DNA of 64,000 bases from Spiribacter vilamensis. Its GTDB lineage: Bacteria > Pseudomonadota > Gammaproteobacteria > Nitrococcales > Nitrococcaceae. The DNA is taken from NCBI RefSeq assembly GCF_004217415.1, contig NZ_SHLI01000001.1, forward strand, positions 496,001 to 560,000, given 5' to 3'. Position numbers and translations under genes: made by a program. This document shows, one piece after another, positions 1 to 64,000 of this stretch; the stretch's first letter is position 1, and every line of letters begins with the position of its first letter. Under the pieces are notes generated by a model. It was not told the origin of the DNA and did no database searches. It saw nothing but the letters and a program-made list of their open reading frames with translations.

Positions 1-312
1 CCAGCGGTTGTAGGCCCAGTTGCCGCACTGGAACAGCCCCGGCAGGGCAAGCACCCGCGCCAGCCAGCGGAAACCGCCGCCGGCCCGATGCCAGTAGCCC
101 AGCGACGCGCTCAGGCCCACGTGCATGCGCTGGCCGTCATGAAAGTGCAGGTGGGCCATCATGTCCCCCAGCTGATAGCCGGTCGGTGGGCGAAAGCCGG
201 GCTGACTGATGTCCACCAGGTCGATCTGGGGCGCCAGGCGCGGACGCAGATGGTCAATCTCGCGGCGGCACATGCCGCAGCTGCCGTCGTAGTAGAGCGT
301 GGGCTGTGTCAT
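1..312 (-). CDS. DUF393 (DCC family) thiol-disulfide oxidoreductase-like protein, partial
   Basis: Only the N-terminal 104 codons lie in the window; the C-terminus runs off the left edge. The protein begins MTQPTLYYDGSCGMCRREI, the DGxCxxC signature of the DUF393/DCC family, whose members are small thioredoxin-like proteins of poorly known role. A hydrophobic and Trp/Tyr-rich segment follows, with another Cys (FQCGNW) near residue 97. The ATG lies 4 bp after the recD stop on the same strand, so it is probably cotranscribed with recCBD. Family assignment is solid from the motif; function is unknown. Confidence 0.85.
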   Translation of the reverse strand, partial: MTQPTLYYDGSCGMCRREIDHLRPRLAPQIDLVDISQPGFRPPTGYQLGDMMAHLHFHDGQRMHVGLSASLGYWHRAGGGFRWLARVLALPGLFQCGNWAYNRW

Positions 313-316
313 CTAC

Positions 317-2233
317 TCATTGTGCCTGCGGATGGGCAATCACGGCACCCGTCCGGGCGCGGGTGACCGCGGTGTAGAGCAGCTCGGGCCGTGTCCGGCC
401 GGGCCCGCCCTCGGGCAGCACCACCAGCACATGGTCGAATTCCGAGCCCTGGGATTTGTGCACGGTCATGGCGAAAACGCTCTCGACGGCATCAAGCCGG
501 CTGGGCAGGACCAGGCGAATGCGATGGTCGGGCCATTCAAAGGCTACTCGCAGCCGTGCCCCGGATTCGCCGGGCAGGCGAGTCATCAGACAGGTACCGA
601 TATCCCCGTTCATTAGGCCCAGTTCGTAGTCGTTGCGCGTGATCATTACGGGACGCCCTTCAAACCAGCCACTGGCCCGATCGATCAGCCGGTTTTGTTG
701 CAGCGCTGCGGCAATGCGCTCGTTGAGTCCGCTGACTCCCAGCGGACCGTGGCGGACCGTGGTCAGCACCTGGAAGCGGCTGAATGCCGCCAGCACGCCT
801 CGAGCCCACCGCTCGGTGGCATCGCGGTCATCACCGGCGGGGCGCGTGGTCTGCAATTCGGTGAGATACGCCTGATAGCCCTGACAGGCCGCCCTCGCGA
901 TCCCCGCATCGTTGGCGCCGGCCAGTTCGAGGCGCTGGATATCGGCCGCGTCGCTATCCAGCAGGGCGTTAGCCCGGGCCGAATCGCCGCGTCGAATGGC
1001 CTCGGCCAGCGCCCCGATGCCGCTGTCCGCTCCGAATCGGCGACTGTCGCGCAGTCGAACGATCTGCTGTTGCAAGCGGCTGCCGCCCGCCTGCCAGTCG
1101 GCAATATCATCACCGCTGTTGGCCTTCACCCAGGCAACGGTCTCGGCGGTGTAGTGGGGCTGCTCGGTGCCGGCGCAGAGCTCGCCCAGAACGGCGCCGG
1201 CCTCCACCGATGCCAGCTGGTCCTTGTCCCCGAGCAGTACCAGCCGCGTCTCGGGGCGCAGGGCATCAAGCAGGCGTGCGGTCAGCTCCTGGTCGATCAT
1301 CGAGGCCTCGTCCACCACCACCAGGTCGGCGTGCAGGGGGTTGTCGCGATCATGCCGGAAGCGCCGGCTGCCGGGGCGCGGGCCCAGCAGCCGATGCAGC
1401 GTGCTGACCGATCGCGGAATGGCGTCGCGCACGGCGGACCGCAGCGGCAAGGCATCCACCTCGCCGCTGATCGACTCGCCAAGCCGGGCGGCCGCCTTGC
1501 CGGTGGGGGCAGCCAGCCGAATGCGCAGGGGCTCCTCGGGGTGGGTGTCCATGCGCTCGGCCTGCAGAAGCCCCAGGAGCCGCAGCACGGTTCGCGTCTT
1601 ACCGGTCCCGGGGCCGCCGGTAATCAGCGTGAAGCGCGACCGCGTGGCGAGGGCGCCGGCAACGCGCTGCCAGTCCGGGTGGCGATCGGTGCGCGGGAAA
1701 AGCCCGTCAAGGCGCTCCGTCAGCCCCGGTAGCGCGGGCAGCGTTTCGGCAAGTCGGGCCTCGAGGGTCGAGTGGATGAGTCGTTCATTGGCCCAGTAGC
1801 GGCGCAGATAGAGGGCATTGCCCTGCAGCACCAGCGGGGTGGCGGTGTCACTGTCAACGGCCGTATCGCCCGCATCGCCCGCATTGACCGCCTCGACGCT
1901 GCGCGCGACGGTCAGACGGACGCGCAGGGTATCGAGCGCCAGGGCTCCGAGCCATTCGATGGGCGTCTCGGCGTCGCTGTCGGTGGCGGGGCTTTCGCTC
2001 CAGAGCATTGCCGGTGCCTCGATCAGCTCGTCGAGGCGCAGGCGGGTGTGCCCCGCGCCGACCGTGTAGCTCGCCAGAGCGGCCAGTGCCAGGACCACTT
2101 CGTCGGTCTCTCCACCCTGCTCGGCGAGCAGGGCGGCCAGGGCCAGGTCGGTGGACCGGATCCAGCCATCGTCGAACCAATGGTGGAGCCGCGCCGGCAG
2201 CGTGGTAGCTCGAATGGGTGCTATCTCAGACAT
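317..2233 (-). CDS. recD: Exodeoxyribonuclease V subunit alpha (RecD)
   Basis: RecD is the 5'-3' helicase motor of the RecBCD helicase-nuclease that processes double-strand breaks. The 638-residue protein (E. coli 608) has Walker A GGPGTGKT at about 206-213, a DEAS Walker B near 308, an LLGDKDQLASV motif, and the C-terminal UvrD-like segment MTVHKSQGSEFDHV with a VTRA motif. The N-terminal 200 residues fit the RecB-interacting region. The start MSEIAPIR was chosen because its ATG overlaps the recB stop (ATGTCTGA); a longer upstream reading frame is just the recB C-terminus in another frame. Last of recC-recB-recD. Confidence 0.95.
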   Translation of the reverse strand: MSEIAPIRATTLPARLHHWFDDGWIRSTDLALAALLAEQGGETDEVVLALAALASYTVGAGHTRLRLDELIEAPAMLWSESPATDSDAETPIEWLGALALDTLRVRLTVARSVEAVNAGDAGDTAVDSDTATPLVLQGNALYLRRYWANERLIHSTLEARLAETLPALPGLTERLDGLFPRTDRHPDWQRVAGALATRSRFTLITGGPGTGKTRTVLRLLGLLQAERMDTHPEEPLRIRLAAPTGKAAARLGESISGEVDALPLRSAVRDAIPRSVSTLHRLLGPRPGSRRFRHDRDNPLHADLVVVDEASMIDQELTARLLDALRPETRLVLLGDKDQLASVEAGAVLGELCAGTEQPHYTAETVAWVKANSGDDIADWQAGGSRLQQQIVRLRDSRRFGADSGIGALAEAIRRGDSARANALLDSDAADIQRLELAGANDAGIARAACQGYQAYLTELQTTRPAGDDRDATERWARGVLAAFSRFQVLTTVRHGPLGVSGLNERIAAALQQNRLIDRASGWFEGRPVMITRNDYELGLMNGDIGTCLMTRLPGESGARLRVAFEWPDHRIRLVLPSRLDAVESVFAMTVHKSQGSEFDHVLVVLPEGGPGRTRPELLYTAVTRARTGAVIAHPQAQ

Positions 2234-5200
2234 GCTCGGGCTCCTCGTTGAACAGCGCATCAAGGGATTCCACCAGGGCCCGGTCGGGTCGCTCGGCATG
2301 GATCCCGCGGCCGCTCTGGCTGATGCCGCGCAGGAAAAAGCACACCGCTCCGCCGACATGGATGTCGTAGTCGTAGGCGTCGCCGAGCCGCGCCCGCAGC
2401 AATCGATGGAGCGCCAACAGGTAGAGGGCGTACTGGGCGTCGTAGCGCTTTTCGCGAACGATCTGCTCGAGGGCCTCCGAAGGACGGGCATCGGCGGAGG
2501 GAGGAAGGCGATTGGATTTATAGTCCATGACCCAGTAACGGCCCTCGTGGCAGAAGATCAGGTCGATATAGCCCTTGATCATGCCATTGAGTTCATTCTC
2601 CCCCAGCGCGGGACGGCCAACGCCCCCCAGGGTGTGGCGCTGAATGATCGCGTCGATGCGGCTGGCCCGGACCCGGCCGATGGCCACCAGGAACTCGAGC
2701 TCGGCAACAAACGCTTCTGCATCAAGGGTGCTGAGCCGGACGGGTGCCGCGCCCGGCAAGGGCAGATCGGAGTCGGTGACGGCGGCCAGCCAGTCGCGAA
2801 TGGCGGGCACCCAGGGCCGCCAGCGTTGCCCGCGCAGACCGCGATCGACAATCGCGCTGAAGGCGGGATCGTCCGCGCCCGGAAACTGCCGACTGGCGAG
2901 CGCCTCGAGTTGCGAGTGGATCACGGTGCCAGTGGCCGGGCCGGCCGGGATGGCCGCCAGGGCATCGGTCCTCGAGTCCGGTGGTGCGGCAGGGGCCAGC
3001 GGCGCGTCACGGCTTTCCTCGGCGAGGATGTCCGCCTGAGCGGTGCCGGGGATCGCCGCCCGCGGGCCGTCTTCGACCAGGGCGCTGTAGCTCGCGATCC
3101 ACCATCGCGCCTGGCCCGGGGCAGGGCTGGTGTAGTGGCGAGCAATGGCCATGGCCGGTAGCGGGGCCACCGCGGACGTCGCGGCTGCTGCGGGTACCGA
3201 CGCGGGCTGGATGCGCTCGCGGGTCACTGACTGACTCCGGCGCGCAAGGGCCTCGAGGCAAGGACCCAGATCCATGGGCGTGGCCGCATCGGGCCAGCCG
3301 AGCAGTCGGCCAATCGCGGAGCGTTGCAGGTGAACCGTTCCCGGCCTGGTCTTCGCGCTCTCGCGCACCGGGGCCAGGCCCAGCCAGCAGGCATGGACGG
3401 CGCGGGTGATGGCGACGTAGAGCAGACGCATGTCCTCGGCCTGCTGACGGTCCTGGGCGGCGGCCGTGTCGTCGGGGCCGGCCTCGAAGGCGATCTCGGG
3501 GCCGTCGTCGCCGGTCCGCACGAACGGCGGCTCCGCCCTGGCGCTGCGGTAGCTGCAGACGAACGGCAGGAAAACCAGCGGGTACTCGAGGCCCTTGGAT
3601 TTGTGGATGGTAACCACCTTGATCAGGGCCGCGTCGCTTTCGAGTCGCAGGATACGATCATCGGCGGGGGACTCGCCCCTGTGCTGCATGGCTTCATCCA
3701 GCCATCGGATCAGGCCGCCCGAACCGTCCAGGGTGGCGGCCGCTTCCTGGAGCAGTTCGCTGATCTGCAGCAGGTTGGTCAATGTGCGCTCGCCACTGTC
3801 CTGCATCGCCAGTCGCGACGCCAGGGAGTGATCATGGATAAGCTGGCGTAGCGCGGGCAGGACGCCCTGGCGCTGCCAGCGCTCGCCATAATCCTGGAAC
3901 TGCTCGAGCGCGGCCTCCCAGCGCGCGTCGTCGCTGAACAGGCCATCCAGCGTCGCCCAGTCGTAACCCATGCTGGCGGTGCCTAGCGCGGTGCGTACCC
4001 GGCGCTCGGATTCCGGTGTGGCCATTGCCTGCAGCCAGCGCAGCACATCGCTGGCCTCGGGGGTTTTGAGGACGTTGTCGCGATCCGACAGATAGACCGA
4101 TGCCAGCCCCCGTCGCCGCAGAGCCGCGCGGATCAGCCCGGCCTCCTGGCCGCTGCGGACCAGGATGGCGATATCCGCCGGCTGCACGGCTCGAGGCGCT
4201 CCGCCGTTTTCGAACCGGGCGTCGCCCTCCGCGGCGCGGTCGAGGAGCTGGCGGATCTGCTCGGCACCCACCTCGGCCATCTGCTGGCGATAGACCGGCA
4301 GGGGCAGGCTCTCGTCGGGGGTGTCCTCCTGCTCGAGCTGCCAGAGCGTCATGGCGCTCGCCGGCTGATCGCCGATCCACAGCGTCTCGCTCCGGCCATT
4401 GGCTGCCACCGGCGCGAAATCAATGGCATCGGGATGGAACGGGCCCGGCGTCAATGGAGACTCGCCGAACAGGGTGTTGACCGCCTCCACCATGCCGGTG
4501 CTTGAGCGATAATTGCGGTCGAGCGTGTAGCGCTGTCCGACGGGGACATGCGCCGCCGCGCTCAGGTAGGTTGCCAGGTCTGCGCCGCGAAAGCCGTAGA
4601 TGGCCTGTTTGGGGTCGCCGATGAGGATCAGGCTGGCCGGCGCATCGGCGGGGTAGATGGCTTGCAGGATCCGGTACTGCACCGGATCGGTGTCCTGGAA
4701 CTCGTCCACCAGGGCCACCGGAAACTGCTGACGGATTGTTGCCGCCAGGCGGGCACCGGCATCGGGTTGATCCAGTGCATCGCGCAGGCGCGTCAGCATG
4801 TCGCTGTACCCGAGGACCCCGCGCTGATGCTGTGTGGCCTCGACACGCCGGGCCACCCAACGAACGGCATGGGCGTAGAACGGCCCCGCGGCGCCCGCCA
4901 GCGCGGTCTGCGCGGCCTGCAGCTCGTCGGCAGCCGTTGCAATCGGATGCTCGGCCAGCGCTTCGGGCAGCGTACGCCCGCGGGGGGTGCCGTTGCGCAG
5001 CGTGCTGAGACTGACCTGACCGACATCGATGCCCGGGCGCGGCTGAGCGGGGTTGGCCACCCACTCCGCCAGTGCCGGTTTGAGGGTGCTGGCCCAGGTT
5101 TTGGTGGTGGGCTTGCGGTTGCCCGGTAGACAACCGCTGGTTCGCGCGTCGCCGAGGGCCTGGTCAAAGCCCTCGAGGTCGCTCGCAACCGCCCGTCGAA

Positions 5201-5936
5201 GGGCGTCCACTGCCCGTGCGGCGCGCTCGGCGCCGGGTCTGATTGACGCCATCGGGTCATCGTCGGCCGGAGAGGGCAGGGAATCGCACCGGCTCAGCAG
5301 CGGTTGGAGGTTGGCCGCGAAGCGCTCCACCGAGGGGCGCGGATCCTCGGACTTGCCGCTGAGCATGAACCCCAGGGCGTCGAGCTGCGCCGCGTCGAGG
5401 GGGTAGACGGTCTCACGCCAGTAGTCCTCGATGGCTTCGCGGGTGATCAGGTCGGTATCCTCACTGAGCTCGAGCGCAAACGCATTGCCGGCCTCGAAGG
5501 CATGCTGCTGGAGCATGCGATGGCAGAAGCTGTGGATGGTGTAGATGGCGGCCTCGTCCATCCAGTCGGCTGCCGCGCGCAGGTGATCGGCATGGCGCTG
5601 GCGGATATCGGGATCCGGATAGGCCGCCAGTAGCGCGCCGAGGATGCCGTCGTCCGGGTCCGGGTCGGCCGCGCCGGCAAAGCAGCGAGCGGCGGTGGCC
5701 AGCCGCGCGCGGATCCTGTCACGCAGCTCCCTGGTCGCGTCGCGGGTGAAGGTCATCACCAGGATCTCGGGCGGCAGCATGGGCCGGCGCTCCGGGTCTG
5801 CCGGATCGTGTCCCAGCACCAGACGCAGATAGATCGCGGTCAGTGTGAAGGTCTTGCCGGTACCGGCGCTTGCCTCGATCAGGTGGTGGCCCTCGAGGGG
5901 GGCGGCGAGGACGTCGAGGGGTTGTGGATCAGTCAC
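2226..5936 (-). CDS. recB: Exodeoxyribonuclease V subunit beta (RecB)
   Basis: RecB provides the 3'-5' helicase and the only nuclease domain of RecBCD. The 1236-residue protein (E. coli 1180) has Walker A EASAGTGKT at 21-29, a UvrD motif II LVDEFQDTDPVQY, motif VVTIHKSKGLEYPLVF, and VAITRAVHACW. The C-terminal nuclease domain shows GTVIHSQLEAL, GYIDLIF with its catalytic Asp near 1125, and VMDYKSNRL near 1138, the D-x-K centre of the RecB nuclease family. The start overlaps the recC stop by 4 bases (ATGA), and the stop overlaps recD. All catalytic motifs are present, so it should be active. Confidence 0.97.
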   Translation of the reverse strand: MTDPQPLDVLAAPLEGHHLIEASAGTGKTFTLTAIYLRLVLGHDPADPERRPMLPPEILVMTFTRDATRELRDRIRARLATAARCFAGAADPDPDDGILGALLAAYPDPDIRQRHADHLRAAADWMDEAAIYTIHSFCHRMLQQHAFEAGNAFALELSEDTDLITREAIEDYWRETVYPLDAAQLDALGFMLSGKSEDPRPSVERFAANLQPLLSRCDSLPSPADDDPMASIRPGAERAARAVDALRRAVASDLEGFDQALGDARTSGCLPGNRKPTTKTWASTLKPALAEWVANPAQPRPGIDVGQVSLSTLRNGTPRGRTLPEALAEHPIATAADELQAAQTALAGAAGPFYAHAVRWVARRVEATQHQRGVLGYSDMLTRLRDALDQPDAGARLAATIRQQFPVALVDEFQDTDPVQYRILQAIYPADAPASLILIGDPKQAIYGFRGADLATYLSAAAHVPVGQRYTLDRNYRSSTGMVEAVNTLFGESPLTPGPFHPDAIDFAPVAANGRSETLWIGDQPASAMTLWQLEQEDTPDESLPLPVYRQQMAEVGAEQIRQLLDRAAEGDARFENGGAPRAVQPADIAILVRSGQEAGLIRAALRRRGLASVYLSDRDNVLKTPEASDVLRWLQAMATPESERRVRTALGTASMGYDWATLDGLFSDDARWEAALEQFQDYGERWQRQGVLPALRQLIHDHSLASRLAMQDSGERTLTNLLQISELLQEAAATLDGSGGLIRWLDEAMQHRGESPADDRILRLESDAALIKVVTIHKSKGLEYPLVFLPFVCSYRSARAEPPFVRTGDDGPEIAFEAGPDDTAAAQDRQQAEDMRLLYVAITRAVHACWLGLAPVRESAKTRPGTVHLQRSAIGRLLGWPDAATPMDLGPCLEALARRSQSVTRERIQPASVPAAAATSAVAPLPAMAIARHYTSPAPGQARWWIASYSALVEDGPRAAIPGTAQADILAEESRDAPLAPAAPPDSRTDALAAIPAGPATGTVIHSQLEALASRQFPGADDPAFSAIVDRGLRGQRWRPWVPAIRDWLAAVTDSDLPLPGAAPVRLSTLDAEAFVAELEFLVAIGRVRASRIDAIIQRHTLGGVGRPALGENELNGMIKGYIDLIFCHEGRYWVMDYKSNRLPPSADARPSEALEQIVREKRYDAQYALYLLALHRLLRARLGDAYDYDIHVGGAVCFFLRGISQSGRGIHAERPDRALVESLDALFNEEPEHV

Positions 5937-8900
5937 GACTCATCCTCCCGGGACAATGCATCAATGAGGGGCTGGTAGAGCCGGTTGGCCCAGACAACCA
6001 ATAGGGGGCCGGCGTCGGTACGCGGCTCGAACAGCGAGGCGGCATCGGGAAAGCATCGGCGCAGTGCGCCCTTGCCCGCGAATGTCATCTCGCCGGGCTG
6101 GTGGGTCGAGCCCTCGTAATGCGCTAGCGCCGTTTCGGCGTTGACCGGTTTGCCGCTGGCCTGCCCGAGCAGCGCGAAGACGGTCCGCACCGGTAGCGGC
6201 AGGGGGCGTTCAAGCCCCGCTCGCCAGCCCCGCAGGATGTCATCAAGGGGCCTTGCCGCCGATTCGGGGGCCATGGCCGGGAGTTGATGGGTGGCGTCGT
6301 GAGCGATGATCACGCTGCGGGCATGAAGGCCGGCGGCGTTGATCGCCAGATGCTGCACCCAGTCGGTGAGCAGGCGCGGGTAGTGAGAGCAACCTTTCTT
6401 GACCGTGTCGCCGGCCTTGAGGACCAGTCGCAGTCGCTCACCGTCGTCGAGTCGATAAAGATCGGCAGTCCAGTCTTCGATGATGAAGGCCTGACCATCG
6501 ACATCGCGGTTCAGTCGCAGCTCTTGAGGGGGTTCCGGCTGAGGCCCCCTGGCCCGCCAGGCCTGCCAGCGCCGGGCCGCGCGCAGCGCCTGGGCGACGG
6601 ACTGATCGAGGGCGATCCGGCCCATGCCCGCCACCGGCAACTGGCCGCTGCGCTGCAGTCGCGCCCCGGCGGCGGCGATGGCCGATTGCGGATCGTCGGG
6701 CGGGTTTTGCCGGCGCAGTGGCGCCAGCAAGGCATCCTGAACGCCGTAATGGTCGAGACCGGCGAGCTCGAAAGGCTCGCTATCGGGCGTGGCATCGCGG
6801 GTCTCGTCAAAGCGCAGCTTGAGCCGCTCGCCGGTGAAGTGCCCGGCGCTGTCGCCGAGGAACATTGCCAGATCGCGCAGGCCGAGCGCCTGCGGCGTAT
6901 CCAGCAATGGCGGGGCAAGTACCGGCGACTCGCCAATGGGCCGGGTGTCGCTCTGCCACTCGGTGGCATAGGTGAAATATTCCCCCTCGCCGTTATAGCG
7001 GGTGCTGAAAGGCTGCAGCGGATGGTCGACCGTCAGATGCGGGGCTACCGCCGTGCCACCGTCCCCGGGTTGATCGAGCGTCCAGCCGCGATCGAGGTGG
7101 TCGCGCAGTTGGCTGACCAGTACCGACGGGGGCAGTTCGCTGTCGTCGTGCGGGTTGCGCCCGATCCAGCTGATATGCAGGTGATCGCGGGCGGCGAGTA
7201 GTGCCTCCAGGAACAGATAGCGGTCATCGTCGCGACCGGATCGATCGCCGGGCCGGTACTGCCCGCCGGCAGCCATCAGGTCAAAGTCGACCGGCGGTTT
7301 GGTGCGCGGGTATTCGCCGTCGTTCATACCCAGCAGGCAGACCTGGCGGAACGGGATGCTGCGCATCGGCATCATGGTGCAAATGTTGACCCGCCCGGCG
7401 AGAAATCGCTGGCTGGGGCCCTCGTCTTCCAGCGCCTCGAGCCAGGCATCGCGGGCCACCGACAGCGGGATCGGATCATCGAAGGCAGCCTCGTCACAGG
7501 CGTTCAGCCACTCGGTCATGGCGTCATCGAGCCGCGACTCGAGTGCCAGTTCCTCATTGCCCTGCAGGGTCAGGCAGTCATCGATAAGCGCACTCAGCCG
7601 GTCCGCCCATTCGCCGGGTCGACCGGGCTCGCGCAGCGCCTCGGCATGGTGCTCGAGGGTGTCGAGGAGAGCACGCAGCGGACCCAGCAGTTCGGCATCC
7701 AGGCTGCCCACTTCCGGGTAGGGCTCGATGCCCTGCCAGGCGTCACCGGCCCCCACGGCATAGCCCAGCAGCATGCGCCGCAGCCCGAATCGCCAGCTGT
7801 TCTGCTCGAAACCGCGGGCGAGATCGAGGGACTCGCGACGCTCGGCATCCAGTCCCCAGCGCACGCCGGCCTCGCGGCACCATTCACGCAGGATGACCAG
7901 GTCCTCCTCGCCAAGCCCGAAGCGCTGCCGAAATGCCGGTACATCGAGCAGGTCGAGCACCTCGCCCAGGGTGAGTCGTGCATTGGGCAGGTCGGTGAGT
8001 CGTTCGATGGCCGTGGCCACCGGTGCCTCGCTGCGCGTGTGACGATCGCCGATGGTGTAGGGAATATAGCGGCGGTCGTAGCGGTCGAGTCGGCCGAATA
8101 CCGCCTCGACGGCCGGGGCATAGGTGTCGATATCGGGCACCATCACGATGATATCCCGCGGCCGCAGCGGCCGATCGGTGCGCGCGGCGCGCTCGAAGGC
8201 GTCCAGCAGCCGATCATGGAGGACTTCCACCTCGCGCTGCCGACTGTGGGCGCGGTGAAAGCGAATCGAGTCGTCCGCGGTCAGCAATCGCTCGTCACCG
8301 GGCGAGGGCAGGGGGGTGAGGTCGAAGATATCCTGCTGGATCTGCTCGAGAAGCGGATAGTCGCCAATGGATGCCGTTGACGGGATCGGTGGCTCGAAGG
8401 CGTCGATGGTCTGGAACCAGTCGCGATATCGCTCGGGTTGGTCGATTTCGTTGAGGAGCGCGATGAAGTCGCGGCCCTGCTTGCCCCATGCCGCGAGCAG
8501 CGGCTGTCCCGGCGTACCGAAGTGGCGTTGATGGCGGCGCTGATCGAGCTTGAGCAGGTCACGGTCCTCGACCAGATCGGCCCAGAAATAGCCCGACGGG
8601 TTCTGCACGAGCTGCAGGATCTGGCAATGCCGGGACAGGGCATGCAAGGCATCGAGGACCGGGCGCGGCATCGAGGTGACACCAAACACGGTCAGGCGCC
8701 GCGGCAGCGATGGCCATTCGCCCGGTTCGGCGTCGTCCAGCGCGGCGATTAACTGCGCCTGAATGGCCGGCCGCGAGAGGGCCTCGGCACCGGCGCCGAT
8801 GTCGGCGTGGATGGCCCGCCACAGCTGCGCCTGCCATTGCAGGGCGGCATCCATTGGCGTGGTCTGCCCGCGTCCGTCGCGCAGGACGTCGTTGCCGGCG

Positions 8901-9400
8901 AGCCAGTCGGTCAACCAGTCCGGCCGATAGACCTGGTACTGGTCGTAGAGATCCGCAAGCCGCCGAGCGAGCTGGTGGCGCTTGCGCGGGTCGGGATCAT
9001 CGCCCAGGTAGTGACCCAGGGCGGCAAATGTCTGCGGGTGGGCCTGCAGCTGATCGGGGATGAGTCGATAGATCCGCCACTGCAGGCGGGTCTTTTCGAA
9101 TGGCGACGTCTCCGGGATTCGGCTGGGGCCGAGCACGGTGCGGCAGGCCTGCCAGAGGAATGACTGGGGCAGCAGAAAACGCTGGGCAGCGGCGATGCCC
9201 ACGCCGCCCCCGGTGGTGTCGGTGGACGCGGCGAAGGCATGCTTGAGCCACTGCGCCATGCCATTCGACTGCACCAGAAAGGTTTCCGTCTCGAGCGGCG
9301 CGGGAGGATTCGCCTGCAGGTGACTGACGATCAGATCGCGCAGCGTTTCGAGTCGGTTACCGTGGATGGCCGCCAACCCCGGCGTGAATGTCTCTGTCAT
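5933..9400 (-). CDS. recC: Exodeoxyribonuclease V subunit gamma (RecC)
   Basis: RecC is the scaffold of RecBCD and reads Chi in the 3' strand through an inactivated helicase fold. The 1155-residue protein (E. coli 1122) opens with FLVQSNGMAQWLKHAFA, a diagnostic RecC segment, and later has SLPRRLTVFGVTSMPRPVLDAL, MVPDIDTYAPAVEAVFG and MMPMRSIPFRQVCLLGMNDGEYPR, all typical. The ATG is 25 bp downstream of the stop of the membrane hybrid kinase on the same strand, so recCBD may be partly read from the signalling operon. There is no obvious terminator in the gap. Confidence 0.96.
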   Translation of the reverse strand: MTETFTPGLAAIHGNRLETLRDLIVSHLQANPPAPLETETFLVQSNGMAQWLKHAFAASTDTTGGGVGIAAAQRFLLPQSFLWQACRTVLGPSRIPETSPFEKTRLQWRIYRLIPDQLQAHPQTFAALGHYLGDDPDPRKRHQLARRLADLYDQYQVYRPDWLTDWLAGNDVLRDGRGQTTPMDAALQWQAQLWRAIHADIGAGAEALSRPAIQAQLIAALDDAEPGEWPSLPRRLTVFGVTSMPRPVLDALHALSRHCQILQLVQNPSGYFWADLVEDRDLLKLDQRRHQRHFGTPGQPLLAAWGKQGRDFIALLNEIDQPERYRDWFQTIDAFEPPIPSTASIGDYPLLEQIQQDIFDLTPLPSPGDERLLTADDSIRFHRAHSRQREVEVLHDRLLDAFERAARTDRPLRPRDIIVMVPDIDTYAPAVEAVFGRLDRYDRRYIPYTIGDRHTRSEAPVATAIERLTDLPNARLTLGEVLDLLDVPAFRQRFGLGEEDLVILREWCREAGVRWGLDAERRESLDLARGFEQNSWRFGLRRMLLGYAVGAGDAWQGIEPYPEVGSLDAELLGPLRALLDTLEHHAEALREPGRPGEWADRLSALIDDCLTLQGNEELALESRLDDAMTEWLNACDEAAFDDPIPLSVARDAWLEALEDEGPSQRFLAGRVNICTMMPMRSIPFRQVCLLGMNDGEYPRTKPPVDFDLMAAGGQYRPGDRSGRDDDRYLFLEALLAARDHLHISWIGRNPHDDSELPPSVLVSQLRDHLDRGWTLDQPGDGGTAVAPHLTVDHPLQPFSTRYNGEGEYFTYATEWQSDTRPIGESPVLAPPLLDTPQALGLRDLAMFLGDSAGHFTGERLKLRFDETRDATPDSEPFELAGLDHYGVQDALLAPLRRQNPPDDPQSAIAAAGARLQRSGQLPVAGMGRIALDQSVAQALRAARRWQAWRARGPQPEPPQELRLNRDVDGQAFIIEDWTADLYRLDDGERLRLVLKAGDTVKKGCSHYPRLLTDWVQHLAINAAGLHARSVIIAHDATHQLPAMAPESAARPLDDILRGWRAGLERPLPLPVRTVFALLGQASGKPVNAETALAHYEGSTHQPGEMTFAGKGALRRCFPDAASLFEPRTDAGPLLVVWANRLYQPLIDALSREDES

Positions 9401-9425
9401 GAAAACGCGTTCCCGGCCGATTCAG

Positions 9426-11210
9426 TTAATAGTCGCTACTCGGAGTGAGCGGTATATAGCGCTCGATTGTGGCGCCCAGTTCGGTGGCGTCGACCGGCTT
9501 TTTGACTACGTTTTGCATGCCGGCATCCAGACAGCGCTGCTCGTCTTCGTCCATGGCATTTGCCGTCATCGCGATAATCGGCAGCGCCGCGCCGCGCGCC
9601 CGCAGCTCCCGCGTGGCTTCCAGTCCATCCATGACCGGCATCTGCATGTCCATGACCACCAGGTCGAATGTCTCGGCCTCGAACTGCTCGAGGGCCTGGC
9701 GACCATTCTCGACAACGACAACCCGGTGTCCCATCTTCGAGAGCATCGCCCGGGCCACCAGCTGATTCACGGGGTTGTCCTCGACCACCAGGATTCGACC
9801 GATCCGAGTCGGTACCGTCGGCGCCTCGGCCGAGTCACTGGCCATGGCGTCGGCTGTCGATGACGCGGCGATCGGCAGTCGCAGGTGCACCTCGAAACGG
9901 CTGCCACGGCCGGGCTCACTATCAATGTGGATGTCACCGCCCATTTCGTCGATCAACTCCCGACTGATGACCAGACCCAGCCCCGAGCCCTGGTGCGTCC
10001 GGGTCAACGATGTATCCACCTGCGAAAAGGCCTGAAAAAGCGTTGCCTGATCCTCGAGACCAATCCCGCAGCCGGTGTCGGCGACATGAAAGCGCAAATC
10101 GAGGCGATCCTTGATCTGCTCGGCCTCTACGGACAGCGCGACATGGCCTTGCTCGGTGAACTTGAACGCGTTGTCGATCAGGTTCATCAGTACCTGGCGG
10201 AGCCGATCGGGGTCGCCGCGCACGTCACCAAGGTCGTCGGGGTAATGGCAGTGGAAGGTGATTGGGCCGTGCTGTGCCTGGATTCTGTAACCCCGGCAGA
10301 GGGTCTCTAGGAATTCGTCCAGGCAGAACGGTCGATGCACCAGCGAGAGCTTGCCGGCCCGGATGCGCGAGTAATCGAGGATATCGTTGACCACCGTGAA
10401 CACGGCATCGGCGCTGGCGCGCAGTGTCTGCAAATAGCGATAGGCGCGGGACTGCGGAGTGAGCTCCTGCTGAATGATATCGGTCAGCCCGAAGATGCCG
10501 TTCAGCGGCGTGCGCACCTCGTGGCTGATAACGGCGAGGAACTCGGTCTTGGCCTGGCTGGCCTGTTCGGCTTCGGCCCGGGCGGTTTCCAGCTCGCGGT
10601 TGGAAGCCTCCAGTGAGGCGCGTTGACGGCGCAGCTGACGGACCAGCATCAGGCCGGCCAGCATCGCCAGCGCGGCGAGAACCAGCACCGTCTGGATCAT
10701 CCGGATCTGGCCTTCACGGCTTTTCTGGCGCTCGCGGGCGAAATGTCGGTTGGTGGCGAGGAGCAGGTCGCCGGTTCCGACCTGAATCCGCTGTAGCGTC
10801 GCCAGAAGCGGTTCACGACGCTCGTTGAGGTTGCTCGCGCTCAATGTGCTTATGCGCCCGTCCAGCGCTTTGATGCGCTCGAGCAGCGAGTCGACGTTGT
10901 AGTCACGAACCTCCACCGACTGGACCAGGTCGGCGACCTGACCCCGCTGGAGTACATTGATACGGCTGTAGAGGATGTCGTAGTTGAGCTTGACCTCGGC
11001 AACCGTCTCGGGCGTCGCACGCAGCAGGGAAATCCGCAGACTCTTCAGTTCGCGGTCGAGCTGGAACGTGGCCCAGACCGCATCCTCGAGCAGCACATCA
11101 TCGAGCGCCCGCTGCTTTTGCAGCGTCAAAACTCCGACCGCCATCAAGGCAAAGAACAGCACGCCCAGTGGGATCAGGGTTGAGAAGCGTTTATGAAACG
11201 TCAGGCCCAC
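9426..11210 (-). CDS. Membrane hybrid sensor histidine kinase/response regulator
   Basis: A 594-residue inner-membrane kinase. TM helix 1 is at about 12-30 and TM helix 2 at about 171-190, enclosing a roughly 140-residue periplasmic region that looks all-helical (four-helix-bundle type). A short coiled coil (about 195-222) leads to the HisKA domain with phospho-acceptor H230 in [12 protein letters not shown]. The HATPase_c domain has an N-box ([11 protein letters not shown]), ADTGCGIG and [14 protein letters not shown]-terminal receiver has VVEDNPVN and acceptor Asp in [14 protein letters not shown]. All phosphotransfer residues are present. Only 20 bp separate it from the upstream periplasmic sulfite-oxidase-fold gene, suggesting that protein supplies its input. 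Its own target is probably the divergent HPt protein (inference). Confidence 0.92.
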
Positions 11211-11230
11211 ATGAGCATCCTGCCCGGCGT

Positions 11231-11729
11231 CTATTCGACGTGAAGTCGGTTGACCTGCCAGACCGAGCGGCCGTAGATGGTTTCGCGGTGGAGCTCGGGG
11301 TGGCTGTCGAATGAGTAGATGACAAAGATCGGGCCTCGCTCACGCACGCTCATGCGCTCGCCGTCCTTGTGGGTGGCAAGGATGACGTCGTAGTCCCGCA
11401 AGTCGTCCACCGGGATCTCGGCGCCGTAGTCGTTGAGGGCGGTTGCCGTTATCTGCACACCCTGCGCATCCACCGCATCGAGTACTGCCCGGGCCAGGGG
11501 GCCACTGAAGGTCTTGGGTCCATCGTGCCAGGGCGTTTCGGTCTCCAGCCTGCGGCCCTCGAGTTCGGCGAGCATCTCGGCATCGAATACCGCCTGATCG
11601 CCACGGTTGGTGGTTCCGATGTCGCCGCCGACAGTGAGGATGACCCGACCTTCCGGGGCCTCCAGTGCGCTGGAGGCGGTGCTCCAGAGTGCCAGCAAAG
11701 CAGTGATGGCGATCAGTGCGGCGGTAGAT

Positions 11730-11743
<14 letters not shown>
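11231..11743 (-). CDS. Periplasmic molybdopterin (sulfite-oxidase) fold protein lacking cysteine
   Basis: A 170-residue protein with a clear signal peptide ([20 protein letters not shown], cleavage after SALEA or nearby), then a single domain resembling PF00174 (oxidoreductase molybdopterin-binding domain): LTVGGDI near the N-terminus, FDAEMLAEL, then [35 protein letters not shown] and a C-terminal [12 protein letters not shown]. The mature protein has no cysteine at all, so the Cys that ligates molybdenum in sulfite oxidase and MsrP is missing and catalysis is unlikely. The start overlaps the end of the upstream kinase gene by 14 bp and follows a GAGG. It sits between two hybrid kinases, which suggests a sensory accessory role (inference). 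Confidence 0.8.
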
Positions 11744-13870
<2,127 letters not shown>

Positions 13871-13871
<1 letters not shown>

Positions 13872-14992
13872 CAATCGAGAATCGCGTAGACGATGCTTTT
13901 ATTGAGGAAGTCGAGATAGTCGCGCCCGCTATTGGCAATCTCGCCCAGCGTGAACGCGCCATGGATCGGTGTGCCGGCTCCCACGGCATACAGTTCGCGT
14001 CCCAGTTCGTCACCCAGAAATAGCACGCGCGAGATGCAGTCAAACATCAGCGCAGTGTCGATCGCTTCCTGCGGACGAGTCGTGATGGCCTCACGTCGAG
14101 CATTACCCGCCGCCGAGAGCAGGGTATCTACGTCGCCGTTCAGCAGCCGAATGGGGCACCCGGCGGGTACCTCACCCACGCAGACGATTTCACCGGCCTC
14201 GTTCATCATCAGCGGGTCGCGGACCACAACCTCCGCCCCGTACCGCGCGATCCCCAGGGGATAGGATTTGGCGATCGAAAAGAAGTTGTCCGCATCGATC
14301 TGCTGGCCGCCGTGGGCGAAGACCTCGCGGGCATAGAGTTCGGCCGCCGGTTGCCAGTCGATGGTCCGTACCCGGTTACCCTCGCTTTCGGTGACGGTCA
14401 TTGCCCTGCTGATCGGATGCCATCCATGGCTAACGCCAATGGCACTGCGAACCGCCAGCCGGGCGACCAGGGCGCCATCCTCGTGCAGCCCTTCAGGGGT
14501 GATGATGCAGGGCGACTGACGAAAACTGAGCGAGCCGGCGCCCCCTCCGATAAAGTTCTGCTCCAGGCCAAGACTGAAGAACAGGGCCTCGATCAGGTCA
14601 CTGATCCGGGCGGCGAGACCGTCAACAACCACCAGGTAGGTGGTGTCCCGGGGCTTGTCGGGCCAGTCGTCCGTGAACGCCGAAATGGATCTCTCGAACG
14701 CCGTATTGGTGGCGCTCAGGTTGCCGACAACGCCATAGTCGGGGAGTTGGTCAAGCCCTACAACGAGGGTTCCTCGCTCGTGGCTCTTACTGCGATAGGC
14801 AACCGCCGGGAAGATGCCGCCCAGCAGGGGCAGAGGCGACGCGGTGATGGCCGCATGCATCGCTTCCGTCGGCAGGTTGTTACCGTCCGCGGCAAACACC
14901 AGAGCCGCATGCACAGTCGGGTCAACGTGGAGTCGTCGTACAGCCTCGACAAGCCCCGCCACGGTGCCGGTCGGATCGAATTCGGCGCGCAT
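13871..14992 (-). CDS. FIST domain signal-sensing protein (NosP-like)
   Basis: A 373-residue soluble protein with FIST_N (about 25-220) and FIST_C (about 225-360) domains. Typical segments are [44 protein letters not shown] and a C-terminal [30 protein letters not shown] proteins are ligand sensors; the best studied, NosP, bind haem and nitric oxide and control a neighbouring hybrid kinase that feeds HPt proteins and c-di-GMP enzymes. Here the gene is translationally coupled to both neighbours: its ATG overlaps the EAL gene stop (TAATG) and its TGA overlaps the kinase ATG. The ligand here is an inference; haem binding cannot be read from the sequence. Confidence 0.9.
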
Positions 14993-17067
14993 TACTCCTC
15001 CTCTTTGGAGGAGGCGGTCAGCAGACCGGTGCAGGCGTCTGCTTCCATGGGTCGATGAATGAGGAATCCCTGAATGGCATCGATTTCGAGGGCATGCATG
15101 TAGTCGCGCTGGCGCTGGGTTTCGACACCCTCAGCAATCGTCTTGAACCGGAGCCCGTCGGCGAGGGAGTTTATCGACCGGATCACTGACCGGTTACGCC
15201 GATCGCCCGTCACCGCCTCGATAAGGCTTCGATCGATCTTCAGCGTATCTATCGGAAACCGCAGCAATGATTCGTAGGACGCATAACCGGTCCCGAAATC
15301 GTCGATGGCAAGCCGGAATCCGGCGACTCGAAGTTGCTCCAGGATGCGTTGGCTGGCGTCCGGGTTATGCATGGCCATGCTTTCGGTGATCTCGAGTTCA
15401 ATTGTGCGCGGATCGACCCGGTGACGACGGGCAATTCGGGTAACGCGGTCGGCGAGATCACGGCGCTCGAATTGCTGTGCCGAGATATTGACGCCCAACA
15501 CCAGTGTCGCGTTCGCCTCGTGCCAGATCGCCAGTTGCCTGCAGGCCTCATCGAGGACCCACTCGCCGACATCGCCAATCAGCCCGATTTCCTCGAGCAT
15601 GGGGATGAACCGGCCAGGGGAGATAACGCCATGAATGGGATGGCGCCAGCGCAGCAGCGCCTCTACGCCGTTGAAAGACCCGCCGTCGGCCGGTTGCTGG
15701 AATTGGTAGACAAGGAAGAATTCTCCCCGCCCCAGGGCTTTGCGAATATCGCTTTCGAGGCTCAGGACACCGCTTTCTTCCAATCCTTCGGTTTCCGGGT
15801 AAAGCATAACGTGCCGATGACCCCGGCGGTCGCGATTCGACTGCTGCGCCCACTGCGCGCGATTGATCAACGTTTCCGCGTCGCTGGCATCGCTTGGATA
15901 GAGACTCGCGCCTGCGGAGAAATCGACGAACACCTCTTCGCCCGCCACCGACAAGGAGCTGGCTAACGGCGCCAGCCATTCCTCGTAGTCTGCGATTGGG
16001 ATATCGATGGTGTCGACGGGTGAGGCGATTGCAAAGGTATTGGCTTCAAGGCGTCCCGCCACAGCATTCGCGGAGAGAACATCCCTTAGACGCTGGGCAA
16101 AGGTGGCGATTATTTGATCGCCAGCGCTGATGCCAAGCATTGCGTTGATCCGGCTCAATCCGATGATTTCGATCACCGTGACCGACCAGGGTTGCCCGCC
16201 CTGCTTGCTGATGTGGTCGCGGAGTACTCGGTTGAAATGCCGATGTCTTGGCAGGTCCGTGAGTTCGTCGTATTCGGCCCGATAGCGCGCGCGATCCTCG
16301 AATGCGCGCAACCCGGTGACATCCTGGAAGGCGCCAATCAGCCAGGTCTGGTTACGGCTTGCCTCGCTCTGTAGTCGCAGGATGGTGGGCTGGTCATCAA
16401 GCAGCCACAGGGTGCACTCGACATCCACGCCTCGTTCGCCGGCAATCGCCGAGTCAAAAGCTGCCTCCAGGCGGTAGCGATTGTTGTCGGCGGCGCGTTC
16501 GATCAGCGCCTCGCGGGTCTCGGGTAGGGTGGCACAGCCGAGCAGCTCGGCTGCCCCGGCCGACCATTGCAGTCGGCCGGTTACGTGATCAAGTCGCCAT
16601 GAGCCCAGCCGCGCCATTCGACAGGCGACGGCCTGCTCTATCCTTGCGTCTGCAAGTGCCTGTGCCCGCGCCGCGGCCGCCAACGCATACTCGACCCGCA
16701 CGACCAGCAGCGCCAGCTTGGCGGGCTTAGTGATGAAGTCAGTGGCGCCCACGGCGAATGCCTGATGGATGGATGCGGTGTCGTCCTGGGCCGTGAGAAC
16801 CAGAATAGGGATGTCCCGGTCGCTCGAGCCGGCTTGCCCGAGGCGAACGGTTTCAATCAAGGAAAACCCGTCGCCGTCTGGCAGATTGATGTTTACCAGC
16901 ACCAGATCCGGCGGGTCGGCCTGCATCGAGGCAAGTGCCTCGTCGGCGCTGTTTGCCTGCCTTATCGCCCAGCCATTCTTGCCCAATCCGGCGGAAGTTA
17001 TCGTTTGGATGACCGGATCATCCTCCACGATCAGGATCGTCTGCGACTGCGACTGCGACTGCGACAT
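14992..17067 (-). CDS. REC-PAS-GGDEF-EAL protein with degenerate receiver and GGDEF
   Basis: A 691-residue protein with, in order, a receiver (about 10-125), a PAS-like domain (about 140-260), GGDEF (about 270-430) and EAL (about 440-690). The receiver keeps the acidic pair (VEDD), Thr and Lys (TKPAK) but has Asn59 where the phospho-acceptor Asp should be (LVLVNINLPDGDG). The GGDEF active site reads RLEANTFAI, so cyclase activity is unlikely. The EAL domain is complete: VEALLRW, NISAQQF, EITES, DDFGTGYAS, KIDRSLI, AEGVET, so it should hydrolyse c-di-GMP. The start MSQSQSQ was chosen because the receiver begins right after it; there is no strong ribosome binding site, and an upstream ATG at 17157 would add 30 unlikely residues. 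Confidence 0.88.
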   Translation of the reverse strand: MSQSQSQSQTILIVEDDPVIQTITSAGLGKNGWAIRQANSADEALASMQADPPDLVLVNINLPDGDGFSLIETVRLGQAGSSDRDIPILVLTAQDDTASIHQAFAVGATDFITKPAKLALLVVRVEYALAAAARAQALADARIEQAVACRMARLGSWRLDHVTGRLQWSAGAAELLGCATLPETREALIERAADNNRYRLEAAFDSAIAGERGVDVECTLWLLDDQPTILRLQSEASRNQTWLIGAFQDVTGLRAFEDRARYRAEYDELTDLPRHRHFNRVLRDHISKQGGQPWSVTVIEIIGLSRINAMLGISAGDQIIATFAQRLRDVLSANAVAGRLEANTFAIASPVDTIDIPIADYEEWLAPLASSLSVAGEEVFVDFSAGASLYPSDASDAETLINRAQWAQQSNRDRRGHRHVMLYPETEGLEESGVLSLESDIRKALGRGEFFLVYQFQQPADGGSFNGVEALLRWRHPIHGVISPGRFIPMLEEIGLIGDVGEWVLDEACRQLAIWHEANATLVLGVNISAQQFERRDLADRVTRIARRHRVDPRTIELEITESMAMHNPDASQRILEQLRVAGFRLAIDDFGTGYASYESLLRFPIDTLKIDRSLIEAVTGDRRNRSVIRSINSLADGLRFKTIAEGVETQRQRDYMHALEIDAIQGFLIHRPMEADACTGLLTASSKEEE
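17041..17064. repeat. Four tandem CTGCGA hexamers at the start of the EAL gene
   Basis: Four perfect copies of the hexamer lie immediately after the start codon of the REC-PAS-GGDEF-EAL gene and encode the Ser-Gln repeat at residues 2-9. The unit is six bases, so gain or loss of copies would keep the frame and only change the length of a disordered N-terminal tail. Confidence 0.9.
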
Positions 17068-17161
17068 TGGGCTTTTTCGTTCGACGCTAAACTCGGCAAG
17101 GAGTGTATCCTGCTGAAGAGGTTTTGTAATACGTGTAAAGGCGACAAGGTGGTGCAAGCGG

Positions 17162-17887
17162 ATGGTGCCCAGAGACTTTGATCGTGAGGCAGGCCTCGCC
17201 TGTGTCGATGGCGATGAAACGCTTTATGAATCGGTACTCGCGATATTCCATCAGCAGCTGAGGGATCACTTTGCCTCGCTGCCCGATTCCCTCCGTGGGC
17301 CCTACGATGAGGTTGTTGTGCGTCAGGTGCACTCGTTGAAGGGATCGGCGGGATCAGTGGGAGCGAATCGCATCGAGGCCAGTGCTGCGGCGATCGATCG
17401 ACGTCTGAAATCAGGTGATGGCGACATCGACGAGGCACTGATCGGAAAACTGGCCGTGGCACTGCAATCCGCCATCAATCATTCAGTAGGGCATATCAAC
17501 GGGATAGAACTGCCATTCGGCATAAACGCAAAAGGGTATTCGAAACGTGTGATCGCCAGAGACTTTGATCGTGAAGCAGGCCTTGATTGTGTGGACGGCG
17601 ACGAAGCGCTTTATGAATCAGTACTCGCTGTGTTCCATCAGCAGTTGATGGATGACCTTGTCTCGCTGCCCGATTCGCTCCGCAAGCCCCGCGACAATGC
17701 CGTTATGCGTCAGGTGCACTCGCTGAAAGGATCGGCCTTATCCGTGGGAGCGAAGCGCATCGAGGTCAGTGCTGCGGCGGTCGATCGGCGTCTGAAATCA
17801 GGCGATGGCCATATCGACGAGGCACTGATCGGGGAACTGGCTGCGGCACTGCAATCCGCCATTAATTCGCTCGAGTCTTCGCATTGA
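17162..17887 (+). CDS. Tandem duplicated HPt phosphotransfer protein
   Basis: A 241-residue protein made of two near-identical histidine phosphotransfer domains. Each has the HPt signature RQVHSLKGSA: H57 in copy 1 and H186 in copy 2, exactly 129 residues apart. Both repeats begin with RDFDREAGL and end with LQSAIN. The duplication is also clear in the DNA. HPt domains accept phosphate from hybrid-kinase receivers and pass it to response regulators, so the likely donors are the two hybrid kinases of the divergent operon, whose first start is 95 bp away. The start is ATG with no strong ribosome binding site; the linker (about 106-130) contains a GTG that mimics the original start. Confidence 0.9.
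   Translation: MVPRDFDREAGLACVDGDETLYESVLAIFHQQLRDHFASLPDSLRGPYDEVVVRQVHSLKGSAGSVGANRIEASAAAIDRRLKSGDGDIDEALIGKLAVALQSAINHSVGHINGIELPFGINAKGYSKRVIARDFDREAGLDCVDGDEALYESVLAVFHQQLMDDLVSLPDSLRKPRDNAVMRQVHSLKGSALSVGAKRIEVSAAAVDRRLKSGDGHIDEALIGELAAALQSAINSLESSH
17170..17862 (+). repeat. Intragenic direct repeat, 387-bp period, in the HPt gene
   Basis: Bases from 17170 and from 17557 are closely similar for about 305 bp, both starting CAGAGACTTTGATCGTGA and both containing TCTGAAATCAGG and GAGGCACTGATCGG. The divergence is mostly at third codon positions, so both copies appear to be under purifying selection. Confidence 0.92.
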
Positions 17888-17911
17888 ACGATGCCCGCAC
17901 CTGCAGGGCCA

Positions 17912-18364
17912 TCAGATCCAGCGCCGCACGCCGCGACAGTAAGCACGATAGCGCTCGCCGAACCTCGTCGCGAGGGCACGTTCCTCGGGCCGGATCTGGA
18001 AGCGGGTGATGAAGACGACGAACACCGCCGCCATGATCAGGCCCGCGGGATTCCCCAGCCACAGTATCCAGGCGACAAGTAGCAGTGCATCGCCGAGATA
18101 GATCGGGTTGCGACTGTAGGCATAGGCGCCGCCCACAATCAGATGACTGGCGCGCTCGGGATGGATCGGGTTGATCGTTGTGTGTCGCGCGGCGAAGCGG
18201 ACGGCGGCCATGCCCATCAGCACGATGCTGGCAATGACCAGCAGCCCGGCGGCAACGTCCAGCCCCGGGATCGATACGCGTAGCGCGGGTAGCGATCGAT
18301 CAATGAGCCAGACGAGTGCCGCGGCGATCAACAGGACAGCGGGCGGGGGGAGGCGTGTGTTCAT
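17912..18364 (-). CDS. Isoprenylcysteine carboxyl methyltransferase (ICMT/PEMT) family membrane protein
   Basis: A 150-residue integral membrane protein with about four hydrophobic segments and the family signature: HPERASHLIVGGAYAYSRNPIYLGDALLLVAW followed by a C-terminal EERALATRFGERYRAYCRGVRRWI. Members are small SAM-dependent methyltransferases acting on lipids or small thiols; the substrate cannot be told from sequence. The start MNTRLPPP is preferred, as the TM region begins right after it; two upstream in-frame ATGs would add up to 11 residues. It lies 39 bp downstream of the outer-membrane barrel gene on the same strand and converges with the HPt gene. Confidence 0.82.
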   Translation of the reverse strand: MNTRLPPPAVLLIAAALVWLIDRSLPALRVSIPGLDVAAGLLVIASIVLMGMAAVRFAARHTTINPIHPERASHLIVGGAYAYSRNPIYLGDALLLVAWILWLGNPAGLIMAAVFVVFITRFQIRPEERALATRFGERYRAYCRGVRRWI

Positions 18365-18403
18365 GGAGATGGATTGTACTGCCATCCGCCCGGCCAAGGG
18401 ATA

Positions 18404-18967
18404 TCAGAAGCCGTAACTGGCTCCGATCGTGATGCCGGTCGCCTCGTAGGCATCCTGATCCAGATAGCTCGCCCATTCCACATAACCCGATATCGCTTCG
18501 GTCAACCCGGCTTGAGCCCCCACACCATAGGAGAATCCGGTGTCATCCCTGGTCAGACTGCCGCTCAATCCCCCGGCGCTTGCGGTGATTTCCGCCTCGG
18601 CGTAACTGAAACCGGCGAGTCCATAGACCGACATTGCCCCGGTGACCGGCAGGTGCGCGACCGCATAGGCGCCTGCAAGCCGTTCGATATCAAGCTCGCC
18701 GGTCACATTCATCCCATTCAATCGAGCACTCGTTTCGTCGCTCGAGAGCCCGAAGCCGAGGCGGCCCTCGACCGCGATATTGTCCGTCACGTAATAGCCC
18801 AGGCGCCCGATCAGCGCGGATGGATTGAATTCCGGAGCGCCCTGCTCATCGTAACTGGTCCTCGTGAATCCGCCGCCGACGTAGGCATCTCCGGCGTTCG
18901 CAGCCATCGTCGGTGCGGTTGTCGTCATCAGTGCAAGGGCGAGGGGTAAATGCTTGGCGCTTGGCAT
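18404..18967 (-). CDS. Outer-membrane beta-barrel protein (OmpA/OmpX-like barrel)
   Basis: A 187-residue protein with a signal peptide (MPSAKHLPLALALMTTTAPTMA, cleavage near AANA) and an eight-strand-type barrel pattern: AYVGGGFTRTSY, ALIGRLGYYVTDNIAVEGRLGFGL, MSVYGLAGFSYAEAEI, FSYGVGAQAGLTEAISGYVEWASYL, and a terminal ITIGASYGF ending in Phe as outer-membrane barrels do. It fits PF13505. Its role (adhesion, stability or porin-like) is unknown. Start chosen for the signal peptide and the GGAG ribosome binding site 8 bases upstream, which is buried in a leader hairpin. Confidence 0.87.
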   Translation of the reverse strand: MPSAKHLPLALALMTTTAPTMAANAGDAYVGGGFTRTSYDEQGAPEFNPSALIGRLGYYVTDNIAVEGRLGFGLSSDETSARLNGMNVTGELDIERLAGAYAVAHLPVTGAMSVYGLAGFSYAEAEITASAGGLSGSLTRDDTGFSYGVGAQAGLTEAISGYVEWASYLDQDAYEATGITIGASYGF

Positions 18968-18973
18968 GGGTTT

Positions 18974-19005
18974 ATCTCCGTTTGCTGTTTGGACATGACG
19001 GAGAT
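18974..19005 (-). promoter_or_regulatory. Leader hairpin that buries the ribosome binding site of the barrel gene
   Basis: In the 5' leader, ATCTCCGT and ACGGAGAT form a perfect 8-bp inverted repeat around a 16-base loop; the 3' arm contains the GGAG ribosome binding site. When folded it should block initiation, so it could act as a thermometer or a target for a small RNA. Prediction from sequence only. Confidence 0.5.
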
Positions 19006-19074
19006 TAGTGCTCGACAGGATGCCGAATTGCGCACTCATGCGCATAATAACGAGCCGTCGCCAGCCGCTGATCA

Positions 19075-19662
19075 GTGATGTACCGCGTACCCGCAACAAC
19101 CGGCACCGCCGAGATCACCGTCAAGCGCAGTCGCTTCATCGCCACTGCCGTGCCGGCAGCGGACCGCGACGCGGCCCTTGCCGCGGTCGATGAGTCGCGT
19201 TGCCAGCATCCCGAGGCGCGGCATCACTGCTGGGCCTGGCAGGGGCGAAACAGCGCGGCATCGAGCGACGATGGCGAGCCCGGCGGTACGGCGGGGCGGC
19301 CAATCCTGGGCGTTATCGGTCATAAGGGACTGGTCGATGTCGTCGTCGTTGTAACGCGCTATTTCGGCGGTACGAAGCTCGGTGCCGGCGGGCTTGTCAG
19401 GGCCTATGCCGGGGCGGCAGAGGCGGTGCTCTCGGAGTTGCCGGGCCGTACGGAAGAGCCGGTGGTGCATTGCTCGCTCGCCATGGCGTTTGCCGACGAG
19501 CAGCCGCTGCGCCACTGGCTCTCCGGCCAGCCGGATGCCGATCTTCGGGCGATCGACTATGGCGAAGGCGTTACTGCGACGCTGACAGTACCCGAGGCCG
19601 TACTGGCCGACTTCGAGGCATGGTGCGCCGCACGCGGGCTGTGTTGTCATTACGCGGATTAA
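19075..19662 (+). CDS. yigZ: YigZ/IMPACT family protein (UPF0029)
   Basis: A 195-residue protein (E. coli YigZ about 204) of the IMPACT family. Diagnostic segments are VKRSRFIATA near the N-terminus, HHCWAWQG, SSDDGEPGGTAGRPILGVI and VVVVVTRYFGGTKLGAGGLVRAY, followed by the DUF1949 C-terminal domain (about 130-195). The family is widespread, and its eukaryotic members affect translational control; the bacterial role is not settled. Two starts are possible, GTG at 19075 and ATG at 19078; neither has a strong ribosome binding site. It is divergent from the barrel gene and 19 bp upstream of the GIY-YIG gene. Confidence 0.92.
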   Translation: MMYRVPATTGTAEITVKRSRFIATAVPAADRDAALAAVDESRCQHPEARHHCWAWQGRNSAASSDDGEPGGTAGRPILGVIGHKGLVDVVVVVTRYFGGTKLGAGGLVRAYAGAAEAVLSELPGRTEEPVVHCSLAMAFADEQPLRHWLSGQPDADLRAIDYGEGVTATLTVPEAVLADFEAWCAARGLCCHYAD

Positions 19663-19681
19663 CCGCGGCGAGAACGATTCA

Positions 19682-20548
19682 TTGGCTGAACAGCAGACCC
19701 CCGGCGATGCCGACCACATGCTCCCCTACTATGTCTACGAGCTTCGCGATCCACGCGACAACGCGGTCTTCTATGTCGGTAAGGGCACCCGCGATCGCGT
19801 GGATTTCCACGACGAGGGTGATGAGAGCGATAAACAGCGCCGTATCGCCGCGATCAAGGCATCGGGCCATGAGGTAACTCGCGTGATTGTCGCCCGTGTC
19901 GAGACCGAGGCTGAGGCGTTCGCCGTGGAGACCGTGCTGATCAAGTGGACCTACGGATTCGATCACCTCACCAACGCCATCCACGGCCATCGCGCGAGCT
20001 TTGTGCGGCCCTCCACCGAATGGCGCCAACAGGCCTACACCACGATGCCCGGAATCGATGTCGAGCGCGTGCCTCGCGGCCTGCGGGAGGGCACCTATAC
20101 GCAGAAACAGCGCGACCAGATCCTCGATAACGGTATCGTCGAAAAGCTCTGGGCCATTTACGACTACCTGCGCGGGGTTTTCGGCGACGATCCGCGTCAC
20201 CAGATCCATGAGCCGGATCTGAGTGTCGCCCAGGATCCGCATTTGCTGGTCAGCGGCTTTAGCCCGGCACTACGGCTCATGATCCGCCTGCCGCTCAGCG
20301 GCCGGGTGATGCGGCTGCAGGCAATCCCGGCCCGCGGTGGTAGTCGCCAGGCGCTCACCGAGGCAATGCAGTGGCTTGACCCGGCTCCCGCGATCAACAA
20401 CGGCACCTGTTATCGCTGCTACGCGCCGATCGGGCCCTCGGTGAGCCGGGAGGTCGATCGCAAGGGGCAGCTCGCGATCGATGATCTGGAGGGACTCGGC
20501 CGGGCGATTCGCCGAATTACCGATCCGTTTCGGCGCCGGCGCGGCTAA
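19682..20548 (+). CDS. GIY-YIG domain protein (LEM3/ANKLE1-like type)
   Basis: A 288-residue protein whose N-terminal 110 residues form a GIY-YIG nuclease domain of the COG3680-like type: YYVYELRDPRDNAVFYVGKGT, then AFAVETVLIKW with the candidate catalytic Glu, and DHLTNAIHGH. The remaining 170 residues match nothing I know; they contain a CYRCYAP pair of Cys that could bind metal. The family resembles nucleases of unknown target. The listed TTG start gives MAEQQTPGD; an ATG at 19718 (MLPYYVYEL) is a good alternative because the domain begins there. It ends one base before the convergent asparaginase stop. Confidence 0.8.
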   Translation: MAEQQTPGDADHMLPYYVYELRDPRDNAVFYVGKGTRDRVDFHDEGDESDKQRRIAAIKASGHEVTRVIVARVETEAEAFAVETVLIKWTYGFDHLTNAIHGHRASFVRPSTEWRQQAYTTMPGIDVERVPRGLREGTYTQKQRDQILDNGIVEKLWAIYDYLRGVFGDDPRHQIHEPDLSVAQDPHLLVSGFSPALRLMIRLPLSGRVMRLQAIPARGGSRQALTEAMQWLDPAPAINNGTCYRCYAPIGPSVSREVDRKGQLAIDDLEGLGRAIRRITDPFRRRRG

Positions 20549-21541
20549 TCAATCCGCCGGCCAGCCGGCGACCCGGGTCAAGCCGGCCGCCAGTTCCGCA
20601 CGAGAGGCGCCCGCCGATAACAGCATGATCAGCAGAATCCGCGCCTGCCGAGCCGTGAGTGCGCCCGCCGGCAGGGCACCCACCGCGATGATCGATTCTA
20701 GACTACCGATGTATTCATAGACCGTTCGAACCGGGCCCGAGCCGGTGCTCGAGGTCACGGCGATCGGGATACCGGCGCTGCTGGCCCGCTCGATGGCAGG
20801 CACCCAGTCCGGCGGCACCTGTCCACGGCCGAGGGCATCGATCACCAGGCCGCGAGCGCCATCGGTCACTGCGGCATCGATCAGGCAGGTACCATCGATC
20901 GCGGCGGTCAGTATGTCCACGCGCGGTATCACCTCGCCCCGTGGAACCGGATCGGCGGGGCGGGCGCGCAGGGCATAGCGCAGCGCCGCTCCATCGATCT
21001 GCCCGATCGGGCCGTAGCCTGGCGAACCGAAACCGGCCAGGCGATAGCTGCTCATTTTGCGCACCAGCGTGGCGCTGTGGATCTCCTCGTCGAAGACCAC
21101 CAGGACGCCCTGGCCGCGTGATTCCGGGGCGCTCGCTGCGCGAATCGCATCGACGAGGTTGCGGGGCGCATCCGAGCCGGTTTCGTGCAGTGCGCGTTGC
21201 GAACCGGTGACAACCACGGGGCGGCGGCAGTCGCCCAGTGCCTGCTGCAGGAACCACGCCGTATCCTCGAGGGTGTCGGTGCCATGGGTGATGACGATGC
21301 CCTCGGTGGCCGCTTCCCCTAGAAGGGCCTCGCAGCGCTCGGCGATACGCCACAAATCCTGCAGGCTGATCGCATTGCTGGGCTTCTGGAGCAGGGACTC
21401 GCTCTGGACGGGGTGTTCATCACCCATCGCCGCCCCGATCCGTTCCATCAGATGGTCGGCGCTAAGCGCACCGGCGACATTGCGACCCTGGTCGCTGGCG
21501 GTGCTGGCGATGGTGCCGCCGGTGGTGAGTAAGTGAATCAT
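20549..21541 (-). CDS. L-asparaginase
   Basis: Hydrolyses L-asparagine to aspartate and ammonia. The 330-residue protein has both catalytic Thr motifs: LLTTGGTIAST with nucleophile Thr10, and ITHGTDTLEDTAWFL with Thr88-Asp89. There is no signal peptide, so it should be cytoplasmic. The C-terminal domain (about 200-330) has DGARGLVIDALGRGQVPPDWVPAI, typical of the family. It lies only 23 bp after the cysA stop on the same strand, so it may be the last gene of the sulfate-uptake operon. Type I or II cannot be decided from sequence alone. Confidence 0.92.
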   Translation of the reverse strand: MIHLLTTGGTIASTASDQGRNVAGALSADHLMERIGAAMGDEHPVQSESLLQKPSNAISLQDLWRIAERCEALLGEAATEGIVITHGTDTLEDTAWFLQQALGDCRRPVVVTGSQRALHETGSDAPRNLVDAIRAASAPESRGQGVLVVFDEEIHSATLVRKMSSYRLAGFGSPGYGPIGQIDGAALRYALRARPADPVPRGEVIPRVDILTAAIDGTCLIDAAVTDGARGLVIDALGRGQVPPDWVPAIERASSAGIPIAVTSSTGSGPVRTVYEYIGSLESIIAVGALPAGALTARQARILLIMLLSAGASRAELAAGLTRVAGWPAD

Positions 21542-21564
21542 GCGATCAGTGTAACGCGGTCGCT

Positions 21565-22656
21565 CTACACCCAGATCATCGTCTGCGGTGCGGCCCGTGA
21601 TTCGACGAACAGGTGGCCGATGGTGGGTTGTGCGAAACAGCGATCGCCACGTTGCGGCCGCCGGCGGTTGAAATCCGCATGGGTCATGCCGACTTCCCAG
21701 AGTTCCGGGCTCTCCCAGCCCTCCGGCCGGAGCTCGAGTCGTACCTCGGCGCCGATCAGATTGATGGCCTCGATCCGGAATGGCAGATAGGCGTCATCGC
21801 CGGGCGTGTCACACAGACGGACCTCATGGGGGCGCAGGTAGAGCTGGGCGGCGGCCGTCGGGCAGGTATCGGGCAGACGCACCCGGGCCGACCCCTGCGT
21901 GAGCACCCGATCGTGGATCCGTCCGGGGAGGATATTGACCCGCCCCAGGAAATCGAACACGAACCGGCTGGCCGGGCGCTCGTACACTGTCTGCGGCGGG
22001 TCCACCTGTTCGATCCGGCCGTGGTTCATGACCACGACCTGGTCGGAGAGCTCCAGCGCCTCCTCCTGGTCGTGGGTCACGAAGACACTGGTGAAATGCA
22101 GCTCATCGTGGAGGTTTCGAAGCCAGCGCCGCAGCTCCTTGCGCACCTTGGCGTCGAGGGCCCCGAAGGGCTCGTCGAGGAGCAGGATCTCGGGCTTGAC
22201 CGCCATTGCCCGGGCGAGCGCGACGCGCTGCTTCTGTCCGCCGGAGAGCTGGGCCGGGTAGCGATCGTGCAGGGACTCGAGCTGGATCATCTCGAGCAGC
22301 TCGTTGACTCGCCGGTCAATCGCGGCGCGGTCGGGGCGCTCGGCTCGCGGCAGCACACTCAGGCCAAAGGCGATGTTCTCGGCGACATTCATGTGCCGGA
22401 ACAGCGCGTAGTGCTGGAAGACGAATCCGACCCGCCGATCGCGTACATGGCGGTCGGTCACATCCGTTTCACCGAACCGGATACGGCCTGTATCGGGGGT
22501 CTCGAGCCCGGCGAGTATCCGCAGCAGCGTTGTTTTGCCCGATCCGGACGGGCCGAGCAGGGCGGTGAGCTCGCCATCCGGGATAGCCAGTTCGATGTTG
22601 TCCAGCGCCGGTAGCCCGCGGAACGATTTTCCGATGCGCTCGATCGTGATACCCAT
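21565..22656 (-). CDS. cysA: Sulfate/thiosulfate ABC importer ATP-binding protein
   Basis: The ATPase of the sulfate/thiosulfate importer. The 363-residue protein has Walker A GPSGSGKT at 35-42, a Q-loop in [22 protein letters not shown], signature [20 protein letters not shown], Walker [25 protein letters not shown] and the H-loop [11 protein letters not shown]. The FRHMTVFDNIAFGL-like Q-loop and [11 protein letters not shown] are typical of CysA. A TOBE-type regulatory domain follows residue 240. It lies 9 bp after cysW in the operon sbp-cysT-cysW-cysA. Confidence 0.95.
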
Positions 22657-22665
22657 TTCGGTCCC

Positions 22666-23496
22666 TCAGTGATGGCTCTGCCGCCATTCGATGACGGTCT
22701 TGGCGATCAGCGTCATCAGTGCGATGCCGGCGAGCAGAGACGAGGCGGTGAAGGCGCCGACGATGTTGTAGTCCTGGTAGAGCAGCTCGACCTGCAGGGG
22801 CAGGGTGTTGGTCTCGCTGCGAATGCTGCCCGAGACCACCGAAACGGCGCCGAACTCGCCCACCGCCCGGGCGTTGGTGAGGATGACGCCGTAGAGCAGC
22901 GCCCAGCGGATATTCGGAAAAGTCACCCGCCGGAACAGTTGCCAGCCCGAGGCCCCCAGCACAACCCCGGCCTCTTCCTCCTCGCCACCCTGCTGTTGCA
23001 TCAGGGGGATGAGCTCGCGCGCCACGAACGGGCAGGTCACGAAGACCGTTACCATCAAGATTCCCGGCCAGGCGAACATCAGCTCGATATCGTATTGACC
23101 GAGCCAGTCGCCCACCCAGCCGTTGCGGCCATAGAGCAACAGAAAGAGCAGACCGGCCACCACCGGTGACACCGCAAAGGGTATGTCGATCAGCGTGGCG
23201 AGCAGCTTGCGGCCGGGGAAGCGGAACCGCGTCACGAGCCAGGCAAGGAACACCCCGAACACCAGGTTGAGCGGGACGGTCAGCAGGGCCACGAACAGTG
23301 TCAGGCCGATGGCGTGGAGCGTGTACTCGTTGAGAATGTTGCCGATATAGCCAGCCCAGCCATCCGCAAAGGCCTGGACGAAGATCAGCACCAGGGGCAT
23401 CAGCAGCAATAGCCCCGTCAGCGTGATTGCCAGCGTGATCAGCGTGCGGCGGACCATGGGACCGTCGCCGACGCGGCGGTGATGGCGGGCGGCCAT
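22666..23496 (-). CDS. cysW: Sulfate ABC transporter permease CysW
   Basis: A 276-residue inner-membrane permease with about six TM helices. It has VLIFVQAFADGWAGYIGNI near the N-terminus, FPGRKLLATLIDIPFAVSPVVAGLLFLLLYGRNG, and the EAA loop EEEEAGVVLGASGWQLFRRVTFPNIRWALLYGV that contacts CysA. VSGSIRSETNTLPLQVELLYQDYN is characteristic of CysW. The gene starts 3 bp after cysT. It forms a heterodimer with CysT. Confidence 0.95.
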   Translation of the reverse strand: MAARHHRRVGDGPMVRRTLITLAITLTGLLLLMPLVLIFVQAFADGWAGYIGNILNEYTLHAIGLTLFVALLTVPLNLVFGVFLAWLVTRFRFPGRKLLATLIDIPFAVSPVVAGLLFLLLYGRNGWVGDWLGQYDIELMFAWPGILMVTVFVTCPFVARELIPLMQQQGGEEEEAGVVLGASGWQLFRRVTFPNIRWALLYGVILTNARAVGEFGAVSVVSGSIRSETNTLPLQVELLYQDYNIVGAFTASSLLAGIALMTLIAKTVIEWRQSHH

Positions 23497-23499
23497 GCC

Positions 23500-24327
23500 T
23501 CAGCCTCCGTGCAAGCGCTTCAGATAGCGCTCTTGCCAGATGTTGATGCCCAGCAAAAGCAGCAGCGAGACCGTCAATACGACCGCCGCGATTGCACTCG
23601 CGGCGGGGAAGTCGTATTCCTCGAGACGCACGAAAATCATCAGGCTGATCACCTCGCTGATGTACGGCGAGTTGCCGGCAATGAAGATCACCGCGCCGTA
23701 CTCACCCAGGCTGCGGGCGAACGACAGCGCACCGCCCGTCACCACCGCCGGCCATAGCGCGGGCAGCAGGATCCGGCGGAAAACGGTGAAATCCGAGGCA
23801 CCCAGACTCATCGCCGCTTCCTCGTCTTCCGGGGAGAGCTCCTCGAGAACGGGCTGAACCGTGCGGACGACAAACGGTACGCTGGTAAACGCCATCGCCA
23901 CGATAATCCCCAGCGGGGTGTAGGCGACCTCGATACCCAGTTCGGCAAGCCAGCCGCCGTACCAGCCGCTCTCGGCGAACAGCGTCGCCAGTGTAATGCC
24001 GGCCACGGCCGTTGGCAGGGCGAAGGGCAGATCCATCAGCGCATCGAGCACCCGTCGGCCGGGAAAGTCATAGCGAACCAGCACCCACGCCATCAACAAA
24101 CCGAACCCGCAGTTGAACAGCGAAGCGGCGAGCGCGGCCAGACCCGTGATCCGATAGGCGGCAACCACCCGTGGATCGCTGACGACCAGCCAGAACTGCT
24201 CCCAGCCCATGCCGGCCGCCCGGATGAAAAGGCCGGTGATGGGCAGCAGGATGATCAGGCTGATGAAGAAAAGCGAGATGCCGAGGCTCAGGCCGAACCC
24301 CGGCAAAACGCGCTTACTGGCGTTCAT
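23500..24327 (-). CDS. cysT: Sulfate ABC transporter permease CysT
   Basis: A 275-residue inner-membrane permease with six predicted TM helices, beginning VLPGFGLSLGISLFFISLIILLPITGLFI, a typical CysT N-terminus. It has FPGRRVLDALMDLPFALPTAVAGITLATLF and the EAA loop SPEDEEAAMSLGASDFTVFRRILLPALWPAVVTGGALSFARSLGEYGAVIFIAGN, which contacts the ATPase. It is 18 bp downstream of the binding-protein gene. Confidence 0.95.
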   Translation of the reverse strand: MNASKRVLPGFGLSLGISLFFISLIILLPITGLFIRAAGMGWEQFWLVVSDPRVVAAYRITGLAALAASLFNCGFGLLMAWVLVRYDFPGRRVLDALMDLPFALPTAVAGITLATLFAESGWYGGWLAELGIEVAYTPLGIIVAMAFTSVPFVVRTVQPVLEELSPEDEEAAMSLGASDFTVFRRILLPALWPAVVTGGALSFARSLGEYGAVIFIAGNSPYISEVISLMIFVRLEEYDFPAASAIAAVVLTVSLLLLLGINIWQERYLKRLHGG

Positions 24328-24345
24328 CGACGGTCGCTGTATCGT

Positions 24346-25380
24346 CTAGCGCCGCTGCAGCCGGTCAAGCCGTCCGCCGCTTTCAAAGTTTTCCATGGCC
24401 TCCTCCCAGCTGCCGGCGATCTCCTCGACGCTCATGAGTTCGACCTCGGGGAACCGGTCCGAGACCTCCGTCGCAACGTCCTCGACATGGACCCGGTAGT
24501 TGAAGCTGGCCAGCAGGCGCTGCGCCTCCTCCGAATACAGATGCTCGAGATAGGCCCGCGCCAGATCACCCGTGCCCTTCTCCTCGATATTGGCGTCGAT
24601 GACGGTAACCGGGAATTCCGCGAGGAAGCTGACCTCCGGGACGACGATCTCGAAGCCCTTGTCCGGATGCTGCGACGGGATGTTGTTCACCTCTGATTCG
24701 AAGGTGAGGAGTACGTCACCCAGCCCGCGTTCAACGAAGGTGGTTGTCGCGCCGCGACCGCCGGAGTCGAAGACCTTGACCTGGCCGAGCAGATCGCTCA
24801 GAAAGCCGTCGATCTTCTCCTGATCGTCACCAAAGCGCGACTGCGCGTACCCCTGGGCGGCAAGGAAGGTATACCGCGCGTTCCCGGAGGTCTTCGGGTT
24901 GGGCATGATCAGATCGACATCCTCGGCGACCAGGTCGTCCCAGTTCTGAATGCCTTTCGGATTCCCCTCCCGCACCAGGAAGGCCATGGTGGAGTAATAG
25001 GGTGAACTGTTATTCGGCAGGCGATCGGCCCAGTCCGGGGGAATGAGGTTGCCGCGTTCGGCAAGGATATTGACGTCGGTGACCTGGTTGTAGGTCACCA
25101 CATCCGCATCGAGACCCTGCAGGATCGCCCGTGCCTGCTTGGACGAACCGGCGTGGGACTGCCGGATGTTGACCGTCTCGCCGGTCTGCGCCTCCCAGTG
25201 CTCCTCGAACAGGGTGTTGTAGTCGGCGAAGAGCTCGCGCGCGATATCGTAGGATGAGTTGAGTAATTCCCGCTCCTGAGCGGGCGCCGGCATGGCCAGT
25301 GCCAGGGTAAGTCCGGCGCCAATGGCAATCCGGCCAATGCCGTGATGGATAGGTGGAAGGCCGGGTTTCCCGCGATACAT
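24346..25380 (-). CDS. Sulfate/thiosulfate-binding periplasmic protein
   Basis: A 344-residue protein with a long signal sequence (hydrophobic IAIGAGLTLALAMPAPAQA-like stretch ending near residue 35) followed by the sulfate-binding fold: LLNSSYDIARELFADYNTLFEEHW, IRQSHAGSSKQARAILQGLDADVVTYNQVTDV and FDSGGRGATTTFVERGLGDVLLTFESEV. These segments match Sbp/CysP. First gene of the operon, preceded by GAGGAATTC and by a plausible sigma-70 promoter at 25450-25478. Sulfate or thiosulfate as ligand cannot be resolved by sequence. Confidence 0.95.
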   Translation of the reverse strand: MYRGKPGLPPIHHGIGRIAIGAGLTLALAMPAPAQERELLNSSYDIARELFADYNTLFEEHWEAQTGETVNIRQSHAGSSKQARAILQGLDADVVTYNQVTDVNILAERGNLIPPDWADRLPNNSSPYYSTMAFLVREGNPKGIQNWDDLVAEDVDLIMPNPKTSGNARYTFLAAQGYAQSRFGDDQEKIDGFLSDLLGQVKVFDSGGRGATTTFVERGLGDVLLTFESEVNNIPSQHPDKGFEIVVPEVSFLAEFPVTVIDANIEEKGTGDLARAYLEHLYSEEAQRLLASFNYRVHVEDVATEVSDRFPEVELMSVEEIAGSWEEAMENFESGGRLDRLQRR

Positions 25381-25449
25381 GGCTGAATTCCTCTGATTGA
25401 TCCGTTTTTATGCGTTCAGGCGATAGTCGCCCTGCATTGTTAGAACGGA

Positions 25450-25478
25450 ACGATAGGTAACGGGCACACCTGTCGCAA
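25450..25478 (-). promoter_or_regulatory. Candidate sigma-70 promoter of the sulfate uptake operon
   Basis: On the minus strand TTGCGA (25478-25473), a 17-base spacer and TATCGT (25455-25450) precede the binding-protein gene by about 70 bp. The leader also contains a small perfect hairpin (GGCGA-CTA-TCGCC, 25419-25431). No known regulator site could be recognised. Confidence 0.45.
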
Positions 25479-25544
25479 CAGATCGGCTAGATGGATTCAG
25501 TCTGAGGTCACAACGTCCGGTTATAACGCGGTGTCCTGCGCTTA

Positions 25545-26426
25545 TCAGCGGGGCACGATCACGCCGCCCCTGGCGGTGAAGATGGCCCGTGTCGCGGCCG
25601 CCCCGAGCAGCACGATCAGTGCCGATCCGTAGATCCACAGGAGAAGGACGACCAGCGATCCGGCGGCACCATAGGCCGAACCGGGGGCAGTGAGGGTGAG
25701 GTAGCTCGCCATGAGTTGGCGCCCGGGCATGAAAAGAATGGCGGTGATCAGAGCGCCGGGCATGACATCCCGCCAGCTCAGTCTGACATCCGGCAGGATC
25801 CGGAAGATCGCGGCGAAGAGGATCGTCATGACGGACAGGGTCAGTGCGGTATCGAGTAGCGTCAGTAATCCGACGTCGAATGGCAGCCAATCCGCCGCAA
25901 AGCGCGCCACCGCCCTGACTACAACACTCGAGACGAGCGTTACCAGCAGGCTCAGGCCGAACAGCCCAACGATCAGCAGCGACAGGAGGCGGTTGCGGAG
26001 CACCATCAGGATCCGGCCACGCCGGGTTGGCTGCAGGGTGACGCCCCAGATGGCGTTCAGGGATCGCTGTAGCTGTGCGAAAACGGCGGTGGCACCCACC
26101 GTCATCGCCCCGAGCCCGGCAATGGTTGGCAGCCAGCCGGCCCGGTCAATGCGCGTATTGGCGATCACCTGCCGTGCCGCCTGTGCCGCCTCCTCGCCGA
26201 TGAACCCCTGCAGCTGGCCCACGATCCGTGTCTCCGCCGCTTCGGGGCCGAGCAGAAAACCCACTGCCGTGATGACGAAGATGAGGATGGGAGCCAGCGA
26301 GAACAGCGTGTAAAATGCGAGCGCACCGGCGTTGCCGAGCGCATTGTTGCTCTGCCAGAGATTCCCGGCGTCCAGCGCGATCCGCGCGATGCGCAGTGAT
26401 GCGATCCTGATCGATGAAAAAGTCAT
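25545..26426 (-). CDS. YihY/BrkB family inner-membrane protein
   Basis: A 293-residue membrane protein with six or so TM helices. Family marks are NALGNAGALAFYTLFSLAPILIFVITAVG near the N-terminus, GWLPTIAGLGAMTVGATAVFAQLQRSLNAIWGV, and the C-terminal AILFMPGRQLMASYLTLTAPGSAYGAAGSLVVLLLWIYGSALIVLLGAAATRAI. The family (once annotated RNase BN in error) has no firm function. Start MTFSSIRIA was chosen because it follows ACGGAAAACCC at good spacing; an ATG nine codons upstream is possible. It diverges from the DUF423 gene. Confidence 0.9.
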   Translation of the reverse strand: MTFSSIRIASLRIARIALDAGNLWQSNNALGNAGALAFYTLFSLAPILIFVITAVGFLLGPEAAETRIVGQLQGFIGEEAAQAARQVIANTRIDRAGWLPTIAGLGAMTVGATAVFAQLQRSLNAIWGVTLQPTRRGRILMVLRNRLLSLLIVGLFGLSLLVTLVSSVVVRAVARFAADWLPFDVGLLTLLDTALTLSVMTILFAAIFRILPDVRLSWRDVMPGALITAILFMPGRQLMASYLTLTAPGSAYGAAGSLVVLLLWIYGSALIVLLGAAATRAIFTARGGVIVPR

Positions 26427-26503
26427 GGGTTTTCCGTTACTCAACCAGGGCAATGGTCACTCATTCCGAACAGCATAAAACCAAACAGCGAGCGACAGCT
26501 ACA

Positions 26504-26884
26504 ATGCGCATTTTCCTGATCCTGGCAGGCCTGCTGGGCCTGCTCGCCGTGGCGTTCGGTGCGATTTCCGAGCACACGATTCGCCCGGCCGTGGAGGCCG
26601 AGTATTTCCGATACCTGATGACCGCGGTCCGCTATAACCAGGTCCATGCGGTGGCATTGCTGGCCCTGGCGTTCGGGCTCGCGCTGCCGCTTGCCAGCGA
26701 GACACGGGGCCGGCTCCAGATCGCTGCCTGGTTGATGTTCGTCGGCACCGTGCTTTTCAGTGTCAGCATCTACCTCGGTGTCGCGCTGGATGTCATCGAG
26801 TTCACCTATATTACGCCAGTGGGTGGCACGCTCCTTATGTTTGCCTGGCTTGCGATCATCTGGACGGGCTGGAAGGCCCGCTAG
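26504..26884 (+). CDS. DUF423 small membrane protein (YgdD-like)
   Basis: A 126-residue protein with four TM helices and the DUF423 pattern: LLAVAFGAISEHTIRP at the first helix, YFRYLMTAVRYNQVHAVALLALA, FVGTVLFSVSIYLG and a C-terminal TPVGGTLLMFAWLAIIW. Function is unknown. The start MRIFLIL was chosen because the first TM helix begins there; an upstream frame from 26414 would add 30 polar residues. It is first of a three-gene run with yaiI and the racemase. Confidence 0.9.
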   Translation: MRIFLILAGLLGLLAVAFGAISEHTIRPAVEAEYFRYLMTAVRYNQVHAVALLALAFGLALPLASETRGRLQIAAWLMFVGTVLFSVSIYLGVALDVIEFTYITPVGGTLLMFAWLAIIWTGWKAR

Positions 26885-26893
26885 GCGGCCGTC

Positions 26894-27370
26894 ATGCAAC
26901 AGGCGAGTCATCCAGCACATCTATGGGTGGATGCCGATGCCTGCCCCGGGACCGTGCGCGAGATCCTCTTCCGGGCCGCTCAGCGTGTTGGCGCACGCCT
27001 TACCCTGATCGCGAACCAGCCCGTGCAGACGCCGCCCACTTCCCTGATCGACGCCGTCCAGGTCAGCGCGGGGTTCGACAAGGCCGATGACGAAATCGTC
27101 CGCCGTGTCCATGATGGCGATCTGGTGATTACCGCCGATATCCCGCTTGCCGCGGAGGTGATCGACAAGGGCGCCATGGTGCTCAGTCCGCGTGGCGAGG
27201 TGCAGACCCGCGAGAACATACGGGCGCGACTGCAGATGCGCGATTTCATGGAGACGCTGCGCAGCAGCGGGGTTCAGACAGGGGGTCCGCCCGCACTGAC
27301 CCATGCCGATCGCAAGCGCTTTGCCGACGCGCTGGATCGTTTTCTGGCTGATAAAGGAGATACGCCGTGA
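26894..27370 (+). CDS. yaiI: YaiI/YqxD family protein (UPF0178, DUF188)
   Basis: A 158-residue soluble protein (E. coli YaiI about 152). The hallmark [22 protein letters not shown] is at 10-31, followed by [45 protein letters not shown], characteristic of this NYN/PIN-like family. Conserved Asp residues suggest a metal-dependent nuclease-like site, but the role is unproven. It overlaps the racemase start by 4 bases. Confidence 0.93.
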
Positions 27371-28059
27371 AAACACTGGGCTTGATCGGGGGGATGAGCT
27401 GGGAGTCCACCCAGAGCTACTACGCGCTGATCAATCAGGGTGTTCGAGCCTCGCTGGGAGGCCTCCACTCGGCGGAAATCATCCTCCACAGTGTCGACTT
27501 TGCCCCGATCGAGACCATGCAGGCCAATGGCGAATGGAAACGCGCCGGCGCCCGACTGGCCGGTATCGGCCGCCGGCTGGAAATGGCCGGCGCCGACGCC
27601 CTGGTCCTGTGTACCAACACCATGCACAAGGTGGCCGGCCCGATCGAGCAGGCGACGTCAGTGCCATTCCTGCACATCAGCGATGTAACCCGCCAGGCCA
27701 TCAAGTCGGCCGGCTATCGCCAGGTCGCGTTGCTCGGCACTCGCTATGCGATGGAAGAATCCTTTCTGACGGATCGCCTCGCGGACGATACGCTCCAGGT
27801 CGACGTGCCGGAGAGCGCGGATCGGGAGCTGATCGATCGGGTGATTTTCGACGAGCTCTGCCAGGGGGTGGTCAATGCCGAATCCCGCCGGCGTTTCGAG
27901 GCGATCATTGAAGGCCTGGTCAACCAGGGGGCCGAGGCGGTGATTCTTGGATGCACGGAGATCGGTCTGCTGGTCGATGCCGGGACATCACCGGCGCCGT
28001 TACTGGATACGACCCGTTTGCACGCCGAGGCGGCCGTTGCATTCGCGCTCGGTGACTAA
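27367..28059 (+). CDS. Aspartate/glutamate racemase family protein
   Basis: A 230-residue cofactor-independent amino-acid racemase. It has [20 protein letters not shown] at the N-terminus, the first catalytic Cys82 in [12 protein letters not shown] and the second, Cys196, in [13 protein letters not shown]. Both acid-base cysteines are present, so it should be active. The GGMSWEST motif is typical of the YgeA/RacX type with broad specificity; the natural substrate is unknown. The preceding GGAG is near the start, which overlaps yaiI. The last bases overlap the convergent dctM stop. Confidence 0.9.
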
Positions 28060-29309
28060 CCCGCGACGATCATCGGCAGATAAACCACGGCGAGCAACAC
28101 GCTGATCAGGCACAGGAGATAGGGGATGACGGCGCGGGCGATCCGCTCCAGAGGCTGCCCGGTGACCGAGGAGGCCACATACAGGTTAATGGCCACCGGC
28201 GGCGTGATCATGCCAATCGCCAGTCCGACCACGATGATGATCCCGAAATGGATCGGATCGACGCCGATCTGCGTGACCAGCGGCAACAATACCGGCGTAA
28301 GAATAATCAGTGCACTGGCCGTCTCGATGAAGACACCCGTGAGCAGGATGACCGTCACCACCAGCAGCATGATCGTATAGGGGTTGCTGGATAGCGAGAG
28401 CGCGAATTCCGCGATCTGGCCGGGAATGCTCCAGTTGGCCAGTGTCCAGCTGAGGACGGCGGAGGTCGCAATCACGAACATGATGACAGCGGTGGTGATC
28501 ACCGAGCGGATCATGATGCGGTACACGTCCCGCAGGCCAAGATCGCGCTCGATGACCAGCGAGACGAAAACCGCATAGTTGACCGCGATCACGGCGGCCT
28601 CGCTGGGTGTGAAAAGCCCGGAGAAGATGCCGCCGAGAATAATCAGCGGTGTCAGCAGTCCCCAGAATGCCCCGCGCAAAGTGCTCCAGACATGACCAAG
28701 GCTGAAGGCGGAACCGCGCGGATAGTTGCGCCGGTAGGCCTGCGTCACGGCAATGGCCATCAGACCTACGCCCATGGCGACCCCGGGCAGAAAACCGGTC
28801 AGGAAAAGCTCGGTGACCGATTCGCGGGCGATCACCGCGTAGATGATCAGCGGGACCGAGGGCGGGATCACTACACCGATGGTGCCGCTTGCGGCAATCA
28901 GGCTGGCCGCGGCGGCAGGGTCATACCCCCGGCGACGGAGCTCGGGCACCAGCGCGGAGCCGATGGCAGCCGTGGTGGCGGCGCCGGAGCCGGATATGGC
29001 GGCGAAGAACATGCCCGCGAGCACCGATACGACCGATAGCCCGCCTTTCACGAACCCCAGCAGGGAATCGGCGAAGGCGACGAGCTTTTCGCTGATCCGG
29101 CCACCGGCCATCAGGTCGCCGGCGAGGATGAAAAGCGGCACGGCGACCAACGCGAATGAATCGATACCGGCAAACAATCGCTGGGGCAGGACCATGAGCG
29201 ACACGCCATCGGCCCACAGCGCGGCGACGGTGCTCGCACCGATCGCAATGGCCACCGGCACGCCGATAACAAGGAATAACAGGAAGCTGGTGAACAGCAG
29301 CAGCGTCAT
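28056..29309 (-). CDS. dctM: TRAP transporter large permease (DctM)
   Basis: A 417-residue inner-membrane permease with about 12 hydrophobic segments. It has the family segments VPVAIAIGASTVAALW, FALVAVPLFILAGDLMAGGRIS, MFFAAISGSGAATTAAIGSALVPELRRRGYDPAAAASLIAASGTIGVVIPPSVPLIIYAV and ITPPVAINLYVASSVTG. It is the ion-coupled translocation subunit. Its ATG overlaps the dctQ stop by 4 bases. Confidence 0.95.
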   Translation of the reverse strand: MTLLLFTSFLLFLVIGVPVAIAIGASTVAALWADGVSLMVLPQRLFAGIDSFALVAVPLFILAGDLMAGGRISEKLVAFADSLLGFVKGGLSVVSVLAGMFFAAISGSGAATTAAIGSALVPELRRRGYDPAAAASLIAASGTIGVVIPPSVPLIIYAVIARESVTELFLTGFLPGVAMGVGLMAIAVTQAYRRNYPRGSAFSLGHVWSTLRGAFWGLLTPLIILGGIFSGLFTPSEAAVIAVNYAVFVSLVIERDLGLRDVYRIMIRSVITTAVIMFVIATSAVLSWTLANWSIPGQIAEFALSLSSNPYTIMLLVVTVILLTGVFIETASALIILTPVLLPLVTQIGVDPIHFGIIIVVGLAIGMITPPVAINLYVASSVTGQPLERIARAVIPYLLCLISVLLAVVYLPMIVAG

Positions 29310-29779
29310 CGCCCGGCCAGCGCCTCAAGCAAATCAATGAATGCCATGAACCCCATGATTCCGGCGCTCAGCGGCATGACCGCGTACACCGCCGACATGG
29401 GGATCTGCAGCGCTGGCGACTGCTGATACGACTGCAGGGCCATGTAGTCGAGTCCAACCCACACCAGGACGATCATGAACACGAGGGCCACTATCGCGAC
29501 GAGCGCCTTAGCGATCCGGGGGATCGGTGAAGGCAGACCGTCGGCGATCACGCTGACCGCGATATGCCGGCCGCGCCGAAAGGCCAGGCAAGCCCCCAGG
29601 AAGGTCAACCAGATGAGTAGATAACGTGCCGTTTCCTCGCTCCAGCTGGTGGCGTTGAAGAACAGCCGTGACACGATCTGCAGGGACATGACGCCGATGA
29701 GCGCCACAACACCGGCAAACGCAATGCGTTGCAGCACGGCATCAATGACGCCCTCGACGCGCTGGAGTGTCGCCAGCAA
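29306..29779 (-). CDS. dctQ: TRAP transporter small permease (DctQ)
   Basis: A 157-residue protein with four TM helices and the DctQ mark NATSWSEETARYLLIWLTFLGACLAFRRGRHIAVSVI. It pairs with DctM. It lies 4 bp downstream of the binding-protein gene. Confidence 0.94.
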   Translation of the reverse strand: MLATLQRVEGVIDAVLQRIAFAGVVALIGVMSLQIVSRLFFNATSWSEETARYLLIWLTFLGACLAFRRGRHIAVSVIADGLPSPIPRIAKALVAIVALVFMIVLVWVGLDYMALQSYQQSPALQIPMSAVYAVMPLSAGIMGFMAFIDLLEALAGR

Positions 29780-29783
29780 ACGA

Positions 29784-30791
29784 TCAGTCCAGTTCTTCGC
29801 GGATCCGCGTCAGGTACTCGCCGAAGCGCTCCTCGTACTTGTCGTAGACGGGCGCAACCGCCTCTCGGAAGGCCGCCAGATCCGGATCCTCGGTCACTGT
29901 CATGCCGCGCGCCTTCAGCTCGGCGAGCTGCTCTGCCTCCATTTCGGCGTTGATCCGACGCTCGTACTCCGCGGCCTCCTGGGCGGCCTGCTCGACCACC
30001 GCCTGCACGGACGCAGGCAGTTCGCTCCAGACCGGCAGCCCCATGACAAAGATCGCCGGTGCATAGGTGTGCCGGCTCAGGGTCATGTGGGTCTGCGTCT
30101 CGTTGAGCTCGAACGAGTGGATGACGTTCACCGGGTTTTCCTGGCCGTCGATGGTGCCCTGCTGCATGGCGGTCAGTGCCTCGGTCCAAGCCATGGGCAC
30201 GGCGTTGGCACCGAGTTCGCGGAAGGTGTCGACGTAGACCGGGTTCTCCATCACCCGCAGCTTCATCCCCTCGAGGTCGGCGGGTTCACTGACCGGGCCG
30301 CGGCTGTTGGTGAGGTTGCGAAAGCCACGCTCGGCGTAGGCGAGCCCCTTGAGGTTGACGCGCTCGAGCTCCTCGAGCAGATCCTGGCCGATTGGACCAT
30401 CGAGCACGCGATAGGCGGCCTCCCGGGACGGGAACAGAAACGGTAGTTCGAAGACCGCGATTTCCTCAACGAAATTGGCGACCGGGCCGTTGGTAATGAC
30501 ACCCATGTCGACGGTGCCGATCTGCATCCCCTCGAGCAGAGTGCGCTCGTCGCCGAGCTGTGCGTTGGGGAAAAGCTCTACATCGACGACGCCGTCGGTC
30601 CGCGCCTCGACGAGTTCCTCGAACTTCTCGGCGGCGAGGTGGAACCCGTCCTGCTCGTTGACGACATGGGCGAGACGCAGCTCGATGGGCTCCATATCGT
30701 CGAATGATGTCCCGTCCTGCGCGCTAACGGGCAGCGGGGACAGGGCAATACCCAGCGCCAAAGCGGGTAACAGGCTGCGGTAATACGCCAT
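29784..30791 (-). CDS. dctP: TRAP transporter solute-binding protein (DctP)
   Basis: A 335-residue periplasmic protein with a signal peptide (MAYYRSLLPALALGIALSPLPVSA) and the DctP fold: IELRLAHVVNEQDGFHLAAEKFEELVEART, LFPNAQLGDERTLLEGMQIGTVDM, and LKGLAYAERGFRNLTNSRGPV, with the substrate-carboxylate Arg region ADLEGMKLRVMENPVYVDTFRELGANAVPMAW and the GQENPV motif. This points to a carboxylate or sugar acid, not further resolved. A good GAGGAGAG ribosome binding site precedes the ATG. First of dctPQM. Confidence 0.94.
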   Translation of the reverse strand: MAYYRSLLPALALGIALSPLPVSAQDGTSFDDMEPIELRLAHVVNEQDGFHLAAEKFEELVEARTDGVVDVELFPNAQLGDERTLLEGMQIGTVDMGVITNGPVANFVEEIAVFELPFLFPSREAAYRVLDGPIGQDLLEELERVNLKGLAYAERGFRNLTNSRGPVSEPADLEGMKLRVMENPVYVDTFRELGANAVPMAWTEALTAMQQGTIDGQENPVNVIHSFELNETQTHMTLSRHTYAPAIFVMGLPVWSELPASVQAVVEQAAQEAAEYERRINAEMEAEQLAELKARGMTVTEDPDLAAFREAVAPVYDKYEERFGEYLTRIREELD

Positions 30792-30869
30792 TCAATCTCT
30801 CCTCGTTGTTGTAAGACGCTCCAGTTTTCCGCTTCTCCCCGTTGCCGTCAATTGATTGCGCCCCCGGGC

Positions 30870-31340
30870 CTATGCGGCGGCGGTGTATTGATCCAGCTGG
30901 CGGATATCGTGGTCGCTCAAGTGCATCCAGAAGGTGGTGACTATTGCGTTGCGCCGATCCCGTGTCGAGTCCGCGATGGGTGGAATCGGCCATTGCAGTG
31001 ACTGGCCCGGTTCGATGCGCGCGCGCTCGAAGACAGCGCCGATCAGCTTCGGGGTGATAACAACGGCCTGGAATACGCTAACCCGCATGGGCCATTGGTA
31101 GTGGTCCGGTGCTTCCGTTCGCGCTGCAAGGGCAACCAGATCGGTATCGCCACCGTGCAGACGCCGCCAGCCGCGGAGTACTCGGGGTATCGTCAGCAAA
31201 CGCTCCCGTGAACCGTGCTGTGTCGTCTCCAGGGCCCGTAGCAGATCGTCCTTCTCCGGGTTGATCAGAAGGCGCTGGTCTCGCGTCAGCTCGGTGTACA
31301 GGCGGTCGGGGATCTCGGGGCGAATATAGTCACGGGCCAT
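30870..31340 (-). CDS. Unrecognised soluble protein, 156 aa
   Basis: I do not recognise this protein. It is 156 residues, soluble, without signal peptide or TM helix, and rich in Arg and Asp. It begins MARDYIRPEIPDRLYTELTRDQRLLINPEKDDLL and has TFWMHLSDHDIRQLDQYTAAA at the C-terminus. Codon use and composition look like the neighbours, and the ATG is preceded by GGAG, so it is likely a real gene. It lies upstream of dctP on the same strand (78 bp gap) and downstream of the adenine deaminase. Confidence 0.7.
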   Translation of the reverse strand: MARDYIRPEIPDRLYTELTRDQRLLINPEKDDLLRALETTQHGSRERLLTIPRVLRGWRRLHGGDTDLVALAARTEAPDHYQWPMRVSVFQAVVITPKLIGAVFERARIEPGQSLQWPIPPIADSTRDRRNAIVTTFWMHLSDHDIRQLDQYTAAA

Positions 31341-31403
31341 CGTCCAACTCCTTCAGGGCTTGATGGCCGGATTGTCTACGAGTGCTATGCGGGAGACTGA
31401 GAA

Positions 31404-33071
31404 CTACGCCCCATCCAGCAACGGCACGAACGCAAATCGCTCGCCATCGAACAGGCCGCGGTCACTGAGTTTGAGGGCCGGAATCACCAGCAGTGCCATG
31501 AACGACAGCGTCATGAAAGGAGCCGTCAGCGGCGTTCCCAGTCGCTGCGCGAGGGTAACCAGCGCCTCGTGCCGATGCGCCATGGTGTCGCCGTCCGCGT
31601 CGCTCATCAGCCCCGCAACCGGTAGCGGCAGCTGATCGGTCCCCGCCTTGCCGGCCGCAGCGATGCCACCCCGCATGTCGATGACGCGGTTCAGTGCCTC
31701 CGCTACCCATTGAGCGCTGCTGCCAACAGCGATGACGTTGTGCGAGTCGTGCGCGATGGAGCCGGCGATTGCACCATCGTTGAGCCCGAACCCGCGGATA
31801 AAGGCGACTGCGGGCGGGGTGACCCGGTAGCGGTTGACCACCGCGAGCATCAGCACATCGTTGCCCGGATCGGGAGTGGGCTGATCGCCCTCCCAACAGG
31901 GTTTGACCCGTCTTTCCGAAGTGTCGAGGGCCCCGTCGCGGCACTCGATCACCCGCAGACTTATCGACGGATCGCTCGGGTCTGCCCGCGGCAGCGCGGC
32001 CGTCAGCGCGTCGGCAGTGACTGGTGCGCTATTGAAGCGATTGATCAGCGCTGCGGGCTGATGTCGGGAGAGACTGTTCCCGTCCTCGGCAACGCGGTTG
32101 CCCGCCACCCAGGTCGTGAGGACATTCAGCCGGTCGGGATCATCGACGAGGACGGCATCCATTCGATCACCGACGCGCAGCTGACCGACCGGCAGCCGGT
32201 AGTGCCGCACCGGGTTGATACAGCCCGCGCGCAGTACATCGAAGCGATCGTGACCGGCGGCGATTGCCCGGGCACAGAGTCGGTTGATGTGGCCGGCAAC
32301 AAGGTCATCCGGGTGCAGATCGTCGGTGCAGAACATGATCTGCTGCGGGTATGAATCAATCAGCGGGTGCAGTGCCGCGAAGTTTTTCGCCGCCGACCCC
32401 TCGCGGATGACCAGGTGCATGCCCGCGGCGAGCTTTGCCTCGGCCTCTTCGCGGGTCGCACACTCGTGATCGTTATCGATGCCGGCGTCGGCATAGCGCC
32501 GTGCCGCGTCGCCGGTCAGCCCCGGTGCATGACCGTCCACCCGGCGGCCGCGTTGCTTTGCGATGTCGATCTTTGCCATTAAGCCGGGTTCGCGCTCGAG
32601 CACACCGGGAAAGTCCATCACCTCGGCGAGGTGTTCCGCATGGCCCTCGCTCAGAAGCTTCTCGATATGACTGGCGCGCAGCTCGGCCCCGGACGTCTCG
32701 TGCGCAGTGGCGGGGACGCAGGCCGGTGCCCCGAAATGGATCGGGATCGGACTGCGCTGTGCATCCGATGCCATGTAATGGACCCCGTCCGTCCCGAGGA
32801 TATTGGCGATCTCGTGGGGATCGCTGACGGCGGCCACCGTGCCGTGCCGGCAGGCAATCCGGCCGAACTCGGCGGGAGTGAGCATGGTGCTCTCGACATG
32901 CACATGGGCATCGATAAAGCCCGGTAGCAGGTAATCCAGTGACGGATCGGGCGGCCCGAGCGTGGTGATGGCGACGATGTGCCGGGCGCTCCAGGCAACC
33001 GCGGCGGCGTAGATCCGCCGGTCGTGGAGGTCGATCAGATTGGCGCGGATTGTGCGAGTGTCGTTGTCCAT
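31404..33071 (-). CDS. ade: Adenine deaminase
   Basis: Converts adenine to hypoxanthine in purine salvage. The 555-residue amidohydrolase (E. coli 588) has the metal-binding GFIDAHVHVEST with His56 and His58, then AVSDPHEIANILG, VDGHAPGLTG, MFCTDDLHPDDLVAGHINRLCARAI, and INPVRHYRLP; the C-terminal domain has the typical DSHNVIAVGSS. This is the bacterial Ade family, not the ADD type. The start MDNDTRTIRANLIDL was chosen for family fit; there is no ribosome binding site, but a TATAAT sits 7 bp upstream, so the transcript may be leaderless. Confidence 0.93.
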   Translation of the reverse strand: MDNDTRTIRANLIDLHDRRIYAAAVAWSARHIVAITTLGPPDPSLDYLLPGFIDAHVHVESTMLTPAEFGRIACRHGTVAAVSDPHEIANILGTDGVHYMASDAQRSPIPIHFGAPACVPATAHETSGAELRASHIEKLLSEGHAEHLAEVMDFPGVLEREPGLMAKIDIAKQRGRRVDGHAPGLTGDAARRYADAGIDNDHECATREEAEAKLAAGMHLVIREGSAAKNFAALHPLIDSYPQQIMFCTDDLHPDDLVAGHINRLCARAIAAGHDRFDVLRAGCINPVRHYRLPVGQLRVGDRMDAVLVDDPDRLNVLTTWVAGNRVAEDGNSLSRHQPAALINRFNSAPVTADALTAALPRADPSDPSISLRVIECRDGALDTSERRVKPCWEGDQPTPDPGNDVLMLAVVNRYRVTPPAVAFIRGFGLNDGAIAGSIAHDSHNVIAVGSSAQWVAEALNRVIDMRGGIAAAGKAGTDQLPLPVAGLMSDADGDTMAHRHEALVTLAQRLGTPLTAPFMTLSFMALLVIPALKLSDRGLFDGERFAFVPLLDGA

Positions 33072-33077
33072 GCCGCG

Positions 33078-33083
33078 ATTATA
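33078..33083 (-). promoter_or_regulatory. Perfect TATAAT immediately upstream of ade
   Basis: On the minus strand TATAAT ends 7 bases before the ade ATG, which would place the transcription start at or next to the A of the start codon. No good -35 was found at 17-18 bases. This would yield a leaderless mRNA, in line with the missing ribosome binding site. Confidence 0.4.
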
Positions 33084-33183
33084 GGCTGCGGCGGAAATGC
33101 GCAGATACCCCGCCGACGATTGCGGATCACGGACAGGTGTTGTTAAGTGTGCACTGCAACATCGCATGCAAAGGGAGCAACCC

Positions 33184-33972
33184 ATGACCGATCAAGCAAC
33201 TGGCGGCGCCTTCTCGCTCAACGGGCGGGTAGGGGTCGTCACCGGCCTGGCCAACGAAAACAGCATTGCCTACGGCTGTGCGCGGGCACTGGCCGCCCAG
33301 GGGGCGGAGTGCATCGTGACCTATGCCAGTGAGAAGGCCGAACGCTTCGTCATGCCGCTGGCCGAGTCCATGGGTAACCCCGAGTACCAGCTCGTCGACG
33401 TGCAGGACGCCGAATCGCTGGAAGCGCTCTTCAACCGGGCCCGGGAGCGCTGGGGCCGACTCGATTTCGTGATCCATTCCATTGCCTTCGCCCCGCTCGC
33501 GGAGCTGCAGGGGCGCCTGACGGATACGACCAGTGACGGCTTCTCGCTGGCGATGGACGTCTCCTGCCATTCATTCGTGCGCATGGCGCGGCTTGCCGAG
33601 CCGTTAATGGCGGAGGGCGGCAGTCTGATCTGCATGACCTACCACGGGGCGGACCAGGCGGTGGAGAACTACAATCTGATGGGGCCGGTGAAAGCGGCGC
33701 TCGAGTCGTCCACCCGTTATCTTGCCACCGAGCTCGGGCCACAGGGCATTCGGGTCAACGCCATTTCCCCCGGGCCGATCCGCACCCGGGCGGCCTCGGG
33801 GCTCAAGGATTTCGAGGCACTGGCAACGGATGGCGAGACCCACTCGCCGCTGCGCCGGCTCGTCTCCGTGGAGGACATCGGCAATACCGCCGCCTACCTG
33901 ATTTCCGATGCCGGTTCATCGGTGACCGGCGGGATCCACTATGTGGACGGGGGGCATCATGTCCGGTTCTGA
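33184..33972 (+). CDS. fabI: Enoyl-[acyl-carrier-protein] reductase (FabI)
   Basis: NADH-dependent reductase of the last step in fatty-acid elongation. The 262-residue SDR-fold protein has the FabI nucleotide site VVTGLANENSIAYGCARALAAQGAE, HSIAFAP, and the catalytic YxxxxxxK as TYHGADQAVENYNLMGPVKAALES. DAGSSVTGGIHYVDGGHH closes the fold. The ATG follows AAAGGGAGCAACCC, a strong ribosome binding site. It overlaps the MaoC-phosphotransacylase gene by 14 bases, so the two are translated as a unit. Confidence 0.93.
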   Translation: MTDQATGGAFSLNGRVGVVTGLANENSIAYGCARALAAQGAECIVTYASEKAERFVMPLAESMGNPEYQLVDVQDAESLEALFNRARERWGRLDFVIHSIAFAPLAELQGRLTDTTSDGFSLAMDVSCHSFVRMARLAEPLMAEGGSLICMTYHGADQAVENYNLMGPVKAALESSTRYLATELGPQGIRVNAISPGPIRTRAASGLKDFEALATDGETHSPLRRLVSVEDIGNTAAYLISDAGSSVTGGIHYVDGGHHVRF

Positions 33973-35383
33973 CCTGATCGAGAATCGCACCTTCGACGAG
34001 ATCGAGATCGGCGACTCGGCGATGCTCGAAAAGCGCCTCACGATGGAGGACATCAAGCTCTTCGCGGTGATGTCCGGCGACGTCAATCCCGCCCACGTGG
34101 ATGAAGAGTTCGCGCGCAGCAGCCGCTTCCACGAGCTGATCGCCCACGGCATGTGGGGCGGGGCGCTGATTTCGACGGTGCTGGGAACACAGCTCCCCGG
34201 ACCGGGCACGATCTATCTCGGCCAGACGCTGCGGTTTCGTGGTCCGGTGACTCTGGGCGATCAGATCCGTGTAAAAGTCACGGCCACGGAAAAGGATGAG
34301 CAGAAAGGCCGGATAACCTTCGCCTGTGAAGGCCGCAACCAGGAGGACGCCCTGGTGCTCGACGGCGAGGCCAAAGTGCTTGCGCCCACCGATAAAATCA
34401 GTCGCCCGCGTGCGGTCATGCCGACCATCCGGCTCGCGGAGGAGGGCCATCTCTCGGAGATGCTCGCCGACGCCGATGCGCAGGAGCCAACCACGGCGGC
34501 GGTGGTCCACCCGGTCGATATCGAGAGCATGCAGGCACTTGATATTGCCGTGCAGCGACGCTTGATTCGTCCGGTCCTGGTGGGGCCGCTGGCGCGCATG
34601 CAGGCGGCGGCGGATGATGCGGGCGTCGATATCAGTGGCTTCGAGCAGGTCGCCACGCAACACAGTCACGGTGCGGCGAAAGCCGCAGTCGACATGGTGT
34701 CTTCCGGCGATGTCGCCATGCTGATCAAGGGGGGGCTTGCCACCGATGAGTTGCTCGGCAAGCTCATCGACCCGCGCAATGGTCTGCGCACCGAGCGCGA
34801 GCCGAGCCAGGTCATGGCCTTCGACGTGCCGACCTATCCACGGCCGCTGCTGATTTCCGATCCGCTCGTTAATATCCACCCGACGCTATTCGAGAAACGC
34901 GATATCGTCAGTAACATGGCGCTGCTGGCCCATGCGCTGGGGATCCATGAACCGCGCATCGCCATGCTCTCTTCGTCGGAGGCCATCGATCCGAAACTGA
35001 GTTCGACGCTGGATGCGGCGGCCATCTGCAAGATGGCGGATCGTGGCCAGGTCAAAGGCGCCGTTATCGATGGTCCGATGGCCTTCGATGCCGCGATCTC
35101 GGCCGCCACGGCCCGCTCGCGGGGGCTGGAGTCGCCGGTGGCGGGACGTGCCGACGGGCTGATCGCCCCGGACCTGGAGGCGGCCAGTATGCTCGTCAAG
35201 CAGTTGAGCCATCTCGCCGACGCCCGGGGAGCAGGTCTGCTGATGGGCCTGCGGGTACCGGTGGTCATGAGTACTCGGGATGACAATGTCGCTAGCCGGC
35301 TGACCGGAATCGCCCTGGCGCGATGCTACCTGGCACACCTCGAGCATGCAGGCCGCGACGCGATCATGTCGGCTGCCGGGTGA
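33959..35383 (+). CDS. Bifunctional MaoC-like enoyl-CoA hydratase / phosphate acyltransferase
   Basis: A 474-residue fusion. Residues about 10-150 form a MaoC (R)-hydratase hotdog domain with the catalytic pair in SGDVNPAHVDEEFARSSRFHELIAHGMWGGALIS. Residues about 165-474 form a phosphate acetyl/butyryltransferase domain: VGPLARMQ, MLIKGGLATDELL, LLISDPLVNIHPTLFEKRDIVSNMALLAHALGI, VKGAVIDGPMAFDAAIS. The fusion is known as a family but its in vivo reaction is unclear; hydration of enoyl-CoA and acyl-phosphate formation are the expected activities. Start at the ATG overlapping the fabI end. Confidence 0.93.
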   Translation: MSGSDLIENRTFDEIEIGDSAMLEKRLTMEDIKLFAVMSGDVNPAHVDEEFARSSRFHELIAHGMWGGALISTVLGTQLPGPGTIYLGQTLRFRGPVTLGDQIRVKVTATEKDEQKGRITFACEGRNQEDALVLDGEAKVLAPTDKISRPRAVMPTIRLAEEGHLSEMLADADAQEPTTAAVVHPVDIESMQALDIAVQRRLIRPVLVGPLARMQAAADDAGVDISGFEQVATQHSHGAAKAAVDMVSSGDVAMLIKGGLATDELLGKLIDPRNGLRTEREPSQVMAFDVPTYPRPLLISDPLVNIHPTLFEKRDIVSNMALLAHALGIHEPRIAMLSSSEAIDPKLSSTLDAAAICKMADRGQVKGAVIDGPMAFDAAISAATARSRGLESPVAGRADGLIAPDLEAASMLVKQLSHLADARGAGLLMGLRVPVVMSTRDDNVASRLTGIALARCYLAHLEHAGRDAIMSAAG

Positions 35384-35387
35384 TCGC

Positions 35388-35744
35388 TCAGCCGGGTGTC
35401 TTCGGCACATTCTGCGAGTCGACGAAGACCCGCGTCGGCTCCCAGGTCCGTGCCTCTTCGGGATTGACCTGCGCATAGGCGGCGATGATCACCCGGTCGC
35501 CGCGACCTGCCATGTGCGCGGCGGCGCCGTTGATCGTGATCTCGCCGCGGTCCGGCATGCCCTTGATGATATAGGTCTCGAACCGATTGCCGTTGGTGAT
35601 GTTGTAGACGTGTACATGCTGGTGCGGTAACAGCCCCGAAGCGTCGAGCAGCGTCGGATCGATGGTGATGCTGCCCTCGTACTCGAGATTGGCATCGGTG
35701 ACCGTCGCCGCGTGAATCTTGGCTTGCAGTACCGAAATCATCAT
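35388..35744 (-). CDS. panD: Aspartate 1-decarboxylase (PanD)
   Basis: Makes beta-alanine for pantothenate and CoA. The 118-residue proenzyme starts MMISVLQAKIHAATVTDANL and has the self-cleavage site YEGSITID, where Gly-Ser cleavage gives the pyruvoyl group; YNITNGNRFETYII and GEITINGAAAHMAGRGDRVII are typical. Two adjacent ATGs are possible starts. No panB or panC is nearby. It converges with the MaoC-fusion gene, 4 bp between stops. Confidence 0.94.
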   Translation of the reverse strand: MMISVLQAKIHAATVTDANLEYEGSITIDPTLLDASGLLPHQHVHVYNITNGNRFETYIIKGMPDRGEITINGAAAHMAGRGDRVIIAAYAQVNPEEARTWEPTRVFVDSQNVPKTPG

Positions 35745-35835
35745 GAGTCTATTCACCGCGTCTTCGTTTATTCCATTCCCAATGGTAATGCACGCACCCG
35801 TAGCTGACGAGAACATCCGCCTTCATAATAACGGA

Positions 35836-35871
35836 ATGAGTAACGACGCCATGAGGACAGTCCGGCAGTGA
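35836..35871 (+). other. Possible 11-codon leader ORF overlapping the ABC exporter start
   Basis: A short frame MSNDAMRTVRQ ends with a TGA that overlaps the GTG start of the ABC exporter (GTGA). The GTG has no good ribosome binding site of its own, while ACGGA precedes the leader ATG, so translational coupling is possible. Weak evidence. Confidence 0.3.
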
Positions 35872-37610
35872 GACGCTTCGGTGGTCTGGTACGGCTTGCC
35901 GGGTATCTGCGTCCGTACTGGCGGCAGGCGCTCATTGCCGGTATCGCGCTGATCGTCGCCGCCGGCAGTGTCCTGGGTATCGGCCAGGGATTGCGGCTGG
36001 TCATTGATCAGGGCCTCGCGAGTGGCACCGGTGCCACGCTCGACCGCGCATTACTGGTGACCGCCGGGGTCGTCCTGGTGCTGTCGGTGGCCGCGGCGCT
36101 GCGGTTCTACTGGGTCATGTGGATCGGTGAGCGCGTAGCCGCCGATCTGCGCCGCGACGTGTTCGAGCGCCTGCTCGAGCTCGATCCAGGGTTCTACCTG
36201 CGCAACGGCGTGGGGGAGATCCAGTCGCGGATGACCACGGATACGGCGCTGTTGCAGAGCGTGCTGGGCTCGACCTTCTCGATGGCCCTGCGCAATGCAC
36301 TGCTACTCGCCGGCACGCTGATCATGCTCGTGGTGACGCAACCCGCCCTGAGCGCGCTGGTCATTGCCGGGATCCCCATCGTGCTGGCACCCATGTTGAT
36401 CGTTGGCCGTCGTGTGCGGCGGCTCTCGCGGCTCAGCCAGGATCGTATTGCCGATGTCGGCAGTTATGCCGGCGAGACGCTCGGGGGGATCGAGACGGTT
36501 CAGGCCTTTGTCCACGAGCCCGTGGACCGGCGGGTTTTCGGCGATCGGGTGGAGGAGGCGTTCGCGATCGCCGTCCGCCGGATCCGTCAGCGCGCCGGGT
36601 TGAACGCCGTGGCGCTGCTGCTGGCCTTCAGCGGTGTGGCGTTCGTGCTCTGGCGAGGGGGGAGCGCCGTCATCGCCGGAGCAATGAGCGCGGGTGAGCT
36701 CTCGGCGTTCCTCTTCTACGCCGTACTGGCGGCCGGCGCCGTCGGTGTACTCTCGGAAGTGGCCGGCGAGCTGTTCCGCGCCTCGGGGGCGGCGGAGCGG
36801 CTGTTCGAGCTGCTGGATGCCGAGCCCGCCATCCAGTCCCCGAACCACCCCATTACCCTGCCGGTGCCCGCCCGCGGCGAGGTCGTACTCGAGGCGGTGG
36901 CGTTTCGCTATCCAACCCGCCCGGAGCCGCCGGCACTGACCGGCGTGGATCTGGTGGTCCATGCCGGTGAGACACTGGCACTGGTGGGTCCGTCCGGTGC
37001 CGGCAAGAGCACCCTGATCAGCCTGTTATTGCGCTTCCACGATCCGTCTTCGGGCCGTATCACACTGGATGGCGTGGATCTGCGTGATGCCGACCCGGCG
37101 GCCGTTCGCCAGCGCATGGCCCTGGTGGCGCAGGAGCCGGTGCTGTTCACCGGTACCGTCGCGGACAATATCCGCTTCGGCAATCCGTCCGCGGAACGCG
37201 ACCGGATCGTCGATGCGGCGAAGGCCGCGAACTGCCAGGGCTTTGTCGATGCATTGCCGGCTGGGCTTGATACCGATATCGGCCCCGGGGGCGTGCAACT
37301 CTCCGGTGGTCAACGGCAGCGGATCGCGATTGCAAGGGCCATTCTGCGCGATCCGGCCTTATTGCTACTCGATGAGGCGACCAGCAGCCTGGATGCCGAG
37401 AGCGAGCAGCAGGTGCAAACCGCTTTAACCCGGCTGATGACGCACCGGACCAGCGTCGTGATTGCTCACCGGCTCGCGACGGTGCGCAACGCCGACCGGA
37501 TCGCGGTGCTCGAGACGGGCACGGTGCGGGCCATCGGGACGCATGACCAGCTCATGGCAACCGACGACCTCTATGCCCATCTCGCGGCATTGCAGTTCCA
37601 GGCCGGCTAG
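35868..37610 (+). CDS. ABC exporter with fused membrane and ATPase domains (MsbA-like)
   Basis: A 580-residue half-transporter that should act as a dimer. The ABC transmembrane domain (about 1-310, six TM helices) begins RLAGYLRPYWRQALIAGIALIVAAG; the ATPase has Walker A GPSGAGKST, Q-loop VAQEPVLFTGTVADNIRFG, signature LSGGQRQRIAIARAILRDP, Walker B LLLLDEATSSLDAESE and H-loop IAHRLATV. Related proteins export lipids, peptides or drugs; the substrate is unknown. It starts with GTG, and the 3' end overlaps the convergent crtY stop by 4 bases. Confidence 0.9.
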   Translation: MRRFGGLVRLAGYLRPYWRQALIAGIALIVAAGSVLGIGQGLRLVIDQGLASGTGATLDRALLVTAGVVLVLSVAAALRFYWVMWIGERVAADLRRDVFERLLELDPGFYLRNGVGEIQSRMTTDTALLQSVLGSTFSMALRNALLLAGTLIMLVVTQPALSALVIAGIPIVLAPMLIVGRRVRRLSRLSQDRIADVGSYAGETLGGIETVQAFVHEPVDRRVFGDRVEEAFAIAVRRIRQRAGLNAVALLLAFSGVAFVLWRGGSAVIAGAMSAGELSAFLFYAVLAAGAVGVLSEVAGELFRASGAAERLFELLDAEPAIQSPNHPITLPVPARGEVVLEAVAFRYPTRPEPPALTGVDLVVHAGETLALVGPSGAGKSTLISLLLRFHDPSSGRITLDGVDLRDADPAAVRQRMALVAQEPVLFTGTVADNIRFGNPSAERDRIVDAAKAANCQGFVDALPAGLDTDIGPGGVQLSGGQRQRIAIARAILRDPALLLLDEATSSLDAESEQQVQTALTRLMTHRTSVVIAHRLATVRNADRIAVLETGTVRAIGTHDQLMATDDLYAHLAALQFQAG

Positions 37611-38767
37611 CCCGTCGGCGAATCGATCCGCACCCCGCGGTTGCGCCGGCAGGAGTGCCGCATGGCGGCCTTCAGCATGGGGGTCGGGGGGAGTGCACGC
37701 AGGATGTGGCCGATGTCCGCCAGCTGTGGCCGGCTCATGAGAAACCGTGCCATCGACTCCGGGGGCGTCCGGTCAAACAGGCGTACGAACGGCTCACCCG
37801 CTGCCCCGACAGGTCTATGCCGCCAGAGTGATTCAAGGAAGACCCCGTCCAGCCAGTCCATAAGCGAGCGCCGCGACGGGGCGCGGGGGGCCTGCCCGGC
37901 AACCAGTGCCTCCGCGCAGACATCCGCCCAGCGCTGTATATCGTGAAAGGTATACCCGGTGGCCGGGCGCATACTACCGCCTGCCGTACCGACCCGCATC
38001 CATCCTTCCTGGTCGTAGGAGGGAATCGGTGCCATGGGCAGGTGGCTCGATTCCTCCCGTACCACCGTATGCGCCGCCAGCCCGCGGTCGGCGAGGATGC
38101 GATCCAGTTGCCCCCCCAGTTCCGACAGGGAAGGGCGCTGGGGCGCGAATCGTGTCAGTTCGATCAATCGATGGCCGGGACCGATGGGCAGTTCATAAAC
38201 AAACGTCAGTAAGGGGGTGGTGTCGTCGACGAAGTCCATCAGCCGTACTGGCGATTCACCGGCAAGCCCGGGCCCGGTCAGCTCGCGGCCGACAAAGCTC
38301 TGCCATACCCACGGCCGATCCAGCGCCAGTGCCGGCGGGCGGGAATCCATAACGCGCGTGGCGGTAAGCGTTTCGCCGCTATCCAGTGTCAGTGACCAGG
38401 CCGAATCGTGGCGTTCAGCTGCCTGCAGAGCCGATCCCGCGAACAGCGACCAGTCCTGCCGGGTCCCGATCACGTCCAGCGCCTGCGCCTGGACTGCCGA
38501 CGCACGAAGCATTTCATAGGGGGTCTGGTCGCTGCCGCGGATGATCTCGCGGCCGCCGTGGCTGACGGCCCAGCGGGTCCAAATCTGCGTTGCCTGATCG
38601 ACAAAGGGGTGATCGACCAGTCGCCAGCCACACCACGTCCGATCGTCACTTGGCAACTGTCGTGGTTCGATGATCGCGATCCGTCCCGGATAGCGGGCCG
38701 CGAGTCGGACCGCCAGGCTCATCGTTGCGGCGCCGAATCCGATCAGCGCGAGATCGAAGTGTTTCAT
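37607..38767 (-). CDS. crtY: Lycopene beta-cyclase (CrtY)
   Basis: Cyclises lycopene to beta-carotene. The 386-residue flavoprotein starts with a dinucleotide fold (DLALIGFGAATMSLAVRLA) and has the CrtY segments PSDDRTWCGW, DSRPPALALDRPWVWQSFVGREL, LMDFVDDTTPLLTFVYELPIG, SHLPMAPIPS, and RVGTAGGSMRPATGYTFHDIQRWAD. The overlap with crtB is 4 bases. It closes the rhodopsin-crtE-crtI-crtB-crtY gene run. No ketolase or hydroxylase follows, so the expected end product is beta-carotene. Confidence 0.93.
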   Translation of the reverse strand: MKHFDLALIGFGAATMSLAVRLAARYPGRIAIIEPRQLPSDDRTWCGWRLVDHPFVDQATQIWTRWAVSHGGREIIRGSDQTPYEMLRASAVQAQALDVIGTRQDWSLFAGSALQAAERHDSAWSLTLDSGETLTATRVMDSRPPALALDRPWVWQSFVGRELTGPGLAGESPVRLMDFVDDTTPLLTFVYELPIGPGHRLIELTRFAPQRPSLSELGGQLDRILADRGLAAHTVVREESSHLPMAPIPSYDQEGWMRVGTAGGSMRPATGYTFHDIQRWADVCAEALVAGQAPRAPSRRSLMDWLDGVFLESLWRHRPVGAAGEPFVRLFDRTPPESMARFLMSRPQLADIGHILRALPPTPMLKAAMRHSCRRNRGVRIDSPTG

Positions 38768-39597
38768 GCCGTGGCGGCGGGGGCGTCGTCTGCCGGCCGA
38801 AACAGCGTGCGCAGGGCAAGCCGGCGCCGGTCGCGATGACTGAGTGACGTTCGTCCTTCCCAGTAACGGCAGCCACCGTCCCGCACCCGCAGGCCGATGG
38901 CGCGGTAGAGACGTGCCGCCACGCGGATGGCGACGCGATTGCGCCAGGGGATTAACGCAAACGCCGTCTCCGCCCGGGCATACTCGACCTCGGCCCGATC
39001 AACGACTCGGCCGATTGCCGCCTGCACCGATGCCCGATCAGGGTCTGCGGCTGCGGCAATAACCTCCGGCGGCCGCTGGCCAACCCATTCCGCCGGCAGA
39101 TAACGACGGCCGCGCTGCGCATCCTCGAGGACATCCCGCGCGATGTTGGTCAGTTGCATGCCGATACCGAGGGCAACAGCGGCATCCCGACCGCGCACGG
39201 GATCGGCACCGAGTAGTGGGCACATGAGCTCGCCAACCGTACCGGCAACGCCGTAGCAGTAGTCGATGAGCTCGGATTCGGTGTCGATGAGACGGCCGTA
39301 TCGGGCTTCATGGGCGGCGGTACGGGCCAGCGTCGCCAATGGCTCGAGCCGCATCTGCCGGCGCTCGACCATCGCCTCGAAGCCATCCACCGGTATTTTC
39401 GCCAGTTCGCCGGTGGTGAGCGCCTCAATGAAGGTATCGATACGGCCGGCGCCATTCGCGGACTCGTCCGCGATGTCGTCGATCAGCCGGCAGACGGCAT
39501 AGAGAGTGGCGACATCATTGGCATCGTCGCGCCGCAGGAGCCGGCTCGCCATGTGGAAGCTGCTCCCATGGCGGGCCAGTACCTCACGGGGCTTCAC
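38764..39597 (-). CDS. crtB: Phytoene synthase (CrtB)
   Basis: Condenses two geranylgeranyl diphosphates to phytoene. The 277-residue protein has the first Asp-rich motif DDIAD at 40-44 (VCRLIDDIADES), YCYGVAGTVGELMCPLLG, and the second motif in LTNIARDVLEDAQRGRRYLPAEW, all diagnostic of squalene/phytoene synthases. The start overlaps crtI by 4 bases. Confidence 0.95.
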   Translation of the reverse strand: MKPREVLARHGSSFHMASRLLRRDDANDVATLYAVCRLIDDIADESANGAGRIDTFIEALTTGELAKIPVDGFEAMVERRQMRLEPLATLARTAAHEARYGRLIDTESELIDYCYGVAGTVGELMCPLLGADPVRGRDAAVALGIGMQLTNIARDVLEDAQRGRRYLPAEWVGQRPPEVIAAAADPDRASVQAAIGRVVDRAEVEYARAETAFALIPWRNRVAIRVAARLYRAIGLRVRDGGCRYWEGRTSLSHRDRRRLALRTLFRPADDAPAATA

Positions 39598-41066
39598 GCC
39601 GCCTCCGTTCCCTCGGGGAACAGGCGCTCGAGGACCTTTGCGCTGGAGAGCACCCCGGGCATGCCGGCACCGGGGTGGGTTCCCGCCCCAACGAGGTAGA
39701 GGTTATCGAGTCCCTCGGCCTGGTTGTGGAAGCGGAACCAGGCCGACTGCCGGAATAGCGGCGCCAGACTAAAGCCACTGCCGTAGACGCTCTGGTAATT
39801 CTCGCGGAAATTATCCGGCGTCATGTGGAAATCGGCGCGGATATGCTGGCTGAGCCCTGGAAGGATGGTTGCTTCCAGCGCCTCGACAATACGCGCCTGC
39901 AGTTTCGGTCCTTCCACCGACCAGTCGATATTACCCAGCTGGTTGGGTACGGGAGCCAGCACGTAAAAGCTGTCGTGCCCTGCCGGTGCAAAGCTCGGAT
40001 CGGTCGCCGTGGGGCGATGGAGATACAGCGAGAAATCCTCGGAGAGGATCTTTCGATCAAAGATGTCCCGCAGCAGCTCCTTATAGCGCTCGCCCAGCCA
40101 TATGGTGTGGTGGGCGACGTCGGGATACTGGCAGTCGGTACCGAAGTAGAGCACGAACAACCCCATCGACGAGTGGGCCAGCCGCTGCTTGACCCGGGCC
40201 GCCATGGGGGCCGGATCCATGAGTTCGCCGTAGAGGTGCATCGGGTCGAGGTTGGAGACGAAGTTATCCGCCTTGATCGTGCGCCCGTCGTCAATGCTCG
40301 CCCCGGTGATGCGCCGTCCATCGCGATGGACCGCCGTAATGCTGCGGCCGTTTTCCACCCGTACACCCTGGCGCTCGAGCAGATTGGCGAGTTCGCCGAC
40401 GAGTGCACCGGTTCCGCCCATCGCGAAGTGGACACCCCACTCACGCTCGAGGTAGTGGATGAGTCCGTAGATACAGGTCGTATCGAACGGATTTCCGCCC
40501 ACGAGCAATGGCTGCAATGACAGCGCCTGGCGCAGGTACGGGTGCTTGATATGGCTCGACACCATCTTCCAGACGCTCCGGTCGAAGCGCAGTCGTAGCA
40601 GCCGGGGAATCTGGCGCGCCATGAACGAGGCCCGATGGAATGGCTGGTAGCCGAGTTCCTTGAACCCGATCTCGAAGAGCTCGCGGGACTCTGCAAGCAG
40701 GCCGTGGTAACCGGCGACATCGTCCGGGTTGAAGCGGGCGATTTCGGCCTCCATTCGCTCGATGCCCGGACCGTAATCAAATGAGGAGTCATCGGCGAAG
40801 CGGAATCGATACCATGGATCGAGCGGCCGGAGTTCGAGGTGATCGTGCAGTGATTCACCGAACAGTTCGAACAGCTCGGTGAAAAGGAATGGTGCGGTAA
40901 TGACCGTTGGTCCCGCGTCGTGCCGGTAGCCGCCGCGCTCGAAGACCTGTGCCCGTCCGCCGAGTCGCGGGCAACGATCGATCAGTGTGACCTCGTGGCC
41001 CCGTGCGCGCAGGCGCAATGCCGCGGCGATGCCGCCGAAGCCGCCACCCATAATCAGGGAATGCAT
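39594..41066 (-). CDS. crtI: Phytoene desaturase (CrtI)
   Basis: FAD-dependent desaturase taking phytoene to lycopene. The 490-residue protein starts with the dinucleotide fold LIMGGGFGGIAAALRLRARGHEVTLID and has GGRAQVFERGGYRHDAGPTVITAPFLFTELF, MGGTGALVGELANLLERQGVRVENG, and the CrtI signature YLVGAGTHPGAGMPGVLSSAKVLERLF at the C-terminus. It is 6 bp downstream of crtE. Confidence 0.96.
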   Translation of the reverse strand: MHSLIMGGGFGGIAAALRLRARGHEVTLIDRCPRLGGRAQVFERGGYRHDAGPTVITAPFLFTELFELFGESLHDHLELRPLDPWYRFRFADDSSFDYGPGIERMEAEIARFNPDDVAGYHGLLAESRELFEIGFKELGYQPFHRASFMARQIPRLLRLRFDRSVWKMVSSHIKHPYLRQALSLQPLLVGGNPFDTTCIYGLIHYLEREWGVHFAMGGTGALVGELANLLERQGVRVENGRSITAVHRDGRRITGASIDDGRTIKADNFVSNLDPMHLYGELMDPAPMAARVKQRLAHSSMGLFVLYFGTDCQYPDVAHHTIWLGERYKELLRDIFDRKILSEDFSLYLHRPTATDPSFAPAGHDSFYVLAPVPNQLGNIDWSVEGPKLQARIVEALEATILPGLSQHIRADFHMTPDNFRENYQSVYGSGFSLAPLFRQSAWFRFHNQAEGLDNLYLVGAGTHPGAGMPGVLSSAKVLERLFPEGTEAA

Positions 41067-41072
41067 TGGATG

Positions 41073-42029
41073 TTATCCCTCCTGTCGGGACTTGTGATTC
41101 AGCCGTTCTATCAGTTGGCGCACGTCGCTCAGGAGGGGCTCCGGCAGTCGCGCACTGAGTCGGTCGGCGCGGTTCAGTGCCGCGCGAGCATGTTGGAGGC
41201 AACGGATGCGGGTTGGTTCCCGGTGCAGGTGAACTGACCCACTCCGAGTGCGGGGGCGGTGGTGCCACCAGGCATGCAGTGGGTGCAGCTCCGAAACATC
41301 ATCGACACCGTCAAGGTCGTCCAGATCGTCAAGAATCTGGTAAGCGAGCCCGATGGCTTCAGCGATACGCCGACTGACTGCGGACGTATAAGCGGCCTTC
41401 GCGGGTTCGCTGATCCCGGCGTTGAGCGCCAGCTCGATCAGCGGCGCTGTCTTTTCGCGGGTTGCGTCGAGATAGTCGGCGGTTCGGACGGATCCCTCAC
41501 CAGTGTGGTGGCTGAGCTCGACACTCTGGCCGCCGATGACACGGCCAGCCGTATCCGCCATGAAGCGTATCAGCCGCTGCGACACCGCCGGTACGGTAAT
41601 CCGCGCGGCGACCTGGAAGGCTGTCGTCAACAGGAGATCGCCCGCACACAGCGCCACATCATCCCCGTACACCGCGCGAACCGATTGTCGGCCCCGGCGG
41701 TAGGTATCGCGGTCGCTGATGTCGTCGTGAACGAGCGATGCATTGTGCAGAAACTCGCAGGCAGCGGCCGCTGCCGTACGGTCTTGAGGGCTCAAGCGAT
41801 TCGCGCAGCTGGCGAGTGCCAGTCTTGCACGCATTCGATGGCCACCCGTCTGGAGATGATAGATCGCAGCATCGCGGGCCGGTGTGGCTCGCATCGCGGC
41901 GAGTTGGTCGACCATGAACTGGTCAACGGTCTGAAGTGCCGGAAGGTTGGCCCCGACAGCCAGCGCATCCTGTCGGACAGAGACGTCCGGATCAGGTTGG
42001 AGTATTTGGCTGACATCGACTGTGGCCAC
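41073..42029 (-). CDS. crtE: Geranylgeranyl diphosphate synthase (polyprenyl synthetase, CrtE)
   Basis: Supplies GGPP for carotenoids. The 318-residue protein has the first Asp-rich motif DDISD at 102-106 (LVHDDISDRDTYRRGR) and the second DDLDD at 234-238 (YQILDDLDDLDG), plus GGHRMRARLAL at the IPP site. The chain-length region before the first motif (CEFLHNASLVHDD) fits a short-chain synthase. First carotenoid gene after the rhodopsin; the 102-bp gap between them holds a strong hairpin. Confidence 0.93.
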   Translation of the reverse strand: MATVDVSQILQPDPDVSVRQDALAVGANLPALQTVDQFMVDQLAAMRATPARDAAIYHLQTGGHRMRARLALASCANRLSPQDRTAAAAACEFLHNASLVHDDISDRDTYRRGRQSVRAVYGDDVALCAGDLLLTTAFQVAARITVPAVSQRLIRFMADTAGRVIGGQSVELSHHTGEGSVRTADYLDATREKTAPLIELALNAGISEPAKAAYTSAVSRRIAEAIGLAYQILDDLDDLDGVDDVSELHPLHAWWHHRPRTRSGSVHLHREPTRIRCLQHARAALNRADRLSARLPEPLLSDVRQLIERLNHKSRQEG

Positions 42030-42059
42030 GAAAGCTACCCTCAGACTGCCTTGATTAGA

Positions 42060-42088
42060 GTGGAGCCCGGGCGAGGCCCGAGCTCCAC
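42060..42088 (-). terminator. Strong hairpin between rhodopsin and crtE (terminator-like, no U-tract)
   Basis: Thirteen-base arms at 42060-42072 and 42076-42088 (GTGGAGC on the outside) pair with one mismatch around a 3-base loop. Reading rhodopsin to crtE, the hairpin is followed by TCTAATC rather than a run of T, so it may act as a 3'-end stabiliser or partial terminator and set a high rhodopsin to crt ratio. Confidence 0.6.
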
Positions 42089-42131
42089 AGGTTCGGCGTC
42101 AGCAACGCCGCCTTGATCGGAGTGTTTCCGA

Positions 42132-42902
42132 TTAGGCGTTGGCGGTTTCGCCTGCTGCCTCGGCCTCTGACTTGCGCATTGCGATCGTCAGAATGACCAC
42201 GCCGAACACGGCCTTGGCGGTGATATCCGCAATCGTGTAGCCCACTTCGACTGCCGTCACGGCGGCGCCGCCGGTCAGACCGATGAGCGGGAACAGGAAC
42301 ACGATCGGGTAGAACAGCCAGGACACAATCACCAGCGTGGAAGCGCCGTTGATCAGCCCGCGCACGTTTTCCGGCTGCTTGGCGATGGAAGCCTTCAGAC
42401 CGGTCACGAGCGTGTAGACGATGTACACGAACGGAATCATCGACAGCACCCAGAACAGGAAGCGGACGGCACCGCCCTCTGAAACCTCACCCGGGTAGCC
42501 GAGGATGATCATGAGTGCGGCTGCACCGCCGAGCTTGACGCTCTGCGAGATCGTCTCGCTGCGCGACAGCCGCATAACCAAGATCAGCTCTACGAGCAGC
42601 AGCGGCACGGTCAACAGCCAGTCCACATAGCGGTAGGCCTGGTTGTAGCCGTAGCCAGTCGTCTCGATCGTCCCGTTGGTGACGCTGAACGCCGCTTCCC
42701 AGGAAGTCATGATCTGGAAGTAGTGGTAAGCGGCAATCGCGGTAACGAGGCCGGTGATGGTGATTGCCAGCCGATAGGCCGGAGCCACCTGGCTGCGTGA
42801 AAGCCAGAAGAAAAGGGTCGCGGCCGCCATTACTGCAAAGCCGAATGAGAAGCTGTTTGCAATAAAGTCGTACTGACCCACGCTAAGTGTCGAAAGGTCC
42901 AT
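42132..42902 (-). CDS. Xanthorhodopsin-like light-driven proton pump
   Basis: A 256-residue seven-helix microbial rhodopsin. The helix-C motif RYVDWLLTVPLLLVE has Asp94, Thr98 and Glu105 (the D-T-E set of outward proton pumps) and Leu102 at the tuning site, which predicts green absorption. Lys230 (TIADITAKAVFG) binds retinal, and His60 is the counter-ion partner. GQYDFIANSFSF, LGYPGEVSE and IPF match xanthorhodopsin closely. Trp151 stands where xanthorhodopsin has Gly156, the residue that makes room for the carotenoid antenna, so an antenna is unlikely. Start ATG follows AAAAGGAGGAAATCACC, an excellent ribosome binding site. Heads the crtEIBY operon. Confidence 0.95.
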   Translation of the reverse strand: MDLSTLSVGQYDFIANSFSFGFAVMAAATLFFWLSRSQVAPAYRLAITITGLVTAIAAYHYFQIMTSWEAAFSVTNGTIETTGYGYNQAYRYVDWLLTVPLLLVELILVMRLSRSETISQSVKLGGAAALMIILGYPGEVSEGGAVRFLFWVLSMIPFVYIVYTLVTGLKASIAKQPENVRGLINGASTLVIVSWLFYPIVFLFPLIGLTGGAAVTAVEVGYTIADITAKAVFGVVILTIAMRKSEAEAAGETANA

Positions 42903-42933
42903 TGGTGATTTCCTCCTTTTGGAATCACGTCGA

Positions 42934-42962
42934 AAGATACGCTCGGCTCTGTGGCAGGTCAA
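42934..42962 (-). promoter_or_regulatory. Sigma-70 promoter of the rhodopsin gene
   Basis: On the minus strand TTGACC (42962-42957), a 17-base spacer and TATCTT (42939-42934) give a good match to the vegetative consensus. Transcription should start near 42927, leaving a leader of about 25 bases with the strong ribosome binding site. Confidence 0.65.
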
Positions 42963-42971
42963 TTGAATGTA

Positions 42972-42988
42972 CGCACCACGATGGTGCG
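42972..42988. promoter_or_regulatory. Perfect inverted repeat upstream of the rhodopsin promoter
   Basis: CGCACCA and TGGTGCG form perfect 7-bp arms around CGA, centred about 54 bases upstream of the predicted rhodopsin transcription start, a position typical of an activator site. The regulator is unknown. Confidence 0.4.
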
Positions 42989-43051
42989 AAATCGTCGCTG
43001 CCAACCGGTCGACCGCGAAGTGTGCCGGAGGTTCTGCCACCTCGTTGATTT

Positions 43052-43075
43052 GGGTCAAAATTGACGGTATGACCC
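43052..43075. promoter_or_regulatory. GGGTCA-N12-TGACCC inverted repeat upstream of uup
   Basis: A perfect 6-bp dyad with a 12-base spacer overlaps TTGACG (43061-43066), a possible -35 for the uup gene. It could be an operator. A matching -10 (TTAGAC near 43087) has a long spacer, so the promoter itself is uncertain. Confidence 0.3.
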
Positions 43076-43117
43076 GGGCCGCTCTGTTAGACTGGCAGCT
43101 TGTTTTAAGGAGACCGA

Positions 43118-45010
43118 ATGAGTCTGATTCGCCTTGATGAGATCGAGTTTTCCGTCGGCGGGCCACCGCTGCTCGAGCATGCGTCGCTGACGATCGAAGA
43201 TCGCGAACGCGTCTGTCTGGTAGGCCGTAACGGCGTTGGCAAATCAACCCTGTTACGCGTCATCGAGGGTGCGATCGAGCCCGATGCCGGGCGCGTCCAG
43301 CGCGGTGAGGCGGTCACCGTCTCGCGCCTTGAGCAGGCCGTGCCGGATCACCTCGAGGGGCGGGTTTTCGACGTCGTGACCGAGGGGCTGGGCGATCTCG
43401 GATCGCTGCTCTCGCGTCATCATGACCTCGCCATGGCCATTGGCGCCGGTGAGGGGGATATCGACGAGCTAACGGATCTGCAATCGCGCATTGAGGCGGC
43501 CGGTGGCTGGCAGATCGAGCAGCGCGTGGACGCCGTACTGACCCGCTTCGACCTGCCCGCAGACAGTGCCTTCTCGAACCTCTCCGGCGGGCTCAAGCGG
43601 CGCGTGCTTCTCGCTCGTGCCGTAGTGCCGGGGCCTGACGTGCTTTTGCTCGATGAGCCGACCAACCATCTCGACATCGAGGCGATCCGCTGGCTCGAGG
43701 GCTTCATGCGCGAGTTCAACGGTGCGGTGATCTTCGTGACCCATGATCGCGCCTTCCTCCAGGCGGTTGCCACCCGGATCGTGGAGATCGACCGCGGACA
43801 GCTCACGAGCTGGCCCGGCGACTACGCCAACTACCTGCGTCGCTGCGAGGAGCGGGACCACGCGGAGGCCGAGGAGCAGGCGCGTTTCGACAAGAAGCTC
43901 AAGCAGGAAGAGGCCTGGATCCGGCAGGGCATCAAGGCCCGTCGCACGCGTAACGAGGGTCGTGTTCGTGCCCTCCAGGCCATGCGCAAGGAACGCGCCG
44001 AGCGCCGTGAACGCCCGGGCGAGGCGCGGCTGACCATGGCGGAGGGCGAGCGCTCCGGCAAGCGCGTGATCGAGGCCGAGCATCTGACCTACGCCATCGA
44101 TGGCAAGCCGCTGGTGACCGACTTCAGCACCCGCATCATCCGTGGTGACCGGATCGGCATCCTGGGTCCGAATGGCGTGGGCAAGACCACGCTGATCCGG
44201 CTTCTGGTCGGTGAGCTGGCGCCGGATAGCGGGTCGATCAAGCTCGGCACCGGGCTGCAGGTCGCCTATTTCGACCAGCACCGGGCGTCACTGGATGACC
44301 GCCGCTCCGCTCGCGAGAATGTCGCCGGCGGCGAGGACTTCATCGATCTGGGTGATGGCAAACGCCGGCACGTTATGGGCTATCTGCAGGACTTCCTGTT
44401 CTCGCCCGATCGCGCCAACGCACCGATCAGCCGCCTGTCCGGCGGTGAGCGCAACCGGCTGCTGCTCGCCCAGCTGTTCGCCCGACCCTCCAACCTGCTG
44501 GTGCTCGACGAGCCCACCAACGATCTGGATGTCGAGACGCTCGAGCTCCTCGAGGAGCGACTGGTGGACTACACCGGCACGCTGTTGCTGGTCTCCCATG
44601 ACCGAACATTCCTGGATAACGTCGTCACTAGCGTGTTCGTGCCGGAAGGTGGGGGCCGTATCGGTGAGTACGTGGGTGGCTATGCCGACTGGCTGCGGCA
44701 GACGCAGCAGCCCGCCCGCAGCGAGGGCAAGGCCTCGAAAACCGCTGGCAAGCCGGCATCGTCGCCGAAAAAGCCACGCAAGCTGACCTACAGTGAGGGC
44801 ACTGAGCTCGACGAGCTGCCGGCCCGGATCGAGACCCTCGAGGCGGTTGCCGAGACCGCACGGGCGAAGGCCAATGATCCCGGGCTCTACCAGCAGGACG
44901 CGGACACGATCCAGGCTACGCTGGATGCGCTCGAGGCCGCCGAGGCCGAACTGTCCACCGCCTACGAACGCTGGGAGTACCTCGAGGCGCAGCGCGAACG
45001 CCTCGGCTAG
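43118..45010 (+). CDS. uup: ABC-F ATPase (Uup)
   Basis: A soluble 630-residue protein with two ATPase domains and no membrane domain. Walker A motifs are GRNGVGKST and GPNGVGKTT, signatures NLSGGLKRRVLLARAV and LSGGERNRLLLAQLF, and Walker B motifs VLLLDEPTNHLDIEAI and LLVLDEPTNDLDVETLELLEE. The linker (KKLKQEEAWIRQGIKARRTRNEGRVRALQAMRKER) and the C-terminal coiled coil (about 560-630) are typical of Uup, which acts on ribosomes and affects transposon excision in E. coli. The ATG follows TTAAGGAGACCGA. Its TAG stop shares CTAG with the convergent gene. Confidence 0.93.
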   Translation: MSLIRLDEIEFSVGGPPLLEHASLTIEDRERVCLVGRNGVGKSTLLRVIEGAIEPDAGRVQRGEAVTVSRLEQAVPDHLEGRVFDVVTEGLGDLGSLLSRHHDLAMAIGAGEGDIDELTDLQSRIEAAGGWQIEQRVDAVLTRFDLPADSAFSNLSGGLKRRVLLARAVVPGPDVLLLDEPTNHLDIEAIRWLEGFMREFNGAVIFVTHDRAFLQAVATRIVEIDRGQLTSWPGDYANYLRRCEERDHAEAEEQARFDKKLKQEEAWIRQGIKARRTRNEGRVRALQAMRKERAERRERPGEARLTMAEGERSGKRVIEAEHLTYAIDGKPLVTDFSTRIIRGDRIGILGPNGVGKTTLIRLLVGELAPDSGSIKLGTGLQVAYFDQHRASLDDRRSARENVAGGEDFIDLGDGKRRHVMGYLQDFLFSPDRANAPISRLSGGERNRLLLAQLFARPSNLLVLDEPTNDLDVETLELLEERLVDYTGTLLLVSHDRTFLDNVVTSVFVPEGGGRIGEYVGGYADWLRQTQQPARSEGKASKTAGKPASSPKKPRKLTYSEGTELDELPARIETLEAVAETARAKANDPGLYQQDADTIQATLDALEAAEAELSTAYERWEYLEAQRERLG

Positions 45011-46230
45011 TCGTCGATCAGCTCCGTGTCGATGACAACCGTTGATTCAAGCGTGCGGTGAACGGGGCACTTGTCGGCGATCTCGAGCAGCCGCTGGCGA
45101 TCGTCCGCGCCGAGATCGCCGCCCAGGTGGATCCGGCGCTGGAATACGTCGACTTTTGCGCCGGACTCACCGCAGTGCTCGCAGTCGGTGCGATGTTCCT
45201 TGTTGTGGCTGACGTCGGTATAGACGTGATCGAGGGCGATCCGCTTGCGGCGAGCGTACATTCGGATCGTCATGCTTGTGCACGCCCCCAGGCCGGCGGC
45301 GACGAGCTGATAGGGAGAGGGTCCTTTATCCGTGCCGCCCATTTTTACCGGCTCGTCCGCGGTCAGCAGATGCGGGCCGGATACCGTAATGGCCTGGCGA
45401 AACCCCTCCGGATCGACCTCCGAAACCCGCGTCACGCCCTCCGGCGTCGCTGCGAGGGACGAGTCGTCCGCCATCTGCAGATAGCGCACCGCCCACGCGC
45501 CGAGGACATCGGCGGCATAGTCGGCGTCGGCACCGCGGCTGATCAGATGATCGGCGTTATCCAGCGTGACGAAGCTCTTCGGATGCATCGCGCCCTGGAA
45601 AATCTCCGCCGCATTGCGAATGCCGACCAGGGTGTCCTGGGGGGAGTGGAGGACGAGCAGCGCGGCGTTCATGTGCTTCAGGGCGTCATCGAGCTTCGCC
45701 TCGGTAATATCGTCGATGAACTGCTGGCGGATGCGAAACGGCCGTCCGGCCAGGTTGACCTCGGCCTCGCCGTGCGTATCGATCGCCGCCAGCTGCTCGG
45801 CGAAGAGCTTCGAGACATGGCTTGGATCCGCCGGTGCCGCGATGGTCACGACGGCACGGACCGTGTCGATCAGCGGGGCGGCCTTGATAACCGCCGAGCC
45901 GCCCAGTGAATGACCGATCAGCAGCTGCGGGGCGGCGACATGTTCGGCCAGATAGGCAGCTGCACGCTGCAGATCTTCCACGTTCGAACTGAAATTGGTG
46001 TTCTCGAACTCGCCCTCGGAGTGACCGAGCCCGGTGAAGTCGAAGCGCAGCACCGCGATCCCCTGCGCGGCAAGGCGGCCGGCAATACGGCGCGCGGCGG
46101 GGATATCCTTCGAGCAGGTAAAGCAGTGGGCAAACAGCGCGGCGGCACGGACCGGGCCGTCGGGCAGGTCGAGTCGGGCGTTGAGCGTGTCGCCGTCGTG
46201 ACCGGTGAAGGTGATTTTCCGCGTGCTCAT
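45007..46230 (-). CDS. Alpha/beta hydrolase fused to OsmC domain
   Basis: A 407-residue fusion. Residues about 1-250 form an alpha/beta hydrolase with nucleophile elbow LIGHSLGGSA and an Asp and His in LHSPQDTLVG and LDNADHLI. Residues about 270-405 form an OsmC/Ohr-like domain with the two reactive-Cys regions LGACTSMTIRMYARRK and DKCPVHRTLES, which in Ohr and OsmC reduce organic peroxides. An extra CEHCGESG occurs between them. The fusion is a known family of unproven substrate. It is the last gene of the blh-ynj operon, 1 bp after DUF3047. Confidence 0.92.
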   Translation of the reverse strand: MSTRKITFTGHDGDTLNARLDLPDGPVRAAALFAHCFTCSKDIPAARRIAGRLAAQGIAVLRFDFTGLGHSEGEFENTNFSSNVEDLQRAAAYLAEHVAAPQLLIGHSLGGSAVIKAAPLIDTVRAVVTIAAPADPSHVSKLFAEQLAAIDTHGEAEVNLAGRPFRIRQQFIDDITEAKLDDALKHMNAALLVLHSPQDTLVGIRNAAEIFQGAMHPKSFVTLDNADHLISRGADADYAADVLGAWAVRYLQMADDSSLAATPEGVTRVSEVDPEGFRQAITVSGPHLLTADEPVKMGGTDKGPSPYQLVAAGLGACTSMTIRMYARRKRIALDHVYTDVSHNKEHRTDCEHCGESGAKVDVFQRRIHLGGDLGADDRQRLLEIADKCPVHRTLESTVVIDTELIDD

Positions 46231-46231
46231 G

Positions 46232-46888
46232 TCATTCCCCCATTAACCGGATGGTCCCGTAGATCGCCTCGGCGCGATCTCCGGTGTCGTCACAATCGGT
46301 CATGATCGCCAGTGTGTCGATTTCAGTGATGTCGCGATCATGAAAACGCGCAAAATCCTCGCGCAGGTTGCGTCGATGGATCTGCCAGCCCGAGTCGCTG
46401 TCGGCGCCATCGACGGCAACCATCATTGCCTGATCGGCATAGGCGTTGGGCCAGTGATCACCCTTTGCCGTGCGAGTGGTCGAGACATAGTTCATGGCGC
46501 GGGTTCGCCAGCGCAGGATCGGGCTTTCGTCCACGGCATAGAGCCGCGCGGCGTAATCGTCGCCGTTTTTATTGCGCGGGGCACCGGAGGCGATCGGCTC
46601 GACAATACGCCAGCGCCACTCGATGATCGGCGTGCGGGTGAGATCGATTCCCTCGCGGTAAATGAGTCCGGAGGCGGTACCTTCCTCGCACTCGGCGCGT
46701 ACGCCCCGGTGCGCACTGCGCTGGGATAGCGTGTAATCGGTCTCGCCGCTGAAGCTGTGGCGTTCCCAGCCGATGATGGAGGCCGGTTCGAAGGTGATGT
46801 CCGTCCGAGCCTCGGCAGCGGGCGCAAGCGTCGCCGCGATCAACAGCATAGCGGTGGGCACGTCGAAGGCGGGTCGTCTGCGGTTCAT
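46232..46888 (-). CDS. DUF3047 exported protein
   Basis: A 218-residue protein with a signal peptide (MNRRRPAFDVPTAMLLIAATLAPAAEA) and a DUF3047 domain: GLIYREGIDLTRTPIIEWRWRI, GDDYAARLYAV, and the C-terminal EIDTLAIMTDCDDTGDRAEAIYGTIRLM. The beta-rich fold is of unknown role. The start overlaps the ynjD stop by 4 bases, so it is in the same operon as the YnjBCD transporter and may act in the periplasm with it (inference). Confidence 0.88.
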   Translation of the reverse strand: MNRRRPAFDVPTAMLLIAATLAPAAEARTDITFEPASIIGWERHSFSGETDYTLSQRSAHRGVRAECEEGTASGLIYREGIDLTRTPIIEWRWRIVEPIASGAPRNKNGDDYAARLYAVDESPILRWRTRAMNYVSTTRTAKGDHWPNAYADQAMMVAVDGADSDSGWQIHRRNLREDFARFHDRDITEIDTLAIMTDCDDTGDRAEAIYGTIRLMGE

Positions 46889-47535
46889 GCAATGGCTCCT
46901 TCACCCAGCGGAATCGTCGGCCCGCCCGCGGCCCTGGCGTCGGCGGGGTCATGGGTCACGAGCAGTGCGGGGATCGATCGGTCCCGAATGTGGTTGAGGA
47001 CGAACGCCCGGATGTCGGCGCGCAGCGTTTCGTCAAGCCGCGAGAAAGGCTCGTCGAGCAGGATCGCTTCGGGCTCGGCGAGCAGGCTTTGCATCAGCGC
47101 GGCGCGTGCCCGCTGGCCACCGGACAGCGTCGCCGGATCACGCCGGCGCATGCCGTCGAGCCCCGCCGAGGCGAGTGCCCGATCAACCGCCTTGGCGCGG
47201 GCTTGGCGCCCCTTCACGCCCGAGCGCAGGCCGAATGCCAGATTATCTCCGACGCTCAGGTGCGGGAACAGCGTGGCGTCCTGGAACATCAGTCCGATGC
47301 GTCGCCGTTCGGCGGGCAGGCCGTTGAGCAATCGACCGTTGAGGCGAAGGGTACCTTGCAACGTGAAAGATTCGGCGAGATGACCTGCAATCGCATGCAG
47401 CAGTGTCGTCTTACCGACGCCGGACGGCCCCATCAGGGTCGTAATCGTGCCCGCGCCGATATCAAGCGTCAGCGGTGCGAACAGCGGATCACCCCCCGGT
47501 GGCTGGATCACCATCGAATCGATCGCCAGCGACAT
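46885..47535 (-). CDS. ynjD: ABC transporter ATP-binding protein (YnjD-like)
   Basis: A 216-residue ATPase with Walker A MGPSGVGKTT, Q-loop LMFQDATLFPHLSVGDNLAFGL, signature TLSGGQRARAALMQSLLAEPE, Walker B AILLDEPFSRLDETLRADIR and H-loop VTHDPADA. The order permease-ATPase after a YnjB-like binding protein and a CDP-alcohol transferase matches E. coli ynjFBCD, though the ATPase is also close to ThiQ. The start MSLAIDSM was chosen for its GAGGGAGTAA ribosome binding site; a longer frame is the permease C-terminus in another frame. Confidence 0.85.
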   Translation of the reverse strand: MSLAIDSMVIQPPGGDPLFAPLTLDIGAGTITTLMGPSGVGKTTLLHAIAGHLAESFTLQGTLRLNGRLLNGLPAERRRIGLMFQDATLFPHLSVGDNLAFGLRSGVKGRQARAKAVDRALASAGLDGMRRRDPATLSGGQRARAALMQSLLAEPEAILLDEPFSRLDETLRADIRAFVLNHIRDRSIPALLVTHDPADARAAGGPTIPLGEGAIA

Positions 47536-47540
47536 GGCGG

Positions 47541-49211
47541 TTACTCCCTCAGAAAGCGGCGGTTCCGCGCCCGGATAATCGGCGTAATGATCGCGACGGT
47601 ATAGACCAGCAGCGGGATCAACGTTTGCAGCATGGCATAGACCGCCGTAATCCGGCGATCCGCGCCGGAGGCAAGGCTCACCGCCTCGGTGGTTAATGTG
47701 CTGAGCCGCCCGGCACCCATGATCAGCGTGGGCAGATACTGGGCGATGGAAACCGCGACACCGATGGCGATAGCGGCGAGGATCGGGCCGATCAGTACAG
47801 GCAGCTTGACGCGCAGTAGACGGCTCAGCGGTCCGGCACCGAGTGAGGCGGCCTGGTACGTGAGCATCGGATCGAACCCCCGCCACGGACCGACGAGTAC
47901 CAGCAGGACATAGGGGAAGACGAACAGTAGATGCGCCCAGCTCACTGCGAGAATCCCCGCATCGATGCCGAGCTGCAGGAACCCGAACTGCAATCCTGGC
48001 AGAAAGCCGATCTGCGGCAGTAGAAGCGGGAGGTAGACAATGCCCGCAAGCATCGATGATCGTCCGCGCCGCTCCGTCTCCAGCCAGGCAATAGCGAGCA
48101 CCAGCGCCGCAATGGTGGTTATGCCCGCGAATAACAGGCTATGACCGAACGGTCCGGTCCAGTCATTGCCGGATTGCCGCCATGCCGCCAGTGAAAACTG
48201 CTCGGGGAAGCGCTGCGGCCACGGCCAGCGCCAGGTGACCGACCAGACCAGCAGGGCGGTGATTGCCATTCCCCCGAGAGCGAAGAGCACGCGCACGCCA
48301 ACCCGTCCCATCGCCAGTAGCGGGGTGACGAATCGGTCGCGTCCACCTCGGCGTAGCCAGATCCGCCCGGTGACTGTGATCAAGCGCTCCATTAGCCAGA
48401 CGCCGGCGAACGCGGTCATGACCAGCCCTGCCTGCAGCAGTGCGCCTGCCCCGGCGGTCAGCAGGCTGGAGAGCGCCGGATCCGTGTAGAGCCGCAGCAC
48501 CACGACCGCCAGCACGGGCGGGTTCGACGGGCCCAGGAGTAATGCCATATCGACGTTGGAGAGCGCGTAACTGAGCACGATCAGCGTCGGCAGCCGGATG
48601 TGCGGCCAGAGTCGCGGCAGAACCACTCGCAGCCACGCCGATGCGTTGCTGTAACCAAGGGATCGGGCGGCAATCAGCCAGCGTCGAACGGGGAGATGGC
48701 CCAGCGAGGCGGTCATCACCAGTGCCAGGAAGGGGATTTCCTTGAGCAGCAGCCCGAGGATAAGGCCAATCCCCATCGGATCCCCCACCAGTGCAAAGGA
48801 CGGCGGCTGCGAGAGTTGCAGTGGCTCGGCCAGCAGGCGGAAGAGCCACCCGGAAGGCGCAATGATGAAGGCCAGTCCGATCGCGATGGCGGCGTGGGGA
48901 GTTGCCAGGAAGGGCGCAAGCAGCGGTGTCAGGCGCCGACCCGCCGGCGTCCCGTAGAGGCCGGCGACAAAGGCGAACGCCAGCGCGAAGCCGACGATGG
49001 TGGCGGCGATTCCTGTCCAGACCGTCAACTGGATTGATGTGACAAGCCCGGGGCGATCGAGCAGCGCGACCCAGGGAGCGACCCCGATGCTGCGCTCGCC
49101 CAGCGCCGGCAGCCAGCCAAACGCCGCGGTCAGTGTCTGGGTCACCCCGAGCAGTACCGGCCCGATAATGACCGCGATAACCAGGGTGCGCAGGCCCGTG
49201 CGCAGCAGCAT
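47541..49211 (-). CDS. ynjC: ABC transporter double permease (YnjC-like)
   Basis: A 556-residue membrane protein with two fused permease units, about 12 TM helices in all. Each half has its own coupling loop: AARSLGYSNASAWLRVVLPRLWPHIRLPTLIVLSYALSNVDMALLLG and QAASLGAGPLSRLLRVKLPVLIGPILAAIAIGVAVSIAQYLPTLIMGAG. This fused layout occurs in YnjC, ThiP and FbpB; YnjC is preferred from gene context. It lies 14 bp after ynjB. Confidence 0.85.
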   Translation of the reverse strand: MLLRTGLRTLVIAVIIGPVLLGVTQTLTAAFGWLPALGERSIGVAPWVALLDRPGLVTSIQLTVWTGIAATIVGFALAFAFVAGLYGTPAGRRLTPLLAPFLATPHAAIAIGLAFIIAPSGWLFRLLAEPLQLSQPPSFALVGDPMGIGLILGLLLKEIPFLALVMTASLGHLPVRRWLIAARSLGYSNASAWLRVVLPRLWPHIRLPTLIVLSYALSNVDMALLLGPSNPPVLAVVVLRLYTDPALSSLLTAGAGALLQAGLVMTAFAGVWLMERLITVTGRIWLRRGGRDRFVTPLLAMGRVGVRVLFALGGMAITALLVWSVTWRWPWPQRFPEQFSLAAWRQSGNDWTGPFGHSLLFAGITTIAALVLAIAWLETERRGRSSMLAGIVYLPLLLPQIGFLPGLQFGFLQLGIDAGILAVSWAHLLFVFPYVLLVLVGPWRGFDPMLTYQAASLGAGPLSRLLRVKLPVLIGPILAAIAIGVAVSIAQYLPTLIMGAGRLSTLTTEAVSLASGADRRITAVYAMLQTLIPLLVYTVAIITPIIRARNRRFLRE

Positions 49212-49225
49212 CAGGACACGTGGGG

Positions 49226-50443
49226 CTATCGGGTGTAGCGCTGTGACCAGGCCTCGACCAGCCGTGTCATCCAGCTCGGATGCGGCTCGGGCAGGGTCTG
49301 CCCCAGGGCCTCTCGTGATGGCAGAGCCGGCGCGTCGGGGAGCGACTCGAAGCGGGCGCGGGCGGTTTCATCGAGGCGATCGAAGTCGAGCACCGAGAAC
49401 GCGCCCAGCACGTCGATATCCTGCATCCGCGCCTGGGCCCGGGGCGAGAGCAGAAAGTTGGCGACCACCTTCGCGCCGGCGGTGTGACGCGCATTGTAGG
49501 GAATGGCAACAAAGCTGACATTACCGATGCTGCCGCCTGCCGGGACGATGACCCGGGCACTCTCGGGCAGTAATCCCTGCTGGATGGCGGCGGCGGTGGA
49601 GGCCGGATCGAACGACATACCGATATCGACCGCGCCATCGTTGAGGAGCTGCTGTTGCTCGGACTCGTTCGCCGGAAATGTCCGTCCGCTCCGCCAGAGA
49701 TGCGGGCGGATCCGGTCGTACCAGCTCCAGAGTGGGTCGGTGGCGGCCTCGAAATCCGCTTCGGCGACCGGGCGCTGGAGTACCGTCGGGTCCGGCGTCA
49801 ATTCGACCAGCGCCTGTTTGAGAAACGTCGCCCCCATGAAGTTATCCGGATGCGGATGGGTGAAGCGGCCCGGATGGGCCCGTGCCCAGTCCAGCAGCGC
49901 GGGCATGCTGCGGGGCGGGTCTTCGACCCGCGCGCTATCGTAGTTGAATACGAACCGCGCCAGGCGCCAGGGGCTCTCGAAACCCTCCGTGGGAACCGTA
50001 AAGTCGGTCGTGCTGGCGGAGCCGGGGCTGAGATCGAGATAACGGCTGTTGGGCAGTTCCCGGACAAACGGCCCGTGGAGAAGATCCTGTTCTTTCATCG
50101 AGAGGAAGTTCGGCCCGTTAATCCAGAGCAGATCCACCGATCCCGATTCGTCGCGTCCAGCCGCCTTTTCAGTGACCACGCGGGTGACGGCGTCGCTGGT
50201 ATCCGAGAGCTTTACGTGACGGATTGCGACACCAAAGCGCTGCTCGGTCTGCTCGCCCACCCACTCGATGAAGCGATTAGTGCGGCTGTCACCTCCCCAC
50301 GCATTCCAGTAGACCGTCTGGCCGCGGGCGTCTGCCCGTGTCTGTACCCAGTCCGCCTCGGCCGACTGCGGCGTCTCGGCCATGGCGGCGCCGCTGCCGA
50401 CGAGCATGATGATCAGCCACAGCACGACCGGAAGCTGTCTCAC
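49226..50443 (-). CDS. ynjB: ABC transporter solute-binding protein (YnjB-like)
   Basis: A 405-residue periplasmic protein with a signal peptide (MRQLPVVLWLIIMLVGSGAAMA) and the COG4134 pattern: GQTVYWNAWGGDSRTNRFIEWVGEQ, SVDLLWINGPNFLSMKEQDLLHGPFV, FVFNYDSARVEDPPRSMPALLDWARAHPGRFTHP, and WMTRLVEAWSQRYTR at the end. The substrate of YnjBCD is not established. It overlaps ynjF by 4 bases. Confidence 0.88.
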   Translation of the reverse strand: MRQLPVVLWLIIMLVGSGAAMAETPQSAEADWVQTRADARGQTVYWNAWGGDSRTNRFIEWVGEQTEQRFGVAIRHVKLSDTSDAVTRVVTEKAAGRDESGSVDLLWINGPNFLSMKEQDLLHGPFVRELPNSRYLDLSPGSASTTDFTVPTEGFESPWRLARFVFNYDSARVEDPPRSMPALLDWARAHPGRFTHPHPDNFMGATFLKQALVELTPDPTVLQRPVAEADFEAATDPLWSWYDRIRPHLWRSGRTFPANESEQQQLLNDGAVDIGMSFDPASTAAAIQQGLLPESARVIVPAGGSIGNVSFVAIPYNARHTAGAKVVANFLLSPRAQARMQDIDVLGAFSVLDFDRLDETARARFESLPDAPALPSREALGQTLPEPHPSWMTRLVEAWSQRYTR

Positions 50444-51063
50444 GAGGCCGCCCCCGTGCCACCGAATGCCTTCATCCCCTGGGCCCAGCGGGTGAACGTC
50501 GTAATCAGACAGGCGATGGCAAAGCCGTAGGCGATCTCGGCGAAGTAGCCCGGGAATACACAGATAGCGATTAGGAATACAACGGTTTCAGTGCCTTCCG
50601 TCAATCCGCTCAGGTAATGGATGCCCTTGCCGGTGTACGCCGAGGCCGGCAGCCCATGCTTTTCCGCGATCACCGCGAAGGCGAGGAACGACGATCCCGT
50701 GCCGACGAATGACGTGATGACAACGGCGGCGGCAAGTGCGTTGCCGGCCGGGTCGGCAATCGCGAAGGCGAGCGGGATCGTCGCATAGAAGAAGAAATCG
50801 AGCGCGATGTCCAGAAACGCCCCCCGATCCGTCGGCGTGGTCAGGCGGGCGACCTCGCCGTCCAGGCCGTCCATCAATCGATTCAGCATGATCAGCACGA
50901 GGGCAGCGAAGTAGGCCTCGTTCATGATCAGCGGCAGGGCGCCCAGACCGAGGGCGAAGCCGGTCAGTGTCAGCGTGTCGGCCCGGCCGCCACGCGCTAC
51001 GATCTGGCGAGCCATGGGCACCAGGATTCGATGCTGGAGTGGCTGTAGCGCGGCGTCCAGCAT
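50440..51063 (-). CDS. ynjF: CDP-alcohol phosphatidyltransferase family protein (YnjF-like)
   Basis: A 207-residue membrane protein with about six TM helices. The CDP-alcohol motif is MDGLDGEVARLTTPTDRGAFLDIALD, with all four Asp and the Gly-Ala-Arg set in place. It transfers a phosphoalcohol group from a CDP-lipid or CDP-alcohol; the substrate is unknown. E. coli ynjF lies in the ynj cluster too. The gene starts 3 bp after the blh stop. Confidence 0.88.
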   Translation of the reverse strand: MLDAALQPLQHRILVPMARQIVARGGRADTLTLTGFALGLGALPLIMNEAYFAALVLIMLNRLMDGLDGEVARLTTPTDRGAFLDIALDFFFYATIPLAFAIADPAGNALAAAVVITSFVGTGSSFLAFAVIAEKHGLPASAYTGKGIHYLSGLTEGTETVVFLIAICVFPGYFAEIAYGFAIACLITTFTRWAQGMKAFGGTGAAS

Positions 51064-51066
51064 CCC

Positions 51067-51930
51067 TCATTCCGCCCGATGCGGGCTGGCGATGAATTCG
51101 AGAATCATGTGCGGCACGGTCAGCGCGGCGAGGCCGATAAAGATCACCTGCATGAGGATGGCATCGCTGGGCAGGTTGATCAGAAACGGCACCGCAGCGA
51201 TTGCCAGCGCGTAGGTCGCCAGCGTTGTTGGCGCCACCGCCCGCAGGCGTTCGCGCCAGCCTTGCAACCCCAGGTCCCGCGCCGCCAGCTCGAGATGACG
51301 GGGGCTGTGGAGGAAGCACCAGTAGGCGATGAAGTAGGCCAGCGGATGCAGGAGCGCGGCACCGGCCGCGAGCAGGAGCGGATCCCGCCAGTCACTGGCA
51401 GCCCGGTCGGCATTGAGTGCAAGCGCGCCGAGCAGGATAGCGCCGCCCACTGCCAGCGCCCAGGGCGCAGCGGCGATGATCAGGCCGGTCTGATCGGCGC
51501 CGAGCATCGCGAACAATGGCTCGACCGTTCCCGGATGAAACGTGACGGGCAGCCCGAGTATCCAGAGCCCGTACCCGATACCGCCGATCCGTCCCAGCCG
51601 ATGCGCGACATCATCGCCGAAATGCACCGCGGAATAGAGCAGAAAGGCGCCGAGGGCGATATTCGGAATCTGCAGCCAGATGGCGATAACGATCCCGCTC
51701 AGTGCCATGTACCCCACCAGGAAACCGACCAGGCGCGGGAAGCTGTTCAAGTGCAGGTAGCGCCTGGCCACTTCTGTATCAAGACTGCCGTGCGGCAATC
51801 CCAGCACGGCGGTGCTGATTGCAAGGACAACGTACAGCGGCCATTGCCCGGGTAGCAGGGAAATCCCCAGCGAGAGCAGCAGACCGACGGGGAAAAGCCA
51901 GTAAGCGGGGGGACGGTACGATTGATCCAT
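51067..51930 (-). CDS. blh: Brp/Blh family beta-carotene 15,15'-dioxygenase
   Basis: Cleaves beta-carotene to two retinals. The 287-residue integral membrane protein has eight or so hydrophobic segments and the His residues of the family: VLGLPHGSLDTE, SAVHFGDDVAHRLG, CFLHSPRHLELAA, and the C-terminal LTVPHMILEFI. The start MDQSYRPPA was chosen because it follows a GGAAAGGGG; a frame from 51993 would add 21 residues. It should supply retinal to the rhodopsin 8 kb away, but heads the ynj operon rather than lying in the crt cluster. Confidence 0.93.
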   Translation of the reverse strand: MDQSYRPPAYWLFPVGLLLSLGISLLPGQWPLYVVLAISTAVLGLPHGSLDTEVARRYLHLNSFPRLVGFLVGYMALSGIVIAIWLQIPNIALGAFLLYSAVHFGDDVAHRLGRIGGIGYGLWILGLPVTFHPGTVEPLFAMLGADQTGLIIAAAPWALAVGGAILLGALALNADRAASDWRDPLLLAAGAALLHPLAYFIAYWCFLHSPRHLELAARDLGLQGWRERLRAVAPTTLATYALAIAAVPFLINLPSDAILMQVIFIGLAALTVPHMILEFIASPHRAE

Positions 51931-51998
51931 GGGGACTGCCCCTTTCCGGTTGAGCGATTCACGATCGATAGTTTGAGAGAATACCAAAGGCATCGCCT

Positions 51999-52016
51999 AT
52001 CCGTATTGTCACGGAT
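51999..52016. promoter_or_regulatory. Inverted repeat ATCCGT-N6-ACGGAT between blh and the Ldh gene
   Basis: A perfect 6-bp dyad with a 6-base spacer in the divergent region. It could be an operator for either gene or a weak hairpin. No matching regulator could be named. Confidence 0.25.
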
Positions 52017-52049
52017 CATGAACAAGCCAGTCACCAAAAGGACTCGTCT

Positions 52050-53069
52050 ATGCAATGCACTGTTCCTGTCGCCGAATCCCTTGCCCGTCGTGTGCTCCAG
52101 GAGGCGGGCGCCAGTCGCGATAATGCCGCCTCGGTGGTCCGCGCATTGATGGCAGCCGAACTGGATGATCTCCCCTCCCACGGGCTGGCCCGCGTGGCGT
52201 ACTACGCCGACCAGGTCGCCGCCGGCAAGGTCGACGGTCGGGCGACACCGTCGCTGACCGAACAGGGGGCAGTGGTGCGCGTGGATGCCGCGACCGGATT
52301 CGCCTACCCGGCCATTGAGGCGGGGATTGCACCCGCGGTCGAGCAGGCCCGGAGCCACGGAATCGCGGCGCTGGGCGTGGCCAATTCCCATCACTTCGGG
52401 GTTGCCGGCCATCACGTCGAGGCGATGGCCCGCCAGGGTATGGTCGCGCTCGGCTTTGGCAACGCCCCCGCCTCGATCGCTCCCTGGGGCGGCAAGCGGC
52501 CGCTGTTCGGGACCGATCCCATCGCCTTTGCAGCACCGCGGGCCGGGAGCGATCCGCTGGTGATCGATCTGTCGGTCAGCCGGGTCGCCCGCGGCAAGGT
52601 GATGATGGCGCAGCGCACCGGCGAGTCCATTCCCGATGACTGGGCACTGGATCGTGACGGGCAGCCTACCACTGACCCCACGGCGGCAATGGCGGGCAGC
52701 GTGCGGCCCATGGGCGATGCCAAGGGCGCGGCACTGGCGCTGATGGTTGAGCTGCTCTCGGCGGGGCTGACCGGTTCGTCTTTTGCCTACGAGGCCTCGT
52801 CGCTATTCAACGCCGAGGGCGACCCGCCGCGACTCGGGCAGTTGTTTATCGTGATGGACCCGCGTTTTTTCGGTGCTGGCGACGGCTTTGTCGACCGCGT
52901 CGAGGCCATGCTCGCGATGATGGTCGAGGAGCCGGGTGTGCGATTGCCCGGTGCCCGGCGGCTTGCCGCCCGGCAGTCGAACGCAAAGATGATCGATATC
53001 GATGAAACGATCCTCGCCGATCTCGAACGCCGCGCCGGTGATCAGGACGCGGACAGCGGGGCGAGGTGA
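52050..53069 (+). CDS. Ldh/malate dehydrogenase family NAD(P)-dependent oxidoreductase
   Basis: A 339-residue protein of the type-2 malate/L-lactate dehydrogenase family (ComC/YlbC type), unrelated to classical MDH. It has DDLPSHGLARVAYYADQV at the N-terminus, VANSHHFGVAGHHVEAMARQGMVALGFGNAPASIAPWGGKRPLFGTDPIAFAAPR with the catalytic His, DLSVSRVARGKVMMAQ, and GDAKGAALALMVELLSAGLTG. The substrate (a 2-hydroxy acid or similar) cannot be resolved. ATG follows AAAAGGACT. It converges and overlaps by 28 bp with the phosphatase. Confidence 0.9.
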   Translation: MQCTVPVAESLARRVLQEAGASRDNAASVVRALMAAELDDLPSHGLARVAYYADQVAAGKVDGRATPSLTEQGAVVRVDAATGFAYPAIEAGIAPAVEQARSHGIAALGVANSHHFGVAGHHVEAMARQGMVALGFGNAPASIAPWGGKRPLFGTDPIAFAAPRAGSDPLVIDLSVSRVARGKVMMAQRTGESIPDDWALDRDGQPTTDPTAAMAGSVRPMGDAKGAALALMVELLSAGLTGSSFAYEASSLFNAEGDPPRLGQLFIVMDPRFFGAGDGFVDRVEAMLAMMVEEPGVRLPGARRLAARQSNAKMIDIDETILADLERRAGDQDADSGAR

Positions 53070-53725
53070 GCGGTGTCATTGAAGCGATGGATGCGGCACT
53101 CGTAAGGACTGAGCCCGCTTGCGCTCTGCCGGTCATCGGCATGACCGGCGCGGGTCAGCGTGAATTCGAACACCGCCGTGTTGCCCGGACGAACCCCCCA
53201 GATGCGGCGGGTACCCAGAACGGCCGCAATCAGGTACTGCAGGAACCCGCCGTGGCTTACGCAGAGCACGGTCTGATGATCGGCGTGTTTCGCAAGCAGC
53301 TCGCCGATCATGCATTCACCGCGCTGGACCCGATCGGCGAGCGGCTCGGCATCGGGAACGGCTGACCAGTCCCGGTTTTGCTGCCAGTGCCGGGCGATCG
53401 CCGGGTGATCGGTCTCGATTTCCGCCCAGGATTTACCGGAAAACACACCGACGTCGTACTCGCGCAGCGCGTCGCGACTGATGACCGGTAGCGCCAGCGC
53501 GCGGGCGATCCAGCCGGCGGTGGCCTGTGCGCGTCCCAGCGACGAGGCGTAGAGCACCGGATCACCCCATGAAGCGGGATCACGATCCCGTTCGGCCGCC
53601 AGGGTGGTGGCCAGGCACTGCGCCTGGCGCTCGCCACGCCCGGTCAGCGGTGTGTCGGTATGTCCCTGCCACCGACCCTGGTCGTTGGCGACGGTCTGAG
53701 CGTGGCGAATCAGTAAAAGGCGCAT
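53042..53725 (-). CDS. Histidine phosphatase family protein
   Basis: A 227-residue protein of the phosphoglycerate-mutase-like superfamily. The phospho-His is in MRLLLIRHAQTVAND (RHA rather than the usual RHG), followed by HTDTPLTGRGERQAQ, SSLGRAQATAGWIA, LREYDVGVFSGKSWAEI with the acid Glu, and the second His in VLCVSHGGFLQ. All catalytic residues are present; substrate is unknown (GpmB/CobC/PhoE-like). Confidence 0.92.
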   Translation of the reverse strand: MRLLLIRHAQTVANDQGRWQGHTDTPLTGRGERQAQCLATTLAAERDRDPASWGDPVLYASSLGRAQATAGWIARALALPVISRDALREYDVGVFSGKSWAEIETDHPAIARHWQQNRDWSAVPDAEPLADRVQRGECMIGELLAKHADHQTVLCVSHGGFLQYLIAAVLGTRRIWGVRPGNTAVFEFTLTRAGHADDRQSASGLSPYECRIHRFNDTAHLAPLSAS

Positions 53726-53769
53726 GGGGGAACGGCGTCTCTCCTCTCGTGGGGTAACTCTGCGATCGC

Positions 53770-53775
53770 TATAAT
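53770..53775 (+). promoter_or_regulatory. Perfect TATAAT -10 upstream of the HelD-like gene
   Basis: TATAAT lies 44 bases before the chosen ATG (53819). The predicted transcription start is close to 53782, which leaves a short leader containing AGGAG (53801-53805). No good -35 is seen at 17 bases. Confidence 0.4.
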
Positions 53776-53818
53776 ACGCGGTTTAGTGCATTTCCCGACC
53801 AGGAGCCGATTGCCACCA

Positions 53819-55906
53819 ATGGATACCTCCGATACCAGCGCATCCGATGTCGAGCGGGCCGAGCAGGCCTATCTGACGGAAGTTCAGAACCGTATTGAAA
53901 AAGCGCTGCAGGGCGTTGACCAGCGGCTCAATGATTATGCGCAGGACGTACAGGATCAAAAGGAGCACCTGTGGAGCAGCCGCGATGAGATGGATCACGT
54001 CGAGAAAATCGCGGCGCGTCAGTCCATCGAACAGGCCGCTACCGCGGGTGAGTTCGTCCAGGCGCGCCAGCATCGGCTGCGCAAGCTGAGGGCCTCTCCC
54101 TACTTCGGCCGTGTCGATTTTCGCTCGGACAGCGCGGCCAGCGCCCTCCCGGTTTATGTCGGTATCCATCATTTCCACGATGACGAACAGGGCGAAGACG
54201 TGGTCTATGACTGGCGTGCACCGATCGCGAGCCTGTTCTACAACTTCGAGACCGGCGCGGCGCGCTACGAGGCGCCGCAGGGTGACGTCGACGGCGAGAT
54301 CGAGCGCAAGCGCCAGTTCCGTATCCGCGGCGGCCGGCTCGAGTTGATGATCGAGAGCAGTGTCCACGTCGTCGATGACGTGCTCCAGGAGACGCTGGGT
54401 CAGTCATCGGACGATGGCATGAAGAACATCGTCGCCACCATCCAGCGGGATCAGAACGCCATCATCCGCAACGACGAAGCCCCGGTGCTGATCATCCAGG
54501 GCGTGGCCGGGTCCGGTAAGACCTCGATCGCGCTCCACCGGATCGCCTATCTGCTTTATCGCTTTCGCGACACCCTGTCGGCGGACGATATCCTGATTAT
54601 TTCACCCAATTCGGTCTTTGCCGACTACATCTCCAACGTCCTTCCGGAACTGGGTGAGGAATCGGTGGCGGAAATCGGCATGGAGACGCTCGCCGATGAG
54701 CTGCTCGACGGTCAGTATCGCTTCCAGCATTTCTTCGAGCAGATCACGGCACTGCTCGAGAAGGGCGACGAGGCGCTGCGAGAGCGACTGGCCTTCAAGG
54801 GCTCGGCCGATTTTCTCCGCCAGCTGGGCGAGTACGCAAAGATCGTGGAGAAGCAGCGCTTCGCTGCGGAGGATGTGTGGATTGCGCGGCGCTACGTGCC
54901 GGCGTGGTTAATCGACGAGACGTTCCGCAAGCACCGCCGACTCGGCCTCAAAGACCGGGTCAAGCAGGTGGTCGTGGAGATCGAGCAGCGCATTGGTATC
55001 CAGTATCACTACGATCTCGAGCCCGAGGAGCGCCGCGAGCTGCGCACGGCGATCAAGGGCATGGTGCGCGAGCAGACCCTGCGCTCGACCTACAAGCAGT
55101 TCTTCGACTGGCTCGGACGGCCGGAGCTGTTTCGCCCGGCCGGGCGCGGCCGGCTCGAGTATGCCGATATCTTTCCGATGATCTACCTGAAAATGCGGCT
55201 CGAGGGCGTGCGGTCACGGCATCGTCATGTCGAGCACCTGGTCATCGATGAGATGCAGGACTACACGCCGGTCCAGTATGCGGTCCTCGCGCAGATTTTC
55301 CGCTGCAACATGACGATACTCGGCGATGCGAGCCAGGCGGTCAGTCCTTACGGCGCCACGAATGCCGGGATGATCAAAGAGGCATTCCCCGGCGCCTCGA
55401 GCGTCATGCTCAACAAGAGCTACCGCTCGAGTTACGAGATCATGCAGTTCGCCCAGCGAATCTCCCCCAACCCCGACCTGGAGCCTATCGAACGGCATGG
55501 CGAGTCGCCGAGCGTGGTGCGCTGCCGGAATGCCGCGGACGAGGCCCGGCAACTCCGGTCGATGATCGATGCGTTCAAGGCCTCGGAACACAACACGCTC
55601 GCCATCATCGCCCGGACCGACCGGCAGGCCCGCCGGCTGGAGCAGGCGCTGACATCTCACTATCCGGGGCTTCAGCGACTCGATACGCAGAGCCGATCAT
55701 TTCGCCCCGGCGTTATCCTGTGCACCGCGCATATGGCCAAGGGCCTGGAGTTCGACCGGGTCATCGTCGCCGATGTCAGCGCCCGCCAGTACATCAGCGA
55801 GATGGATCGTAACCTGCTCTACGTGGCCTGCACCCGGGCAATGCACCGACTGGCGCTGACCCATGTCGGTGAGCCGTCGGAGTGGCTGGCGGAGGCGTCA
55901 ACCTGA
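53819..55906 (+). CDS. HelD-like UvrD-family helicase / RNA polymerase recycling factor
   Basis: A 695-residue SF1 ATPase. A long helical N-terminus (about 10-110, AEQAYLTEVQNRIEKALQGVDQRLNDYAQDVQD) precedes the segment PYFGRVDF, YVGIHHFHD and VVYDWRAPIASLFYNFETGAARYEAPQG, which is a HelD signature. Walker A is IIQGVAGSGKTSIALHRIAYLLY, motif II VIDEMQDYTPVQY, and later ILGDASQAVSPYG, YRSSYEIMQFAQ and AHMAKGLEFDRVIVADV. HelD proteins remove RNA polymerase from DNA in Gram-positives. The ATG was preferred to a GTG at 53786 that lies almost on the -10. The TGA overlaps the SDR ATG. Confidence 0.88.
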   Translation: MDTSDTSASDVERAEQAYLTEVQNRIEKALQGVDQRLNDYAQDVQDQKEHLWSSRDEMDHVEKIAARQSIEQAATAGEFVQARQHRLRKLRASPYFGRVDFRSDSAASALPVYVGIHHFHDDEQGEDVVYDWRAPIASLFYNFETGAARYEAPQGDVDGEIERKRQFRIRGGRLELMIESSVHVVDDVLQETLGQSSDDGMKNIVATIQRDQNAIIRNDEAPVLIIQGVAGSGKTSIALHRIAYLLYRFRDTLSADDILIISPNSVFADYISNVLPELGEESVAEIGMETLADELLDGQYRFQHFFEQITALLEKGDEALRERLAFKGSADFLRQLGEYAKIVEKQRFAAEDVWIARRYVPAWLIDETFRKHRRLGLKDRVKQVVVEIEQRIGIQYHYDLEPEERRELRTAIKGMVREQTLRSTYKQFFDWLGRPELFRPAGRGRLEYADIFPMIYLKMRLEGVRSRHRHVEHLVIDEMQDYTPVQYAVLAQIFRCNMTILGDASQAVSPYGATNAGMIKEAFPGASSVMLNKSYRSSYEIMQFAQRISPNPDLEPIERHGESPSVVRCRNAADEARQLRSMIDAFKASEHNTLAIIARTDRQARRLEQALTSHYPGLQRLDTQSRSFRPGVILCTAHMAKGLEFDRVIVADVSARQYISEMDRNLLYVACTRAMHRLALTHVGEPSEWLAEAST

Positions 55907-56676
55907 TGGATGCCGTAACCGATTTCGCGCTCGTCACGGGCGCAGGCTCCGGAATAGGGGCGGCGCTGGCGGTTGAACTTGCCACCCGCGGGGTCGGGGT
56001 GATCCTGGTGGGTCGACGTCGCGAGGCGCTCCATCAGACGCGGGCGTCGTTGCCGGCGGGGGTGCCGGCTTTCGTCGCGCCCGTGGATATCGCCGAGGCG
56101 ACGGATCGGGAAGGGCTGGTTCAGTCGGTCATGCAGCGGCTGGAAATGCACGGTCAACGCCTGCGTTATCTCGTCCACAATGCCGGCATTGGTAAACCCG
56201 CGGCGGGTTTCGAGGCCATGGAGCCTGATGATCTGACGCAGGCGCTGGCGGTCAACGTCACCGCGCCGCTCGCGCTTACCCAGCAGTTCATGCCCGCGCT
56301 CAGGCAGGCGGAGGATGCGAGGGTGCTATTCGTCGGGGCCGGTATCGCCGATCGTCCCCAGCCCGGCACCGGTAGTTACGGCATCAGTAAAAAGGCGCTG
56401 GCGCGTTTATTCGATCAGTTGCAGGCGGATTTCGCCTGGGCGGAAGCGGATGACTGGCCGGCGCTGGCGTTGTTCCAGCCCGGGTTGGTGGATACGGCGG
56501 GGCTGCAGGATCATCTTGCCGCGGCGCGATCCTGCGGTCTGCCGCATACCGGTTATCTCGATCATGCCCTGGCCAGTGGTCAGGCTCGGGCGCCGGAAAC
56601 GGTCGCACGGGCGATGGCGGATGCGCTGATCGCCATGCCCGTGACCGATTTCAGCGGGGCGACATTACGGCCCTGA
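55906..56676 (+). CDS. SDR family oxidoreductase
   Basis: A 256-residue short-chain dehydrogenase with cofactor motif LVTGAGSGIGAALAVELATRG, NAG in LVHNAGIGKPAAGF, and a catalytic Tyr-Lys pair in SYGISKKALARLF; the expected Ser region reads LFVGAGIADRPQPGTGSYG, so the Ser position is unclear. An RR pair (VGRRREAL) after strand 2 suggests NADP. It is translationally coupled to the HelD-like gene (TGATG). Substrate unknown. Confidence 0.9.
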   Translation: MDAVTDFALVTGAGSGIGAALAVELATRGVGVILVGRRREALHQTRASLPAGVPAFVAPVDIAEATDREGLVQSVMQRLEMHGQRLRYLVHNAGIGKPAAGFEAMEPDDLTQALAVNVTAPLALTQQFMPALRQAEDARVLFVGAGIADRPQPGTGSYGISKKALARLFDQLQADFAWAEADDWPALALFQPGLVDTAGLQDHLAAARSCGLPHTGYLDHALASGQARAPETVARAMADALIAMPVTDFSGATLRP

Positions 56677-56693
56677 GGGCCGGCCCCGGGTTG

Positions 56694-56930
56694 CTACTCT
56701 GCCAGCCAGGTTTTGACCTGCTCGCTATCGGGCAGGCCGCCCGTATGAACGAGCTTGCCGTCGATGCCGATCCCCGGGGTCGACATGACACCGGCCATGG
56801 CGATGGACTTGGGGTCGGTCACCTTTTCTATGCTCACCTCGACGCCCGTGGCGCGGGCCGCTTCATCGACCAAGCTGGCGGCGCTTTCGCAACGCTTGCA
56901 TCCGGGTCCGTAGATGTTGACTTTACGCAT
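56694..56930 (-). CDS. Small thioredoxin/glutaredoxin-like protein
   Basis: A 78-residue cytoplasmic protein with the active site GPGCKRC (Cys11, Cys14) and the conserved cis-Pro region MSTPGIGIDGKLVHTG. It belongs to the thioredoxin-like family that often accompanies COG0701 permeases (TM0996/MTH895 type). It follows the permease gene by 13 bp and ends the arsR-permease-thioredoxin operon. Confidence 0.92.
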   Translation of the reverse strand: MRKVNIYGPGCKRCESAASLVDEAARATGVEVSIEKVTDPKSIAMAGVMSTPGIGIDGKLVHTGGLPDSEQVKTWLAE

Positions 56931-56943
56931 ACTGATTCACCTC

Positions 56944-58002
56944 TTACATAATGAAATTGAACAGGAATCCGGTGGCAAGAATGCCCGCGGAAACAACGGC
57001 AACGAAAACCCCGATCAGTCGAACGGTCAGGACCTGGCGCAGAATGATCATCTCCGGCAGTGACAGCGCAATGACCGACATCATGAATGCCAGCGTCGTC
57101 CCCAGCGCGGCACCCTTGCCAAGCAGGGCTTCGACAATCGGAATGACACCGGCCGCGTTGGTATACATCGGCACACCGGCACCCACCGCTGCGGGGACGG
57201 ACCACCAGGCATCGCCGTTCATGATCTGCACCATGGTCGATTCCGGGACATAGCCGTGGATGAGCGCACCGACGCCGATCCCGGCGAGTACCCAGATCCA
57301 GACCCGGCCGACGATGTCGCGGACCGAATCGGCCCCGATCCGCATCCGGTCGGCAAACGTCATCTTGCCTTCGGCCGGTGCCTGCGCATCGCCGACGTTG
57401 AGTTCACGCACCCACTCCTGGAGATAGCGCTCGAGCCCCATGCGGCCCAGAACCCAGCCCGATAGCGTGGCGATGCTGAAACCGAAGACCAGGTAGATGG
57501 TCGCGACCTGCCAGCCGACCAGACCGAAGAGCAGGCCAAGGCCCACGGGTCCGACCATCGGGCCGGCGATCAGGAACGAGAACGTGATCCCCAGCGGGAT
57601 GCCGGCGGTGACAAAGCCAATGAAAAGCGGCACCGACGAGCATGAGCAAAACGGTGTCAGAACGCCCAGCGACGCTGCCAGGGGATACCCCCAGATGGCC
57701 CGCTTGCCGGCCAGGATCGCCCGGGTCTTCTCGGGGTTGAACCCGCTGCGAATGACGCCGGTGACGAACACCACTGCCACCAGCAGCAAAAGCACCTTGG
57801 GGACGTCGTAGACGAAAAACGCGATGGCCTCGCCGGTATGGCTGGTGCGCTCGACCGGGAATAGCGCCGTGATTGCCTCGGATACCGGGACCAGCTGACT
57901 GTAGGCCAGCCACCAGATGACCGCGGCGACGGGCACACCCAGGTACCAGGTCCAGTCGGACACCCCGCGTTTTGCGCCGGTTTCGCTCTGTAGGGTACTC
58001 AT
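56944..58002 (-). CDS. COG0701/DUF318 permease (ArsP-like)
   Basis: A 352-residue inner-membrane permease with about eight to ten TM helices. The diagnostic motif LTPFCSCSSVPLFIGFVTAGIPLG carries a CSC that could bind thiophilic metalloids; the second repeat has GVPMYTNAAGVIPIVEALLGKGAALGTTLAFMMSVIALSLPEMIILR. ArsP members efflux trivalent organoarsenicals. With an ArsR regulator and a thioredoxin-like protein beside it, metalloid or thiol-linked efflux is likely (inference). Its ATG overlaps the arsR stop (ATGA). Confidence 0.88.
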   Translation of the reverse strand: MSTLQSETGAKRGVSDWTWYLGVPVAAVIWWLAYSQLVPVSEAITALFPVERTSHTGEAIAFFVYDVPKVLLLLVAVVFVTGVIRSGFNPEKTRAILAGKRAIWGYPLAASLGVLTPFCSCSSVPLFIGFVTAGIPLGITFSFLIAGPMVGPVGLGLLFGLVGWQVATIYLVFGFSIATLSGWVLGRMGLERYLQEWVRELNVGDAQAPAEGKMTFADRMRIGADSVRDIVGRVWIWVLAGIGVGALIHGYVPESTMVQIMNGDAWWSVPAAVGAGVPMYTNAAGVIPIVEALLGKGAALGTTLAFMMSVIALSLPEMIILRQVLTVRLIGVFVAVVSAGILATGFLFNFIM

Positions 58003-58298
58003 ATTGTCTCCTCTTGAACGCGCGCCGCGGCGTTTGCCTCGGCGGTGAGAATGGCATCAATGACGGCGACAAAATCGCCCGTCAGCTGCGGATTGCGTCG
58101 ATAACGAACCCACTGCGCGTCGCGCCGGTCGGTAACGATGCCCGCCTGGCGGAGGATGCGCATGTGGCGCGAGACGCGGCTTTGAGTGGCACCCAGAGCC
58201 GCCATCAAATCGCATACGCAGTGCTCGCCGCCCGACCAGATAATCGCCAGGGCCGCCCGTCTTGTCGGATCCGCCAGTGCTGTCAACAATTCCTGCAT
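57999..58298 (-). CDS. ArsR/SmtB family repressor
   Basis: A 99-residue winged-helix repressor with the ArsR metalloid site EHCVCDL (Cys27, Cys29) in the alpha-3 region and the recognition helix ATQSRVSRHMRILRQAGIV. It matches E. coli ArsR in ELCVCDL. The start MQELLTAL was chosen over upstream ATGs at 58325 and 58346 because those would put the palindromic operator and the -10 inside the gene. It should control the permease and thioredoxin genes and itself, released by arsenite or a like thiophilic ligand. Confidence 0.9.
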   Translation of the reverse strand: MQELLTALADPTRRAALAIIWSGGEHCVCDLMAALGATQSRVSRHMRILRQAGIVTDRRDAQWVRYRRNPQLTGDFVAVIDAILTAEANAAARVQEETI

Positions 58299-58319
58299 AC
58301 CGGCATCATATTTACTCAC

Positions 58320-58331
58320 GCGCATATGCGC
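58320..58331. promoter_or_regulatory. Palindromic operator of the ArsR-type repressor
   Basis: GCGCATATGCGC is a perfect 12-bp palindrome. On the minus strand it sits between TTGTCA (58339-58334) and AT-rich TAAATATGAT, a likely -35/-10 pair, so a bound repressor would block RNA polymerase. It is 22 bp upstream of the arsR start. Confidence 0.5.
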
Positions 58332-58419
58332 ATTGACAAATATCAAGCCGCCGACAGATTGATCTGATCGACCATCTTCCCTGCGTTATGCTCTGCAACA
58401 TTCACTGGATGGACAGAGT

Positions 58420-59487
58420 ATGAAGACCACGAACACATTCTTGCGCCTTGGCACAATCCTGCTCACGACGGTGACAACGCTCGTCGCCTGTACTTCCGAG
58501 GAGCCCGCCAGCCAGTCCGAACCGACGCCCGTCAGCACGGCCGCTATCGAGCGGTTCGATCCACCGGCGCTCGTTCGCACGGGCCGGGTAGCGCCACGCT
58601 TTGACGCGTCGCTGGCGTTCCAGGTGAGTGGTCGAGTCGCACAGCGATCCGTCGAACCGGGCGATCGCGTCGAGGCGGGCGAGACGCTGATGCGGATCGA
58701 TGCCGCCGATTTCGAGCAACGGTTGATTGCGGCGCAGGCCTCGGAGACGGCGGCCGAGCGGGCGCTGGAGAAGGCCCGTAACGATCTCGATCGCGGGCGC
58801 CGTCTGGTGGAGACCGGCGCAATCAACGAGGGCGAATTCGAGAGCTTGCAGGTGGCCCGACGCGAGGCGCAGTCACGTCTCGAAGAGGCCAGTGCCAACC
58901 TTGAACAGGCCCGCAACGCCCTGGACTACACCCGACTCGAAGCGCCAATGGCGGCCACGGTGGTGGATGTTCATGCCGCTCCCGGCGATGTCGTCAGTCC
59001 TTCGCGGCCGGTTGTCCGGCTGGCCGAGGGGGATACCGTGCAACTCGAGCTCACTCTGCCCGGCGATGTCGAGGTCCCGGCGACCGGCTCGGCAATGGTC
59101 GAGGGCGAGGAATATCCGCTGACACGATTCTCCGCACAGCAATCGGTTGACCCGCAGAGCTTCACCCGCACGGTGCGCTACAGCCTGCCCCTCGACTCTG
59201 ACGCCGTCACCTTCGGCACCCTTGTCGAGGCCCGGTTGCCCCTGTCGGCTTCGGATCAATCCGGGCGCGCGCTGACGCTGCCGGTGACGGCAATCGATCG
59301 GCGCGGCGATCAAACCCGGGTATGGCAGGTCGTGGAGCAGAAGGCGACGACGGTCCCGGTGTCGGTCATTCGCGTGGATACCCGGCAGGCGGTCGTCGAG
59401 GCTGAATCGCTCGAGCCCGGCGACAAGGTGGTATCCCATGGTGTGCATCGACTGACCGAGGGTCAGGCCGTGAAGGTTGTCGAGTGA
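58420..59487 (+). CDS. RND efflux periplasmic adaptor (membrane fusion lipoprotein)
   Basis: A 355-residue adaptor with a lipoprotein signal (MKTTNTFLRLGTILLTTVTTLVAC; lipid-modified Cys24). It has the lipoyl half-motifs LAFQVSGRVAQRSVEPGDRVEAGETLMRID and YTRLEAPMAATVVDVHAAPGDVV around an alpha-hairpin coiled coil (about 95-160), then beta-barrel and membrane-proximal domains. It joins the RND pump to an outer-membrane channel, which is not encoded here. The stop overlaps the pump gene (GTGATG). Confidence 0.93.
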   Translation: MKTTNTFLRLGTILLTTVTTLVACTSEEPASQSEPTPVSTAAIERFDPPALVRTGRVAPRFDASLAFQVSGRVAQRSVEPGDRVEAGETLMRIDAADFEQRLIAAQASETAAERALEKARNDLDRGRRLVETGAINEGEFESLQVARREAQSRLEEASANLEQARNALDYTRLEAPMAATVVDVHAAPGDVVSPSRPVVRLAEGDTVQLELTLPGDVEVPATGSAMVEGEEYPLTRFSAQQSVDPQSFTRTVRYSLPLDSDAVTFGTLVEARLPLSASDQSGRALTLPVTAIDRRGDQTRVWQVVEQKATTVPVSVIRVDTRQAVVEAESLEPGDKVVSHGVHRLTEGQAVKVVE

Positions 59488-62400
59488 TGTCGCTGCCCAA
59501 TCTCTCCGCCATTGCCGTCCGCGAGCGCTCGGTCACCCTGTTCTTCCTGCTGCTGATCCTGGCCGGTGGCATCTACGCCTTCCTGTCCCTGGGACGCGCA
59601 GAGGATCCCAACTTCACGGTCCGCGTCATGATGGTCTCCGCGCAGTGGCCCGGTGCCGATGTGGAAACCCTCGAGGCGGAAGTCGTCGATCCGATCGAAA
59701 AGGAAATACAGAACGTCAGTGACATTGACGCCATCAAGACCACTATCCGTCCCGGTGCTGCCTATCTGCAGGTGGAGTTCGAGGACTTTGTGACCTCGGA
59801 AGCGCTGCCGGATCGCTTCTACGAGGTCCGCCGGCGGATGCAGGATATCCGGGCGTCGCTGCCAGCCGGTGTCCGCGGCCCGCAGGTCAACGAGGACTTC
59901 TCCGATGTCTATTTCTCGCTGATGGCCCTGACCGGCGAGTCGCGCAGTCAGCGCGAGCGGCTGGAAGTCATCGAGTCACTCCGCGATCGGCTCGAGCGGG
60001 TTGATGGGGTGAACAAGGCCCAGATCTTCGGCGAGCGTGAGGAGCGGGTATTCATCCAGTTCGACACCGCAAAGCTCCAGCGACTGGGCGTTACCACCGA
60101 CGAGCTGCTGGCGCAGATCCGTCAGTTCAATGCACTGGCGCCCGCCGGACGGATCGAGACTCAGGGGGCGACATTGCGGTTGCGCGTGGATAACACGCTA
60201 TCCGACCCCGAGGAGATCGCCCGCCTGCCCATCCGCATCGGCGATCAACAAATCCGTCTGCAGGATATCGCCGAAGTCGAGCGGGGTTACCAGGATCCAC
60301 CGCAGCAGCTGATCCGCGCCCACGGCGAGGACGCGCTGCTGCTGGGCGTCGTGATGCAGAGCGGTGCCAACGGACAGGCCTTCGGCGAGCGCCTCGCTAC
60401 GTTTGTGGATGAGCAGCAGTCGCAGATCCCCGCGGACATGCAGTTGAGTGTGCTGACGAACCAGGCCGATGCCATTGACGCGGCGGTGAACCTTTTCCAG
60501 TGGAAGTTTCTGATCGCGCTGCTCGTCGTCACCGGCGTGAGTATTCTTGCCATCGGCCTTAAAGCCGGTGTGGTGGTGGGGATTGCGATCCCGGTCACCC
60601 TGGGGGCGACCTTCATGGTGATGCTGGCGATGGGGATGAACCTCGATCGCATCACCCTGGGGGCGCTGATCATCGCCCTCGGTCTGCTCGTCGATGACGC
60701 GATCATCACCATCGAGATGATGCTGGTGAAAATGGAGGAGGGTGTCGATCGCATCCAGGCGGCGAGTTACGCCTGGTCGGTGACCGCGGCGCCCATGCTG
60801 GTGGGCACGCTGGTGACTGTGTCGGGCTTTGTCCCGATCGGTTTCGCCAAGTCGATGGTCGGTGAGTACGCCGGCAATATCTTCTGGATACTGGCGATCT
60901 CGCTGATCCTGTCGTGGCTGGTCGCGGTTATCTTTACGCCCTACCTGGGCGTCAAACTGATGCCGGCGCCGAAGGCGGGCACCGAGACGCTGCCACCGAC
61001 GCAGAAATATCCGCGGTTGCGCCGGCTGATTACGTTCTGCGTCAACTATAAGCGCTCGGTGTCGGCACTGACGTTGCTGGCCCTTGTCGCCTCCATTGCC
61101 GGCCTCGCGGGACCGGTGCAAAAGCAGTTCTTCCCGGCCTCCGACCGCACGGAAGTGACGGTGACGGTGGACATGCCCGAGGGGACATCCATCCAGGCGA
61201 CCAACCGCACCGTCGAGGCACTCGAGGCGATCGCGGCCGAGGCGGACGGGGTCGATTCGATGTCGGCCTACGTCGGCGCGGGTGCGCCGCGCTATTTCAT
61301 CTCCGCCACGCCCGAGCAACCCAGCAGCGCCTTCGCGGAGCTGTTAATCGTCACGGCCGATCCGGCCGCGCGGGATGCGTTGATCGAGCGCTTCAACCGC
61401 GCCATCGATCAAGGAGAGTTCACCCAGGCACGGATTCGCGTCGAGCGGCTGCGTTATGGCCCTCCGGTGACCTGGCCGGTGTCTTATCGGGTACTGGGTG
61501 AGGATCCCGAGCGAGTACGCCGGATCGCTGGACGGGTCCGCGATCAGATGGCGCAGAGCCCGTACACAGTCGATCCGCACCTGGAGTGGGGCGGGCAGGT
61601 GCCGAGCATCCACCTCGACTGGGACGAAGCGGCCCTGGTTCGCAAGGGATTCACGCCGCAGCGGGTGGCTCAGCAGTTGAATCGGCTGCTCGATGGCGAA
61701 GTCGTGACAGAGCTCCGTGAGGGCTATCCCACGGTGCGGCTCGAGGCCATCGGTGATCGTGTGCCGCTGGATCAGGCTCGATCCGTCGCCGGGCAGGAGG
61801 CCCGGATCAGGGCGCTCGAGCTGCGTAATCCGGCCGGGGACGCCGTCCCGCTGACCAGCGTTGCCGATATCGATATCGTCTTCGAGAATCCCGTACTCAA
61901 GCGGCACAACCGTGCCACCTCGCTGGCGGTCAATGCCGATATCCAGGGCATTGGCACCAAGGGCGCCCATGCCGCCATCTGGCCGGAGATCGAGGCGATG
62001 AATGCCGATCTACCGCCGGGATACGAGATACAGATTGCGGGTAGCGAGGAGCAGTCCGCGCAGGCGCAGGCCTCTATCCGGGCACTGCTGCCGGTAATGG
62101 TGGCGCTCATGCTGATGCTGATCATGCTGCAGATGCGCAGCTTCAGCGGGCTTTTCATTACTTTGATGACGGCGCCGCTGGGGCTTATCGGGGCAGTGAT
62201 CGCTCTGCTGGCCTTCGGCCAGCCATTCGGATTCGTGGCAACGCTAGGCCTGATCGGGCTGGCGGGTATCCTCATGCGCAATGCATTGATCCTTACCCAG
62301 CAGGTGGCTGACAACCGGCAGGCCGGCATGGAGGATCGTGAGGCGATTATCGAGGCGGCGGTTCAGCGGGCCCGTCCGGTGATGCTGACCGCGGTCGCGG

Positions 62401-62540
62401 CGGGCCTAGCTTTTGTTCCGCTGACGATGGACAGCTTCTGGGGGCCGCTCGCCTATGTCCTCATCGGTGGCGTGCTGGTCGGCACGGTTGTGACGCTGTT
62501 GGCGGTGCCGGCGGTCTATGCCTGGGTGCACCGGACCTGA
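59487..62540 (+). CDS. RND family efflux pump permease
   Basis: A 1017-residue inner-membrane proton antiporter with 12 TM helices and two large periplasmic loops. It starts LSAIAVRERSVTLFFLLLILAGGIYAFLSLGRAEDPNF, and the proton relay is in ALGLLVDDAIITIEMMLVKMEEG (adjacent Asp) in TM4. Repeats continue to LIGLAGILMRNALIL and GALAY-like GPLAYVLIGGVLVGT at the end. The subfamily is the AcrB/VexF-like HAE1 type; substrates are unknown. ATG at 59487 is preferred to the GTG three bases before it. Confidence 0.94.
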   Translation: MSLPNLSAIAVRERSVTLFFLLLILAGGIYAFLSLGRAEDPNFTVRVMMVSAQWPGADVETLEAEVVDPIEKEIQNVSDIDAIKTTIRPGAAYLQVEFEDFVTSEALPDRFYEVRRRMQDIRASLPAGVRGPQVNEDFSDVYFSLMALTGESRSQRERLEVIESLRDRLERVDGVNKAQIFGEREERVFIQFDTAKLQRLGVTTDELLAQIRQFNALAPAGRIETQGATLRLRVDNTLSDPEEIARLPIRIGDQQIRLQDIAEVERGYQDPPQQLIRAHGEDALLLGVVMQSGANGQAFGERLATFVDEQQSQIPADMQLSVLTNQADAIDAAVNLFQWKFLIALLVVTGVSILAIGLKAGVVVGIAIPVTLGATFMVMLAMGMNLDRITLGALIIALGLLVDDAIITIEMMLVKMEEGVDRIQAASYAWSVTAAPMLVGTLVTVSGFVPIGFAKSMVGEYAGNIFWILAISLILSWLVAVIFTPYLGVKLMPAPKAGTETLPPTQKYPRLRRLITFCVNYKRSVSALTLLALVASIAGLAGPVQKQFFPASDRTEVTVTVDMPEGTSIQATNRTVEALEAIAAEADGVDSMSAYVGAGAPRYFISATPEQPSSAFAELLIVTADPAARDALIERFNRAIDQGEFTQARIRVERLRYGPPVTWPVSYRVLGEDPERVRRIAGRVRDQMAQSPYTVDPHLEWGGQVPSIHLDWDEAALVRKGFTPQRVAQQLNRLLDGEVVTELREGYPTVRLEAIGDRVPLDQARSVAGQEARIRALELRNPAGDAVPLTSVADIDIVFENPVLKRHNRATSLAVNADIQGIGTKGAHAAIWPEIEAMNADLPPGYEIQIAGSEEQSAQAQASIRALLPVMVALMLMLIMLQMRSFSGLFITLMTAPLGLIGAVIALLAFGQPFGFVATLGLIGLAGILMRNALILTQQVADNRQAGMEDREAIIEAAVQRARPVMLTAVAAGLAFVPLTMDSFWGPLAYVLIGGVLVGTVVTLLAVPAVYAWVHRT

Positions 62541-62545
62541 CTTTT

Positions 62546-62983
62546 TCAGTCTGCCGTGGCGGCGGTTCCACCGGACTGAATCGCCTGGGCCCGGTTGCGC
62601 ACCTGTTTAACCATGGCGACGAAGCCGTCCCGCCGGTTGGCGGTCAACTGCTGCGAAAGCCCCAGGTCATCGAAGAGCGACTCGATATCGGTATCGAGTA
62701 TCTCCTGCGGGGTCTTGCCGGAGTAGGCCTTGAGGAGAATGGCGACGAGCCCCTTGACGATAAACGCGTCGCTGTCGGCCGTGAAGTGCATCCGAGGCGG
62801 CGTCTCGTCGCTGACCGTCGTCTCGAGCCAGACGTTACTCGTGCAGCCATCGACACGATTCGCCTCGACGCGCGCCTCGTCCGGCAGCGCCGGCAACTCG
62901 CGGCCCATATCGATCAGCAGGCGATAACGATCTTCCCAGTTATCAAGGAAGTTGAAAGTGTCGATCAGTCGCTGAAGATCCAT
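62546..62983 (-). CDS. sufE: SufE cysteine desulfurase sulfur acceptor
   Basis: A 145-residue SufE-family protein that takes sulfur from SufS or CsdA for Fe-S assembly. The sulfur-accepting Cys47 is in NRVDGCTSNVWLE; FTADSDAFIVKGLVAILLKAYSGKTPQEIL and LGLSQQLTANRRDGFVAMVKQV are typical. It is alone, away from a suf operon, and converges with the RND gene, 5 bp between. Confidence 0.94.
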   Translation of the reverse strand: MDLQRLIDTFNFLDNWEDRYRLLIDMGRELPALPDEARVEANRVDGCTSNVWLETTVSDETPPRMHFTADSDAFIVKGLVAILLKAYSGKTPQEILDTDIESLFDDLGLSQQLTANRRDGFVAMVKQVRNRAQAIQSGGTAATAD

Positions 62984-63095
62984 GAAGTGCTCCTGGCGTA
63001 GCGGTTTGGCCGATTTCAGCTAGAATAGGATTTTCACAAAATTTAGTGTGCGCGGACAGAATGCGGACAAGCAAGGACAGCGGGGAGTTCAAGGC

Positions 63096-63881
63096 ATGAG
63101 TGACAGCCCGATCGATATCGACGAGGACGAACTCTTCGATGAGTCCCATTGCGCTCTGTGCCAGAACGGCGCCGGCCTCGATTTCGACTTCACATTCGCC
63201 TTCCAGCCGATTGTTGATGCGAACCGGCGCGAGATCAGGGCCTACGAGGCACTGGTCCGGGGGCTGAACGGCGAAGGCGCCGGTACGATTCTCCAACAGG
63301 TCACGGGTAGAGCGATCTATCAGTTCGACCAGGCCTGCCGCGTCAAGGCGGTGAAGCTCGCCTCCGACCTGGGTCTCAAGCAGCAGCTGTCGATCAATTT
63401 CATGCCCAACGCGGTGTACAGTCCCGCGACGTGCATCCGCACCACACTGGCAGCGGCACGACAGTACGATTTCGATACCAGCAAACTGGTGTTCGAGTTC
63501 ACCGAGTCGGAGACGCTGTCAGACACCAATCATCTGGTCTGGATTATCGATGCTTACCGCGAGATGGGTTTTACCATCGCGATCGATGACTACGGTGCAG
63601 GCTACTCGCGGATCAATCTGTTGACCGATACCTGCCCGCAGTATCTGAAGCTCGACATGTCACTGATTCGTGACTGCGACCGTCAACCCGCGAAGCAGGC
63701 TCTGATTGAGGGGACGCTGCTATCGATGGGCCGGCTCGGCATCGAAACCATCGCTGAGGGGGTCGAGACCGAGGCGGAGTATGCCTGGTGCCGGGCGCAT
63801 GGCATCAACCTTTTCCAGGGGTATCTGCTGGCTCGCCCCGGGTTTCAGGCACTCCCCGAGCCCTATATCCCGGTCTGGTGA
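63096..63881 (+). CDS. Stand-alone EAL domain c-di-GMP phosphodiesterase
   Basis: A 261-residue protein that is almost all EAL domain, after a 30-residue acidic N-terminus with a CALC pair of Cys. Catalytic motifs look complete: YEALVRG, SINFMPN, FEFTESE, IDDYGAGYS, KLDMSLI, AEGVETEAE and QGYLLARP. It should hydrolyse c-di-GMP. The N-terminal CxxC could bind metal or sense redox state. The start follows CGGGGAGTTCAAGGC; an upstream frame from 63048 has no such site. It diverges from sufE. Confidence 0.92.
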   Translation: MSDSPIDIDEDELFDESHCALCQNGAGLDFDFTFAFQPIVDANRREIRAYEALVRGLNGEGAGTILQQVTGRAIYQFDQACRVKAVKLASDLGLKQQLSINFMPNAVYSPATCIRTTLAAARQYDFDTSKLVFEFTESETLSDTNHLVWIIDAYREMGFTIAIDDYGAGYSRINLLTDTCPQYLKLDMSLIRDCDRQPAKQALIEGTLLSMGRLGIETIAEGVETEAEYAWCRAHGINLFQGYLLARPGFQALPEPYIPVW

Positions 63882-63894
63882 GCGCCGGATAACA

Positions 63895-64000
63895 CTACCA
63901 ATTCTCCCCGAACGGCCGCGCCTCGACCTCGAAAGACCATGCCGAGCGCGGCTGACTGGTAAGCCAGTGGGCCGTCTCGGCGATGTCGTTCGGGTCGAGG
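63895..64000 (-). CDS. SDR family oxidoreductase, C-terminal fragment
   Basis: Only the last 34 codons are in the window; the rest lies beyond the right edge. The fragment reads LDPNDIAETAHWLTSQPRSAWSFEVEARPFGENW, closely resembling the C-terminus of short-chain dehydrogenases of the type ending in Q-P-R-S-A-W and R-P-F-G-E-x-W. Nothing more can be said. Confidence 0.7.
   Translation of the reverse strand, partial: LDPNDIAETAHWLTSQPRSAWSFEVEARPFGENW

Follow-up and report, generated by a model that had tools for sequence, protein, structure and literature searches.

The rhodopsin gene in this window (the whole stretch of 64,000 nucleotides that was analysed) very probably encodes an ordinary subgroup II xanthorhodopsin, that is, a light-driven outward proton pump which works with retinal only and whose carotenoid slot would be closed by Trp151 together with other residues. 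Reasoning from the sequence, we consider it well supported that this rhodopsin carries no carotenoid antenna. Subgroup II pumps with Trp156 (PMC3646047) and an antenna-free xanthorhodopsin of Spiribacter (PMC3832224) are in the literature since 2013. The present result extends a published property of the subgroup to a further species.

The rhodopsin gene and its product

The gene and its ribosome-binding motif are located as follows.

42132..42902, minus strand: rhodopsin gene of the XR clade, 256 amino acids plus stop (771 bp); open reading frame and translation, Pfam Bac_rhodopsin 146.5 bits
42912..42917, minus strand: AGGAGG ribosome-binding motif, 9 nt upstream of the rhodopsin ATG (sequence)

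The reading frame begins with an ATG at 42902 and its TAA stop ends at 42132 on the minus strand, which is exactly the span that an earlier note on this DNA had assigned to the gene. The protein has no family match in NCBIfam. With phmmer we queried the PDB chains and obtained 235 bits for psXR, 235 bits for the xanthorhodopsin of Salinibacter (XR), 226 bits for GR and 215 bits for Kin4B8. In a MAFFT alignment the protein is 50% identical to XR, 44% to GR and 48% to Kin4B8. The closeness to Salinibacter xanthorhodopsin claimed in the earlier note is thereby borne out, and the motifs which it had pointed to (GQY, DWLLTVPLL, LGYPGEVSE and LSxIPF) are all found in the protein. An AlphaFold2 model calculated from a 27-row alignment has a mean pLDDT of 91, and a Foldseek search with this model ranks psXR, XR, GR and Kin4B8 first, at an rmsd of 1.1–1.7. 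The alignment also locates the Asp/Thr/Glu motif of the pumps and the retinal lysine, namely D94, T98, E105 and K230.

The carotenoid slot

Four codons of the gene are of particular concern for the antenna.

42450..42452, minus strand: codon TGG of Trp151, at XR Gly156 (carotenoid fenestration); alignment and sequence
42438..42440, minus strand: codon of Met155, at XR Thr160; aligned residue, position computed from the reading frame
42315..42317, minus strand: codon of Leu196, at XR Gly201 (polyene slot, helix F); aligned residue, position from the reading frame
42297..42299, minus strand: codon of Phe202, at XR Tyr207 and Kin4B8 Tyr204; aligned residue, position from the reading frame

The phmmer alignments pair the segment RFLFWVLSMIPF of the query with RGLWGFLSTIPF of XR (3ddl), RIIWGTVSTIPF of GR (6nwd), RLMWGVLSTVPF of Kin4B8 (7ytb) and RIVWGAVSTVPF of psXR (9wfa). 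They are ungapped from Trp151 to the Pro-Phe six and seven residues further on. Since no gap intervenes up to this Pro-Phe, Trp151 corresponds to Gly156 of XR, Gly178 of GR and Gly153 of Kin4B8. The earlier note had placed W151 at the position of XR Gly156 and had proposed an alignment as the check; both the phmmer and the MAFFT alignments agree with the placement. The site and the residue before it read WG in the references and FW in the query, and many relatives have Trp-Trp. We also considered an alternative alignment with a Gly at the site and ruled it out, as phmmer, BLAST and MAFFT all put the Trp under XR Gly156.

The fenestration of XR is described as formed by Gly156, which replaces the Trp of many microbial rhodopsins (PMC13093654). 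For GR it is reported that the variant G178W does not bind canthaxanthin and exceeds the wild type in stability and in pumping, and that a Trp occupies the site in 24% of 150 GR homologues (PMC9151804). For Kin4B8 it is reported that a residue bulkier than Gly153 prevents zeaxanthin binding and that the exchange S208A brings binding down to 2% of wild type (PMC12308411). The assertion of the earlier note that a Trp at the fenestration is known to block binding thus has its published counterpart in homologues, in the G178W variant of GR and in the bulkier variants of Kin4B8 Gly153.

The remainder of the slot is changed as well. By alignment, Thr160, Leu194, Leu197 and Ala198 of XR are Met155, Thr189, Ile192 and Val193 in the query, and Gly201 and Tyr207 are Leu196 and Phe202. 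The residues Ser208 and Tyr209, which anchor zeaxanthin in Kin4B8, are Leu206 and Ile207, as read off the phmmer alignment. Therefore neither a keto-type nor a hydroxy-type carotenoid site is preserved. A Tyr at XR 207 is reported to be conserved across the known carotenoid-binding rhodopsins (PMC12308411). Of the two residues expected of an antenna-bearing xanthorhodopsin, Gly at XR 156 and Tyr at XR 207, the query has neither. Part of the slot is not lost, as Ile205 and Ser159 of XR are kept as Ile200 and Ser154.

Conservation among relatives and history of the site

A rhodopsin match is present in 14 of the 23 genomes of the family search, our own included, and in 12 of the 14 within the genus. 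All 12 rhodopsin-bearing genomes of the genus (14 were searched) have Trp at the site; in one of them it was read from two contig-end fragments. With Trp in 12 of 12 genomes, a sequencing slip at Trp151 is ruled out.

A scan of named genomes returned at least 593 stretches, at least 580 of which encode relatives, and the best 80 were kept. The pooled set, including these best 80 of at least 580, holds 96 proteins, 53 with Trp and 43 with Gly. Two fragments (L014 and L015) and one distant paralogue (L016) were left out, which gives 93 proteins including the query, 50 with Trp and 43 with Gly. Because the rows are related to one another and this sample, with its best 80 of at least 580 relatives, lies nearest to the query, the following counts are descriptions and not tests: Met at XR 160 is found in 50 of the 50 Trp proteins versus 12 of the 43 Gly proteins, Gly at XR 201 in none of the 50 versus 32 of 43, and Phe at XR 207 in 36 of 50 versus 2 of 43.

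The paralogue L016 (C9:40160-40837) is a second rhodopsin in the genome of a family member (G002). It has Asp-Thr-Thr rather than Asp-Thr-Glu, its closest PDB chain is 4hyj, and it lies about 25 kb from the XR-clade gene of the same genome.

We calculated a maximum-likelihood tree of 98 rows, including five references, from which the trait columns had been removed; its relatives again include the best 80 of at least 580. With this sampling the 93 proteins split from the five reference XR-clade proteins with a support of 100/100. The query thus stands apart from XR and GR, as is expected of subgroup II, and on its side of the tree are also the rows of Loktanella and Sulfitobacter (Roseobacteraceae); the Octadecabacter sequences themselves are outside the tree. 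Within the tree of 98 rows the query falls into a set of 21 rows which all have Trp (support 100/98) and which consists of the query's genus, Halomonadaceae, Marinobacter, Arsukibacterium and two MAGs. A clade of 32 rows with Gly (sphingomonads, Brevundimonas and others) is likewise on the query's side, apart from the five references.

On this tree the site changes between Gly and Trp three times (bootstrap range 3–4; shuffled mean 32.9), and the well-supported branches alone force only one change. It is possible, and we entertain it tentatively, that Trp is the ancestral state of the branch and that the Gly of some relatives is derived, with an antenna regained; the query protein would then never have had an antenna to lose. 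The first-branching row on the subgroup II side (L068) does have Trp, as do rows of five phyla, and three changes suffice overall. Against this, the root was set on five reference proteins which bear Gly, forks are open (20 of 94 inner branches), the well-supported branches force a single change, and the relatives sampled are the best 80 of at least 580. We are more doubtful of a further proposal, that the subgroup II side has seen repeated switches of the site between Gly (open) and Trp (closed), accompanied by the second-site changes Thr160Met, loss of Gly201 and Tyr207Phe.

Within Wenzhouxiangella one species has Trp and a closed site (L068) and another has Gly and an open site (L048). The two branch far apart; this speaks for acquisition on separate occasions and not for a point change.

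Genes for antenna pigments

The antenna-free reading of the query can also be compared with the pigments that its host could make. Profiles of known ketolase and hydroxylase families were run against the entire genome, which has two contigs and a completeness rating of 100%, and absence is judged by these profiles. For PF00487 (CrtW/CrtR type) nothing in the genome is above the cut-off, with one piece below the threshold, and the same is true of PF04116 (CrtZ type); neither family is above its cut-off in any of the 14 genomes of the genus. PF00067 (P450) has no match in the whole genome. Among 14 control genomes PF00487, PF04116 and P450 are above cut-off in 5, 2 and 7, respectively, and in several related genomes PF00487 and PF04116 recover CrtW-like and CrtZ-like genes.

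PF01593 has eight matches in six proteins of the genome, one of which is the CrtI of the window. The other five are a protoporphyrinogen oxidase and a D-amino-acid dehydrogenase, both above the cut-offs, and three FAD proteins without assignment. For none of these five amine-oxidase-type proteins does the CrtO model give a match at E = 1e-5, and the CrtI of the window is distant from it (60.9 bits, cut-off 1000). The earlier note had observed that the crt operon lacks a ketolase; this holds, and genome-wide there is no gene of CrtW or CrtO type above the family cut-off. A missing ketolase alone is, however, weak evidence against an antenna because the antenna of relatives can be a hydroxylated xanthophyll, zeaxanthin for example. 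As there is no hydroxylase candidate above the cut-offs either, the route to hydroxy-xanthophylls is closed.

We also compared the relatives for CrtZ-like genes. Eleven PF04116 regions were picked by frame length and score, and the remaining matches were taken for other fatty-acid-hydroxylase proteins. Inspection by eye of length and histidine motifs left nine, and two (L191 and L196) were judged not to be CrtZ. The nine we presume to be CrtZ-like from PF04116; seven of them have no family match in NCBIfam. Two of four CrtW-like proteins have NF045690 as their best NCBIfam model, with 229 and 218 bits, below its cut-off of 350. CrtZ-like matches occur in 7 of 11 Gly genomes versus 2 of 10 Trp genomes (Fisher p = 0.08; 21 genomes, rows related), and in Massilia, which has Trp, a CrtW-like gene is present along with a CrtZ-like one. 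The association falls short of significance, and with related rows and the exception of Massilia we do not use it as support.

It is very unlikely that the protein uses an antenna in spite of Trp151, be it that the carotenoid binds in another way or that a xanthophyll, hydroxylated or scavenged, serves instead. The carotenoid does differ between pumps of the XR clade (zeaxanthin and lutein are reported for Kin4B8, salinixanthin for XR), and the host may share its brines with makers of such pigments. These points are outweighed by the block which a bulky residue at the site imposes in GR and Kin4B8 (PMC9151804, PMC12308411), by Leu206 and Ile207 in place of the Kin4B8 anchors, by the loss of Gly201 and Tyr207 of XR, and by a genome with no xanthophyll-making candidate above the cut-offs.

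Genes for retinal

The genes for making retinal are present in the window. The rhodopsin gene is followed on the same strand by crtE, crtI, crtB and crtY, and blh, also on this strand, is found about 8 kb upstream of where the rhodopsin gene starts.

41073..42029, minus strand: crtE, geranylgeranyl diphosphate synthase type, 318 amino acids; PF00348 128.7 bits, NCBIfam below cut-off
39594..41066, minus strand: crtI, phytoene desaturase family; TIGR02734 549 bits, cut-off 238
38764..39597, minus strand: crtB, squalene/phytoene synthase family; PF00494 172 bits, no NCBIfam equivalog at cut-off
37607..38767, minus strand: crtY-type lycopene cyclase; PF05834 148 bits, NCBIfam below cut-off
51067..51993, minus strand: blh, beta-carotene 15,15'-dioxygenase (makes retinal); TIGR03753 155.8 bits, cut-off 95, and PF15461

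The Pfam match of crtE stops at residue 241 of 318. A frameshift was considered and ruled out, as tblastn finds the same C-terminus and the same match length in relatives of the genus.

Twelve of the 14 genomes of the genus have both rhodopsin and blh, and two have neither (G019, 98% complete, and G016, 74%). As the two genes are absent together from the same genomes, the photosystem looks to be gained or lost as a unit. Two blh matches each are found in two genomes of the genus (L100 and L109 in G013, L097 and L110 in G014); the other ten blh-bearing genomes, including that of the query, have one. The copies far from the rhodopsin gene (L109 and L110) are 83% alike and closer to each other than to the copies near it; the question of the antenna is not touched by this comparison of blh.

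The neighbourhood of blh (46885-51993, minus strand) contains a gene for a CDP-alcohol phosphatidyltransferase and one for a PRK11622-type ABC transporter binding protein, and permease and ATPase frames, apparent by eye, adjoin it. One would not expect a gene for retinal synthesis in such surroundings. A further frame on the minus strand (45007-46230) has a hydrolase-like N-terminal and an OsmC-like C-terminal part, both below the NCBIfam cut-offs.

That the protein is a proteorhodopsin can be practically dismissed: the layout of opsin, crt genes and blh resembles that of proteorhodopsin clusters, as is noted for subgroup II in PMC3646047, but PDB chains named proteorhodopsin reach at most 91 bits (for chloride and sodium pumps the highest score is 106 bits) against 215–235 bits for psXR, XR, GR and Kin4B8, and no proteorhodopsin is among the top 50 matches listed in the fold search. 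By bit score the protein is nearer to XR, GR and Kin4B8 than to the proteorhodopsins, and the structural ranking agrees. The 98-row tree held no proteorhodopsins and has no bearing on this choice.

Proposed function

We suggest that the subgroup II xanthorhodopsin of this window works in the following way. The protein would be a pump of seven helices in which, by alignment, D94 serves as proton acceptor and counterion, E105 as proton donor and K230 as the lysine that binds retinal. The retinal would be made from beta-carotene by way of the products of crtE, crtI, crtB and crtY and by Blh. Trp151 is predicted to pack beside the retinal ring, where antenna-bearing xanthorhodopsins have Gly, and could fill the space of the carotenoid ring. 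Together with Met155, Val193, Leu196 and Phe202 it would close the slot. With a closed slot, only light absorbed by retinal would drive the pump. In the open-licence papers we found no binding or pumping experiments on this protein.

One aligned residue and a few slot positions go far in predicting an antenna. The co-variation of the slot residues with Gly or Trp could help to predict which pumps of the XR clade harvest light via carotenoids. Some caution with annotations is appropriate: the database name xanthorhodopsin does not imply a carotenoid antenna.

Comparison with known systems

Vollmers et al. (2013) defined the subgroup II xanthorhodopsins, the majority of which are reported to have Trp at 156 and which as a subgroup are reported to lack the slot (PMC3646047). 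The query resembles them in its XR-clade pump residues, in its opsin beside genes for retinal and beta-carotene, in Trp at XR 156 as in most members and in a slot which is not conserved. The conserved genes for retinal synthesis are in the window (crtE-crtI-crtB-crtY and blh) without crtO, and five of the six slot positions are altered, as Thr160, Leu194, Leu197, Ala198 and Gly201 have become Met, Thr, Ile, Val and Leu. There are also differences. Ile205 is described in PMC3646047 as different in all members of subgroup II, whereas the query keeps it as Ile200. The Octadecabacter xanthorhodopsins of subgroup II keep Gly at 156, where the query has Trp; according to the same paper they pump protons, and salinixanthin binding was not seen despite the Gly.

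The nearest published case is the xanthorhodopsin of the streamlined halophile Spiribacter, which Lopez-Perez et al. (2013) assign to subgroup II and which seems antenna-free (PMC3832224). It very probably comes from the genus of the query and shares with the query the subgroup, the genes crtE, crtI, crtB and crtY in the cluster, a streamlined genome and the presumed lack of an antenna. In that report one strain has blh inside the cluster and the other has it at a distance; the blh of the query is about 8 kb off.

The two antenna-bearing systems share the scaffold and differ at the carotenoid. The xanthorhodopsin of Salinibacter ruber (3DDL) has 50% identity, the same fold and the same pump residues as the query, but its salinixanthin site of Gly156, Thr160, Gly201 and Tyr207 is replaced by Trp151, Met155, Leu196 and Phe202. 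Kin4B8 (8I2Z) is likewise an XR-clade pump, with 48% identity, and its reported zeaxanthin site of Gly153, Tyr204, Ser208 and Tyr209 is met in the query by Trp151, Phe202, Leu206 and Ile207.
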